Origin: Diplonema papillatum
Taxonomy: Eukaryota; Euglenozoa; Diplonemea; Diplonemida; Diplonemidae
Reading direction: 5' to 3'
Assembly: GCA_030068145.1 (NCBI GenBank)
Contig: JAPJBO010000227.1
Location: forward strand, 186,001-250,000
DNA: 64,000 nucleotides
Position 1 is the first letter of the stretch. Every line of letters begins with the position of its first letter. The position numbers and the translations under genes were made by a program. This document shows positions 1 through 64,000 of this stretch, piece after piece. Below the pieces are notes generated by a model. The model had not been told where the DNA came from, did not search any database, and saw only the letters and a program-made list of their open reading frames with translations.

Positions 1-597
1 CCTGCAGGAGTTCTGCACAGCGGGTGCCGCTGAGCTACCAGCCGGGCGAGCGCTTCCAGTACGGCGTCGACTGGGACGGGTGATCGAAGTGATCCACGGG
101 TCCCTCCGCGGCTTCCTCCAGGAGCGCATCTTCACCACTCGGCATGAAGGACACAGACTTCGTCGTCCCGGAGGAGAAGCTCGACATCGGCGGGAAAATG
201 CCGAAATCGGTCACGTACGAGCTCATTCCCGGGCCGATCGGGTCCTGGGCGGCCCGCAGTCGAATGTGCCCTCCGTAGGCGCCGGGCTGGTGTCGACGAG
301 CGACGACTATACTGCTAGTTCGCCCGGATGCTTGTGACCGGCGCCGCCGGCGGGATTCGATTCCTGTCGGAGCTGTCGGTCGTTAGCGGACATGCGGGCC
401 GACCACCTCGTGAAGTCGCTGGCCGCAGCCTTCGACGGGTTCGGGCTCACGGTGGCGGTGACCACCGACGCGGGGAGGCGCCACGGGAGGCAGCTCTCAG
501 GCAGGGGGTGCGAGAGGTTGACGTGGAGGCGGTGCTGGCCGCGCTTGCTATGAGTTACTTTCGGCCAACGCGGAGCTCGCTATGAGTTGCTCGCTGC
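1..597 (+). pseudogene. Decayed beta-lactamase-like serine hydrolase (3' part)
   Basis: Family-like segments appear in order but in different + frames. PGERFQYGVDW (about 40-84) resembles the beta-lactamase/class C serine hydrolase segment PGxRWxYS. It continues as VIEVIHGSLRGFLQERIF and, after a frame change, as GMKDTDFVVPEEKL, matching the usual F(L/I)xExIFxPLGMxDT block. VGAGLVSTSDDY (about 277-311) matches the family's GGGLxSTxxDY. LVTGAA and a glycine-rich FGLTVAVTTD stretch match the C-terminal part. At least three frame changes and in-frame stops break it, and the SxxK catalytic motif would lie upstream of the window. The family assignment is from remembered family patterns; decay is directly visible. 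It could be an exon-poor old gene copy or a relic of bacterial origin. Confidence 0.6.
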
Positions 598-1807
598 GGG
601 CGTGTCTGAACGCACGCACATGCGTGCGTGTGCGTGTTGTTGCTAGACAACGCCCTCAACGAAGTATCGCCCACTTGCCACTTTTACTAGTTGGTTCAAG
701 TTGCCGAGATGCGATCTCCCCGAAGAGAGTGTGGGTGGCATCGTTCGGGGGATACTGATGACAACGGATGCTTCTGTTTCTATCTCAATGGACGTCAGGC
801 GCTCTGCCAATCGCCAGCGTCAGTTCGGCCGGACTGCAGCGAGATGGGTCCCCGCGCCGAAGAGTAGAAGGCGCGCCAGTCACAAAACACCTACACCCCC
901 CACAATATTCCTTTGCGCTGCTTTCGTTCAGTGCAGGCCTTCAACGTGCTCGGATGGGCAGGGTGAAAAGTTCTCATCCGAATTCCCCTCCAAGAACACT
1001 TTTCTCCCGCTGTTCCTAGCTTGTGCGACAGCATTTCGCGAAGACTCACTCGTACTGCTGTCTCGCGTCCAAGCTGCGCACGCTCTGCCAGCAAATTGAT
1101 TCCTACTTTCTCTCCTTTCGTACTACCAGCCTGACGTGCTAGGGTCGAGGCGGGCACGACCCTTCACAAGCTCGTGGTAGTGCGGGATACGAGAGAGCAC
1201 GAAAGTACTGGTGGGCGAGTACCTGTTCTTCGGTCATCATAATACGTCCCAAACCCACCGGACCCGAGTCTGCCCAGATGTCACCTCCCAAAAAATCCCT
1301 TCCTCCGTGGTGGAAGCGCAACCAACATCACGGAGGCCCCGGCCAGGCAGGGCGAGTTTGGGAGGTGGCATCTGGGCCTCGAGATACTCTAGTTCGGTAG
1401 TAAAAGGTCCTCAAGCTGAAGAAGTGCAAAGGGAGGAGGGACCGGGGGTTTCGGCACTTACCCATCATCCCGGGTGGTCTTCTGTCAGCGCGGGGTCAAA
1501 TGCAGGTCGCCGTAGCACTCCAAGGACTGCTGTTGTTTAACCAACTACGGGAGGTTGCAAGATAATTCCACCCAGCAACAGTAATCTTTGAGCATCTTGA
1601 CGGTCCTGGATAAGTTTTCACCGAAGCGACGCCTCACGACCGGGCGTTCGCACCTCAAAAACCCGTAGCGCAACCCTCTCTCACACAGTTATTTCTTCCC
1701 CATAGAGGAAAACAACGTAGAACCCCACTAAAACACACATCCACCGCTACACACCTCTCCCCCCACCACCACAACACCAAAAAAAGAGCACCAACAGAAA
1801 AATATTT
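598..1807. other. Intergenic spacer, no gene recognised
   Basis: Only short, low-quality reading frames are present. I see no domain, RNA or clear repeat here apart from a short alternating TGCGTG run near 615-640. Confidence 0.5.
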
Positions 1808-1862
1808 TTCTGTTCGCGGTCTCTCTTTTCTCTCTCGCTCTCTCTCTTCTCTCTCTTTTGAG
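1808..1862 (+). promoter_or_regulatory. Polypyrimidine tract with AG, candidate 5'-end splice acceptor
   Basis: An almost pure CT tract ends in TTTTGAG at 1862, 17 nt before the kinase ATG. This is the layout of a cis- or spliced-leader trans-splice acceptor next to a very short 5' UTR. No leader sequence is visible in the window, so the trans-splicing reading is inference. Confidence 0.4.
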
Positions 1863-1879
1863 TCCACTCCCGCTCCACG

Positions 1880-3723
1880 ATGCCGAGCGCGTACGGACAG
1901 AATAATGGCCGCACTGTGGCTCACTTCGGCGCCACTAGAGGCGACGTGATCGCGGGGCGGTACAAGGTGGTGAGCGAAGCAGGCGCCGGGAACTTCGCCC
2001 GCGTGTTGAAGTGCGCGGATTTGGAGGACGGAAACAAGGCGGTCGCCGTCAAGATCCTGCGCCGCGAGTTCCAAAAGGACGCGCAGTTCGAGAAGGCGAT
2101 CCTCGACGCGATCAACAGCCACGACCCCAGGAACGAGTTCAAAGTCTGCAAGATGGCTTCGCACTTCCACTGGGGAGACCTGCCCTGCTTCGTGTTCCAG
2201 CTCCTCGGAAAGTCGCTGAAGACCTGCCGCTTCGGCCCGCAGCACGTTAGCGAGAAAGACGTATGCCCGCGGCGGAAAAAGAAAAAGAAAGGAGAACCCC
2301 ACGGCCAATTTCATAGTAGTCAGATCCGCACCTGTGCGGCACACCTAGCAAGCTTGCTTGAGCGCCTTCGGCGCGTCAAGTTGGAATCCCTACGTTTTTG
2401 AGCAAGCTTCTCATGTCCACGCCATAGGCGAGGTTGGAGGGGTAAAGCAATAACTGACAAACGCCGACCCTACCGTTTGCCCCCTTTTGTACTCCCCCCT
2501 GCGACACACTGTGTGTACTGCTACCCACTGTCCACGTGAACCTCACGAGCACGAAAGTTCGAAAGGGCACCAATTTGCTCGTCCCCCGCTTGGCACACGG
2601 TATCGTCGGAAACACAAAACAACAACGACAGCTCGCGGCGTTCACGAAGCAGGCTTGCCGGACGCTGGCTTTCCTGCACTTCACGTGCAAGATGATCCAC
2701 ACGGACCTGAAGCCGGAGAACATCCTCCTCGACAAGGAGGTCGACGGCGAGGTGCAGGGCATCGGCAACGGGTGGAGCGTGTGCGACCTCGGGTCTGCTT
2801 CGTTCTTCTCGGAAAAGCCGGACGAGGACTTGATCCAGACGCGGCCGTACCGGGCGCCGGAGGTGGTCCTCGGGTCGCCGTGGAGCTACTCGGTGGACAT
2901 GTGGAGCATCGGGTGCATCCTGTACGAGCTGAAGACCGGGCGCAAGCTGTTCGACCCCATGAACGACGAGCAGCAGCTCATCATGTTCGAGAAGAAGGTT
3001 GGCAAGCTCCCGTCGTGGCTCGTCAAGAACGCGAACCCGAAGACCCGCCGGTCCTTCTTCGACAGCCGCGAGAACCTGATCCACTCGCAGTCCGTCTTCT
3101 CCAAGCCGTACGGCAACTCCGCCCCCATGCGCCGACTGTCTGACGAGTTCGCAGCGGAGCCGGACTTCCTCGACTTCCTCATGAAGTGCTTTCACTACGA
3201 CCCGGTTTGCCGCATGCGCGCGGACGAGGCCGCGCACCACCCGTGGGTGCTCAAGCACTTCACGACGCAGGCGAAGCTCATCCAGAAGCTGCCGAACTCT
3301 GGGTACACCAGCCGGGTCATCAACACCCCCGGGACCCAGCAGCTGCACCAAAACGCGCCGCTCACCGAGATGCAGCGGGAGGCCGTCGAGCAGACGATCC
3401 CGCGCAAAGAGGAGGAGCTGGGGTCGCTGCACTCGGAGGTCATGCGGTCCGAGCGGAGCGCGCCGATCGTGCGCCACGCGTCGGGCGTGCAGGCGCACAT
3501 GCGGCCTGCCGCCGGCATGCCGTCGGTCGGCAGGCTCGCAGCGCCGGTTGCGAGAGGCCCCCTCATGGCCCCCCAGTCCCGCCCCGTGCCCCCGACCATG
3601 CCCCCCTCCTCGTCCGACAGGTACCAGACCAGCTCGTCCGCGTACGGCTCGAGCAACCGCGGCGCGTACATCCGCCCCGTGTCCGTGACCAACGCGCCGC
3701 GCATGACGCCGCCGACGTACTAA
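1880..3723 (+). CDS. CMGC protein kinase, CLK/LAMMER-like, two exons
   Basis: Predicted protein kinase of about 490 residues. Exon 1 is 1880-2260 (127 codons). A phase-0 intron at 2261-2631 starts GTATGC and ends CGACAG. Exon 2 is 2632-3723. Visible motifs: glycine loop GAGNFARV (residues 35-42), VAVK lysine at K58, catalytic loop HTDLKPEN (150-157), DLG instead of DFG at 179-181, and RPYRAPEV plus DMWSIGCILYEL in the C-lobe. The stretch around EQQLIMFEKKVGKLP takes the place of the family EHLAMMERI motif, so this is a diverged LAMMER relative; DYRK/PRP4-type kinases are the alternative. CLK kinases phosphorylate SR splicing factors in the nucleus. The last ~110 residues are Ser/Pro-rich and probably disordered. 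The ATG follows a polypyrimidine-AG element. Confidence 0.88.
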
Positions 3724-4494
3724 AATCCGACTGAAAAATTAAAAAAAAAAAAAAAAATGACAAAGTCAATTTTTTTTTTGATGATGTGTACGTACCCGCA
3801 AATTTACAAAAAAAAAAAATGATGATCCGTCAAAAATTCTTTTCGTCGTTCTAAGATCGCGGATCTTGGAAGATTAGTATGTCCGACGAACACCTAGCAC
3901 TTGTACAAGGTTTAAACCCCCCGTCGCTACACCCGAGGTCGCCCGGCGCACGCAAACAGCACGAAGCGCCTTGTCTGGTGTCTTGTCTTTCTGCTCGGCC
4001 CGTCGTCCCACAGTAGGTAGCTACATCCCCTGATTTTGAGGAAAAACTGTTCTTTCAAAACCTCGATTTCGGGCTAAACAGAAGACTTTTTCTCCCGGGA
4101 CTTAACGGGCAGGGCAACCCCCCCCGTGCTGCTCAGCGTGGACCGGATGGACGTCGCAAGCAAAATGATGCGCCTTTCTCCCTGGTACGTGCCTGGAGGC
4201 AACCGGTATTAAACAAAACCCGCGTAAACTCCCTACAACGTCCAACCCAACCCCCCCCCCCCTACACATCCCAGACCTCCCACCTGTTCATTTCCTTTTT
4301 TGTCCCTGTTTTTTTCGCGAAAAAAAAAAAATATGATGCTTGCAAAACTGCCGTCGTCCTCTACGCGAGCGAACCTAAAAAAAGAGGAAGCTCGCTATAT
4401 GCCCTTTGGCCTGGAGGCTGCAACACTGCTGGATATGTTCGATGAAGCCGCCTCCGATAGCAGCCTTTGTCAACCCTTAACGGACGGGGGACAC
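3724..4494. other. Spacer downstream of kinase with A and T runs
   Basis: A genomic A17 run follows the stop by about 17 nt, then T and A runs to 3825. C runs occur near 4120 and 4250. No gene recognised. Confidence 0.5.
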
Positions 4495-4715
4495 ATATCA
4501 TGCAGGGTCAAAACCTTGTGTCTTTTTAAAACGCTCCCGCGGGGCCGGTGGCCCCCAAAAAAAATTTTTGGAAAAAAATTTTTTTTGCTCAACTTCCTCA
4601 AAAATTACCGCAGAGTTTGTTCCAAAATTTTAAAATTCAAAAAACCCAATTTTTTTCCAGAAATTTTTTTTTTGCCATTTTCAAAAAGACACAAGGTTTT
4701 GACCCTGCATGATAT
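4495..4715. mobile_element. MITE-like element with ~31-bp terminal inverted repeats
   Basis: The sequence from TCATGCAGGGTC to TCTTTTT (about 4498-4527) recurs as its reverse complement at about 4683-4712. The interior is A/T homopolymers. TA flanks both outer ends, so a TA target duplication is likely. It has no coding capacity. A TA duplication would fit Tc1/mariner or related transposases; that is inference. Confidence 0.7.
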
Positions 4716-4732
4716 ACTTATAGCAGTACGGG

Positions 4733-4815
4733 ACAGTAGTGGGGCGACTGGATACTCCCCGGAGAGATGGTCCCTGCACTCTAACTCGTCTCTCTCTCTC
4801 TCTATTTATGTTGAC
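4733..4815 (+). repeat. Dispersed repeat DR1, copy 1
   Basis: About 85 bp (GTACGGGACAGTAGTGGGGC onward, ending in a CT run) recurs with few differences at 62602-62690 inside the last gene's intron. Confidence 0.75.
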
Positions 4816-5525
4816 TAGGTCAGAACCCGTGCTGGAGTTTGGACACTGCGCCTCCAGGGTGAAGACACGTTTCAAACGATGTTTGCTTCTGTGTGCACAG
4901 ATGTGTCGCGAACCTTCGAAGGAGCCCTCGATCCCATTTTTGGAGTCGTACAAAAGAGTTTCCCAGAACTTATTGTACCCTGGACAACCCCGTCCGTAAC
5001 GAGTTAACAGACGTTCTTCGCGACTTTCGCCGGCTCAGCGGCACTCTTCCCGACACTCACCACCCCCCCCTCCGTTCGCTAACCACTAGATTGTTACTCT
5101 CTTTTTCTTTCTTTTGCTGCTGGTCCCCTATTTCTGCCGGCTCCCTTCACACTGCACACGTAGCTTCTACATACCAAAAGGGTGCGCTGCTGAAAAAAGG
5201 ACAATCTCTCACCCCGAAGGGAAGACTAGTAGGAAGGAATGGCAAACCAGCCAGCAAAGGAAAAAAGCAAAAAAAAAAAAAAAAAAAAAAGCGTGCAACT
5301 TGAAAAAAAAAGTTGAGCGCAATAAAAATAAATAAAAAAAAGAAGAGTCGTCGGGAGTGAAGCGAGTGGGTTCCCGAACTAACGACCTCAACCCTTCTGG
5401 AGTTCAGCCTACTAGCTTGGGGGGGGTCAGCTGGTCGCCAGACCAGAGTTGGTCTGGAAACTAGTCTGGGTCAAAAAAAAAAAAAAATCTCAGCTATTAT
5501 TGTTTTCCCGGAGAAACCGGCTACC
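4816..5525. other. Spacer with A runs
   Basis: Contains poly(A) tracts at about 5268-5291 and 5460-5490. A tRNA-like T-arm string near 5360 was considered and rejected. No gene recognised. Confidence 0.5.
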
Positions 5526-5645
5526 CACAGTGTACTACTACAGTGTGTACAGGGTACCACAGTGTACTACCACCGTGCACCACGGGGTACCACAGTGTAC
5601 TACCACGGGGTACCACAGTGTACTACCACCGTGTTCAACCACCGG
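5526..5645 (+). repeat. Minisatellite of GTACCACAGTGTACTACCAC type
   Basis: About four to five imperfect units of 21-33 bp built on GTACCACAGTGTACTAC, directly before the hAT remnant. Confidence 0.75.
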
Positions 5646-5648
5646 GTG

Positions 5649-6015
5649 CATTGGAAGACGTCATGCTGGGGCTGCTGAAGTCATCGAACCTTTCGACGGC
5701 ATTTCCAGAGACAAACAATCTGTTTGCCATTGCTGTTGTCCTGCCAATGGGGACAGCATCGGTCGAGCGTGTCTTTTCAAACATGAAAAGGGTGTTGACA
5801 AAAGCCAGGAAGAGGCTTCACGAGCAGACGCTGACCGACGTGCTAATGCTCGGGCTCAATGGCCCGTATGAACGTGGCAGTGACATCCCGAGGAGCGCTA
5901 TGGAGGCGTACCTCAATGCGTGGATTGCGAGCCCAAGAACACTGAACTTCGCCACGTGGCCGGAGTATGAAGCGTGCGTCGACAAAGTGGGGGTCATGCG
6001 CAAAGATATGATGAC
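5649..6015 (+). pseudogene. hAT transposase C-terminal dimerisation-domain remnant
   Basis: One open frame encodes a block centred on VERVFSNMKRVLTKARKRL, preceded by VLPMGTAS and followed by TLTDVLML. That is the conserved hAT C-terminal signature (ASxERxFS...RxxL). Only this end of the transposase is visible; no upstream RNase H-like catalytic region is found in the preceding minisatellite, so it is a truncated fossil. The frame stays open to 6286, but past about 6015 it reads non-transposon spacer. Terminal inverted repeats were not identified. Confidence 0.75.
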
Positions 6016-8247
<2,232 letters not shown>

Positions 8248-8664
8248 CAGCTCAGTAGAGGAGAGTATTGGTCATGTGTGAGGGGTGACAATAATTAGTA
8301 CCCAGCTCCAGTAGAGGAGAGTGTTGGTCATGTGTGAGGGGTGACAATGATTAGTACCCAGCTCCAGTAGAGGAGAGTGTTGGTCATGTGTGAGGAGTGG
8401 CAATGATTAGTACCCAGCTCCAGTAGAGGAGAGTGTTGGTCATGTGTGAGGGGTGACAATGATTAGTACCCAGCTCCAGTAGAGGAGAGTGTTGGTCATG
8501 TGTGAGGGGTGACAATGATTAGTACCCAGCTCCAGTAGAGGAGAGTGTTGGTCATGTGTGAGGAGTGACAATGATTAGTACCCAGCTCCAGTAGAGGAGA
8601 GTGTTGGTCATGTGTGAGGAGTGACAATGATTAGTACCCAGCTCCAGTAGAGGAGAGTGTTGGT
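8248..8664 (+). repeat. 56-bp tandem repeat, about 7.5 copies
   Basis: The unit starts CAGCTCCAGTAGAGGAGAG and ends GATTAGTACC. Copies differ mainly by GGGGTGAC versus GGAGTGAC. The last copy is joined directly to a fragment of the phosphatase gene at 8665. Confidence 0.92.
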
Positions 8665-9918
8665 AGCAACAAGAAGGACGGCGCGCTGCGGATCATGACG
8701 ATGAAGGACCCTCCACCGCTGCTCGCAGAGCCGCGGGCGGCGGATCCGCCCAACACCCTGTGGGGCGCTGGGGCTGACTCGTAGAATGCAGAATATCTGA
8801 TCAGAATGCAGAGTGTCTGTGTAGCGATAATTGTCTACCTCTTCGGTCGCCACTCGCTTGCACATCGCACACTGAGAACCCTTGCAGGCAACCAAAAGAC
8901 TACAACAAAAAACAAAAGGGCGGAAAACCGATGCTGGAAGTCGAAGACCGAGGAGAAGGGGGGCCCGAGCCGTCGCGCTCGCCGAAGCGGCCGAAGTTCC
9001 ACCCGCCGACGGTGCACTGCGTGCGGGGGAGCAGCAACAAGAAGGACGGCGCGCTGCGGATCATGACGATGAAGGACCTCCTCCACCGCTGCTCGCAGAC
9101 CGGCCGGTCTATCAAGTCGACACTGTTTGAACTTAGAATGCAGAATATCTGTGTATCGATAGGTGTCTGTCACTCGTTTGCACATTGCACACTAAGAACC
9201 CTTGCAGGCAACCAAAGACAACAACAAAAAACAAAAGAGGGGTGAAAAAGATGCTGGAAGTCGAAGACCTTCCTCCGCTGACGCGGAAACGAGGAGAAGG
9301 AGAGCCGTCGCGCTCGCCGAAGCGGCCGAAGTTCCACCCGCCGACGGCGGTGCACTGCGTGCGGGGGAGCAGCAACAAGAAGGACGGCGCGCTGCGGATC
9401 AAGACGATGAAGGACCTCCTCCACCGCTGCTCGCAGGCCCGTCTGTCTAGTCGACACTGTTTGAACTTAGAATGCAGAATATCTGTGTATCGATAGGTGT
9501 CTGTCACTCGTTTGCACATTGCACACTAAGAACCCTTGCAGGCAACCAAAGACAACAACAAAAAACAAAAGAGGGGTGAAAAAGATGCTGGAAGTCGAAG
9601 ACCTTCCTCCGCTGACGCGGAAACGAGGAGAAGGAGAGCCGTCGCGCTCGCCGAAGCGGCCGAAGTTCCACCCGCCGACGGTGCACTGCGTGCGGGGAGC
9701 AGCAACAAGAAGGACGGCGCGCTGCGGATCATGACGATGAAGGACCTCCTCCACCGCTGCTCGCAGACCGGCCGGTCTATCAAGTCGACACTGTTTGAAC
9801 TTAGAATGCAGAATATCTGTGTATCGATAGGTGTCTGTCACTCGTTTGCACATTGCACACTAAGAACCCTTGCAGGCAACCAAAGACAACAACAAAAAAC
9901 AAAAGAGGGGTGAAAAAG
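8665..9918 (+). repeat. Tandem copies of the phosphatase promoter plus 5' CDS
   Basis: A first partial CDS piece (8665-8780) is followed by units whose start codons lie at 8931, 9251 and 9585; the intact gene starts at 9919. Spacing is 320, 334 and 334 bp. Each unit carries the upstream leader (GAATGCAGAATATCTGTGTA through CCTTGCAG) and roughly the first 60 codons. Translation from the truncated copies gives about 104, 81 and 49 residues before stops. Small in-frame and frame-changing differences separate the copies. Confidence 0.92.
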
Positions 9919-11544
9919 ATGCTGGAAGTCGAAGACCTTCCTCCGCTGACGCGGAAACGAGGAGAAGGAGAGCCGTCGCGCTCGCCGAAGCGGCCGAAGT
10001 TCCACCCGCCGACGGCGGTGCACTGCGTGCGGGGGAGCAGCAACAAGAAGGACGGCGCGCTGCGGATCATGACGATGAAGGACCTCCTCCACCGCTGCTC
10101 GCAGGCCCGGCGCCAGCCGCGGGCGGCAGACCCGCCCAACACCCTGTGGGGCGCTGGGGCTGACTCGTCGGCCGACAGCCCCGAGGAGACACACCCTGCG
10201 GGAGGAGACGCCGCTGCGGGCAGCCAGGTGCTGCCGGAAGACTCCCCGGGATCATCGGTCGGACAAAGACCGCCCGCGGCGTCGAGCAGCAAGTTGCCGG
10301 GGTTCGCGCCCCCCGGGGGCACCCCCGCGGCTGACGCCGACGCAGCTGTGTGGAGTATCCGCGGTGAGTGTGCGCAGCCGGAGGGGGGCAGCGGCGCTGT
10401 CCTGGAGCAGGTGCCGTTCTCCCCGGTACCGGACGGCAAGGACGCGGCGCCGCCCGCTGGCGCATCATCGACGACGCAGAGAGCGTCGTCGATGATGCGC
10501 GACGAGCGGGCGGACGCAGCGCTGCGGTGCCTCCGGTCGACGTGGGACGGGGGGGCGTGCACTTTTTCGGCGCCGCCGCCGTTAGACCTGGTGATCTCCG
10601 TCATGCAGGCGGCCGCGGAGGTGTTCTCCGGCGAGCCGATCGTGCGCGACGTGCGGTCGGACACGTGGGTCATAGGCGACATCCACGGCAACTTCCGCGA
10701 CCTCTTCTTCTTCGTGAAGCAGCTGGTCCCCTTCGACGTCACGCTGTGCCCGTACCGGCTGGTGTGCCTCGGAGACTACGTGGACAGGGGCCCGCACTCT
10801 CTGCAATGCGTGCTGCTGCTGTTCGCGTTGAAGCTCCTCTCCCCAGCCACCGTGGTCCTCCTCCGGGGGAACCACGAAGATCCCGCCGTATGCGGCGACG
10901 TCGAACTGTACGGAGACGGGTCGTTCAAGAAGCAGTGCATCGACCTCTACGGCGATGCCGACGGAGCCGCCGTGTTCCAGGTGGCCTGCGCTGCGTTCGC
11001 ACAGCTCCCGCTGGCCGCGGTGATCGACAAGAAAGTGTTCTGCGTGCACGGAGGCATTCCGAGGGTGTACGAGGCGTCGGACAGGGACACCCGAATGGAC
11101 GTCCTCCGCGGCCCTCGGTTCCCCCGGTTCCCTTCTCTCTTCGACGAGTCGATCACCCGTGCTTTCGCGGCAGCGGCGACGACCGAAGACCGCGAGCTGC
11201 TGGAGCAGCAGTGGATCCAAGCGTACGACGTGCTGTGGTCGGACCCCGTCCGCGACGGGCAGGCTGAGCTTGACCCGTACGGCTTCGGGGTCAGCGAGCG
11301 GGGAGGGCAGGCCATCGCGTTCTCAGCGCGCGCGGTAGAGTCGTTCCTTGGGAGCCACGGGCTGGATCTCATGATCAGGGCGCACCAGGAAAAGCGGAGC
11401 GGACTCCGCGTGTCGCAGTCGAACAAAGTCATCACAGTCTTTTCGTCATCCAACTACCAAGGACACGGAAACGGCGCCGGTGTCGTCCTTGTCAGGAAGA
11501 GTGGCAAGGTTGACTTGGTCATGAAGACGACGTTCTCTTCTTGA
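9919..11544 (+). CDS. PPP-family Ser/Thr protein phosphatase (PPEF/PP1-like)
   Basis: Predicted metal-dependent Ser/Thr phosphatase of 541 residues, intronless. The first ~245 residues look disordered and include SPKRPK, a possible nuclear signal. The catalytic domain has the full PPP signature set: GDIHG (253-257), GDYVDRG (285-291), RGNHE (316-320), VHGG (376-379), WSDP, IRAHQ and VFSSSNYQG near the C-terminus. The KVITVFSSSNY string and the WSDP spacing resemble the PPEF/rdgC branch, but no EF-hands follow; the protein ends shortly after the domain. The ATG was chosen because the downstream N-terminus is repeated in the upstream truncated copies; an in-frame TTG at 9853 is upstream leader. 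CCTTGCAG at 9863-9870, 49 bp upstream, is a candidate splice acceptor. Confidence 0.9.
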   Translation: MLEVEDLPPLTRKRGEGEPSRSPKRPKFHPPTAVHCVRGSSNKKDGALRIMTMKDLLHRCSQARRQPRAADPPNTLWGAGADSSADSPEETHPAGGDAAAGSQVLPEDSPGSSVGQRPPAASSSKLPGFAPPGGTPAADADAAVWSIRGECAQPEGGSGAVLEQVPFSPVPDGKDAAPPAGASSTTQRASSMMRDERADAALRCLRSTWDGGACTFSAPPPLDLVISVMQAAAEVFSGEPIVRDVRSDTWVIGDIHGNFRDLFFFVKQLVPFDVTLCPYRLVCLGDYVDRGPHSLQCVLLLFALKLLSPATVVLLRGNHEDPAVCGDVELYGDGSFKKQCIDLYGDADGAAVFQVACAAFAQLPLAAVIDKKVFCVHGGIPRVYEASDRDTRMDVLRGPRFPRFPSLFDESITRAFAAAATTEDRELLEQQWIQAYDVLWSDPVRDGQAELDPYGFGVSERGGQAIAFSARAVESFLGSHGLDLMIRAHQEKRSGLRVSQSNKVITVFSSSNYQGHGNGAGVVLVRKSGKVDLVMKTTFSS

Positions 11545-12549
11545 CACACTGTGACGACTTACAACAGTCATCACAGTCTTTTCGTCATCCAACTACCAAG
11601 GACACGGAAACGGCGCCGGTGTCGTCCTTGTCAGGATAAGTGGCAAGGTTGACTTGGTCATGAAGACGACGTTCTCTTCCTGACACACTGCGACGACTTA
11701 CAACAGTCATCACAGTCTTTTCGTCATCCAACTACCAAGGACACGGAAACGGCGCCGGTGTCGTCCTTGTCAGGAAGAGTGGCAAGGTTGACTTGGTCAT
11801 GAAGACGACGTTCTCTTCTTGACACCCTGTGACGACTTACAACGAACAAAGTCATCACAGTCTTTTCGTCATCCAACTACCAAGGACACGGAAACGGCGC
11901 CGGTGTCGTCCTTGTCAGGAAGAGTGGCAAGGTCGACTTGGTCATGAAGACGACGTTCTCTTCTTGACACACTGTGACGACTTACAACAGTCATCACAGT
12001 CTTTTCGTCATCCAACTACCAAGGACACGGAAACGGCGCCGGTGTCGTCCTTGTCAGGAAGAGTGGCAAGGTTGACTTGGTCATGAAGACGACGTTCTCT
12101 TCTTGACACACTGCGACGACTTACAACAGTCATCACAGTCTTTTCGTCATCCAACTACCAAGGACACGGAAACGGCGCCGGTGTCGTCCTTGTCAGGAAG
12201 AGTGGCAAGGTTGACTTGGTCATGAAGACGACGTTCTCTTCTTGACACCCTGTGACGACTTACAACGAACAAAGTCATCACAGTCTTTTCGTCATCCAAC
12301 TACCAAGGACACGGAAACGGCGCCGGTGTCGTCCTTGTCAGGAAGAGTGGCAAGGTTGACTTGGTCATGAAGACGACGTTCTCTTCTTGACACACTGCGA
12401 CGACTTACAACAGTCATCACAGTCTTTTCGTCATCCAACTACCAAGGACACGGAAACGGCGCCGGTGTCGTCCTTGTCAGGAAGAGTGGCAAGGTTGACT
12501 TGGTCATGAAGACGACGTTCTCTTCTTGACACACTGTGACGACTTACAA
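11545..12549 (+). repeat. Tandem copies of the phosphatase 3' end (~140 bp)
   Basis: Seven further copies of CDS 11428-11544 plus about 21 bp of trailer follow the stop codon. Each retains the coding sequence for the terminal SSSNYQGHGNGAG-to-stop peptide. Units are about 139 or 145 bp depending on the junction (ACAACAGTC or ACAACGAACAAAGTC). Junction types run short, short, long, short, short, long, short, so a three-unit higher-order period of about 424 bp is visible. Confidence 0.93.
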
Positions 12550-13639
12550 CAAGTCGTATCACGGAATTCTTGAATGGCTTGCTTCCGCAGGAACAATTTT
12601 CAGGACGGCTCCCTTTCGCATGAAGAGAACATCGTCTTGATGACTCGCTGCTGTATCAATATAATCTTGATGGCTTGTTCTTGTTTAGAGAGAACGTCAT
12701 CTTGATGGCTTTGGTGTATCTGACTGGCGGGGCTACAAAACGAGAATTGTGAACCACGAACAGTGTGTTATCGCCTTGCTGTGTGTCAACAGAAAAGTGT
12801 CTATTGGCTTATTGCCTTGATGGTTTGTCGTATCGACGGGCGACTCGAAAGATTGCGTTGTCGGATGGCTGGCTTGCTGCGTTGTATTACCAAAACGCGT
12901 TGATGGCTTACTGTTTGCATCGCGAGAACGTCGTTACTATCCTTAGATTATCGTCGACGATGTTCTCGTGGCGCAAAAAGTAAGCACATGGCACGAAGAA
13001 CCGACTGCTCCCGAGGGGGTGTGGTGGTCTCTCAGGAGCTTCACACTGCTGCCCCGAGACTCGGCCACTGCTGCGCTTTCAGCTGGCTTTCCGGTCGCCC
13101 AGCCACATTTCCTCTCTCTCTCTATCAAACCTCCGCCTAGCCACGCCACCTGAATATCCTCCGCCCGCAGAGGCGCGACCGCTCCAAAAAAAAAAAAGTG
13201 AAGCGAAGCCAAATCTGAGTCAGTTGACTTTCTCCAGCCTTCTTCCCACGAACCGCAGTGCATCCAACCGCCCGGTTGTTGAGAGGGTGCATCGACGCCC
13301 GTACATGCAGCACGGCCACAACAGTGTCGCCGATACGTCCTTACTTCGATTCAGATACTGTAATTAAACCACACACACGAAGGGGCGGCATTGCACTTCG
13401 CTCCTGCTTGGACTTGTTCCACAACAGTCTTTTTCGACCTAGACGCACTGACAATCAGATTCGGCAACGGTGGAACCGAAGGCAACTCTCCTTCTTTGCA
13501 GCAGACCTTTGTCGAATGAGCTCGTCCCGCACGTTTGGATGAGTAGCGATTTGGAGGACCTTCTTCATCTTCCCGCGCATCCCTTCCACAACAGACGGTC
13601 CAAGTGCCAGATTTCTCGTCACACTTGCTGGACGACAAG
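12550..13639. other. Spacer between phosphatase array and eL28
   Basis: From 12570 to 12960 the phrases CTTGATGGCTT and GAGAACGTC recur irregularly. No gene recognised. Confidence 0.45.
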
Positions 13640-13790
13640 TGATTCGCGACACTCGCGTGCGAGCGAGTCTGAGAGCAAGACTCAAAAGCTGTTCCCAAGG
13701 TGGCGACTGCTGACCATGACGGATGCTTTTTGCACCAGGAGTAGTCAAGCCCAGCTCATTATTGCGCAGAGAGAGCTGGCCACATCTTCC
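13640..13790 (+). repeat. Dispersed repeat DR3, copy 1
   Basis: Segment with GTGCGAGCGAGTCT, AGGTGGCGACTGC and GACGGATGCTT recurs, diverged, at about 36205-36370. Confidence 0.6.
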
Positions 13791-13900
13791 GCTTCGGTAT
13801 ACTTCGCTTCGGACGATACCCCACTTTAAGCCATGAACTTCCACACAAACATGCCAAGCAGACCCTCCCTCAAACCGAAAACAAAAACCCCTTCACCACA

Positions 13901-15115
13901 ATGACGACCCAGGCATCCGCTGACCTTTGCTGGAGACTTGTGAAGAACAACAACGCGTTCATCCTGAAGCAAAGACAGGGACGCGGCACTGACAGGATTG
14001 TGCTCTCGAAGGAGCCGTTGAACATGATGGCCAAGAGCTCGTTCAAGTACTCCGGAATCGTGCACAAGAAGGCGTTCAACCTGAACCTGTCCGAGAAGGC
14101 CGTCGTCGTCAACTCGCAGAAGGGCCAGTACACCATCCCGGCCACGAAGGCCGTCGGTGTTGCCTCGCGAATCGGCAGCAAGGGCCGCAAGGACCTCCGC
14201 GCGGTATGCTTCTCCGCAACCTTTTTTCATCGTGGTCGGCAGAGTCGCGAAGCGAGCCGTCTTTGCAGTTTACATTATGATTATGCAACCATCCGTTCAA
14301 GCAGAAAGGAAGAGAGAGGACGCATAAAACAAGTAAAAGAAAAAGCGAACTATAACTCTAAACAGGTAAGGCCGACCGTCAGGTGGGCCAGGCTAGATTA
14401 GGGCTTGCTCCTCGACAGGGACGGAGGTAGTCACACGCCTTGGGCCTCTCCCCACCCACCTATATGTGTCCTCGTCGTTATCGCTTCCGCGCTGACCTTA
14501 GTCGTTCCGAGGGTTTGAGCCCTTATGGCCGCTCCACCGATCGAAAGAGTGGGGTTGGATCAGTAGAACATCGGATGTGGATTTGGAAAAACGATGCATC
14601 TCCCGTGAGTCTCTCGATGTTGGGATTCTGAATGGAATGCACCGATCGAAAGAGTGGGGTTGGATCAGGAGAACCCCGGACGTGGATTTGGAAAAACGAC
14701 GAATCTCCCGTGAGTCTCTCGATGTCGGGATTTCTGAATGGAATGCACCGATCGAAAGAGTGGGGTTGGATCAGGAGAACCCCGGACGAGGATTTGGAAA
14801 AACGATGCATCTCCCGTCTCTCGATGTTGGGATTCTGAAATGAATGCACCGATCGAAAGAGTGGGGTTGGATCAGGAGAACCCGGACGAGGATTTGGAAA
14901 AACGATGCAGCTCCCGCGAGTCTCTCGATGTTGGGATTCTGAATGGAATGGACCCTTTCGACCTTACTCACCCGGAGACTCTAAACCCCCGGATCCTCAA
15001 GCGAACTCTCACTCTAAAAACACAGACCGCCCACCGCCGCGCTGTCAGAATCATCCGCCTGACGAAGAGGACCAGCCGCAAGTCTTGGGCCAAGGTCACC
15101 AAGATCGAGATGTGA
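13901..15115 (+). CDS. RPL28: Ribosomal protein eL28 (RPL28), two exons
   Basis: Component of the cytosolic large ribosomal subunit. Exon 1 is 13901-14203 (101 codons). A phase-0 intron at 14204-15025 starts GTATGC and ends AACACAG. Exon 2 is 15026-15115 (29 codons plus stop). The 130-residue product matches the usual eL28 length. It starts MTTQASADLCWRLVKNNN, and the block NLSEKAVVVNSQKGQYTIPA resembles the eL28 core; the C-terminus is strongly basic. The intron holds four tandem ~105-bp repeats and ends in the shared intron-end motif. AG acceptor-like CCAAGCAG sits at 13854-13861, about 40 bp upstream of the ATG. Confidence 0.9.
14530..14950 (+). repeat. Intronic ~105-bp tandem repeat, four copies
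   Basis: Units starting CCGATCGAAAGAGTGGGGTT at 14537, 14642, 14748 and 14849 lie inside the eL28 intron. Each contains CTCGATGTxGGGAT. Confidence 0.9.
14969..15025 (+). repeat. Shared intron-end motif, copy A
   Basis: CACCCGGAGACT, an A/C-rich stretch, then TCAAGCGAACTCTCACTCTA and the acceptor AACACAG of eL28. Related copies lie at 17329, 60898, 62786 and 62987. Confidence 0.75.
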
Positions 15116-15960
15116 GCGTTGCGATGAAGTTCCGCTTCTATTTTTTTTTTTTGTTTGGTTGTCGTTGAGGGGGAGCAGGACCCCCCGTAGCACCCCCCCC
15201 CTTCTTTTCCCCGACACTTTCAGTCATCACCCAGCTGGCGGGAAAGGGGGGGGGTGGGAAGGGACACGGGGCGCCGCACGCATCATGTTCTTTTTTTCTG
15301 TCTGCATTCTCTTTCGTCGGATCCTCGCGTCTTCCCTAGGTTTTCGGCGGGGGGGAGGAGGAGAAGAGGGCTCGTTTCGTTCTTTTTTTCAGGTCCCTGC
15401 CTTTGCTGCTCGGATGGGGAAAAAAAAAATGAAAGAGTAAGAAAAAAAAAATGATTCAACGAATCTTCCCCTTTTTGCATCGTGCCTGACGAATTCGGAT
15501 TAGCCGGATTGTAAGCCAGAACGTAGCGTAGAGGAATGCGTTGAGAGGGACATCCAGATCCCGTGCCTCCAACCGGGTCGACACTCAACATGCTGATGGC
15601 CGCAACAATGGAATGGACCCAGCCCGCTAATGCGTTCGGCGACCTGACGAGTTTCATGTTTCTGCAATTCCCATTGCTATCGCGTCTGGTCATCATCGTT
15701 CCCAAGGCCAAAACATCCACCGATAAGTGCAGTTGATGTCACCCTCGATCAACCGCAGTTGAGGGGAACAGTTGTTTTACCCGTACGAGTCCGAACGGAC
15801 CGGCTGGCGTTAACGCAGGCAGTGCAGTGATATCTGTGTACATCTTACATCTGACAACGAATGGCGCAGCCGTGGGGTCCAGGGGAGCACCGGCGACCGC
15901 GTGGTATCTACCGTCCTCGTCAGGAGCATGAGGTGCGGTGAGTACTAGTCCCGAGCTCTC
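15116..15960. other. Spacer downstream of eL28
   Basis: T, C, G and A homopolymer runs at 15140-15460. No gene recognised from 15470 to 15960. Confidence 0.5.
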
Positions 15961-16057
15961 GAGAACAAGATCGAGTACAGGTGGTGGACGGGATCCTCAG
16001 CGGGAACCTGAAGGGCCTGGGCGTCCGGAGGAGGTTTTCATCGACACTGTGGGAGGG
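15961..16057 (+). repeat. Decayed fragment of CFAP36-like exon 1
   Basis: Matches 16563-16685 of the downstream gene (GGACGGGATCCTCAGCGGGA shared) with an internal deletion and a frame change (GTCCGGAGGAGG for GTCCCGGAGGAGG). It is a partial copy placed upstream of the intact gene. Confidence 0.8.
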
Positions 16058-16438
16058 GGTTTTTTTTGTTGTCTAACATGGTGTGATCCACAGCAGAAAC
16101 CCTAACTTCCCATGAACTTACTACAAACTTCCCAAGTTCCCACGCACCTTGTACACCCGAGGAAGGCCACCGGATCACACCATAACAATGCAATTCGACA
16201 AGAACAAAACTCATTCGATGAACAAAACAGGGGTTTGAAGGAAGTAGTGCGCACGAACAAAGGGAAGCGCACCAGATCCGTTTGTTCCCCAACCCACCCG
16301 ACACTTTTACTAGTAACCTAACAAGGCGATACCGTCGGGAAGGGAGGGTGTCACCGCCGGTCTGTCGGGCTGCGTATACCGGCAAGTGGGGGGTGGGGGA
16401 AAGGGTTGAGGAACCCGAAGGGGGGGGGTACAGCAAAC

Positions 16439-19653
<3,215 letters not shown>

Positions 19654-20640
19654 AGGGCGCCTTCACTGTCTGTCGCTGAAGTACGTCTACGATCGTACTT
19701 GTACAGAAGACGTCTGCAGCCGGCGAGGGCAACCTCAAAATGCTCGAAGGCAGCGCCAGCGAAGCGTGTCAAGGCCGACTTGCTTGGAAAGTAGAGGACA
19801 CCTTTACTGACTGTCGCTGACGTACGTCTACGATCGTACTTGTACAGAAGACGTCTGCAGCCGACGAGGGCAACCTCAAAATGCTCGAAGGCAGCGCCAG
19901 CGAAGCGTGTCAAGGCCGACTTGCTTGGAAAGTAGAGGACACCTTTACTGACTGTCGCTGACGTACGTCTACGATCGTACTTGTACAGAAGACGTCTGCA
20001 GCCGGCGAGGGCAACCTCAAAATGCTCGAAGGCAGCGCCAGCGAAGCGTGTCAAGGCCGACTTGCTTGGAAAGTAGAGGACACCTTTACTGACTGTCGCT
20101 GACGTACGTCTACGATCGTACTTGTACAGAAGACGTCTGCAGCCGACGAGGGCAACCTCAAAATGCTCGAAGGCAGCGCCAGCGAAGCGTGTCAAGGCCG
20201 ACTTGCTTGGAAAGTAGAGGACACCTTTACTGACTGTCGCTGACGTACGTCTACGATCGTACTTGTACAGAAGACGTCTGCAGCCGGCGAGGGCAACCTC
20301 AAAATGCTCGAAGGCAGCGCCAGCGAAGCGTGTCAAGGCCGACTTGCTTGGAAAGTAGAGGACACCTTTACTGACTGTCGCTGACGTACGTCTACGATCG
20401 TACTTGTACAGAAGACGTCTGCAGCCGACGAGGGCAACCTCAAAATGCTCGAAGGCAGCGCCAGCGAAGCGTGTCAAGGCCGACTTGTTTGGAAAGTAGA
20501 GGACACCTTTACTGACTGTCGCTGACGTACGTCTACGATCGTACTTGTACAGGAGACGTCTGCAGCCGGCGAGGGCAACCTCAAAATGCTCGAAGGCAGC
20601 GCCAGCGAAGCGTGTCAAGGCCGACTTGCTTGGAAAGCAG
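19654..20640 (+). repeat. 141-bp tandem copies of the CFAP36-like 3' end
   Basis: GCGAAGCGTGTCAAGGCCGA recurs at exact 141-bp steps from 19618 through about 20605: the gene's own end plus seven copies. Each unit carries the last ~12 codons, the stop and a trailer with ACGTCTACGATCGTACTTGT. Units alternate strictly between CCGGCGAGGG and CCGACGAGGG, giving a 282-bp higher-order period. 141 is divisible by 3, so the antisense strand shows a long but meaningless reading frame. Confidence 0.95.
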
Positions 20641-21340
20641 AGCCCCTTCTGACGGTAGCTGAAGCACGTCTACGATCGTATTTGACATAATTTGTATAGA
20701 AGACAGAAGACCTCGAGAAGCACGCAACCGACGCAAGCTCGCATACAGAAGAAGACGGGTGTTGCCGCTGAGGACCCCGGCCTGCAGCTGCCCCCACTCC
20801 CCCCCTTGCCCACAAGCTATCAGCCGGTCCGTCGCTATCTCTTGAAACTGCATCGAAGTGCCTGCCGCTGTTTATCACAGTGAATCACGGTCCACCACGG
20901 TCTATCAGGTCCATCCCTAGTCCCTGGAGCTGCATCGAATTGCCCGGTGCTGATCAAGAGGGGATGGACCGGCTCAAGCTGACCACACGGTGGAGCTCAG
21001 CCTCAAAAAGCTTAGCTAAAAAGCGGGGTGTCTCACCCGCTTTTCGGGTGTGGATTCCCACGCGTTTTGGTTGTAGCACACCCGCTTTTCAGGTGTGACT
21101 CGGGCGCACCCTCTTTAACTCCTGCTTCTGAGGCTGGACCTCACCGTGCAGGATAACCTCGACAAGCGCCCAAAAGCGATTTACTCGCCTCAGCTGTCCT
21201 TGGACTGAACAAGCCGGTGCCTCCCACATTGCCCTCGAGAGGGGCGCGATGGGCGTTTTTGATGCGTCAGACTTATTTTTTTGGTTGATTTCCGATCGCA
21301 GCTAGAAGAGTAAGATATCCGACGAATCCACTTACCGTAT
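20641..21340. other. Spacer with acceptor-like and palindromic pieces
   Basis: An element with CACCCGCTTTTCGGGTGT and CACACCCGCTTTTCAGGTGT (21035-21095) is related to 39335-39400. No gene recognised. Confidence 0.45.
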
Positions 21341-21534
21341 TTCTAAAAATGTTGCCCCCCTCCCTAAAAAAAGTTGGCCGGAAAAAAATGTTGGCCGGAA
21401 ATAAGCCTGCGGTTTGGGGGGGGGGGGGGGGGGGCCAGGTTTTTTCCGGCCAACATTTTTTCCAACAACTTGCTTTTACCAAACCAACTTCTTTTTTTGG
21501 TAAAAGCAAGTTGTACTTGGCAGTTTTCATACTA
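21341..21534. repeat. Inverted-repeat element with TTGGCCGGAAA arms
   Basis: ATTTCTAAAAATGTTG plus TTGGCCGGAAAAAAATGTTG on one side and TTTTTTCCGGCCAACATTTT on the other flank a G run. A further TTGCTTTTACCAAACCAACT/GGTAAAAGCAAG hairpin follows. The same end (TTTCCGGCCAACATTTTTAG) recurs at 33615-33645. Confidence 0.6.
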
Positions 21535-22689
21535 CACCTAGTCAAGTCAGGCAGGGCCTGCACCGGAAGCTGTTCTCCCACCTACAGAATAGCGCAAGGG
21601 TTTGCTGGGATCAGGCCATGATCGCCATCACCGACGGTTTCTTAGCCTCCCACAAGCACGTGCAAGTGGAGCTTTGGTCTTGGAGAGTAAGAGCGGGAAT
21701 CCGGTTGAGGAGCCACGTCGTTGCCGAACTTACCGTGATGATGTTCATGGTCGACCCCTTCTGCCACGGGCGGTTTTGCCCGGGTTTTGGGGAGGCGCCA
21801 CCTTAGGTTCATCTGCGCGGTTGCTTCCCGAGAGGTCTCTTTCTCTCTAGGATTTCAACCGCATTGAGGAAAGCGACCGCTCTGTGCGGAAACTGTTCGA
21901 GTGGGCACCGACCGGGCAAATCCAAAAGATGGGGTTTCCGTCCACCGGGTCGCCTCCAGTCGCCTCCAGTCCGGGCCATGGTCGCCGAATGGTTTCTGCA
22001 CATAGACACCGCCGCCTTCCCCCCCCCCCCCCAGGGGTACCTGTAATCCGGGGCCCGGGCCCTGGAAAAATTTCCAGGGTTTTTGGCCCGGGACAATTAC
22101 CAAAGGAAAAACTCTCTGGTACGAGATGCAATTCGTTTACAATTCCATTCCAGGGCCCCAGACTGTCCTTGAGCTCAACGGATTCAAAAGCGTTCAAAAA
22201 CGTCCTCAGAATGTATTTTTCGACACAGCCACGAAACCTGTAGGAGGTTTTCAGGTTCTGGCAGGTCTAGCTGGCTGCCTAAAGGGTACCACGGCTCACC
22301 CAAGGTCACAGGTGGCAAGGTGGGCGTTGAAAAAAAAAATTTTTTTTTGGGCCGGAATCCCTAAAACTCCGCAATTCGGAAAGTTTTTGCCCACATTTTT
22401 TCCAGGGCATTTTGACCATTTCACCTTGGAGCCTCCGCCCGCTCAGCCCATATGGTAAATGCACGACTGTGAGTTTTTTCATCAAAATTTATCAAGTTTA
22501 TTTCTTGATTTTTTCTCGTCTTGCTCTCCGCTTGTTGTGGAAGCTGCAATATTGAAGATTCCATCCTTGGATGGCGTGATTACCGTGGGCCTGGACCCTA
22601 TCTGGACCCTAGCGCTAACCCGGGGCCCGGGGCCCGGGGCCCGGGGCCCGGGGCCCGGGCCCCGGAGACCCTGGATTTACAGGTACCCT
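21535..22689. other. Spacer with GC palindromes
   Basis: Hairpins around GGCCCGGGCCCTGGAAAA (22050-22095) and an iterated GGGGCCC block (22620-22660). No gene recognised. Confidence 0.45.
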
Positions 22690-22805
22690 TGCCCCCCCCC
22701 CTAGGGCTATGTAGGATGGAAACGTTGGAAACGTTTCCGTTTCCGTTTCCGTTTCCGTTTCCTTCTTTTTGGCGGTGGATGGAAACGCCGTTTCTATACA
22801 AAAGA
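22690..22805 (+). repeat. Element with (GTTTCC)n core, copy 1
   Basis: CCCCCCCTAGGGCTA at the start, GGATGGAAACG, then (GTTTCC)n and an inverted GAAACGCCGTTTC. A related copy in inverted orientation lies at 32283-32395. Confidence 0.65.
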
Positions 22806-23086
22806 AACGGCTGGTATGCCACTAGTATACTGGCTGAAGGTCCGACCGGAAATGTGTTCCGAACGGCGGACCCCGCAATCCAGTGGGAAACAATGGACAA
22901 GGAGGCTCCGAAAAAGAGGGAAGAAATGTGAAAACGGGTTTTTGCCTAGAGGCTTTTCGTGTTATTCTGCAGATGCTTTGGGCTATCTTTGTGTCTATGC
23001 TTTCAGTTGTCTTCTTAACCATGGTTAAGTGCGCAAATGGTGTCAGCCGAAGCTGGTAAAGCTTCGGCGCCGCCCACGTTATGTTT

Positions 23087-23129
23087 GTTTAGCATTGAGT
23101 TCTTTTAAGTACATGAACCACGTGGATTA
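23087..23129. repeat. 43-bp direct repeat, left flank of retroelement
   Basis: GTTTAGCATTGAGTTCTTTT onward to GGATTA; the same 43 bp with one mismatch (CACGTGG versus CACATGG) lies at 31216-31258. Interpreted as a target-site duplication. Confidence 0.85.
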
Positions 23130-23153
23130 ACATGCACTGCCTTGAAAGTCAGG

Positions 23154-26100
23154 TTATCGGATGACGTCGTCACCTGCCATTGCGTCGTCAAGGTCGAGCA
23201 TTTGTGGAGCTAGCGGGGTTTGGCTTTCTTGCGATTCCAGAGACTGAGTCGGCGAGTACGAGGGCGGGCACGTGTGTCCGTTTTTCACTTTCGAGGGCGT
23301 TGGTGTGCCCGTGGTCCCCGGTCGTTTCTGAGAGCTGCTTGCCCTCGGTACCTTCTTCTTCCTTCGATGCACCCCTGAGTCGGGGGTGGTCGCCTTCGTC
23401 TTCTTCCGCTTGCGGCCGGCGATCGGGCCTTCCTTCGGGGTGCCTAGCACCCTTTTCTTCAGCGCTGGTCGTTCGCTGGTTCCTGGCGTTGGTGGCGGCC
23501 TTTTGGTCGCCCGTCCGGTCGTCGCCGTCTCCTTTTTCGTTGCCGCGGGCGGCGCTTGCGCCGCTCGCTTTCCAACTGGCGTTCCCCGTTGTACGCCCAC
23601 CTGGGTGGGTGAGGAGGGCCTCTTCTTCTTGTTGCGTCCGGGGGTTGACGGGACGTTCGGTTCGTTGGACTGGTGGTGGCCGCGGCGGCAACATGCCGCC
23701 GGTCGCCTCTGCGTCAGCGTAGGGAGCCTCTTGCACTCTTGGCAGGTTCCTCTGCCATGCGTGCGGCAGGCATGATGCCCGCTGCGGCAACACGCCGCCG
23801 CCGTCTTGCACTCGCCGCACTTCGTCGTGCTGTGCTCTGCGCACACCGCGATCGGCTGCCCATCGTTCGCGTGGTGATGGTGCCGGCAGCACATCTCTAC
23901 CGTGGGCACGTCCCTTCGGACGAGTGCTCTGCACGCCTCACACTTCCCTTTGTGATGGGTCGCGCACGTGACGAGTGCCTTCTCTATATCGACACCCGGC
24001 ATATGCACGGGGTCTGGGTGCAGTTGTGGTGGGGCAGGCAGGGCCCACCTCGCCGCTCTCCCGATCGTCCAGTCAGGGTACGCCGGGCACTGCGTCCCTA
24101 CATCGCTTCCTTTCACTTGTTCCTCAAGTATCGTCCCCGTGTGTGCCTCGCGAAAGCGTGGCCTGGGCCGTACACCCGATATCCCCGAGATGCCCATGAA
24201 CGACAGCGACGTCGTCGGGCACACCCTCTCCCCTCTCATGCAGCTTCCCAGCCCTTGCTGTGCCGCCAGCTTGTCCAACGCGCTCATCATGCAGCGCAGG
24301 ACGTTTCCCCGTTCTCTCACCCCCTTCGGCGCATTCCCGTGCAGCGGCATGCTGAGGCCCGAGAAGAGTTCAAAGTCGATCGCAAGCTCTAGCATTGACG
24401 CCTGCCCGCTCTCGGTCCACTGCATGTCAGACAGCCACGCTACCAACGCATAAAACGTCGGTAGTCCCCAGGTCTTGTTTCGCTCCCACGTCCATGCCGG
24501 GGCAATCCGCGCAAAGGGGTGGTCAAATTTCTCGGCAGGCATCGCATCCGCTCTCGACCAGGGGGTCGTGGGGTTCCTGGCTACCCAGCCACGTGCTTCG
24601 AGCCCTGCACGTTCCGTAAGGATTTCAGCCATCATCTCCTGGAGCCGCCTCGATAAGTGGGCGTTCCCCGGTACAACCACACCATGTTCCAGCGTGCATC
24701 GGGGCCACTCGGTTCGGTTGGCCGCCATCAGCCCGGCGTGTGCTTCCCGCCGGCGAATGTGTGAGTATGCGTCGCAGTCCCAGTAGATATGCTGTTCGTT
24801 CTCCGTCACGCCGCTCCCACAGTGCTTGCAGCTGGGCGCCTGCGGCTCAGCTCCAGCCTGCCTCATCCGCGACGTGAACTCCGCCGTGTTCACACCCCCC
24901 GCAATCGCAACTCGAATTAGCTTCGCCGTGTGCGCGGAACATTCCCTCGTCTTCCAGAACGCATTCGTGCGCTCCAAGTCGGCTCTTTCCAGCCCCTGAT
25001 ATCCTGGCCTTCTCGCCATCAGTCGGGCCCACGTCCTCGTTCTCAGGTCCGCCCTCACTTCGTGCCCCCTCTTCGAGGGCGACGAGGCCAGCGGGTCGAA
25101 CACTGCACCATTCCGTCGTAGCGTGCGAGATAGGGGCCCAGGCTCCCATATGTGTCCACACTCCTCCATGCTCCTCATCGCCAGCCCGACTGGGCCGAGG
25201 GGTTGGTCCCCCTCGGCGTACCGCCCCCGGATACTCTCCATCAGAGGTAGCAGTCGCGGCAGCCTCTCGCACGCCGCGTAGAACGCCGTCGTCACCCGGT
25301 ACGCTAAACACGTACCGGGGTCCGTCAGGTGGCCCTTCTCCTGGAAGTTCAGGACCATTTCTCTCGCGCGCTTCGGGTTTGCTCCACCCCAGATCAGACC
25401 CATCACCGACGTCGTCAACCGCTTCATCGCCACCTTTGACACCGGCGCGAAGGAGCAGCCCGATAGCGCTGCCGGCAACACATTCGACTGCACAATACGG
25501 ACCCGCTTTTCGTACCGGAATGGCGCGTGGCGGAGGCCCTCCGCTAGGGCCGCCGCCCTCTCTACCCTCTTAGAGTCGGACCTCTCCTTTCTGTTCTTCG
25601 CCGTTGAGACTAGGGCCCCCAGACACGTGACGGACTTGCTAAATCGCAGCAGCGCATTTCCGCTTCGGAGTCTGAGCGTCGACTGGTGCCTCTGCCTCGT
25701 CGAGAATGCGATGGTCTTCTCGAGGTTTAGCTGCATTCCGGTGAGTGTGCAGAACTCGTCAACAATGTCGACTCCCTTTTGCAGTGCGGCCTCCGACAGC
25801 CTGGACAGTAGTGTGGCATCATCCGCGTACGACTTAGGACTCACACCCTCAGCTTCTTTTTTGACCGCTTTCATCACTACCGACAGCAGGGCATTGATGA
25901 GTATGACGGACACAGGGCACCCTTGAAGGATACCGTTGGTCACACTAAACTCCCTGCCCACCCCTAGCGGCAACTTGAAGCGTCTTGCGAGCAGACTGTA
26001 AATCGCCCTCAGCGGCTTGAGAACCCGACCGTGCAGTCCTAAGTCCTCAGCCAGGCGTAGCACTACCTCTCGCGGGACCATGTCGAAACACTTCCGGAAG

Positions 26101-29084
26101 TCCAGCGCCACTCCGTAGAGCGGCTCTCCGTCCAGCAAGGCGTCCTCCACCTCGAGCCCTATCTCCATCAAGACGTCCTCGATCCGGTGGCCCGGCCGAA
26201 AGCCTTTCTGTCCTTCTTCGATCCACCCCTCCTGCCACAGGACAATGTCCGCAAGCCTGCGGCAGGCCCACAAGCGGTACACGGCGGACGTGACGGTTAT
26301 CGGCCTCGTGTGCAGCGGGTCTTGGCTCTCATCTTTCGGCACCATCGACACCAGCGCAGTTGTCATGCTTGCCGGCCAGTCCCCAGTCGCTTCGACCAGG
26401 TTCATGACGTCTGCAAGTGCATTCAGCAGGGGGAGCGGCAACTCCCGCAGTTCAGCCATGCGCCAGCCATCCACCCCTGACGCGCTTTTCTTCGGCTTCT
26501 TCCTCAGCAGAATTCGCAGCTCCTCCCCCGTGATTGTTCCGGCTTCCATCAAGTGTGGGCCGATGTGATCCTGGAACCGATCCCGAAACGGCTCGTACTC
26601 CGGCTCTGGCCCGTCCTTGTACTTACGCAGGATAGGGTCCCACGCAGTGTTCAGCGCCTCGTCCATCTCGTCAACATTTGCAGTCACTCCCGCCCCCGTT
26701 CGCAACACCCCCGACGGCTCAGCGCGTCCGGCGCAGATGGTTGTCAGACATCGTCTGCTCGCATCGGCCCTCTCGTTCAGCTTGTCTCGGTACTTCGTAA
26801 ACCTGGCCGCCGATCCTTCCCTTCCGAGCCTACTCGTCTCTTCCCGCAATGCCGTGAGAAGCTGCTTCGCCTCCTCATGATCCGGGAATCCTTCTGTCCC
26901 TTGGCCACCTTTCATGCACGCCTGTGCCAGCCGTCTGCTGTTCTGCCAGCAACGGGATACTTCATGCGGAACTGCCTCCGGCCCGCGTCGCTGCGCAAGG
27001 TAGCTGCAGATGCGTTCCATCCTGTGGATGGCCTTCCGGAGCCGTAGCTGTCTGCTGTTCGCCGCCCCCGACCCGTCGCTCGCAGTGCTTGCCGTGATAC
27101 AGACTCTCTTAGGCGACGTCTTTATCCCCCGGCCGGTACTCCTTCCCCTTTCTTCCGCAGGGATTCCGAAGGCATCCTGCAAGTACTGCTCACTGACTCG
27201 TGACCACTCGAGCCAGGCCTCTTCCACTCGCTGTGCTGCCAGCCGTTCTGCGAAATCGGAGTTGGTCAGTCTCTGTACGGCTTCCCTGTTAGCTTCTGTG
27301 TCCGAGAGGCCCCACTTGGGTCCCCCCTCGGTAGGGATTTCCCGCGGTACTTTAAATCGCCACACGATTTGGCGCAGCGCCGCAATGTCCAGGGTCATTG
27401 TCACGAGCCGGTGTCCCGGTACGTTCACCGCGGTGGTGACGCATTGACGGAAAGCTCCCGTCGTTATTCGGTTGAGGAGTATGCGGTCGATCCTCGTGCC
27501 TGTCGTCCGGGCGCTGGTAAAGGTCGGTGGTGGCGGTGTGTCACCGGTACGCGCATGGTGCAGTTCCGCTGCGTCGGACCATCCGTTCCTTAGTGCCTTC
27601 CGCAGCACAGGGGACCGGTCTTCTTCCGTGTTCAGGTCACCCATCACCATTATGGGGACGTCACCGAGGCTATCTGCCGCTGCGAAGAGGATCTTCTCCA
27701 GCATGTCCTCACGCTCCTCGCTCTCCGCCCTCCCGTTTCCGGAAGGGCAGTAGACATTGAACACGTGCACGAACGTGTTGCCGGCCCCTGTTGCTACTAC
27801 CGTATGGCTCACTCGGTCCGGGGACCGTATTGCTGCGTGCGAGAGCGCCGTCATCGTATCGTACGCAGGTATCGGTCTCAGTACTAGAGTGGAGAGCCCC
27901 CCGTTCGCGGCGTTCACCGTCGAGCGACTACCGGAGTTTCTACAGAGTCTTCCGGGAGGCGGCAGGCCCCAGTGGCAGCACCATTTCCGCAGGTATTCCT
28001 CCGCCTGCGCCCGTTTGCACGGAAGGAGTGTCACCTCCTGGCAGCAGAGAAGATCCGCTTCCACCGCGTCGGCCGCTGGGAGATATTGAAGTAAGCTAGT
28101 TACGTTCAACGTCGCGAACTTCATCTCCGTGCGGCCGGGGCCCGGGTTCTGTTCGATGTCTCCAGCGCTTAACAGCTGCTGTCTAGTAGTTTCCTTAATA
28201 GATATAAGAGTTCTTTGGCGATTACACAAGTCAGTACGTGGCGCGGGGCTGAACTGTTGCTGGGGGGGTGGGGAGGACGCCTGAGGGCGGGGCGGGGGGG
28301 GCATGGGGGGAGTTTCTTGCGGGGTGTCCCGGCCTTGCAAACGTTGGGAGGCGGCCTCGCGCACGGCCCTGTAGGTGAGCGAGACCCGGTCGCGTGCGAC
28401 ATCATCGGGACGAATCCCGTGTGTCCACAGGCTCCTGGCCTCGCCTTCCATGTGGCACAGTGTGCCGACCGGCAGGGGGGTTCTCACTCTCCGGCTCCCC
28501 CTCTCCCACTCCATGACCGTGTCGCTCAAGAGCGATACGGTCGCTACCCTCGGACCCAGTTCTCTCTGGTCTTTGTGGGGGTTGATCCCCACTCCCCTCC
28601 GGTACCAGTTGGCCAGCAACTGGTCCGGTTCCCACCCGAGACGGTCACGTATGAGATCCGCCGCTTCTTTCAGGGGCCCCTCGGGGATACCCCGTTCCAG
28701 TCTGACCGGGGGTCCGCCCTGTCGGTAGGCGTGTCCCCACTGCTGGGTCTCTCTGCTTTGTTCTCCCCCCAGCCTCCTCCAAGTGGCTTTCGGCCCAAGC
28801 TCGGGTACTCGGCTCAGTCTGTCCAGAAGATCCCGAGGGATCGTCTGGAAGCTTAGTCCGGGGATTGCTCCCTCCACCCTGACAGGGCCCCCCCCGCAGG
28901 CACGCTGGCCTTTGTGGGGGGATTGTTTGTGCGCTGCGGGTAAATTTCCCGGGCTAATGAGGCCTGGCGCATTGTGGGAGAGAGGGGGGCAAAAAGAAGA
29001 AGAAGAAGAAGAGGGATCGCCACCACCTTCGCCTGCTCCATCGTCGAACTGCGTGCTGGGACTCACGCGCTGGGCGGCCTGCAC
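23154..29084 (-). CDS. Retroelement ORF2: AlkB - 2A - APE endonuclease - RT
   Basis: About 1976 residues; numbering starts at a GTG at 29084. Residues ~105-245: AlkB-type 2-oxoglutarate/Fe(II) dioxygenase with H170-x-D172 (NPHKD), H222 (WTHGI) and R233/R239 (RVSLTYR). Residues 303-316: 2A-type motif with GDIEQNPGP, expected break before P316. Residues ~320-570: APE endonuclease with NVTSL, CCQE, MGDLN, RIDRIL and PGHR. Residues ~860-1170: reverse transcriptase with ALDFRKCFD, ILQGCPVS and YADD (~1086). A C-x2-C-x10-H-x4-C finger follows. At ~1700-1805 lie three Cys/His modules, then a basic tail. The frame is open from the ORF1 stop, and the first AUG falls within the AlkB domain (M191), so translation probably enters by readthrough of the UGA. 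AlkB here may repair or demethylate element RNA/DNA; that is inference. Confidence 0.92.
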   Translation of the reverse strand: MQAAQRVSPSTQFDDGAGEGGGDPSSSSSSFCPPLSHNAPGLISPGNLPAAHKQSPHKGQRACGGGPVRVEGAIPGLSFQTIPRDLLDRLSRVPELGPKATWRRLGGEQSRETQQWGHAYRQGGPPVRLERGIPEGPLKEAADLIRDRLGWEPDQLLANWYRRGVGINPHKDQRELGPRVATVSLLSDTVMEWERGSRRVRTPLPVGTLCHMEGEARSLWTHGIRPDDVARDRVSLTYRAVREAASQRLQGRDTPQETPPMPPPPRPQASSPPPQQQFSPAPRTDLCNRQRTLISIKETTRQQLLSAGDIEQNPGPGRTEMKFATLNVTSLLQYLPAADAVEADLLCCQEVTLLPCKRAQAEEYLRKWCCHWGLPPPGRLCRNSGSRSTVNAANGGLSTLVLRPIPAYDTMTALSHAAIRSPDRVSHTVVATGAGNTFVHVFNVYCPSGNGRAESEEREDMLEKILFAAADSLGDVPIMVMGDLNTEEDRSPVLRKALRNGWSDAAELHHARTGDTPPPPTFTSARTTGTRIDRILLNRITTGAFRQCVTTAVNVPGHRLVTMTLDIAALRQIVWRFKVPREIPTEGGPKWGLSDTEANREAVQRLTNSDFAERLAAQRVEEAWLEWSRVSEQYLQDAFGIPAEERGRSTGRGIKTSPKRVCITASTASDGSGAANSRQLRLRKAIHRMERICSYLAQRRGPEAVPHEVSRCWQNSRRLAQACMKGGQGTEGFPDHEEAKQLLTALREETSRLGREGSAARFTKYRDKLNERADASRRCLTTICAGRAEPSGVLRTGAGVTANVDEMDEALNTAWDPILRKYKDGPEPEYEPFRDRFQDHIGPHLMEAGTITGEELRILLRKKPKKSASGVDGWRMAELRELPLPLLNALADVMNLVEATGDWPASMTTALVSMVPKDESQDPLHTRPITVTSAVYRLWACRRLADIVLWQEGWIEEGQKGFRPGHRIEDVLMEIGLEVEDALLDGEPLYGVALDFRKCFDMVPREVVLRLAEDLGLHGRVLKPLRAIYSLLARRFKLPLGVGREFSVTNGILQGCPVSVILINALLSVVMKAVKKEAEGVSPKSYADDATLLSRLSEAALQKGVDIVDEFCTLTGMQLNLEKTIAFSTRQRHQSTLRLRSGNALLRFSKSVTCLGALVSTAKNRKERSDSKRVERAAALAEGLRHAPFRYEKRVRIVQSNVLPAALSGCSFAPVSKVAMKRLTTSVMGLIWGGANPKRAREMVLNFQEKGHLTDPGTCLAYRVTTAFYAACERLPRLLPLMESIRGRYAEGDQPLGPVGLAMRSMEECGHIWEPGPLSRTLRRNGAVFDPLASSPSKRGHEVRADLRTRTWARLMARRPGYQGLERADLERTNAFWKTRECSAHTAKLIRVAIAGGVNTAEFTSRMRQAGAEPQAPSCKHCGSGVTENEQHIYWDCDAYSHIRRREAHAGLMAANRTEWPRCTLEHGVVVPGNAHLSRRLQEMMAEILTERAGLEARGWVARNPTTPWSRADAMPAEKFDHPFARIAPAWTWERNKTWGLPTFYALVAWLSDMQWTESGQASMLELAIDFELFSGLSMPLHGNAPKGVRERGNVLRCMMSALDKLAAQQGLGSCMRGERVCPTTSLSFMGISGISGVRPRPRFREAHTGTILEEQVKGSDVGTQCPAYPDWTIGRAARWALPAPPQLHPDPVHMPGVDIEKALVTCATHHKGKCEACRALVRRDVPTVEMCCRHHHHANDGQPIAVCAEHSTTKCGECKTAAACCRSGHHACRTHGRGTCQECKRLPTLTQRRPAACCRRGHHQSNEPNVPSTPGRNKKKRPSSPTQVGVQRGTPVGKRAAQAPPAATKKETATTGRATKRPPPTPGTSERPALKKRVLGTPKEGPIAGRKRKKTKATTPDSGVHRRKKKVPRASSSQKRPGTTGTPTPSKVKNGHTCPPSYSPTQSLESQESQTPLAPQMLDLDDAMAGDDVIR

Positions 29085-29132
29085 CGGCCTGGCGGGGCCA
29101 CAACTGGCGCCGGGGACGGGTCGCGGTGGCAG

Positions 29133-31055
29133 TCAACCCGCAAACGCCTTGCACGCGCCGACGTTGCAGCCCTCGCATGTCGTGCGGATCTGGCCCTTCG
29201 CCTTCTTCTTCCCGCATAGGGCGCAGGAGAAACCGGCGGTGGCCTTCGCCGGGCTCCCGAAGGCGTGGACGTGCCCGCCCGCCTCTGCACCGTCCATTGG
29301 GACATCGTCCCCAGCGGGTTCCGGCCCGTCCGCTGCCGGCTCCGGCGTCTTCCTCTTCTTCTGTCCGGCCGCGTCCGCTGGCGGGGCCGCCGGCTGCGGT
29401 AGCTCGTCCACCTCCGCCGCCGGCAGCCGCATCCGCCGCTTCCCGCTGGGGGCGGCAGCGAGCCGCCTGCGCCGCTCCCTCGGCAGCTCACCTCCGTCGT
29501 ACGGGTTTACCCGGAGGTCGGGTGCCCCCTCCCGCTGCAGCACCCTGAAGGGAGGGTCGGCCGCCGACGTCACCACGCAAACCCGGGCCCCACTTCGCAG
29601 GAACGACGTGGCGACGTCGACCTGCCAGCCGGCCTCCCGCAGGACGTACTCGACGTCCGCCTCGTGCTCCCGCGGCGTCGCACCCACCACGAGGAAGCGC
29701 GGCTTCGACTCGAGGGGGGCAGCAGCGTGTTCGGCGGCCGCCGCACGCACCTCCTCCAGCACAGCGCCGCTGCGTGCGCGCACGAGGAGGCGGCTGCCCG
29801 TGAGCACGAGACCGGCTGCCGCCGCGCCTGCCCGCTCAGCTACCGCCAGCGCGACCGCCCTCGTGACCCCCTTTTGCAGGGCGACCACCGGCATGGCGTC
29901 CCGGCAGGCCTTCTCCGTCGACCGCCAGAATCCGCCGTCCCGGCCGGAGCTGGCCAGGATCGCTTCGGCCTGCGCGCGGGGCACCCGCACGACCAGCTCG
30001 CGCCTCCCCTGCTGCGACGACACGCCCCACATGGCGTCGTCGGGGACGCGGACCTCCGTCTTCAGGGCCGTCTTGACAGCCCTCCGGCACAGGCGAGTCA
30101 GGGCCGTGCGCGGGTCCCTCTCGACGCACTCCCAGGTCTCCGGCGAGGCGTGCTTCCTGGCCACGACGAAGGCCAGTACCGTCGTCGCGGCGTTCGGCTT
30201 CACCGCGCTGACGGGCATCTTCTGGACCTTCACCTGGCCCCGCTGGCATACCGGCCCGCCGCCCGCCCACAGGTACATATCCTGTACCCGCCCGCCTTCC
30301 AGCAGCACTGGGCCCCGGCGTGCGTCGTCGAAGGCCTCCCGGCACAGCACGCCGAGGCGCACCCGCTTCCCGTCGCGCTCTGCGACGTCCACCGCATCTG
30401 CTGCGGGACCCTTCGCTTCTTCGGCTGCGGCGGCGCTCGGGGCGACCCAGAGGCCAGCTTCGACAGCTTCGAAGTCGGGGGAGGGGAGTACCGGCGCGTC
30501 CCAGTCGGCGGCGTCGATTTTACCGGGTGGCGGGGGCCGCCTGGTCACTTCTGCCCAGGTGGGCGCGTACCCCTGCCGGGGCCGCTGTTGTGGTTGTTGC
30601 TGCTCCTGCGGGCGGCGCTGCTGCGTTTGCTGTTGCTGTTGCTGTTGCGGTTGCGGTTGTTGCTGCTCCTGCGGGCGGCGCTGCTGCGTTTGCTGTTGCT
30701 GTTGCTGTTGCGGTTGCGGTTGTTGCTGCCCCTGCGGGCGGCGCTGCTGCGTTTGCCGTTGCTGTTGCTGCTGCTGTTGCGGTTGCGGTTGCTGCTGCGG
30801 TTGCTGCTGCTTCGGTTGCTGCCGCTGCTGCCTCGGCTGCTGCTGCTGCCTCGGTTGCTGCTGCTGCTGCTTCGGTTGCTGCTGTTGCTGCAGTGGCGGC
30901 CGTTGTTGCGCCGGCTCCCCGCTGTTCGCCTCGATCTGACGCCGGAGCAGCGTCGTGGCGACGTCGAGGATGCCGAAAACGGCATCCAGCTGGTCGCGGT
31001 TGGCGCGTTCCGCCATCCCGCGCGCTTCCTGGATCAGGGCGTTAATCCTGTCCAT
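29133..31055 (-). CDS. Retroelement ORF1: Q-rich protein with C-terminal Cys cluster
   Basis: 640 residues from an ATG in good context (CAAAATGG). Residues ~50-160 are Gln-rich (runs of QQ, Pro and Arg). The middle part is a moderately charged, Ala/Arg/Val-rich globular region with no recognised domain. A basic GKRRMRLP stretch and KKRKTPEP may be nuclear signals. The C-terminus has C-x2-C-x12-C-x2-C-x4-C (CALC...CEGC...AC), a likely zinc-binding, nucleic-acid-binding module. LINE ORF1 proteins commonly coat element RNA; this role is inferred from position. It ends in UGA followed by CUG, in the same frame as ORF2. Confidence 0.85.
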   Translation of the reverse strand: MDRINALIQEARGMAERANRDQLDAVFGILDVATTLLRRQIEANSGEPAQQRPPLQQQQQPKQQQQQPRQQQQPRQQRQQPKQQQPQQQPQPQQQQQQQRQTQQRRPQGQQQPQPQQQQQQQTQQRRPQEQQQPQPQQQQQQQTQQRRPQEQQQPQQRPRQGYAPTWAEVTRRPPPPGKIDAADWDAPVLPSPDFEAVEAGLWVAPSAAAAEEAKGPAADAVDVAERDGKRVRLGVLCREAFDDARRGPVLLEGGRVQDMYLWAGGGPVCQRGQVKVQKMPVSAVKPNAATTVLAFVVARKHASPETWECVERDPRTALTRLCRRAVKTALKTEVRVPDDAMWGVSSQQGRRELVVRVPRAQAEAILASSGRDGGFWRSTEKACRDAMPVVALQKGVTRAVALAVAERAGAAAAGLVLTGSRLLVRARSGAVLEEVRAAAAEHAAAPLESKPRFLVVGATPREHEADVEYVLREAGWQVDVATSFLRSGARVCVVTSAADPPFRVLQREGAPDLRVNPYDGGELPRERRRRLAAAPSGKRRMRLPAAEVDELPQPAAPPADAAGQKKRKTPEPAADGPEPAGDDVPMDGAEAGGHVHAFGSPAKATAGFSCALCGKKKAKGQIRTTCEGCNVGACKAFAG

Positions 31056-31215
31056 TTTGACGGAGGTACGGGTAGCCCGCGTTCTTTTCGCGGATGGGTA
31101 CCGCTGTTGTGTTATGGAGGGTGTTTGTCCTGGATGAATTCCGGGCGCACTTTACCGGCCGCGTGAGCAGCCAATAAAGTACAGAAACTGTAGCTTTTAA
31201 ATCGTTGGTGGTGGT

Positions 31216-31258
31216 GTTTAGCATTGAGTTCTTTTAAGTACATGAACCACATGGATTA
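31216..31258. repeat. 43-bp direct repeat, right flank of retroelement
   Basis: Partner of 23087-23129, one mismatch in 43 positions. Confidence 0.85.
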
Positions 31259-32282
31259 CGCGGCTGCCAAACATCCCGTGACACCGCGCGAGGTGGTAGA
31301 ACGCTCGTTTATTTTCTTTTCGATTGCTTTTGATGGGGCATGCAGGCCTGAAATGCAAAGAAGAAAGAAGCATAAGAGTTGCGACCATACGCACCCGGTT
31401 GTGATGACTTTGAGGTCTGCAGCTCTTTATACCAATGGCTGTTGTGGCGACGATGCTCTGTTATACGAGGCCGTTGGCCAACGCGCTGAAGACGATCGGG
31501 AAAGCACATCCGCTTCCAATAATAGGTTATACAGATACGATCGTTCAGGACAGCGGGAGCACCGCCGCGCCACAGGCTACAAGACCGGGGTTTTTCGGCG
31601 GCGTAAGACAAAGAGGGAGTGCAATCAGCATCAGGAGGTGAGAAGGGCACACGTATGCCGGGGCAATGTTGAACCCGCCAGAAAAGCGATGGCCACGCAG
31701 TAACGTGTGTGTTAAACATCGCTTGCCACAGTGCACCTTGCATACGACGACGGGTGGCAACCGTCACCGGAAGGGGCACCATCGGGAGGTGTTGTCGGAG
31801 CATAGACAGCGACGGCAGGAAGAACCCCACCGACAATGCAGAAGAGGACGGCAGATTCAAAAAGCCCCACTCGGCACGGCCGCCGATACAAGTAAACATG
31901 AGAACGCGGGTTGGAAGCAGCAGAGGACGAAGTGGTAGGCACAGAAGAGTGGAATCTGGTGTCAGAAAACCTCAGCATCCGCATGTGACGACATTCTGCA
32001 TCATTAGCTTGTGGTTACCTATTTGCTCGTGTCAGATCGCCGACGAAAGAAAGCGGTGAGCATCAGCGACTGCTCTGCACAAACGAAACCGCGACGACAC
32101 ACAAGAAGGGGCCGAGACGGAGGAAGAGAAGTGCCTGCTGGTAGATCAAAAGAAGAAGGTGATACCGCCCTCTGAAAGGAAAGCCAAAATTTGGCTGGAA
32201 ACGGACACCCGACAGACACACAGAAGGACCCGCGAAGTGGTTATCCTATAGGACCCCTCAGCATGAGGAGCCTTCCGGCGTT
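31259..32282. other. Spacer with dispersed repeat
   Basis: 31313-31360 (CGATTGCTTTTGATGGGGCA, GCAGGCCTGAAATGCAAAG) is the reverse complement of sequence at 45940-45990. No gene recognised. Confidence 0.5.
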
Positions 32283-32395
32283 TCTTTTAAAAGAAACGGA
32301 AACGTTTCCGTTTCCGTTTCCGTTTCCGTTTCCATATTTCGAAAAAACTAAAAGAAACGGCGTTTCCATCCAACTTAGCCCTAGGGGGGGTCAAA
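32283..32395 (-). repeat. Element with (GTTTCC)n core, copy 2
   Basis: AGAAACGGAAACG plus (TTTCCG)n, GAAACGGCGTTTCCATCC and the terminal TAGCCCTAGGGGGGG: inverted relative to 22690-22805. Confidence 0.65.
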
Positions 32396-33789
32396 AGGTC
32401 TTTTTTTGCGTCAAAATGGTGACATTTTCAGCCTGTAGACTTAACGGCAGTTTAAGGCTAAAAAAACATGCAACCCGCCTCAGAAATGCCCGGAAACGTG
32501 TTTTTGGGGAAAGTTTCATGGAAAATGGCCCAGGGGGGGGTGTATTAGTTGATGGTTTTAGGGTGGACACCGTTTGGTACCGGCTAGCTGCCTGTGTGTG
32601 TGCTTCACTGTTCATACCATGCAAAGATGAGGCTACAATCACGTGCAGGCAGCCACAAATGGAAGCAACAAAAGGGCAAACGACACCCAGGAGGAAGGCA
32701 GCTATGAACGTTGCTCGTCTGGATGGTTAACAACGTCCCAAAAGGCTCTCTGAGTCTTGCGCAAGCTGAGGTGTTGTTGACACCGCAGGCAGCAGCTCTT
32801 CCCCGAACTGCTGCTGGGGCGATATTCACAAAGTTCGATGTCTTTCCGAGAAAAACAATGAGATGCTCTCATCCGTAGTGGGATTTTCCAGATCCCAACG
32901 TTTTTGTTGAAGGGATGCACGCGACAGTGTCTTTTATTCAAGTTCGCCTTTCGTACACCACCCCGAAAGGGTCGCATTGCACACGCACGGAAGACAATAC
33001 TGGTCACCGGGGTGTATCTCTGGTACCTAACCCCAACGCACGTTGAGCTTGAACAAAAATAGAAAACTGGACTTGAACGAAAAGGTTCGGCGGTGGATTT
33101 ATAGGACTGCCACGACATAGCAGCTCAGGGCAGGGTATCTGCAGCTTGCGGTAGCACGCTACACGACACAGGCCACTACGAAAGCTGGCGCTGACGTCAA
33201 GGACTCGAGGGGGCGGCACGTTACGAAGCCGTACCTCATTGAGTCGCTTGTCGATGCCTCCTACGAAGCCCCACCATCCCCAACTCTCAGGAAAGTCTTT
33301 TGAGTAAAGATACATAGGTTTGGGCAGTGTTGTTTTCCTTCTTCGGTTCATGCTGTCACTATTTTTGGGGTTGTCACCTAAAAAGAAGAACACCGGTACC
33401 AAACGGTGTCCACCCTGAGTCCAAAAATTGGGCACTCGTAAAAAGGCCTTTTCGGGGCACTTCAGCAGCCAAAAAGCATGTTTTAGGCATTTCTATACGG
33501 TTCTGGGGCGGTTTACCAAATTTTATTGCCTTTTAGGAGCCCCTATGTGGTTCCCAAAAAAATGACCTATTTTGACAGCTTTTGACCCCCCCTACCCCCC
33601 CCCCCCCCCAAAGGTTTATTTCCGGCCAACATTTTTAGAAATACGGTATAACACTTGTACAAGGTTAATACCCTCGTCGCTATCCCGAAACTATCGTATC
33701 CCGTTTTCGCATATCTTCACCCCTCGCGGAGCCAGTATGCGAGAGGAGGAGGATGATGTAGTATTGTATATAACCCGCTTTCACCTGCT
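32396..33789. other. Spacer, no gene recognised
   Basis: Contains a C run with TTTCCGGCCAACATTTTTAG at 33595-33645, the same terminus as the element at 21341. Confidence 0.45.
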
Positions 33790-34150
33790 TTTGTAGGAAA
33801 TACCTGAGGAGGCTGCCAGTTGCGAAATCTCAAAGGAGGTCGTATAGTAGTGTATCGTGGTACTCATCAGCATGCCGACGACTCCCCACTATCGCAGCAA
33901 TATTCCAATCTCACGGAGGTAAATGTGTAGCCACGACACGAAACACACGGGCAAATCTGGGGTTGGTGGCGGCGTAAGTTGTAGATGTGTTGTTCTCTGC
34001 CTGAATCGGCAACAGGTTTCCGCTTGACGAGCCTCCACGCCAGACCAGCCAGGGTAGGTTGTTGTGCCACGCAAAAAAAGCGGACTTCAACTGAGAAAAT
34101 ACCCGAGGGGCTGCCTTGTGCTTATTGCGACGGAGGCTAATAATGCTATT
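33790..34150 (-). repeat. Old copy of the 221-bp repeat family
   Basis: AAATACCTGAGGAGGCTGCC, GGAGGTAAATGTG, AAACACACGGG and GAGGGGCTGCCTTGTGCTTA match units of 46640-47545 and 60110-60345 but are diverged and rearranged. Confidence 0.6.
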
Positions 34151-34929
34151 CGTCCAGCCGAACTGTGCGGCGCAGCTGACAGTAAGGCAATCGTCGAGTG
34201 CTACGAGGTGGGGGCCATACAGGACAGGAAAGGGCACACATCTCCGGCCAGTTTTTTCCCCATAGAAAACCCTCTAAATTTTCTTTTCTTCCACGCGTCT
34301 TTGGTGTCATAGGGGGGCCTTCACGTGGCGACACTGTTGACCGCACCTTAGTTGAGTCGCGGTCGCCGATCCCCCAACCGCCAGCATCATGTACTTGATG
34401 CGACGCGGAACAAGTGCTGCCAGCACCGCCCGGCGAATAGAGGGCCACAAAAGTGGAAAATCGACCGGTCGGGGGGTGCTTAACAGCCAATGGCCTGATG
34501 GCTGAGTGCACACCTAAGCGGAGCTGCATCCTCGTTGTAGCCGTGATGTGTATAAGGACCACCTCATCACAATAGGCGCAAGCTTCTCGACAGTGGTTGG
34601 ACAGTCGGGATGCCGGGGGCGGGTCTCCATGAAGAAGAAAAAAGTAAAGCAAGACCTGCCCCCTGCGCCTGCTGTCTCCGGCTCCTTCGGCAGACGACAC
34701 ATACTCGTCCTTCTACCACGCGTCTTTACTTTGCAGGAATTCAAAAAAGCGGGTACCTGGCTACCTGGCTCGCTGCACACGAAACTGCGTGCCCCCCTCC
34801 TAACCGCCTCCTCGTAATACATAGGACCTCGTTCGTTTCATTGCGTGTCTACTTCTCGTTCATGTCCCTTTCCTGGTGCCAAGTGCAGAGTGTCGAGGAA
34901 ATGCCCAGCTTTGACCCCATCCTCAGCAG
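34151..34929. other. Spacer, no gene recognised
   Basis: I see no supported gene, RNA or clear repeat. Confidence 0.4.
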
Positions 34930-35135
34930 CTCTGACTTCATCATCTCCTGAAGGGGGTATCAAATGCTGATTGGTTACCCTTGGAGGGTCTAGGATCGGC
35001 GCCGGTGCTGCCTCAGTAGCATCTTCATCGTCATGATTGCCGCGGCGAACGGACAAGTAGGCGACCCTTCGTGGTGTAGAGTGACAGGTGACCCTTGAGC
35101 AGTGATTGCAGTAAACGGTAGACGTTTACCGTTTA
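34930..35135. repeat. Dispersed repeat DR4, copy 1
   Basis: The reverse complement of about 38540-38705 (GGTAAACGTT, ACGAAGGGTCGCCTACTTGT, ATTTGATACCCCCT). Contains a local palindrome GTAAACGGTAGACGTTTACC. Confidence 0.75.
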
Positions 35136-35149
35136 CCACAGACGCCCGG

Positions 35150-35485
35150 GTATACCCGCGACACCGGGTATATACCGGGTATAACGGCGGGTATTTCCAG
35201 ATACCCGATGCAAAAACCCGGTGTACCGGGTATGTCGGTATATCGGGTATCTTACCGGGTATATCGGGTATCGTACCGGGGTATATCGGGTATCATACCG
35301 GGTATATCGGGTATCGTACCGGGTATATCGGGTATCATACCGGGGTATATCGGGTATCATACCGGGTATATCGGGTATCATACCGGGTATATCGGGTATC
35401 GTACCGGGTATATCGGGTATCATACCGGGGTATATCGGGTATCATACCGGGGTATATCGGGTATCATACCGGGTATATCGGGTAT
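35150..35485. repeat. ~21-22-bp palindromic minisatellite (CCGGGTATATCGGGTAT)
   Basis: About 14 units of ACCGGGTATATCGGGTATC with T/G variation. The unit contains overlapping near-palindromes, so both strands read similarly. Confidence 0.93.
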
Positions 35486-35659
35486 GATGTGTCCTTGAGG
35501 CTCGCCGTGCGTTCAGCTGCGAGCCGCGAGTTGTTCTCGACTGCCCAATCCAACAGGATTACGTTCCGGTTCAAACACCGTCAAGACAACAACAACATCT
35601 CGATCATCCCCCACGGCAGGGGGCTGGTGCCCATTACAGCACGGTTTTAAGCCAAGGGT

Positions 35660-35845
35660 GTTCCGATGAGATGCGCAAAATAATTTACCATCGACACATA
35701 CCGCCGAGCGTTGGAGACGCGAGAGGATCAGGAGGTGCAGTTCACGACAATCCAGAGCAAGAACCATCAGCTGTACAAGATGTCGATGGGCAAGCGAGCG
35801 TTCAGCGCCTTCGACGACAAGCGGTGGATCGAGGCGGGTGGGTGC
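35660..35845 (+). pseudogene. Possible coding fragment with FSAFDDKRW
   Basis: A frame reading VQFTTIQSKNHQLYKMSMGK then RAFSAFDDKRWIEAGG resembles a motif often seen near the end of protist transposon-associated polymerase-like proteins (KxxLSxxDDKRxIL). The match is short and from memory; only a fragment is present before a GT-rich satellite. Confidence 0.25.
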
Positions 35846-36030
35846 GTATCGGTAGTGGGGAGGGATGGAATGGAGTTGGTGGATGGAGGAGTGGCGGTGG
35901 GTATGGTGGGAAGGTGGGTGGGTGGAGTAGGGGTGGTTGGTGGGGAGGGTGGTGAGCTGAGGGTTGGTGTGGATGGGAGGGGGGGGTGGTTGGTGGGGAG
36001 GGTGGTAAGCTGAGGGTTGGTGGGAGGGTT
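35846..36030 (+). repeat. GGT/GGGT-rich minisatellite
   Basis: Imperfect GGTTGGTGGGGAGGGTGGT iterations with strong G/C strand asymmetry. Confidence 0.8.
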
Positions 36031-36204
36031 GGTGGCGTTGTCGTGTTCGTCCCAGCGCGTGGGGCTACAGATACCTGCGCAGGAATGGCCCACAGTTGTG
36101 TATCCATGTGTCTTGATGAAGAAGAGTCACTCGTTGCATTGGTGCGACCGCGCGCGCACACCCACACCTACGCAGGGGTAACAGTCGTCAGCGTTGCAGA
36201 ATGC

Positions 36205-36370
36205 TTGGCGACAAGTGATTCGCGCCACTTCCCCGTGCGAGCGAGTCTCGGAACAGGACTCATAACTGTGACCCAGGTGGCGACTGCCGATCATGACGGG
36301 TGCTTGCACCAAATGTTTGGAACAGCGAGTCAGGCCAATCTCATTGCGCAGAGCGAGTTTGCACATCCTG
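36205..36370 (+). repeat. Dispersed repeat DR3, copy 2
   Basis: Diverged copy of 13640-13790 (GTGCGAGCGAGTCT, CAGGTGGCGACTGCCGATCA). Confidence 0.6.
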
Positions 36371-36435
36371 TGAGATGTGCCGCCTGTGTGAAGACACACA
36401 GCTGTCGCCTGGGGCCGAAAACCCCGTGCAGCTAA

Positions 36436-36680
36436 CACCACAAGATGAAAACAGAAGTCTTGAGCCGAGTGCCGGATGGAGAAGCTGACAGCCTCCCACG
36501 CTCTATCCGTCCCCCGAAGGATCCCGCCCCACCCACGCTTCGGAGAGAGGAGTCACAGGACCCAAAAGCAGCGTGTCGGAAACTCAAAGCCGACTGGTGA
36601 ACGTGACAAGTGTGCTATACTTCGATTCAGACGTTACCCACTCAAAGCCCTGAACTTAAACACGTACACACACATACAAA
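36436..36680 (+). repeat. Dispersed repeat DR2, copy 2
   Basis: Close copy of 18205-18449, followed by different sequence. Confidence 0.85.
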
Positions 36681-37139
36681 TACCCACCAGGGTGAAGGAG
36701 GAAAGGACCGGGAAAATGCCGCCACCGCAGCCACGAAGTAGTGATGGAACTGCAGCAGTACCCGTGGTCAAGGTATTCTTGTTTTCACTCCCGCGGGGGT
36801 AGGCACCCCGTTTGGTACCAGCAGTCGAAGCAGAACCGGGCAGAAACGAAGTTCTCAACATAAAGAAAGAAGCTCCCCAACCGGACTTCTAACCGCAGCC
36901 GACAACAAGGCACCCCGGAAACCGTTCCTCCTCCCGACCTAACGGAGCTAAAGGATGACCAGGTACATTCATGGCGTTGAGCTGGCTCTGGGTCTCTATT
37001 TCTGAGAAGACCACTCTCAATTGAGCTAGTCCCAGGGGCTCCTCCTGCTCAGGTTTGGCGGACTTCTTCTGCAAGGCTCCCCTAATCCTGTTCGCTGGGT
37101 CGCTGAGAGACCGTGTCCCTCCGCCTTGTTCTCTGCCAG

Positions 37140-37400
37140 GATGGCTTTCACCACGCTCTGCGGCGCCCTGAAAGCGTCCTCCTCTCCCATCTGGGTTAAG
37201 CGAAGTACCCAGCGAAGTGGTGGCCTCTATGCTGATACCAGCATGCTTTCTGTCACGGCAAGGCTTGACATCCGGAATTGCTATGCCGCGTCTTTCGGCG
37301 GTGGCATGTATCTCGCGGCAAGTCCGTTAAACGCATCTAACGTACTCAACGTCGAGGACTGCGAGTCGGTATCGTCAGGAGGAGGAATGTACTTGCTGTG
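37140..37400 (+). pseudogene. Fragment of a parallel beta-helix type protein
   Basis: The frame contains GGLYADTSMLSVTARLDIRN, then FGGGMYLAAS and SSGGGMYL: repeated GGGMYL turns with NC/DC motifs at regular spacing, as in polymorphic-outer-membrane-protein-like beta-helices found in some protists. It is preceded by an acceptor-like TTCTCTGCCAG. No neighbouring exon could be joined; after 37400 the frame becomes Pro/Arg-rich and stops. Fragment or isolated exon. Confidence 0.4.
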
Positions 37401-38539
37401 CAGGGTGGAGGAGAGACTTCGACAGGGTACGGCCTTACCCCTATCCCTGCACACCACTCCTTGTACACCTTCGTGCTGGAGGCGTAGGCCGCCTCGGACG
37501 AAGCCTCCCGAGGGTTCCCTCTCAAAAGGCTAAGGCCCAGCCTCCGTTTGTTGTCCTAGTGAGCTCTATACTTCAAAAAAAAAAAAAGCAGAGCCGCCCG
37601 CCGTAGCAGCACGAAGAGAAGTGAGGAGACCTGCATTTCAAGTTCACACTGCTAAACAGTGCTCGCCTGCCTAGATGACGCTCGCAGCTTTACAGAACAT
37701 AAAACAAACAAAAGGTCGAAATACACCAATCTGTACGTCCCACGGGATCGTCGGAAACACAAAACAAAAAACCGTCTCCTGCAACGTACACTTTCAAGTA
37801 TACACTTTCAAGTACCCGTGGTGCAGAGACTCGCCTTCGAGCCCAGCGAGGCTGTGACCGGCGGATTGTTCCCACCCGAGGCGGCCACGATAATCGACAT
37901 TGCTCACCCAGGTGCCCCAAAACTCGAATCCTATTTCGTAATTTGCGTACAAGATGACCTTCAACCCTAGCCTATGACAATGCGAGCCTGGTACCTGCAT
38001 TTCAAGTTCACACAGCTAACCAAAGTACTTTATTGTAAGAAGGAAACAAAGTATGCTTCTCCACGTTTGCACTCGCTTTGCCTGTCAATACCACACTTCG
38101 GAGGTTTGTTATGATAGTCACTTGCTTTGCCAGTGCGAAAGCCTGTTAGGTCACTGTGATAGTTTGCACTAGTTGAGGTTAGAATGCAGAATCTCTGTAG
38201 CGATGGTCTGCATTAGCTTGCTTGCCAGCGTGTAGGGCCTGTTCGGAGGTCTGCTGGAATAGTTAGAGTCACAAACGACAGTCCTTGTACAGTAAGTTTC
38301 CAGATGAAGACAAAGTGCGACTGGGAAATGCCCCTGCCTTCGGTCCGAAAATGACCAAAATCTGACCAAAATCTGGAAGAAATCGGCCAAAACAGCCAAA
38401 GTGCATTTCCTGACAAAAGTCGAGGAAACAAAATCCGACAGGGACTAGTCCCCGAAGGCACCTTCCCCTTTTCAGAAAGTACCGCGGCGGACCCCGGAAA
38501 TCTCGTCCGAGTCAGACCGACTGCGAAGTATGAAACGTT
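37401..38539. other. Spacer with a possible isolated exon
   Basis: 37742-37765 (GATCGTCGGAAACACAAAAC) repeats the intron-end sequence of the kinase gene at 2602-2620. It precedes an open stretch around AFEPSEAVTGGLFPPEAATI (37830-37910) that ends at CACCCAG/GTGCCC. No family recognised. 38175-38210 resembles the phosphatase leader (GAATGCAGAATCTCTG). Confidence 0.35.
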
Positions 38540-38720
38540 GTAGTAAACGATGGTAAACGTTGTCACTCTACCACGAAGGGTCGCCTACTTGTCCGTTCGC
38601 GGCGACAATGATGACGATGAAGATGAGGTCCAGTTGGTAGAAATGCTACTGCCAAGGCAACACCTGCGCCGATCCGGGACCCAAGGGTCACCAATCCTAA
38701 TTTGATACCCCCTCAAGGGC
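38540..38720. repeat. Dispersed repeat DR4, copy 2 (inverted)
   Basis: Reverse complement of 34930-35135. Confidence 0.75.
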
Positions 38721-38727
38721 TATGGTG

Positions 38728-38935
38728 GCTGCATACGGCTGCATACGCGTATGCGCCCAAACCTGCATACGCATACGGCGCTGCATACGGCTATGCATAC
38801 GTATGCATACGGCTATGCATACGTATGCATACGTATGCATACGTATGCATACGGCTATGCATACGTATGCATACGTATGCATACGTATGCATACGTATGC
38901 ATACGGCTATGCATACGGCTATGCATGTGGCTGTG
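38728..38935. repeat. Self-complementary GCATAC/GTATGC satellite
   Basis: ATGCATACGTATGCATAC iterations with interspersed GGCT. Every unit is palindromic, so the tract can form long hairpins or cruciforms. A short relative lies at 39480-39545. Confidence 0.92.
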
Positions 38936-39554
38936 ACTTCTCTGGCAATGCACCTCCTTCGTCCAGGACGAAGGGGGAGTCGAAAAGGATACTTAAAAGC
39001 AAAGTTTCGTGAGAGTCGACGGAACCTATGTCCGCCGCAACCCGGGGTACACGGGCAGTGTGTTCACTCCCGTAAGCCGACGAGCCGCGCTCCGATGAGG
39101 CAACCGAAGCTGGTTGTCTCAGGATCTGCTGAGCAAGCGCCAGCCTGTTGTAGGCTGTCGTGCGTCATGAAGCATGCTCGTTCAGTGCTTCGAGCTGGCG
39201 TTCGACGTCGTCGGGGAAAAAGCGAGGCAGACATTGACCGTGGCACGCATCCTCATCGACCTGCTTTCTACTTACCAGTACATTGCATTGTTACACGGTG
39301 AGGTCCAGTCTCAGAAACTGCCGCCAAAGAGGGTGCGAGTCACACCTAAAAAGCGTGTGACACCCGCTTTTTCAACTCCAGCTTTAACTCCAGTTTCTGG
39401 GGCTCTGGACTCCACCGTCTTCACTCATAGGCCCGTCACGCAGCAGCCAGAAGGCCGGGCTGGCCTCACACAGCCCCACCTATGCATACGTATGTCGTAT
39501 GCATATTTTCAAATCTGCATACGCATACGTATGCACGTATGCAGCCAGCCCAGC
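38936..39554. other. Spacer, no gene recognised
   Basis: Holds the CACCCGCTTTTT element at 39335-39400 and a short GCATAC tract at 39480-39545. Confidence 0.4.
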
Positions 39555-39690
39555 TCAAGGGTGACCAATCCTAATTTGATACCCCTCAAGGGTGACCAAT
39601 CCTAATTTGATACCCCCTCAAGGGTGACCAATCCTAATTTGATACCCCCTCAAGGGTGACCAATCCTAATTTGATACCCCCTCAAGGGTC
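39555..39690 (+). repeat. ~30-bp tandem repeat of AAGGGTGACCAATCC
   Basis: Four to five units of CTCAAGGGTGACCAATCCTA plus ATTTGATACCCC. Related to the ends of DR4. Confidence 0.9.
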
Positions 39691-40348
39691 ACCTGTACCA
39701 CGAAGGGCCCCGGGCAAATAAAGGCAGAAAGAACGTGAAGGTGCCAGACTGGAAGCCTAGCGAGACTGTGCTGAGGCTAGTGAAGGCGCCTCACCCGTCT
39801 TCGGACAAAGAATCAAATCCCGGACAGCGGGACAGCTACCTTCAGGCTCCGCCTGACCGAATCCGGCTCTTCCGCTAGGGGGCAAATCCAACTACAAAAA
39901 AGCACGCAAAAAAAAAAAGGAGCACACACAACACAACATATCAAAAGTCGCCAGACACCCACCCCCCCCCTCCGACGCGAGCCTTAAAACACTCGAAAAG
40001 CAGTGTCAGAAGAAAAAAAGACCAGACACCAGACTGCTCATAAACCCCCCCCCGGTTTGGTTGGCGGCAACGAGCAGTCGAAGTTGAGTGCTGCCTGTGC
40101 GGCGTCACTTCGCAGGAAGGGGGTGGTAGAGGAGGAGGAAGGAGGAGGAGGAAGGAAAGCGGTAGTGTAGTGTAGTAAGGGGGCAGAGGGGAGGGCGGCT
40201 CGGTCTCTCCCGGGAAGGGGGGGGGGGGGGGGGGGGGGGGTGCGGGAGGATTTCGGCGTGGTGCTGCACCGCGAGGGTCGACGAGCGGCGCCCCCGCGCG
40301 ACGGGCCGGGCCAGAGGGGAGGCGGCGGGCTCGCCGGGCGCTGAGGCG
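39691..40348. other. Leader region of PP2C gene with long G run
   Basis: AG/GGA-rich DNA (40125-40200) and a nearly pure G run at 40216-40241 about 110 bp before the ATG. No TATA-like element. It could form G-quadruplex structure. Confidence 0.5.
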
Positions 40349-40387
40349 ATGGCGGACCCCGGTCGGAGGAAGCCGGCGGCCGCGCAT

Positions 40388-40421
<34 letters not shown>

Positions 40422-40840
40422 TGGCCACCCCGCCGCCGGGGGGGCATCGTGGCGGCGGGGGGGGGCACGGCACCCCACAGGGCACGCCCACACGGTCCAC
40501 GCCGCACACCACCCCGGGCTTCCAAGGCAGCACGAAGCGGGAGGCTGGCGGGGCAGCGTACACGGCACCCAGAGCTCCGGTCTTCGCCACCGGGGAGGGA
40601 TCTCCCAGGGGGCCACCGGCTCCGACGGCACAAAAAACGCTGGCGCCCGCTGGCGCGCCGTCCGGCGCGAAGCACCACAGCCAGCACCACCCGATCTTCG
40701 GCGCCGCCGCCGTCGGCTCCCCTGGTCCGAGGACTCCGCAGACTCAGCAGCAGCACCACCACCCAGGCAGCAGCGGCAGCAACAGCCACAACAACAGCGG
40801 CAGCAACAACAACAACAACAACCACAACAACGGGCATCCC

Positions 40841-40872
<32 letters not shown>

Positions 40873-41989
40873 AGCGGGGATTCGGGTGCATCACTTCAAA
40901 ACCGTGGGGAAGCCGCTGAAGGCGCCGCTGCACTTCACGCACGGCGTCGTGGGCGCGCAGGGGAAGCGGCCGTCGATGGAGGACAGCCACGCGATCGTCC
41001 CGAAGCTCTCGGAAACGGGTGTCTCGCTGTTTATTGTCAGCGACGGCCACTCCGGCCGGCAGGTCGCCGATCTTTCGACGAAAATCCTGCCGGAGATCAT
41101 CCGCGAGGCGGACCCCCGCAAGCTGCCGCAGTCGGCGCCGAAGGTGCTGACCGACGCCTTCGTGACGGCCGACCGGAGTATCTACCTCAAGCTCAAGGGC
41201 AAGGACGGCGGGGCCGCTTGCGTGGCGGCGCTGCTCGCCGGCAACGAGCTCTTCGTCGCGAATCTAGGCGATTCGAGGGCGGTCCTCAGCGACGCCGGGA
41301 GGGCGCTCGCACTGACGAAGGACCACAAACCCTCGGATCCCGCGGAAGCGGTTCGGGTCGATAAATCCGGAGGGTTTCTTGCCTTCGGAAGGGTCGGCGG
41401 GTGCCTCGCAATCACGCGTGCCCTCGGCGACTTCGAGCTGAAGGGGGGTGACAAGGTGCTGGAGGGCAGCCCCCTGCCGGTGAGCAACGTGCCGGACATC
41501 TCGCACGCGATCATCGCGTCGTCGACCGAGTTCATGATCCTCGCATGCGACGGCGTCTGGGACGTGTTCAGCTGCCAAGAGGCTGTGACACTCTGCCGAG
41601 ACCAGGGTGCCGGAGCCACCGCCCAGAAGATGGCTGGTGTGCTTGCGCAGGCTGCCATCGACAAGGGGTCACTGGACAACGTCACCGTGATGATCATCCT
41701 GTTCTCGGACGTGCTCGCCGGCAGCAGCAGCGGCAGCGGCAGCAAAAACAACGGGGGAGGAGGAGGAGGAGGAGGAGGAGGAGGGGGCCACGCCGCTTCG
41801 TCGTCGAAACCGCACCACCACCACAACCAGAACCTGCAGCAGCAGCAGCAGCCGCTGGCTGCCACGACGAACGCGCGCAGCCATCAGCAGGCGCCCGGGA
41901 ACCTGCCCACCAGCCCTACCACCAAGCTCGCTCCGTCCGACCACCTCGCGCAGACGGCGCCTTCCCGCAAGCGGGAGCGGCCGTTTTGA
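40349..41989 (+). CDS. PP2C/PPM-family protein phosphatase
   Basis: Predicted Mn/Mg-dependent Ser/Thr phosphatase, 546 residues, intronless. The first ~175 residues are Q/H/N/G/P-rich low complexity. The catalytic domain starts at ~190 with GVVGAQGKRPSMEDSH (RPSMEDSH 207-214). It continues with VSDGHSG (D232), GGAACVAALL, NLGDSRAVL, KDHKP, GGCLAITRALGD, ACDGVWD (D401) and DNVTVMI (D443, N444): all metal-binding aspartates are present. The usual DGHGG is DGHSG, and the usual NGxLAVSRALGD is GGCLAITRALGD. The tail is Gly/His/Gln-rich and ends SRKRERPF, a possible nuclear signal. The 3' third of the gene is repeated downstream. Confidence 0.92.
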
Positions 41990-43080
41990 TGAAGTGAGTA
42001 ACCGAAGCTGCGCCTGCAGTTTTTTACACCAGCTGCCTGGCTGCTGAGGAAGAAGAGGAAGAAGATGCCTGGTGTGCTTGCGCAGGCTGCCATCGACAAA
42101 GGGTCGCTGGACAACGTCACCGTGATGATCATTCCTGTTCTCGGACGTGCTCGCCGGCAGCAGCAGCAGCAGCGGCAGCAAAAATAACGGAGGTGGAGGA
42201 GGAGGAGGAGGAGGAGGGGGCCACGCCGCTTGCTCGCCGTCGAAGCCGCACCACCAGAAGGAGGAGGAGGAGGAGGAGGGGGCCACGCCGCTTGCTCGTC
42301 GTCGAAGCCGCACCACCACCACAACCAGAACCTGCAGCAGCAGCAGCAGCCGCTGGCTGCCACGACGAACGCGCGCAGCCATCAGCAGGCGCCCGGAAAC
42401 CTGCCCACCAGCCCTACCACCAAGCTCGCTCCGTCCGACCACCTCGCGCAGACGGCGCCTTCCCGCAAGCGGGAGCGGCCGTTTTGATGAAGTGAGTAAC
42501 CGAAGCTGCGCCTGCAGTTTTTTACACCAGCTGCCTGGCTGCTGAGGAAGAAGAGGAAGAAAATGCCTGGTGTGCTTGCGCAGGCTGCCATCGACAAAGG
42601 GTCGCTGGACAACGTCACCGTGATGATCATCCCGTTCTCGGAAATGCTCGCCGGCAGCAGCAGCAGTAGCGGCAGCAAAAATAACGGAGGTGGAGGAAGA
42701 GGAGGGGGCCACGCCGCTTGCTCGTCATCGAAGCCGCACCACCACCACAACAGAACCTGCAGTAGCAGCAGCAGCAGCCGCTGGCTGCCACGACGAACGC
42801 GCGCAGCCACCAGCAGGCGCCCGGGAACCTGCCCACCAGCCCTACCACCAAGCTCGCTCCGTCCGACCACCTCGCGCAGACGGCGCCTTCCCGCAAGCGG
42901 GAGCGGCCGTTTTGATGAAGTGTGTAACCGAAGCTGCGGCGGTTTTTTATACCAGCTGCCTGGCTGCTGAGGAAGAAGATGCCTGGTGTGCTTGCGCAGG
43001 CATGCCATCGACAAAGGGTTGCTGTCTCGGACGAGTTGGCCGGCAGCGGCAGCGGCAGGAAAATCAACTAAGGGAGTATT
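41990..43080 (+). repeat. Copies of the PP2C 3' end, three truncated units
   Basis: Units beginning GCCTGGTGTGCTTGCGCAGG at about 42067, 42564 and 42980 repeat CDS 41631-41989 plus trailer. The first two keep the coding sequence to SRKRERPF but contain frame changes and triplet-run length differences. The third is short and decayed. Confidence 0.92.
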
Positions 43081-43165
43081 CCCCTGATTTTGCACCTGCA
43101 GAGAAGTCTATCCTTTTAACAGCAACTGCAACAACGACACGCGGCAACAACGGAGCCGCTGCTTC

Positions 43166-43410
43166 GTCGCGTCCACCACTATCCACCGCAGCCACCAGAC
43201 CCCTGTGAGTTTCCGCACCGTCCAGGCTATCCAATTAACCCCGAAAGCATCAAACTGTCCAGAACTGCGTCTCAACTTCTTCATCGCAAGTGAGAACGTT
43301 TGGGAGCATTCACAGACCTGTTGCCGGCTCGCTCTCCCGAGCGAACGGCCTGGACGGTGCGGAAACTCACAGGGGTCTGGTGGCTGCGGTGGATAGTAGT
43401 GGACGCTGCT
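43166..43410. repeat. Inverted repeat with ~57-bp arms
   Basis: Left arm 43169-43226 (GTCCACCACTATCCACCGCA ... CGTCCAGGC) and right arm 43346-43405 are reverse complements with about 120 bp between. Part of the right arm recurs at 43440-43475. Confidence 0.85.
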
Positions 43411-43504
43411 GATGCTGTCATTGCCGGTGGTTGGGCGACTTGCCGGCTCGCTCTCCCGAGCGAACGGCCTGGCCCTTGCCAGGGAGGGGGAGCGTGTGCT
43501 CAAG

Positions 43505-44460
43505 AACACCTCCCCACCCGAACCTCTTTTTCGAAACCATCCTATCCGCTGAACTGTTGAGTCGTGTGTAGAAGCCAGGTGCATCACAGACCTACTATTT
43601 TGGAAGGCTTTCCGGAGCAACGGACAAAAGGCCAACGCCTTGCCCGTCTACAAATCCTCCCCACCCGAACTTCTTTTTCGAAACCATCCTATCCGCTGAA
43701 CTGTTGAGTCGTGTGTAGAAGCCAGGTGCATCACAGACCTACTATTTTGGAAGGCTTTCCGGAGCAACGGACAAAAGGCCAACGCCTTGCCCGTCTACAA
43801 ATCCTCCCCACCCGAACTTCTTTCGGAACCATCCTATCCGCTGAACTGATGAGTCGTGTGTGGAACGGTCAGGTGCAATCACACAGACCTACTATTTTGG
43901 ACGGCTTTCCGGAGCAACGGACAAAGCCGGTCTACAAATCCTCCCCACCCGAACTTCTTTTCGAAACCAACCTATCCGCAGAACTGATGAGTCGTGTGTG
44001 GAACGGTCAGGTGCAATCGCACAGACCTACTATTGGATCGCCCGGCAAAGGTCAGGCCTTGAGCGTACAACTCCTCTTCACTCAAACTTCTTTTCGAACT
44101 CATCCTCTCCGCAGAACTGATGAGTCGTTTGTAGAACAGTCAGGTGCATCACAGACCTACTATTGGATCGCCCGGCAAAGGTCAGGCCTTGAGCGTACAA
44201 CTCCTCTTCACTCAAACTTCTTTTCGAACCCATCCTCTCCGCAGAACTGATGAGTCGTTTGTAGAACAGTCAGGTGCATCACAGACCTACTATTCTTGGA
44301 TCGCTCTCCAGAGCAACGGGCAAAGGCCAACGCGTCAAGTCCTCCCTACCCGAACTTCTTTTCGAAACCATCCTATCCGCGGAGCTGCTGGGTCGCGTGG
44401 TAAGAACATTCAGGAGCATCATAGACCTGCTATTGGCCCGCACGGGCTAAGACCTTGCCG
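43505..44460 (+). repeat. ~125-150-bp tandem array, seven units
   Basis: Units starting near CCGAACTTCTTTTCGAAACC at about 43517, 43667, 43812, 43948, 44086, 44212 and 44349. The last unit reads open as ELLFETILSAELLGRVVRTF...LARTG and a stop. It may be another array of a gene's 3' end whose intact copy is not in the window; that is inference. Confidence 0.85.
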
Positions 44461-44585
44461 GTAACCTGCGGGAGTACACGGTGCACTCCAGGACACCTGG
44501 ACTTGCGGGTGGCACACTGGATTGGACACTCGATTTGCGGGCGCCGCACCCGCAAAAAGAGACCGCATGGGGGGATCCACCTATT

Positions 44586-44806
44586 TTTAGGAGAAATCTT
44601 CACAGAGTTTCAGATCGATACACAACTTTTCACACTTGTTTCGTCTATTTGTTGCGTTAGAGGGGAGTCATTTGCATGCAAATGAATACCACACTATTCG
44701 CCAGCTTTTCGCTACGTGACTCCAGAGGGTCACTTTTGCAGAGCTTTGCAGAACTCTGCAGAAACACTGATTGTGAAAAGTTGTGAAGATTTCTGCTAAA
44801 CAGTAG
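44586..44806. mobile_element. MITE-like inverted-repeat element
   Basis: AGAAATCTTCACA and CACAACTTTTCACA at the left (44591-44635) are mirrored by TGTGAAAAGTTGTGAAGATT and TCTGCT at the right (44771-44800). The interior (ATTTGCATGCAAAT, CAGCTTTTCGC) is the reverse complement of part of the 49-51 kb array unit. Confidence 0.65.
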
Positions 44807-46639
44807 GTGGGTCACCCCACACCGCACAGCTTAACTCCCCGCACCCGGGTACTAGAGTCCACCGTGCACCCCTTGCCTTCCTGAAGTTCGAACTTCTTTT
44901 TGAAACCCCCTCTAATCTCGCTGCGCATCCCGCTTGCCTTTTTCGGGGTTGTTTTTTCCTCCTCCTTTCCGTCTGTCGTTCGTTTCTTTCGTTCTTCTGT
45001 GCATTTCCCCCCCACCAGACCCCTATCCCCGCCTTCTGTGACGATGTGAATTGATGCTCTCCCATCAGAAGGCCTAAACGAAGGGCAGCAATCTGCCTAT
45101 ACACCAAGCTTCCCTCCTTCCCCTCGCCCTCTGTTTCCCCCCCCGGATATTTTGTGGTTGTCGACGCGACAGTTCTTGTGTTTTGCCCCTGGAAGGGAGA
45201 GAAGCCCTATTTTTTACGGGTCAACATGAGTCGGAAAGTGCAAACAGATTGTCCACCGGGGAAGGATCCACCCTACCCTATATCCCGCAGTGCAGTTGCC
45301 ATGCTTCGCATTCGCGAGGAAGTTTTCTGGAGCTTTGTACGCAGAATCAAACACAACGACTGAAACACTCCTTGCTTCGGCGCATTTCCGGAAGAACTGG
45401 GGTAAAGCTAAATGAAAGCAATCAAAAAGTGCCATTTTTTATTGCCATAGCCAGGCTTTTAGGACCGGAAAAAGTTCTTTCTCGCTGTGCTGTTCTAGCC
45501 TTTCCCCCCGTTTGTGAGAACGTACCAGCAGTCCAAATACTGCCGATGCGTCACGGCTGTTGTTTGCGCTCGGATCGGCGCCCAACGGCTGCCTCGAGTC
45601 ACTCGTGTGTCTGTGAAGATTTGCCCCCGTTCTTCTTCTCCAGACTTGCTCCCAACGACAACACTTTCTACAAATGCAGTCTATCGTCAAAGATTGTTGC
45701 TGCGTATCAAGTTCAAGCACTTCCTACTACTGCTACCAAGCCCCGGTCGCGGGGACAACCACACGGGGACGACTGCGACACACGTGCACACGTCGGACGC
45801 TAGCGTCTGTCAAGAGCACGCGCGCCTCAGCTGTGTTTTAAAGGTGAGATGAGAGGCATCGGCTCACTCTGTCAAAAGGACCATACCACTGGCAGGGTAC
45901 GTGAGCTGGGTTTAGACCGTTGTGAGACAATTTGTCCCTTCTCTTTTGCATTTCAGGCCTGCATGGCCCCATCAAGAGCAATCGAAAACATACGAGGTAG
46001 TTCGAGACGAACTCCCGTTTCTGGTCCCTTGAGCAGTCGGTCGCGACTTGTGCAGTCTATCTTCACAGATTGTTGCTGCATATCAAGTTCAAACTTTGCT
46101 GCATGTCAAGTTCAAACTATCAAGAAGTGCGCCGAACCAGATGGGTCCTCGAACACGTCACTCCGCTGGTGGCTAACGGAACGCGCTTGAAGAAGACTTG
46201 CAAACATGCAGGAAGAGGCAGTTGAAGCAAGACGCTTTTAGCCTGCAGAGGCAAGTCAGACTCACATCGCTGTGAGCCAGTCGGGTTGTTTTTTGTGGCT
46301 GCTTTTTTGGGTTTCTGATGTTTTTCCGTAAGGAATTGCCTTGTGCCGCGGTGATATCGCCTTGTTTTTTGCATTCCGCAGCCATTATTCCAGCCCAAAC
46401 GAGCATCCGGCCGCTTTTCCTGGATTTCCAGAGCGTTCTAGGGTCACCTGAGGGGTTGGTGTCCAGTTTTGAGGGTCTACCAGGTCCGCCGGTTTGGTGC
46501 TGTCTGCAGGCGCTTATGAACCCATCCGCCTGATGTGTCCGTAGCGAACATCAACACGGGTGCAGGATGGGACACGGCGTGGAGCACCCACCACCTTAAG
46601 CACACTCTTGCAAACCTCCTCCCCACCTAGCTTCCCGAG
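44807..46639. other. Spacer with dispersed repeats
   Basis: 45788-45890 (GTCGGACGCTAGCGTCTGTC onward) recurs at 51068-51170. GATTGTTGCTGCGTATCAAG-like strings occur at 45692, 46070 and 54300. No gene recognised. Confidence 0.5.
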
Positions 46640-47545
46640 GCGGCCCTACTGAGTATTTTTTTGTATAAGCACCTGCTATGAAGAAAAATACTTGAGGAGA
46701 CTGCCAGCTGCAAAAGATCAAAGGAGGTAAATATGCTGTAGCCCACACGAAGCACAGGTGAATCTGGGTTTAGTGGCGGGCGTAAGCGTTCAACAAAAAA
46801 AGACCCACTTTGTAGTTGTATTGTTTCTCCTCCTCTAGCCTCCTTCGAAGTAAGCACAAGGCAGCCCCTCGAGTATTTTTGCATAAACACCTGCTTTGAC
46901 GGAAATACCTGAGGAGACTGCCAGTTGCAAAAGATCATCAAAGGAGGTAAATGTGCTAGCCCACACGAAACACACGGGAACCTGGGTTCAGTGGCGGGCG
47001 TAAGCGTTCAACAAAAAAGACCCACTTCGTAGTTGTGTCGTTGTTTTCTCCCCCTCTAGCCTCCTTCGAAGTAAGCACAAGGCATCCCCTCGAGTATTTT
47101 TGCATAAACACCTGCTTTGACGGAAATACCTGAGGAGACTGCCAGTTGCAAAAGATCATCAAAGGAGGTAAATGTGCTAGCCCACACGAAACACACGGGA
47201 ACCTGGGTTCAGTGGCGGGCGTAAGCGTTCAACAAAAAAGACCCACTTCGTAGTTGTGTCGTTGTTTTCTCCCCCTCTAGCCTCCTTCGAAGTAAGCACA
47301 AGGCATCCCCTCGAGTATTTTTGCATAAACACCTGCTTTGACGGAAATACCTGAGGAGACTGCCAGTTGCAAAAGATCATCAAAGGAGGTAAATGTGCTA
47401 GCCCACGAAACACACGGGAATCTGGGTTCAGTGGCGGGCGTAAGCGTTCAACAAAAAAGACCCACTTCGTAGTTGTGTCGTTGTTTTCTCCCCCTCTAGC
47501 CTCCTTCGAAGTAAGCACAAGGCAGCCTCTCGAGTATTTTTTGTC
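46640..47545 (-). repeat. 221-bp tandem array, about four units
   Basis: GCATAAACACCTGCTTTGAC at 46881, 47102 and 47323 gives a 221-bp period; a diverged unit precedes them. Relatives lie at 33790-34150 and, inverted, at 60110-60345. Confidence 0.93.
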
Positions 47546-47791
47546 GCGAGTTGTTCTGGTATCTGTCCCCCCTTTTTGTGATGTTTATTCTTCTCCATTT
47601 TTTTCCAAGCCTTTTTTTTTTCTTCTTGAAAGTATGCCAATGCTGCAGGGAATAGTTGACTAGACCTCTTGAGTTTGTGCTAACCACGAATTGGGGAGTC
47701 GGGAGAACATACAAGGCCAAAAGCAGGACCGACCCCCCCCCTGTTCGTGAGAAAAAGCGAAGAATAAAGTAACGCTAATATAAACAATACC
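47546..47791. other. Short spacer
   Basis: T and C homopolymer runs. Nothing recognised. Confidence 0.4.
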
Positions 47792-48014
47792 TACCCCCCC
47801 CCGTGCATAAGATGGATAGCCAAACCCCTTGATTAAGATGGATAACCGGCGAGAATGTCAATCCATCTTAAACACGGGGGTGAGACCCCTGTGCAAAGTG
47901 ACTACACTGCAGTCTACAGTGCCCCCGTGTTTAAGATGGATGCCCCCCTTGATTAAGATGGATACTGCCAAAACCCGAGTTTTTCATCCATCTTATGCAC
48001 GGGGGAGGGTAGGT
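47792..48014. mobile_element. MITE with CCTACCC...TAAGATGGAT inverted ends
   Basis: The left end CCTACCC plus GTGCATAAGATGGAT is mirrored by ATCCATCTTATGCAC plus GGGTAGG. TA flanks both sides. Internal inverted copies of AAGATGGAT(A/G) and GTGTTTAAGATGGAT lie at 47835-47965. Confidence 0.78.
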
Positions 48015-49074
48015 AAACGCCAATAAAAACACCTTCATTTTTTCCATCTATCTTTGTCAAGAGCTGCAACTCAACTATTCAATCTTCTTCGTTCCTTCAC
48101 TCTTCAGTAATTGACCCCACACCCTCGCTTCTCCTATCTGATGCCGGCTCCACTGGGAAGTGCAATGACCTCGCAACCAGAGTCGCAAATCTGTTAGCCT
48201 GCTTCATTCTTTTTGCTTGCTTTCCTGGCTAGCACAGGGCCCGAGCTTGACCCGGCGAGGTTTGGGCCAAACTCGGTCGAAGTTGGTCAGCAGCGGTGGT
48301 CTAAAATCAGCAAGCAACGTTGCCGGTAACGCTTCCCACAGCAGCCGGCAGTAGCGCTTCCCACAGCCTGGGAACCCCAGCTGCACACTGCTCTGTTCAC
48401 CGTCACAGACCGCAAGGCGCCCTGTCACAGTGCTTCATGCAGAAGTGTGGCTTCGGAGCGCCGGTTCCGCCTGCCGGTGCCGAACTAGGCGAGACTCTAG
48501 CAAGGTGCCACGCGCGTCGCCGGGTTTGAAATACGAGGACAAACGTGGGGCTTGCGGAAGTTGAGAGTACAGCGTCTGCTTGTCCTGCTTGAATCTGGCA
48601 CGGTTTACTAGTACAGCGTCTGCTTGTCCTGCTTGAATCTGGCACGGTTTGCTAGACGGTGAAAAGCTTGCGTGCCCGCTGTGTGAAAAATTGTTTGCCT
48701 CGTTCTAAACTCGAACTCGGCTAAAACACGCAGTCTTGTACTCCCGAGGTTTTATTGATTCAAGAAAAGTTTGCGGGTCGAGAGTGGGCCGCTGTTTGCT
48801 TTATTGAAAAGATCCGACACACGTCCTTGAAATGCGTCCTTCATCGGGCAGAAATCCTGCTCCGAGCTCTCACCGGATACACAAAGCACAGTACTAAGGA
48901 GAATCACTCGGCCGGGGCCACCGTAGACTACGGCGTACGCTACGGTGGTACGCCTGAGTCTAAGGCGGTGTGACTCTGACTGTGACTCACTCAGTGCGAG
49001 ACACAGACTACCCAAAACCATCCAAGTCTTGGAAGAAGTGACGGAGTTTCAACCAAATGCAAAGAAGTGATCAG
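48015..49074. other. Spacer with a short duplication
   Basis: GTACAGCGTCTGCTTGTCCT occurs at 48569 and 48612. No gene recognised. Confidence 0.45.
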
Positions 49075-51050
49075 AAGGGGAAAAAGTTGCAAAAATGAGT
49101 GATGTATCGGGAACTGTAAATGAGCGAATGTATCGGGAAAGAAGTGGACCCTGTGCCTCGGCGACAACACAGGTCCCACCCGGCCCTCTTCGATGGCAGG
49201 CCCTGACTCGGGGGGGGGTGTGTGTATAGGTGACCCCATTGTGGTCCTCAGGAGGTCTGATGCCTGGATACCCCTGGGTACCAGTATTGGACCACCTGTA
49301 GAGCATGTATACACAACCCACGTGCACTGTGGTATGCACTACAGCATGCCATATCCCCTCTATACAGGATCAACCGTGTACCCTTTTTTCTGGTTCTGAT
49401 TCCGACCCTCCACGGGTCACACAACGATCGCGCCCTCCCGCCGGCTCTTCCCGGCAACTCGTGTCCTCCGCATCTCGGCGTGCCTGTCGGCGCAAACGAG
49501 AAAGCGAAGATTCCGATTCCTTTTCGGATTATGAACTCGTGACGCAACTTCCAACAACAGTTGCAACCGACTAGAGTTGCACCGCGCCGAAAGCGCGGAA
49601 AAGTGACCCTTCTGGAGTCGCGTGGCGAAAAGCTGATAGTAGGGTACTCATTTGCTTGCAAATGACACCCCCCCTAACGCAACAAGAAGACGACCCTGTG
49701 TGATGTATGGGGAAAGAAGTTGCAATGAGTGATGTGTCGGGAACTGTAAATGAGCGAATGTATCGGGAAAGAAGTTGACCCTGTGCCTCGGCGACAACAC
49801 AGGCCCCACCCGGCCCTCTTCGATGGCAGGCCCTGACCCGGGCCCCTTTTTTCTGGTTCTGATTCCGACCCTCCACGGGTCACACAACGATCGCGCGCCT
49901 CCCGCCGGCTCTTCCCGGCAACTCGTGTCCTCCGCATCTCGGCGTGCCTGTCGGCGCAAACGAGAAAGCGAATATTCCGATTCCTTTTCGGATTATGAAC
50001 TCGTGACGCAACTTCCAACAACAGTTGCAGCCGACTAGAGTTGCACCGCGCCGAAAGCGCGGAAAAGTGACCCTTCTGGAGTCGCGTGGCGAAAAGCTGA
50101 TAGTAGGGTACTCATTTGCTTGCAAATGACACCCCCCCTTACGCAACAAGAAGACGACCCTGTGTGATGTATGGGGAAAGAAGTTGCAATGAGTGATGTG
50201 TCGGGAACTGTAAATGAGCGAATGTATCGGGAAAGAAGTTGACCCTGTGCCTCGGCGACAACACAGGCCCCACCCGGCCCTCTTCGATGGCAGGCCCTGA
50301 CCCGGGCCCTTTTTTCTGGTTCTGATTCCGACCCTCCACGGGTCACACAACGATCGCGCCCTCCCGCCGGCTCTTCCCGGCAACTCGTGTCCTCCGCATC
50401 TCGGCGTGCCTGTCGGCGCAAACGGGAAAGCGAATATTCCGATTCCTTTTCGGATTATGAACTCGTGACGCAACTTCCAACAACAGTTGCAACCGACTAG
50501 AGTTGCACCGCGCCGAAAGCGCGGAAAAGTGACCCTTCTGGAGTCGCGTGGCGAAAAGCTGATAGTAGGGTACTCATTTGCTTGCAAATGACACCCCCCC
50601 TAACGCAACAAGAAGACGACCCTGTGTGATGTATGGGGAAAGAAGTTGCAATGAGTGATGTGTCGGGAACTGTAAATGAGCGAATGTATCGGGAAAGAAG
50701 TTGACCCTGTGCCTCGGCGACAACACAGGCCCCACCCGGCCCTCTTCGATGGCAGGCCCTGACCCGGGCCCTTTTTTCTGGTTCTGATTCCGACCCTCCA
50801 CGGGTCACACAACGATCGCGCGCCTCCCGCCGGCTCTTCCCGGCAACTCGTGTCCTCCGCATCTCGGCGTGCCTGTCGGCGCAAACGGGAAAGCGAATAT
50901 TCTGATTCCTTTTCGGATCATGAACTAACAACAGTTGCAGCCGACTAGAGTTGCACCGCGCCGAAAGCGCGGAAAAAGTGACCCTTCTGGAGTCGCGTGG
51001 CGAAAAGTTGATAGTAGGGTACTCATTTGCTTGCACATGGCTCCCCACAA
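49075..51050 (+). repeat. ~460-bp tandem array, four units, with conserved short ORF
   Basis: GCCGGCTCTTCCCGGCAACT recurs at about 49440, 49907, 50367 and 50830. Each unit reads SSASRRACRRKRESE then SDSFSDYELVTQLP to a stop on the + strand. Unit 4 is interrupted near 50930. It looks like a 3'-end array with no intact gene in the window. Confidence 0.9.
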
Positions 51051-51269
51051 ATGTGACGCGCGTGCGAAATGTCGGACGCTAGCGTCTGTCAAGAGCATGC
51101 GTGACTCAGCCGTGTTTTAAAGGTGAGATGAGAGGCATCGGCCCACTCTGTCAGAGGACCATACCACAAACGCAACAAGAAGACGACCCTGTGTGATGTA
51201 TGGGGAAAGAAGTTGTAAATGAGTGCAGTATCGGGCAAATCCAGCCTGAGGAAGTCGCCAATAATGCAG

Positions 51270-52112
51270 GATTTTGATTAGTCTGCCTGCTGGTTGCGTG
51301 CAGCTCATGCGCAGAGAAGGCGCCGTCGCCCTGGCAGGCGTTCGCCAGTGACCCCGAGAACCTGCGGTGCAGCGTCTGCCTGTCGTGCTTGGAGGACACG
51401 ATGGCAGCTGGGGACAATGTGTTTGCCTGCCATGATAAACCCCCGGGGAACTCTTATACCACACACTCACTGGGCAACACACTCCGTTCTTCATTGCATG
51501 CCCCATGGGCAAAACGTTAAATTGTGTTCGAGAACGGGCAATTAGCTGTCCGTATCACCCAAACACAGTTCTGAGGGCAATTCCAACTTTAAGAACACGC
51601 GCCAAGAATGCGGTTGCTGATTTTCTGCCTGCTCGTTGCGTGCGGCTCATGCGCAGAGAAGGCGTGGCAGGCGTTCGCCAGCGACCCCGAGAACCTGCGG
51701 AAGCTGCGGTGCAGCGTCTGCCTGTCGTGCTTGGAGGACACGATGGCGCACCTGGGCGCCCTGCGGCACTACAACGCGGACAGAAGCTGTCGCCGGACGC
51801 AATGCGCGACAACCTCTGCGAACGGGCGGAGGACAAGTTTTGGGCCATGGCCTGGACACCCCAAGGCCCTAAAGGGGACACAAAGACAAGCGACGATGAA
51901 TCGCTTGCTACCAGCTGGGGACAATGTGTTTGCTTGCCAAGATAAACCCCCGGGGAACTCTCATACCCATACACTCACTAGGCTACACTCCGCTTCAATT
52001 GCATGCCCCATGGGCAAAACTTTCAATTGTGTTCGAGAACGGGCAATTAGCCGTCCATATTAACCTGACACAGTTCTGAGGGCAATTCCAACTTTAAGAA
52101 TACGCACCAAGA
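51270..52112 (+). repeat. Copies of the secreted-protein promoter and 5' CDS
   Basis: A short piece at 51278-51405 and a longer unit at 51407-51900 repeat the leader (GTTCGAGAACGGGCAATTAG) and first ~60 codons of the gene at 52113. The start codon of the longer copy is at 51608, 505 bp upstream of the real one. It keeps signal peptide and CSVCLSC but then carries a 21-nt-scale deletion and frame change. Confidence 0.9.
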
Positions 52113-52670
52113 ATGCGGTTGCTGGTTTTCTTCCTGCTCGTTGCGTGCGGCTCGTGCGCAGAGAAGGCGTGGCAGGCGTTCGCCAGCGACTCCGAGAACC
52201 TGCGGAAGCTGCGGTGCAGCGTCTGCCTGTCGTGCTTGGAGGACACGATGGCGCACCTGGGCGCTCTGCGGCACTACAACGCGGACAGAAGCTCGCCAGA
52301 CGCAATGCGCGGGCACCTGGCGTCCTTCGACAACCTCTGCGAACGGGCGGAGGACCAGTTTTGGGCCATGGCCTGGACGCCCGAAGGCCCGGCCGACATG
52401 CGGTTCGTGAAGAAGTACGACATCGAGATGAACGACAAGGAGGTCGGGGCCCGCCTCGCTGCAGAGGGCAAGGTTGCGGAGCAGAGCTTCTTCGGAACCG
52501 TCGGCCAGAAAAGGTGGGCTACCAACTTCTTCTTGAAGACGTGCCACCGCATCATGCGCGACATCGGGTTGGAAGACCACATCCGCAAGGATGCAACCCT
52601 GAACTACCCAGAGCACTGCCCCCTTGAAGAGTGCAGGGATGACACGCCCCTGTACCCAAGGGAACTCTAG
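52113..52670 (+). CDS. Secreted Cys-rich protein, Canopy/saposin-like
   Basis: 185 residues starting with a clear signal peptide (MRLLVFFLLVACGSCA). Cysteines follow the order CxxCxxC (CSVCLSC), NLCERA, KTCHRI and EHCPLEEC, resembling the saposin-like Canopy (DUF3456) family of ER proteins. The C-terminus PREL could be a diverged ER-retention signal. The assignment is tentative because it rests on cysteine spacing and helix pattern; other saposin-like secreted proteins are possible. The gene is intronless, preceded by two truncated 5' copies and followed by about eight degenerate copies of its C-terminal GLEDHIRKDATLNYPEHC segment. ACTTTAAG at 52092-52099 is a candidate acceptor 13 nt before the ATG. 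Confidence 0.7.
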   Translation: MRLLVFFLLVACGSCAEKAWQAFASDSENLRKLRCSVCLSCLEDTMAHLGALRHYNADRSSPDAMRGHLASFDNLCERAEDQFWAMAWTPEGPADMRFVKKYDIEMNDKEVGARLAAEGKVAEQSFFGTVGQKRWATNFFLKTCHRIMRDIGLEDHIRKDATLNYPEHCPLEECRDDTPLYPREL

Positions 52671-53746
52671 ACGTTTCTTGACATCGGCTTGGAAGACCCC
52701 ATCTGCAAGGATGCAACGCCTCTCTTGCGAGGCTCGGCTCGACATCGGCATGGACGACCACATCCGCAAGGATGCAACCCTGAACTACCCAGAGCACTGC
52801 CCCCTTGAAGAGTGCAGCGACGACGCCCCTGTACCCAAGGGAACTCTAGACGCCTCTTGACATCGGCTTGGAAGACCCCGTCTGCAAGGATGCAACGCCT
52901 CTCTCGCGAGGCTCGGCTCGACATCGGCATGGAAGACCACATCCGCAGGATGCAACTCTGAACTACCCAGAGCACTGCAGTGCAGCGACGACACGCCCCT
53001 GTACCCAAGGGAACTCTAGACGCCTCCCTTGCGAGGCTCGGCTCGACATCGGCTTGGAAGACCACATCCGCAAGGATGCAGCTCCGAACCATTCAAGAGT
53101 GCAGACAACACGCCCCTGTACCCATGGAGAGTCTAGACGACTCTCATGGAGCGACTACTGGCTCCGGTGGACAGTAGCCGGTCACAACGGAAAGGGCGTG
53201 CAGTTCTTGAAGACGTGCCATAGTGTTATGCGCGACATCGGCTTGGAAGACCACATCCGCAAGGATGCAACTCTGAACTACCCAGAGCACTGCAGTGCAG
53301 CGACGACACGCCCCTGTACCCAAGGGAACTCTAGACGTTTCCCTTGCGAGGCTCGGCTCGACATCGGCTTGGAAGACCACATCCGCAAGGATGCAGCTCC
53401 GAACCATTCAAGAGTGCAGACAATACCCATGGAGAGTCTAGACGACTCTCATGGAGCGACTACTTCTGGCTCCGGTGGACAGTAGCCGGTCACAACGGAA
53501 AGGGCGTGCAGTTCTTGAAGACGTGCCATAGTGTCATGCGCGACATCGGCATGGAAGACCACATCCGCAAGGATGCAACCCTGCACTACCCAGAGCACTG
53601 TCCCCTTGAAGAGTGCAGCGACGACACGCCCCTGTACCCTGTACCCAAGGGAGCTCTTGAACGTGCCAGCGCATCATGCGTGACATCGGCTTGGAAGACC
53701 ACGCAAGGGTGCAAATCTGAACTATTCTACACTGCTCCCTCGAGCC
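52671..53746 (+). repeat. Degenerate copies of the secreted-protein 3' end
   Basis: GACATCGGCTTGGAAGACC / CATCCGCAAGGATGCA blocks recur about eight times (for example 52680, 52741, 52862, 53045, 53236, 53359, 53541 and 53682). Lengths vary and a further block (CTCCGGTGGACAGTAGCCGG) occurs twice. Most copies still encode parts of the terminal peptide. Confidence 0.88.
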
Positions 53747-54000
53747 AATAGCAGGTCTGTGATGCCCCAAATGTCCTAGGCTGCACGCGCACTACACTGA
53801 CGCATTAAACGAGTTTGAGAGCCTTCCGGCTACCTATCTTGAAGAGGATGGGGAATCTTTTGAACTTGTGTCGTGGTGAGGATCGATGATTGCAATTCTT
53901 CTCCTCGAATGAGGAATGCCTCGTAGTAGGCGCAAGTCATCAGCTTGCACTAATTACGTCCCTGCCACTTGTACGCACCGCCCGTCGTTGCTACCGATAG
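53747..54000 (+). rRNA. 18S rRNA 3'-domain fragment (pseudogene)
   Basis: Recognisable small-subunit landmarks in order: AGGTCTGTGATGCCC (53751), CTGCACGCGC(A)CTACACTGA, AATCTTTTGAAC, GATGATTGCAATT, GAGGAATGCCT, GCGCAAGTCATCAGCTTGC, ATTACGTCCCTGCC, TTGTACGCACCGCCCGTCG and CTACCGAT. Universally conserved positions are altered (GTACGCACC for GTACACACC). The conserved 3' end, including the GGAAGGATCA terminus, is absent. About 250 of ~1800 nt are present, so it is a fragment, not a working gene. Confidence 0.88.
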
Positions 54001-54880
54001 GCTGTGGGATAGAGCTTGGGAGAGGGAAGCTCGTTCTTGGCAACACGTTTCGAGCGCAGCGACGACAGCCCCGCGGGGCCGAGGCTCTCCGGGGCTGGGA
54101 ACACATACTGGAGCAACAGCGATACTCTTTCTACCCGCGAGAGAGAAAAATAAGCGCGCCGAATCGGGCTCGTGAGACTCCACGGCGCACGTGAAGCGCG
54201 CACCGGAGACAAACAGTACGCCGGGCAAGAAGCGACCGAAGCACGACACGACGCGTGCAAACAGGTAATCGGTGGCGGCTTGTGCAGCCCATCGTCACAG
54301 ATTGTTGCTGCGTATCAAGTTCAATTTTTTTTCTACGAGTACATGAAACTTGTACCAGCAAAAGCTTTGCGCCTCAACTACTCTGGTGTACGAAATAAGC
54401 CGGCAGCTGCTGCTCAACGGCTGAGTGCATGCTGATCCGTGTGGTCCGTGTACTTAAAAGTTCCCAGTGCTCAACGGCTGAGTGCATGCTGACACGTGTG
54501 GTCCGTGTACTTAAAAGTTCCCAGTGCTCAACGGCTTTGTCACGTGGACAGCCTGTAGTATTACTTCACCTGAGGGACACCACGGAACTACGTTTTTTAA
54601 CCAACTGTAACTCTTTTGTCCTTCAACTTGCGTCACGCGGCTGGGGAGCATGTCCTGTCCTCCCCCGGCCCCACGCGTACCGCCAATCAACGCGTTCCAC
54701 TTACACTCTGAAAGGATAACCGTCCGTTAACGGGGAGAGGGAGAATGACACGAAGTGCAGTTATTATTCTTCATCACACGTTCTGCGCTGCCGGCAGCGT
54801 CTTTTGTGGCGCATGCACAATCGAGTGGTCAGAGAAGTGGGGGTTGGCTCCTATCAAGTGCAAACTTCAAGGAAATGGCG
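54001..54880. other. Spacer after rRNA fragment
   Basis: A ~57-bp unit (CTCAACGGCTGAGTGCATGC, TACTTAAAAGTTCCCAGTG) is repeated at 54413, 54471 and partly 54527. I could not match 54001-54170 to rRNA. No gene recognised. Confidence 0.45.
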
Positions 54881-55590
54881 GAATGGCGCCACCTGTGCGT
54901 ATAAGTCGATCTTTGAGTGCGTGAGCCCCTCCGAAGAAGGGTCCATCACACTAGTTCCAAGCTACTTAGCCCGAGTCTCTGGGTCGCGTCCCCTGAATGG
55001 CGCCACCTGTGCGTATAAGTCGATCTTTGAGTGCGTGAGCCCCTCCGAAGAAAGGTCCATCACACTAGTTCCAAGCTACTTAGCCCGAGTCTCTGGGTCG
55101 CGTCCCCTGAATGGCGCCACCTGTGCGTAGAAGTCGATCTTTGAGTGCGTGAGCCCCTCCGAAGAAAGGTCCATCACACTAGTTCCAAGCTACTTAGCCC
55201 GAGTCTCTGGGTCGCGTCCCCTGAATGGCGCCACCTGTGCGTAGAAGTCGATCTTTGAGTGCGTGAGCCCCTCCGAAGAAAGGTCCATCACACTAGTTCC
55301 AAGCTACTTAGCCCGAGTCTCTGGGTCGCGTCCCCTGAATGGCGCCACCTGTGCGTAGAAGTCGATCTTTGAGTGCGTGAGCCCCTCCGAAGAAAGGTCC
55401 ATCACACTAGTTCCAAGCTACTTAGCCCGAGTCTCTGGGTCGCGTCCCCTGAATGGCGCCACCTGTGTGTATAAGTCGATCTTTGAGTGCGTGAGCCCCT
55501 CCGAAGAAAGGTCCATCACACTAGTTCCAAGCTACTTAGCCCGAGTCTCTGGGTCGCGTCCCCTGAATGGCGCCACCTGTGCGGCTTACC
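54881..55590 (+). repeat. 114-bp (38-codon) tandem array, six units
   Basis: GAATGGCGCCACCTGTGCGT recurs at 54995, 55109, 55223, 55337, 55451 and 55565: exactly 114 bp each. One frame reads AYKSIFECVSPSEERSITLV and onward; several units have GCGTAG creating stops. Confidence 0.95.
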
Positions 55591-56245
55591 GTAGTTAGAA
55601 TAATGCTGAACTGGATTAAAGCTGGAACGGGTAAATGACAGACCGGCTGGTCTAGGAACGTGACGGTCAACCACAGCTTGCAAAGCTTGAGTCGGAGGCA
55701 GCACAGTGCCACAATCCCGTCCGCTCTGCCCTGTGGCTGACCGTCTCGACGAGCTTGTGTTCAGCGCAAGCGCCAAGCCGCCACGCCTTGATGCGTTATT
55801 TTGGGAAATCGGTAGCCACTTGACCCGTAGGCCCGTGGCTCTGCAGTACCGCCGAACACGTGAAGCTTAGCTCCCGTGAAGCAGGCTGTCCCTGGTACGC
55901 AAAGTCGCAAACTCCGGAAAAAAATAAAAAAATGCCGAACCGGGTAAAACCTGGGACACCCAGCTCCGTTTCTGAAGTGTCCCGGTGCAGAAACTGACCA
56001 CGAGTGGGTTCGCAACCTGTGCCTTGCCGTAGTCGTCTACTACGGCGGACTGCGCATGTGCGAAGCACACAACATCGGGCAGAAAGATGGCACAGTTGCG
56101 ACAGAAGGTGTGCCAGGGCATTGGATCACAGTCCGAAGAGGTAAGCAGCGCTCTGCACCGAAGAACACCCGCTTCCTCGTTCCAGAGGGGCCCAACGGGC
56201 GTATCAGTGAGTACATCGCTGCTCTTGGAAAGGCGCAGAAGGCAG
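55591..56245. other. Spacer with acceptor-adjacent repeats
   Basis: GGTAAAACCTGGGACACCCA occurs at about 55948 and 56246. A possibly coding block around GHWITVRRGKQRSAPKNTRF (56110-56180) has donor-like GAAGAG/GTAAGC, but no gene could be assembled. Confidence 0.35.
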
Positions 56246-56405
56246 GTAAAACCTGGGACACCCAGCTCCGTTTCTGGGAAGTGTCCCGGTGCAGATTTCA
56301 CCCAATTACGGTAATTTGCGTAGTTTGCGACTTCGCGTAGTTTGCAGAACATCGCGACCCTGGCGCTTGCCCGCGCCTTGGGTGCTCAATACTCAGCTCG
56401 ACCCC
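56246..56405 (+). repeat. Decayed copy of intron and exon-2 start of the 57.2-kb gene
   Basis: TAAAACCTGGGACACCC, TTTGCGACTT and GTTTGCAG followed by AACATCGCGACCCTGG, GCTTGCCCGCGCCTT, TCAATACTCAGCTCGACC parallels 57864-58010 of the downstream gene. Confidence 0.75.
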
Positions 56406-56439
56406 TAGATGAAGGCCCTGCCGTATATAATGACCCTGG

Positions 56440-57110
56440 AATAGTCGGAGAGACACCAAGTTTACACAAGGTCCGAAGTCTCATAGAGAAGGGCTCGTCC
56501 TAATGAAGCTTGAAGAAGCCTGCCAGAGGCTCAAGACCCATCTGGTTCGGCGCACAGAGAACACGGGTAGCACAACGTCCGGAGTCTCATAGAGAAGGCT
56601 CGTCCTAATGAAGCTAGAAGCCTGCCAGAGGCTCAAGACCCATCTGGTTCGGCGCACAGAGAACACGGGTAGCACAACGTCCGGAGTCTCATAGAGAAGG
56701 GCTCGTCCTAATGAAGTTAGAAGCCTGCCAGAAGCTCAAGACCCATCTGGTTCGGCGCACAGAGAACACGGGTAGCACAACGTCCAGAGTCTCATAGAGA
56801 AGGCTCGTCCAAATGAAGCTAGAAGCCTGCCAGAGGCTCAAGACCCATCTGGTTCGGCGCACAGAGAACACGGGTAGCACAACGTCCGGAGTCTCATAGA
56901 GAAGGGCTCGTCCTAATGAAGTTAGAAGCCTGCCAGAAGCTCAAGACCCATCTGGTTCGGCGCACAGAGAACACGGGTAGCACAAGGTCCGGAGTCTCAT
57001 AGAGAAGGGCTTGTCCTAATGAAGCTAGAAGCCTGCCAGAAGCTCAAGACCCATCTGGTTCGGCGCACAGAGAACACGGGTAGCACAACGTCCAGAGTCT
57101 CATACGAAAC
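56440..57110 (+). repeat. ~104-bp tandem array, about 6.5 units
   Basis: Unit CTCATAGAGAAGGGCTCGTC, GAAGCCTGCCAGAGGCTCAA, TTCGGCGCACAGAGAACACG. The last unit ends at the start of the next gene's leader. Confidence 0.93.
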
Positions 57111-57212
57111 TGGGCTTGCAAGTTTCAGAAAAAAACTTGCAATTCGATGACCCTGGACTTTCGTGCATTTTCCGTATACTATTACGTAGCAGGGGGAAGA
57201 GAGAGGGGGACC

Positions 57213-58201
57213 ATGTGGCGCTCACCGAGCCTCTGCTACGCAGAGCCGTGGGCGCCGAAGGGGCTCAACTGTTACATAGACGGCCCGCTGTGGGTAACTG
57301 ACGAAGGGAAGCTGCGAGAAGACCTGCTGGGCCTGGTGCTCGACGTGCACGCGGCGCAGAAGCAGCACGGCCGCGGGCTGGCAGGCGCCCTGCTGAAGCT
57401 CGAGGCAGCCTGCCAGAAGCTCGGCAACGGGGCCGACGCGGCAAGCGTGCTGCAAAGGTTGGGCGTCGACCGGTTCAACCCGGCTGTGTTCGCCGCGTTG
57501 GTCAACGCAACTTGCCACCCGAACTCTGCGCGCCAAGGGTACGACGACGGCGGCGAAGACGCGTGCCTGTCGAGCCTAGCCAGCGCCAGCGGCTGCGTGC
57601 AGGTGGCCCGTGCCATGCTCGCTGCGTTGGAAGATGGCAGCACGAAGCACGTCGCCCACCACCTCGTCGTCCTGCATCTCGCCCTCCGCCGCATGGGCCC
57701 GTGCATGGAAGAGTACAAGCAGTGCCTGCAAGGTGCGTTCGAAAGCATCAAAGCGGAGTGCGACGAAGGGGCGCGGCTCTCCGATACCACCAGCGAGGTG
57801 TGCACTCTGTCTCTCTCTCGTAGTTTACGTTTTGTCCGCATTTTGGGGTTGATGACGAACTGGGTAAAACCTGGGACACCCGAAAACAGGGCTGAGGCTT
57901 AGCCGGTTCGGCTTTTTCGGGGTTTGCGACTTTGTGCGTACCCTTGCAGAATATCACGACCCAGGTGCTTGCCCGCGCCTTCGGGTGTTCAATACTCAGC
58001 TCGACCGATGTCGCATGTCATAAGAGGCTGCAGGAGCACCACTGGTGCAGCCACGCAGGTGACTTCCTGGGCACGCACCAACCGCAAATCACGTACACAC
58101 AGTGGCTGACCAGTTTCCTCACTGGGGTCCTCTCCGTCGCGTTGCACCCGTCGACGCACTACGAGACGATCGGGCACGTGCAGTCCTTCTTTAATGCATG
58201 A
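57213..58201 (+). CDS. Unknown two-exon protein
   Basis: I do not recognise this protein. Exon 1 is 57213-57797 (195 codons), the intron is 57798-57949 (phase 0, GTGTGC...CTTGCAG) and exon 2 is 57950-58201 (83 codons plus stop), giving 278 residues. It is mostly helical in appearance with ~12 cysteines spread along its length, and Leu/Ala-rich amphipathic segments such as LAGALLKLEAACQKL and HHLVVLHLALRRM. No signal peptide or membrane segment. The ATG at 57213 was chosen for coding composition; an in-frame ATG at 57147, 19 nt after GTTTCAG, is the alternative. Codon use is GC3-rich like the other host genes, supporting it as real. Confidence 0.65.
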
Positions 58202-58379
58202 AACGCCGTTCGGCGACCCAAACGGAACCGAGCGCACGAACCTCCAGCATCCGGGTTGCAGGACAACCGACAAAAAGTCGCTCCTTCGGCCGTGCGGTCC
58301 ACTTCGCACCTAGCCGCCGGCCCCAACCGACAGCATGTGGACAGCAGGGCATACAACAACGTATCTTCGATGCTACAAA

Positions 58380-58640
58380 GTGTGATGCAGTCTGTGTAGG
58401 TAGCTATCTTCGATTCTGCAAAGTATTTCCACTTTCTGCAGCTCTGATGCAGTCTGTGTAGGTAGCCATCTTCGATTCTGCAGAGTATTTCCACTTTCTG
58501 CAGCTCTGATGCAGTCTGTGTAGGTAGCCATCTTCGATTCTGCAGAGTATTTCCGCTTTCTGCAACTCTGATGCAGTCTGTGTAGGTAGCTATCTTCGAT
58601 TCTGCAGAGTATTTCCGCTTTCTGCAGCTCTGATGCAGTC
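58380..58640 (+). repeat. ~63-bp tandem array, four to five units
   Basis: GATGCAGTCTGTGTAGGTAG then ATCTTCGATTCTGCAGAGTA and TTTCxxTTTCTGCAGCTCT. Shorter variants of GATGCAGTCTGTAGGTAGCA continue to about 58790. Confidence 0.92.
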
Positions 58641-58790
58641 TGTAGGCAGCAGGACGTACGACAAGTTATCCGATGCTACAGGTGTGATGCAGTCTGTAGG
58701 TAGCAGGGCATACGACGAGGTATATCCGATTCCGAGTATCTCCGTTTCTTCAGATACGATGCCGTTTGTAGGTAGACGGACAAGTGACAA

Positions 58791-59739
58791 ACTTTCCGAC
58801 GCCGTCGCCCAGACCTACGGGTATCACGTGGTAGGTAGGCATCCGGAAGCTCCCCGTAGAGTACTTCAAACGGTGCTGCTCGCGACAACTATGACCACTG
58901 CACTGCGGAGTTACTTCGTAGATTGCTACCGCTACAAGAAGACGAGGCAGTGCGGCTTAGCAAGTCGACAAATTGAATTGGAAACGGATTGGCTCTGAGG
59001 ACGGGATGTCAGTGCGGGTTTAGATCCGGGCTCAGATTGCAGGTGCTGTGTGAGTGGCGCTCGCGGGTGGTACCCGCGGCTCCCGATTTCTTCCAGGCCT
59101 TCTTGCATGCTGTGCCTGCAATGGAGTGTCAGCCTGGACCGCGCCCTGAGATTTCTAACCCAAAGACAGGGGTTTTCTCCCCCCGAGACAGACTTGTTGG
59201 TACTCTTGTAGCAGCGGTGGTCCCGGCTGCGGCGAGCTACGAACAGCTGTCGTGTCTGCTTCCAGGCACTGATGATCGTCCGCCTCATGTGTCCGTGGCT
59301 TACGTCACTGCTACATGGTGCAGCTAGGTCAGCAGCACTTCAGCGCTCCCTCCCCTGCATTTCCCGCGAAGAAAACTTGATGCATGAAAGGCAGTGTCCT
59401 GCCTTAACATCTACCCAAGATCCTCCCCCCCGCGAAGAAGACTTGATGCCAGCAGTAAAACATGCACACGCGAGAGGCGGGATTCTGCACATCACACACC
59501 CTATGCTCCCCCCTAGCCTACCTAACATTGCGTGAACTAACTTTGCGCTGCCTCGTTGGTCCGAAGCGGGCTCCCTTTCCTTCATTCCTACGCTCCGGTG
59601 TGCTGCCACGCTGCTGCTGATGCTGGTAGGATGGTAGAGTGTGCAGAGGATTTAGACCCGAAAAAAATGGCCACCCATTTTTTTCCGGAGAAAAATGGGG
59701 GTTTTAAAAAAAAAAAGTGGAACAAATACTGCGGTGATT
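58791..59739. other. Spacer, no gene recognised
   Basis: A small inverted element with AAAAATGGCCACCCATTTTT lies at 59665-59720. No gene recognised. Confidence 0.4.
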
Positions 59740-59945
59740 TTTGATGAAGTTGAGCAAAAAAAAATTCGAGCGCGGCGTGCCCCTGATTGGAACGTGCCCG
59801 ACGTCGCTGCCGCAGGTGAAGCAGACGCGCACGATGCGGTGCATCCTGATACAGCGCAGCACCCCTCCCACCGTACAACCGAGACAGAGGGGCAGAGCCG
59901 TGAGAGCCGTGTGTACAGCTTTCCCCCCGGTAGACCAGACCAAAA
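59740..59945 (+). repeat. Fragment of the Q-rich gene's exon 1
   Basis: 59768-59870 matches 61317-61420 (CCGACGTCGCTGCCGCAGGT, AAGCAGACGCGCACGATGCG). The following GACAGAGGGG...CCCCCGGTAGACCAGACC segment recurs at 60838-60897. Confidence 0.88.
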
Positions 59946-60109
59946 GGAAAAGAGACCAAATTGATAGCAGTATAGAGCCACTGCCACCCCTCCAAGGAAG
60001 AATCACAAAAAAAAGTCGAAAGCCACCATCCTGCACATCAACTTCGGTTGATTGTCGGGCAGCAAGAGGCCGCAGCGGTGGCAACCAGTGTTCGCGCTAA
60101 GGAAATAAG

Positions 60110-60345
60110 CGGCTGATTTCAGCCGGAAATACTCGAGGGGCTGCCTTGTGCTTACTTCGAAGGAGGCTAGAGGGGGAGAAACAATACAACTACAAAATGG
60201 GTCTTTTTTGTTGAACGCTTACGCCCGCCACTGAACCCAGATTCACCTGTGTTTCGTGTGGGCTACAGCACATTTACCTCCTTCGATCTTTTGCAGCTGG
60301 CAACCTCCTCAAGTATTTCCTACAAAGCAGGTGCTTATACAAAAA
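60110..60345 (+). repeat. 221-bp family, inverted single copy
   Basis: Reverse complement of the 46640-47545 unit: CTCGAGGGGCTGCCTTGTGC to CCTCCTCAAGTATTTC. Confidence 0.85.
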
Positions 60346-60589
60346 AAAAATTCTTGAAAAACTGACCGGCTGATAATCAGCCGGCTGGTTTTTGGAACTG
60401 GCTTCTGGTCTGCCGATCAGAAGGGGTTTACGACAACATATTGCCGGTGCGTCAAGCTGATTGAGCGGCATAGCCAAAGCTTACACTGTTGAAAATCGGC
60501 TGGTTTTGTGCGAGTCTGCCTGTAAAAAAAGGGCTCGAAATTTAATCAGCCGGCAAGCCGACTGTTCACGCGCACATCGGTGGCAACAC

Positions 60590-60897
60590 GAAAAAAGTTC
60601 GGGGTCCACCTCGACGGGGGTCTCTTCACTCCTTCACTTTCCCTCGTCCAATAACACCCGGGTTAAAAATTCTTTTCAGGGGGAAGCCAGAAGCGCATAA
60701 AAAAAAGGGGACGGCAACCAGCCAAGAAGCCGGGTTGCGTCTATGGAACGGCGGCGATTAACGCCGTAGATTTCCGCCTCGCCCACGGGGAGGCGGGTCG
60801 CGTCGTGCTCGGGGAGTGGATCACGGTACCCACCGTACAACCGAGACAGAGGGGGGCAGAGCCGTGTGCACAGCTTTCCCCCCGGTAGACCAGACCA
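60590..60897 (+). repeat. Truncated promoter plus 5' CDS copy of the Q-rich gene
   Basis: 60590-60828 repeats 60950-61202: leader, TTCTTTTCAG acceptor-like site, and the first ~23 codons. The start codon is changed (GCGATTAACG for GCGATGAACG). It then jumps to the GACAGAGGGG segment. Confidence 0.9.
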
Positions 60898-60952
60898 ATC
60901 ACCCGGAGACTTTAAAACCCCGGAGTTTTAAGCGAACTTTCACTCTAAAAAA
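60898..60952 (+). repeat. Shared intron-end motif, copy C
   Basis: CACCCGGAGACTTTAAAACC then TTTTAAGCGAACTTTCACTC, placed between the truncated copy and the intact gene. Confidence 0.75.
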
Positions 60953-61133
60953 AGTTCGGGGGCCACTTCTCGACGGGGGTCTCTTCACTCGTTCACTTTC
61001 CCTCGTCCAAAAACACCCGGGTTAAAAATTTCTTTTCAGGGGGAAGCCAGAAGCGAAAAAAAAAAAAAAAAAAGGGGGGAGAAACGGACGGCAACCAGCC
61101 AAGAAGCCGGGTTGCGTCTATGGAACGGCGGCG

Positions 61134-63776
61134 ATGAACGTCGTAGATTTCCGCCTCGCCCACCGGGAGGCGGGCCGCGTCGTGCTCGGGGAGTGGATCA
61201 CGGGCGACCTGGGGCAGTTCGAAGGGTTGGCGGGCCTCGTCGACTACTTCGCCGCCGCGTACGGCCGGGACAGGGGCGCCGAGGTGTCCCTGTGGCTCTG
61301 CAGCGGGCCGCCCGACGAGCGCGGCGTGCCGACCGATTGGAGCGTGCCGACGTCGCTGCCGCAGGTGAAGCAGACGCGCACGATGCGGTGCATCCTGATA
61401 GAGCGCAGCACCCCTCCCATCGTCCGCGCCCCGCAAGCCTTCGGCGCGGCCGAAAACCCGCTGGTGATAGCCCCCGCGCTGATGCACGTGCAAGCAGGGC
61501 TTCGGATCAGGACCCGAGTGCACAACCCACAGCACGAGTACCCTGCAGCGCGGCTGGCACCGGTCGACGGGCTGGCTGCGCAGGTCCAGTTCCAGAGCGG
61601 CGGCGGACAAACCCGCAGCGGCGGCGCGATGGCTCTGCCTTCGCTGAACGGTTACTCCCCGCCCCCGGGACCCCCCGCGCAGCCCCAGCAGCTGGCCGGC
61701 GCGCCGCCGCCGCCGCCGCAGCAGCACGAGTACCCGCCCGACTACCCGCCGGGCCCCGTGGTGGGCATGCGGCCCCAGCAGCCCCAGCAGCAGCAGCAGC
61801 AGCTGCTGCTGCTGCCGCAGCCGCAGCGCGTCCAGCAGGAGGCGTTCGCGTTCCGCGAGGCGGAGCTGCACCTCCGGTACCCCCCCGCCGAGCGGTCGCC
61901 CGACCCGCAGCAGCAGCCGGGCGGCCACCGCCTGTTCGCGCCCCAGCACCCGGCGCAGCTGCAGCACCAGCAGATGCAGCACCACCAGGGCCAGCAGCAT
62001 CTGCAGCAGCACCACCAGCACCCCCAGGGCCAGCAGCATCTGCAGCATCAGCAGCAGCACCACCACCATCACCAACACCCCGCTGCCGCCCCGCCGCCCG
62101 CGGCGCCGTACTGCCCGGTCCCCGGGCCCCCGCCGTACGCGCCGGCGCCGCTGGAGTACCCTTTCGACGACGCGCCGGCGCAGAGCCAGGCGCCCAGCCC
62201 GTTCCCGCCCCCTGCCGTCCACCGCGTGCCCGCCGGCTACGCTCCCAGCCACCCGCAGCCTAACGGCATCGGCTCCTCGGATGGCCCGGAGAGAGGCGGC
62301 ACAGCGGGCGTGATCGCGCCCGCCGACGAGCCCGGCTGCCGGCAGCGAGACGCGGCTGTTGCCGAGTCGTACCGGAGTAGGCCGCCCGAAGCCCCCCCAG
62401 AGAGGTATATTTCCACATTCTGTACACGCGAGGAACGAGAAGCTTTTTTGTCATTGTACGTGTCAACACACGCCTGCCAGGCGGTCTCGTCCGCCAGTCA
62501 GAACGCCCCCGGCTGCGCCACCATCGGTGCAACTATCATCTTTGACTGGGCCACGGCTCGCTCCGCGCCCACGGCGCAACGACTTACGCCCGCCGTAGTA
62601 GTACGGGATAGTAGTGGGGCGACCGGATACTCCTCGGAGAGATGGTCGCTGCACTCTAACTCGTCTCTCTCTCTCTCATTTTACCTTTGGTCAGTTGATG
62701 CTGTCCGTTCGTTATTTCGTCTACTGATGCTTGCATGTATCCTACAAAGCAGGCGCTTGTAGCTCGAAGTGAACCTATTTAACAGGAGACCCTTGAATCC
62801 CGGAATCTCAAGCGAACTTCAACCCTAAAACGTCGGTCGCAACACTTAGTGTCAAACTTGGCTAGCCGTAGTTAAAGTGTGCAACCATGCCTACATCACT
62901 CGTACTACCCGCCTCACAGCCTCCATGGTCAATCGGAAACCCTAAAACACCGAACCTCTAAACCACAATAAACGCTAAAGCACAATGGTCACCCGGAGAC
63001 TTAAAACCTCCAGATCCCCAAGCGAACTTACACTCAACACAATAAAGCAGCCTCGCCGGGCGGTCGATCTTGCAGCGGAGCTCGCCAGGCGAGGGGAAGA
63101 AGGAGGCGGCCGGCGCGCGGAAGCCGAAGCCGATCTTCAAAACCGACGCGCGCGCGGAGCCGGCGGGGCCCGCTGCGGGCCCCGGCGACGCGGGGCGCCC
63201 GGGCGCCGCTGCGGTGAGTGATCGGCGGCCGGCGCCCGGCGGCGACGAGCCGCACCGGAAGGCGCCGCGCACGCTCGCCTGGCCGGGCGGCAAGGCTGCC
63301 TCCGCTCCCCAGGAGCCTGACGGGGCCCAGCGCAGCGTCGAACTAGGAGGAGGAGACTCCGCGGCAGGCCACCTCCCCGCGCCCTCCGACGACGGTGAAG
63401 ACGACGACTACACGCCGCGCGCCGTCACTGCTTCCGCAGCCGCGTCGGCGGCCGAATCGCACGTGGCGCACGTTCCCCACGCGCAGCCCGTCACACGCTC
63501 CTCCCACGCGCTGCAGCTCGCCGACTTCGCCTCCGGCGGCGCCGCCCTGAAGCCGCACCAGAAGCAGCTCCTCGAGCAGCTGGAGGCGTTCTACAAGTCG
63601 GCGTCGCCGGACGGCGAGCTCGTGACGCGGCAGGCGGCGGACCCTGTCCCGCTCCTGCGGTACCAAGAGGGGTTCCTGCTCGACGCCCGCGGCAACGTCT
63701 CGAACGAGGCCACGAAGCTCAGCCGCGTAGCGGACGCGCTGCTCGAAGATCTCGGGTACCCGAAGCGTGACCGATT
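61134..63776 (+). CDS. Unknown Q/H/P-rich protein, two exons, 3' end outside window
   Basis: I do not recognise a family. Exon 1 is 61134-62404 and the intron 62405-63050 (phase 2, GTATAT...AAAGCAG). Exon 2 is 63051-63776, where GTATGT suggests a further donor; the gene probably continues beyond the window. About 665 residues are visible. Residues 1-~165 look globular (DFRLAHREAGRVVLGEWITG; SLPQVKQTRTMRCILIERS). Residues ~180-420 are Pro/Gln/His-rich low complexity. Exon 2 is Ala/Pro-rich, then has LKPHQKQLLEQLEAFYKSA and LSRVADALLEDLGYPKRDRL, helical segments. The frame match across the phase-2 intron supports the model. TTTCTTTTCAG at 61028-61038 is a candidate acceptor ~95 nt before the ATG. 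Confidence 0.7.
62602..62690 (+). repeat. Dispersed repeat DR1, copy 2
   Basis: Matches 4733-4815; lies in the intron of the Q-rich gene. Confidence 0.75.
62786..62828 (+). repeat. Shared intron-end motif, copy D
   Basis: Shorter form with CCCGGAATCTCAAGCGAACT then CAACCCTAAAA, inside the same intron. Confidence 0.6.
62987..63050 (+). repeat. Shared intron-end motif, copy E
   Basis: CACCCGGAGACTTAAAACCT then CCCAAGCGAACTTACACTCA and the acceptor AATAAAGCAG of exon 2. Confidence 0.7.
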
Positions 63777-64000
63777 GTATGTGCCAGTTTCGACAAAAAT
63801 AATAAAGCAAACCTACGCATTTCTTTCTTTAAAACAAAACTACGCATTTCTTTTCCCGTTTTCACATTTCTTCTCCTCAACATTTCGGGCCCTCTGTGTG
63901 TGGAAAGAGTAGAGCCAGTGCCACTATTTTTTCCACACAGTAGTTTATCCACAAAATCTGATTTCGGTTTCTCTCTTTTCTTCTCCTGAAATCTTTGGGG
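63777..64000. other. Probable start of a further intron
   Basis: AT-richer sequence after GTATGT with ACCTACGCATTTCTTT repeated (63811, 63838). No coding signal. Confidence 0.4.

Follow-up and report, generated by a model that had tools for sequence, protein, structure and literature searches.

Background

The AlkB domain of ALKBH8 hydroxylates the wobble uridine of tRNA, and there are plant flexivirus replicases that carry AlkB together with OTU. In the trypanosome LINE L1Tc, the 2A sequence is located upstream of the APE endonuclease. That this sequence is active is stated in a report on L1Tc (PMC4748587), and another paper describes an AlkB-like ORF in orchid Ty3/Gypsy elements, with demethylase activity in vitro (PMC9289625). 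Searches of open-access literature for AlkB brought up no AlkB in a LINE or a Helitron, the orchid Gypsy element coming closest. In line with the initial annotation of our locus, made from its sequence, the same searches brought up no established LINE family combining AlkB, 2A, APE and RT.

The element and its insertion site

The window is a stretch of 64,000 nucleotides from Diplonema papillatum, and all coordinates are positions within it. It contains a complete APE-type LINE on the minus strand (23095-31214), delimited by BLAST of its copies and by its junctions; the ends given initially, 23130 and 31215, were nearly right. From 5' to 3' the element consists of a spliced leader, ORF1, TGA-CT, AlkB, 2A, APE, RT and a fixed 3' tail, with a 9-bp target duplication. 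The order of the four ORF2 domains had been read correctly from the start, as Pfam and the sequence both indicate, and so had the position of the 2A beside APE and RT, as in L1Tc.

23095..31214, minus strand: whole LINE, from the spliced-leader end to the 3' tail (BLAST of copies, junctions)
31224..31258, minus strand: 3' tail of an earlier LINE insertion, directly upstream of the element (junctions, sequence)
31215..31223, minus strand: 5' target-site duplication, TGCTAAACA (sequence)
31172..31209, minus strand: host spliced leader, 38 of 39 nt, at the element 5' end, with 5 further bases outside the leader (sequence)
29133..31055, minus strand: ORF1, 640 amino acids counted from the first AUG, Cys-rich finger at the C-terminus, stop codon TGA (sequence)
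29131..29135, minus strand: TGA-CT, a readthrough-like stop context, with ORF2 in the same frame (sequence, copies)
23157..29132, minus strand: ORF2 frame, 1992 amino acids from stop to stop (ORF list, Pfam)
28347..28862, minus strand: AlkB-type Fe(II)/2OG dioxygenase domain (PF13532; ALKBH8 profile match)
28137..28163, minus strand: 2A ribosome-skipping motif GDIEQNPGP, with QQLLSA just before it (sequence)
27468..28109, minus strand: APE-type endonuclease (Pfam PF03372, 1.4e-8)
25701..26315, minus strand: reverse transcriptase core with YADD (RVT_1, 1.1e-18)
24738..24830, minus strand: Cys/His finger-like motif 3' of the RT (by eye)
23673..23966, minus strand: Cys/His-rich repeats close to the C-terminus (by eye)
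23095..23129, minus strand: 35-nt 3' tail with terminal letters GAACTCAA (junctions, sequence)
23086..23094, minus strand: 3' target-site duplication, TGCTAAACA (sequence)

A 44-bp repeat is present at both ends. We rejected the reading of all 44 bp as target duplication, for the repeat is the 35-nt element tail plus the 9-nt duplication. A 30-mer spanning part of both occurs 3141 times with at most one mismatch. A predicted empty site, a dispersed repeat, occurs 796 times with up to three mismatches, against 0 for a reversed control, and LINE copies are inserted at TGCTNAAC within dispersed repeats; Rfam gave a single chance match, far under the cut-off, on the one target locus searched. The copies compared have target-site duplications and 5' truncation, as expected of an APE-type non-LTR retrotransposon, and Pfam places APE and RT within a single ORF.

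Two assignments to known groups were considered and rejected. CRE/SLACS elements have an RLE endonuclease and insert into spliced-leader genes; here APE is present and the target is another repeat, so that insertion into spliced-leader genes is rejected as well. For the INGI clade we used features listed in PMC12278014. A Pfam search of ORF2 gave no RNase H match at E<=1, the 5' end is a spliced leader instead of a Pr77/HDV-like ribozyme, with no Rfam match at gathering score on 14 loci (L009 and L018 included), and the 3' terminus is GAACTCAA instead of poly(A); membership is rejected on these three features.

The AlkB domain, its copies and its relatives

The initial annotation had recognized AlkB in ORF2 from short motifs, and the profile search confirms the homology (PF13532, 6.8e-12, 46.4 bits versus a cut-off of 31.2). 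In stop-to-stop numbering the residues concerned are N175, Y177, H186, D188, H238, R249 and R255, and shuffling residues 1-320 produced a pattern of these in 0 of 100,000 trials; the H170, D172, H222 and R233 named earlier are the same residues as H186, D188, H238 and R249, with an offset of 16. The HxD...H metal triad and both 2OG arginines are therefore in place, and the metal and 2OG residues are unchanged in all 21 copies read and in 6/6 aligned AlkBs of the mobile clade.

The genome contains at least 150 AlkB copies, and 92 of the 150 matches listed sit in open frames of at least 1900 amino acids. The LINE is an autonomous element with many near-identical copies. With subfamily A as reference, dN/dS of AlkB (NG86) is 0.24 for B, 0.25 for C, 0.28 for D and 0.16 for E, and the linker 3' of AlkB gives 0.34-0.61 in diverged pairs. 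Between near-identical subfamilies the synonymous/nonsynonymous changes in AlkB are 0/2 (A/A2), 1/2 (B/C), 0/5 (B/D) and 1/7 (C/D); no constraint is visible there, and we count this against the mechanism proposed below.

Copies without the domain had been named in the initial annotation as a sign of a one-off capture. All 21 copies read do carry AlkB, although they were selected with an AlkB probe, whereas relatives without AlkB exist and have either a bare linker or an OTU-like domain between the stop and the 2A. With at least 150 copies, AlkB in 21/21 and the dN/dS constraint, a one-off capture is rejected. AlkB is not essential for retrotransposition as such, because these relatives do without it, and the slot from stop to 2A appears from its contents to be a cassette that holds AlkB or an OTU-like domain as auxiliary enzyme. 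One locus (L062), flagged as an AlkB carrier by a loose motif pattern, has no AlkB by Pfam. A 2A is present in the database ORF of 11 of 51 relatives.

AlkBs of one clade are also present in a Helitron and in an OTU-RT element of the same genome, therefore the enzyme has been shared among element classes; the tree excludes L047, to which the motif pattern did not match. It could be argued that AlkB is a passenger, captured and unused, since some relatives lack it and near-identical subfamilies show no constraint on it. In our opinion this is very improbable, given the low dN/dS between diverged subfamilies, the invariant active site and the occurrence of this clade in three classes of element.

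The stop codon and the probable products

ORF1 and ORF2 lie in one frame across a single TGA-CT in 21/21 copies, and the three AlkB-less relatives read (L062, L063, L064) have the same layout. In the window, 81 of the 3207 stop triplets on both strands are TGA-CT. Both marks of programmed UGA readthrough, a leaky context and a conserved in-frame extension, are found in the 21 copies and the three relatives; the exact CTA after TGA occurs only in 6/21 copies and in L063. ORF1 of A shares only 24-25% identity with those of D and E, and the spacer from stop to AlkB varies (267 nt in A, 309 in B, 435 in D, 297 in E). A cis-intron between ORF1 and AlkB was rejected, the GTGAGT of the A representative being missing from those of B, D and E. 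The 2A motif, D(V/I)ExNPGP, is present in 21/21 copies and in 0 of 20,000 shuffles of ORF2; skipping itself is predicted.

The initial annotation supposed that a separate AlkB protein is released. We disagree: an ORF1p-AlkB fusion is the likelier product, because TGA-CT stands in the same frame in every copy read and 15 of the 21 have no in-frame AUG ahead of AlkB. The reading frames suggest three likely products: ORF1p, its readthrough fusion with AlkB, and APE-RT, which the 2A would set free. Another start is possible in the six copies that do have such an AUG, namely L014 and L015 (residue 17) and L025-L028 (residue 32), the four E copies being among the six. AlkB might instead be translated from another mRNA or initiation site, through internal trans-splicing at a pyrimidine tract, through reinitiation or from a non-AUG codon. 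This would be in line with these AUGs, and also with the pyrimidine tract that A, B, D and E have 5' of AlkB, which in A and E precedes a CAG. However, B and D have CTG instead of CAG, the first ORF2 AUG of the window copy falls inside the AlkB domain, and neither the 15 copies lacking an upstream AUG nor the frame common to ORF1 and ORF2 fits well. We regard this explanation as unlikely.

Our joint proposal has, we think, a little better than an even chance of being right. Ribosomes on the LINE mRNA would produce ORF1p, which presumably coats the element RNA, and a minority would pass UGA-CU and append AlkB, after which the 2A would break the chain and APE-RT would be made free. AlkB would thus be delivered as an ORF1p fusion, in a lower amount than ORF1p. 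As an active Fe/2OG dioxygenase it would then remove or oxidise base modifications carried by the RNA or single-stranded DNA of the element itself, be they marks placed by the host or alkylation damage, and the slot that holds it would serve as a cassette.

The spliced leader has to be accounted for as well. Fourteen of the 21 copies start with the host spliced leader, therefore the template RNA had been trans-spliced. The host spliced-leader gene repeat contains 5S and U2. Copies with a DNA-borne leader seem to lack the original splice acceptor, which apparently leaves trans-splicing in the next round without explanation and is a further point against the proposed mechanism.

Possible substrates

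The nearest solved relative by profile is ALKBH8 (3thp), at 5.1e-18 against 4.6e-11 for the next, and this points to tRNA as a candidate alternative substrate. The enzyme could then be a wobble hydroxylase that tunes decoding, for instance by aiding the UGA readthrough on which the element itself seems to depend. But Pfam detects neither an RNA-recognition nor a methyltransferase domain of the ALKBH8 type in ORF2, and recoding is not established for the Helitron with the related enzyme, hence we consider this quite improbable.

Alternatively, the target may be the inserted copy and not RNA, with AlkB erasing a DNA mark by which mobile DNA is silenced. Helitrons are a class without an RNA intermediate, and the same AlkB clade is found in one. 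Yet a Helitron needs its mRNA too, which keeps RNA in play as a target, and AlkB enzymes are not known to remove 5mC efficiently. Although the D. papillatum genome paper reports genes for the synthesis of 5mC and base J, which suits a DNA target, we doubt this reading.

Implications of the hypothesis

AlkB in a single mobile element could be accidental. One clade that occurs in three classes of one genome, LINE, OTU-RT element and Helitron, and is constrained between diverged LINE subfamilies, suggests that base modification matters to the mobile DNA of this lineage, and its presence in three kinds of element is a hint of conflict over the chemical marking of DNA or RNA. Tentatively, and with rather more doubt than belief, we suggest that LINEs, OTU-RT elements and Helitrons of Diplonema are all subject to a defence of unknown kind that modifies bases (or that the nucleic acids of mobile elements are heavily alkylated), and that one AlkB lineage has been traded among these element classes as a counter-defence cassette, which the LINE would dose by UGA readthrough and deliver to its RNA as an ORF1p fusion. 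If that is true, the "dozen AlkB-type genes" that have been interpreted as epigenetic machinery of the host may include enzymes of mobile elements. Through this locus a modification-based defence, if there is one, could be put to the test in diplonemids, which PMC10161547 ranks with the most abundant microeukaryotes of the sea. It also presents a LINE in which the region from a stop that looks leaky to the 2A peptide is a cassette slot, filled by AlkB, by an OTU-like domain or by a bare linker, and in which genomic copies carry the spliced leader.

Comparison with known systems

Like the L1Tc/ingi (INGI) LINEs of trypanosomatids, the Diplonema LINE has APE, RT and a 2A sequence, the 2A being that of L1Tc in the comparison. 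Unlike them it has no detected RNase H and no poly(A) tail, and it has a spliced leader in place of Pr77, a separate ORF1, AlkB and a fixed target. The AlkB domain of ALKBH8 is the closest solved sequence, but the Diplonema domain is embedded in a retrotransposon and no methyltransferase domain is seen in ORF2. The plant flexivirus replicases resemble the Diplonema elements in that something that replicates has acquired AlkB and OTU as extra domains; flexiviruses, however, are RNA viruses, and the likeness drawn here is one of domain content. The orchid Ty3/Gypsy elements are likewise retroelements bearing an AlkB-type enzyme, but they are LTR elements with AlkB in a separate ORF, whereas in Diplonema one AlkB clade extends across a LINE, a Helitron and an OTU-RT element.

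Anatomy of the element

The initial annotation claimed an AlkB domain in ORF2, and the profile comparison bears this out: the domain scores 46.4 bits against a Pfam cut-off of 31.2. The features of the LINE, from the sequence and Pfam, are as follows.

23095-31214, minus strand: the LINE
5' end, minus strand: 5 extra bases and 38 of the 39 nt of the spliced leader (sequence)
29133-31055, minus strand: ORF1, followed by TGA-CT
23157-29132, minus strand: ORF2 frame, in the order AlkB, 2A, APE, RT, Cys/His-rich ends
3' end, minus strand: fixed tail, ending in GAACTCAA

The window copy may be impaired, because its last ORF1 finger has Phe (29142-29144) in place of the Cys found in 7 of 7 other subfamily A copies. 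Inverted repeats about 10-12 kb apart flank the LINE (21333-21437 with 33583-33648; 22695-22795 with 32353-32390), as if it were placed inside a larger inverted-repeat structure. The window also contains an open frame (19446-20669, minus strand) built from seven near-identical repeats (SALTRFAGAAFEHFEVAL...) plus an incomplete eighth one.

Copies, subfamilies and selection

In the 271 Mb assembly the AlkB probe has at least 150 matches (the best 150 of 326 candidates were scored) at 86-100% identity. None of the 150 has an internal stop, and 92 lie in open frames of at least 1900 aa. We read 20 copies chosen from these matches alongside the window copy; they sort into subfamilies A-E, and all 21, picked as they were by AlkB, hold AlkB, 2A and YADD in one frame. 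The number of matches and this common frame rule out a one-off capture of AlkB. The closest full copies, L010 and L009, are 99.93% and 99.73% identical to the window element, which suggests recent activity of the LINE.

Between diverged subfamilies, AlkB dN/dS (Nei-Gojobori) is 0.16-0.28 when A is compared with the rest and 0.17-0.20 when E is compared with B, C and D; the same pairs give 0.07-0.16 for APE, 0.04-0.08 for RT and 0.34-0.61 for the AlkB-to-2A linker. The ORF1 of A shares 24% identity with its D counterpart and 25% with its E counterpart. Near-identical pairs show AlkB without constraint: synonymous/nonsynonymous changes are 0/2 (A/A2), 1/2 (B/C), 0/5 (B/D) and 1/7 (C/D), few in number, yet leaning against the trend of the diverged pairs.

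Three annotated proteins, all from Diplonema papillatum, match the window AlkB region, at 98, 72 and 64% identity, and we assign the genome to this species on that ground. In the annotated Diplonema protein P0001 (DIPPA_14024), the terminal residues 1339-1430 are nearly identical to the LINE AlkB, which would be either exonisation or an annotation error.

A cassette slot and the apparent sharing of AlkB

A probe of 2A and APE (best 150 of 1054 candidates scored) is matched only from its residue 9 onwards in 15 of these 150 rows, at 90-91% identity. The upstream part was examined for one of the 15, L064, in which the slot between the ORF1 stop and 2A is occupied by an OTU-like domain. This domain stays under the Pfam cut-off (E = 0.0012) but aligns with the OTU regions of the LINE ORFs P0036 and P0040 at 5e-13 and 1e-11, of which the former passes the Pfam OTU cut-off and the latter falls just below. 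Two other relatives, L062 and L063, have just a linker in the slot, and Pfam detects nothing in them ahead of APE. Subfamily D looks like a recombinant, since it joins an ORF1 end and first linker part of the L062 type to the AlkB-2A-APE-RT part.

In a quick RT tree of 26 rows (4 LINEs and 22 of 56 database relatives) the four AlkB LINEs form one clade (SH-aLRT 100). Two of the families beside it were checked, and both lack AlkB (L062; L063, taken as a member of the family of P0012). PF13532 occurs in 0 of the 56 relatives' database ORFs, which often begin after 2A, so that the upstream slot lies mostly outside their view.

AlkB also occurs in elements of other kinds.

L056 (C1735:10000-15500), 537-5501, plus strand: Helitron frame with AlkB near the N-terminus
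L057 (C641:1500-7500), 1-5469, minus strand: a single long frame with AlkB, OTU-like and RT parts

Both are single frames cut by the end of the fetched sequence. That of L056 (1655 aa) has Pfam hits to AlkB (2.1e-14) and Helitron_like_N (4.1e-38); that of L057 (1823 aa) has AlkB at 1.4e-12, with RVT_1 (2.1e-6) and OTU (6.4e-4) both under Pfam cut-offs, and we take it as a second retroelement type with AlkB.

An AlkB tree of 26 rows (L047 left out) places 14 in one mobile clade (bootstrap 100, SH-aLRT 98): four LINE rows, L056 with L052 and L053 (nearly the same AlkB), L057, proteins P0002 and P0003, and the repeated loci L046 and L049-L051; among the non-LINE rows, Pfam domain content comes from L056 and L057 only. 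Outside it stand 10 other Diplonema AlkB loci, presumed host genes, and 2 database proteins, several on long branches. Because LINE, Helitron and L057 share this clade, a single lineage of AlkB seems to have passed from one class of element to another. Anatomy, copy number, constraint among diverged subfamilies, the cassette slot and this sharing all rest on sequence.

The AlkB frames at L046, L049-L051 and L061 are repeated ones and belong to the mobile clade. P0003 is a gene model joining an N-terminal region, AlkB (the only domain Pfam detects) and a C-terminal region; we take the first, by eye, to be recombinase-like and the last to resemble a restriction-like endonuclease.

A profile of six mobile-clade AlkBs (A2) matches ALKBH8 best (5.1e-18), then S. 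pombe P8A3.02c (4.6e-11), ALKBH3 and a DNA N6-methyladenine demethylase (1.6e-8), and more weakly ALKBH2 (5.6e-8), ALKBH6 (1.2e-6), ALKBH5 (1.2e-5) and E. coli AlkB (4.3e-4). A search with AlkB alone returned 2 outside proteins at E <= 0.001 among 322 candidates, at 33-34% identity.

Proposed expression across the stop codon

ORF1 and ORF2 share a frame in 21 of 21 copies, separated by a single TGA and then CT (CTG in 12, CTA in 6, CTC in 3); the AlkB-less relatives have the same arrangement in 3 of 3 read (L062 CTC, L063 CTA, L064 CTG). Counted over both strands of the window, 81 of the 3207 stop triplets are TGA followed by CT. No in-frame ATG precedes AlkB in 15 of the 21 copies; one stands at residue 17 in L014 and L015 and at residue 32 in all four E copies. 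Between the stop and AlkB lie 267 nt in A, 309 in B, 435 in D and 297 in E. The best reading of LINE expression, in our opinion, is that ribosomes would read through TGA-CT to make an ORF1p-AlkB fusion, from which 2A would then release APE-RT. One study gives 1.5% readthrough from UGA-CUA alone in a human cell line (PMC4132726); the exact CTA is found here only in 6 of 21 copies and L063. We infer readthrough, as we do 2A activity, catalysis, substrate and benefit.

Spliced leader and target sites

The 5' leader of the LINE equals an exon that shares its repeat with 5S and U2 (locus L060: leader at base 131; 5S and U2 by Rfam), the arrangement given in the genome paper for the spliced-leader repeat, whose exon is 39 bp. 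The leader, over 11-39 nt, opens 14 of 21 copies and was not found at the 5' end of the other 7. The leader 23-mer occurs 604 times in the genome against 221 times with GTA, the intron start, directly after; hence the RNA template of the LINE was trans-spliced.

Insertions begin at TGCTNAAC within dispersed repeats. A LINE tail and then TGCT lie directly upstream in 11 of the 14 leader-bearing copies; in at least three cases (L011, L018, L027) this tail is where a longer LINE copy ends. The predicted empty site occurs 796 times at <=3 mismatches (control 0), and a 30-mer of the tail and the start of the target-site duplication 3141 times at <=1 mismatch. Genome-wide (also L029-L038, L059), LINE tails number roughly three thousand, and target repeats that stand empty (GGTGTCA...TGACACC) several hundred. 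Such repeats have been entered by different elements.

Comparison with known systems

We found no report of AlkB in a LINE or Helitron among the open-access PMC papers listed, judged by titles and abstract openings. The nearest precedent is the AlkB of an orchid Gypsy element (PMC9289625). Erasure of m6A would not automatically be good for a LINE, since L1 is suppressed by the mammalian m6A eraser ALKBH5 (PMC7873242). Unlike the trans-spliced template of the Diplonema LINE, L1Tc transcripts are unspliced (PMC4748587).
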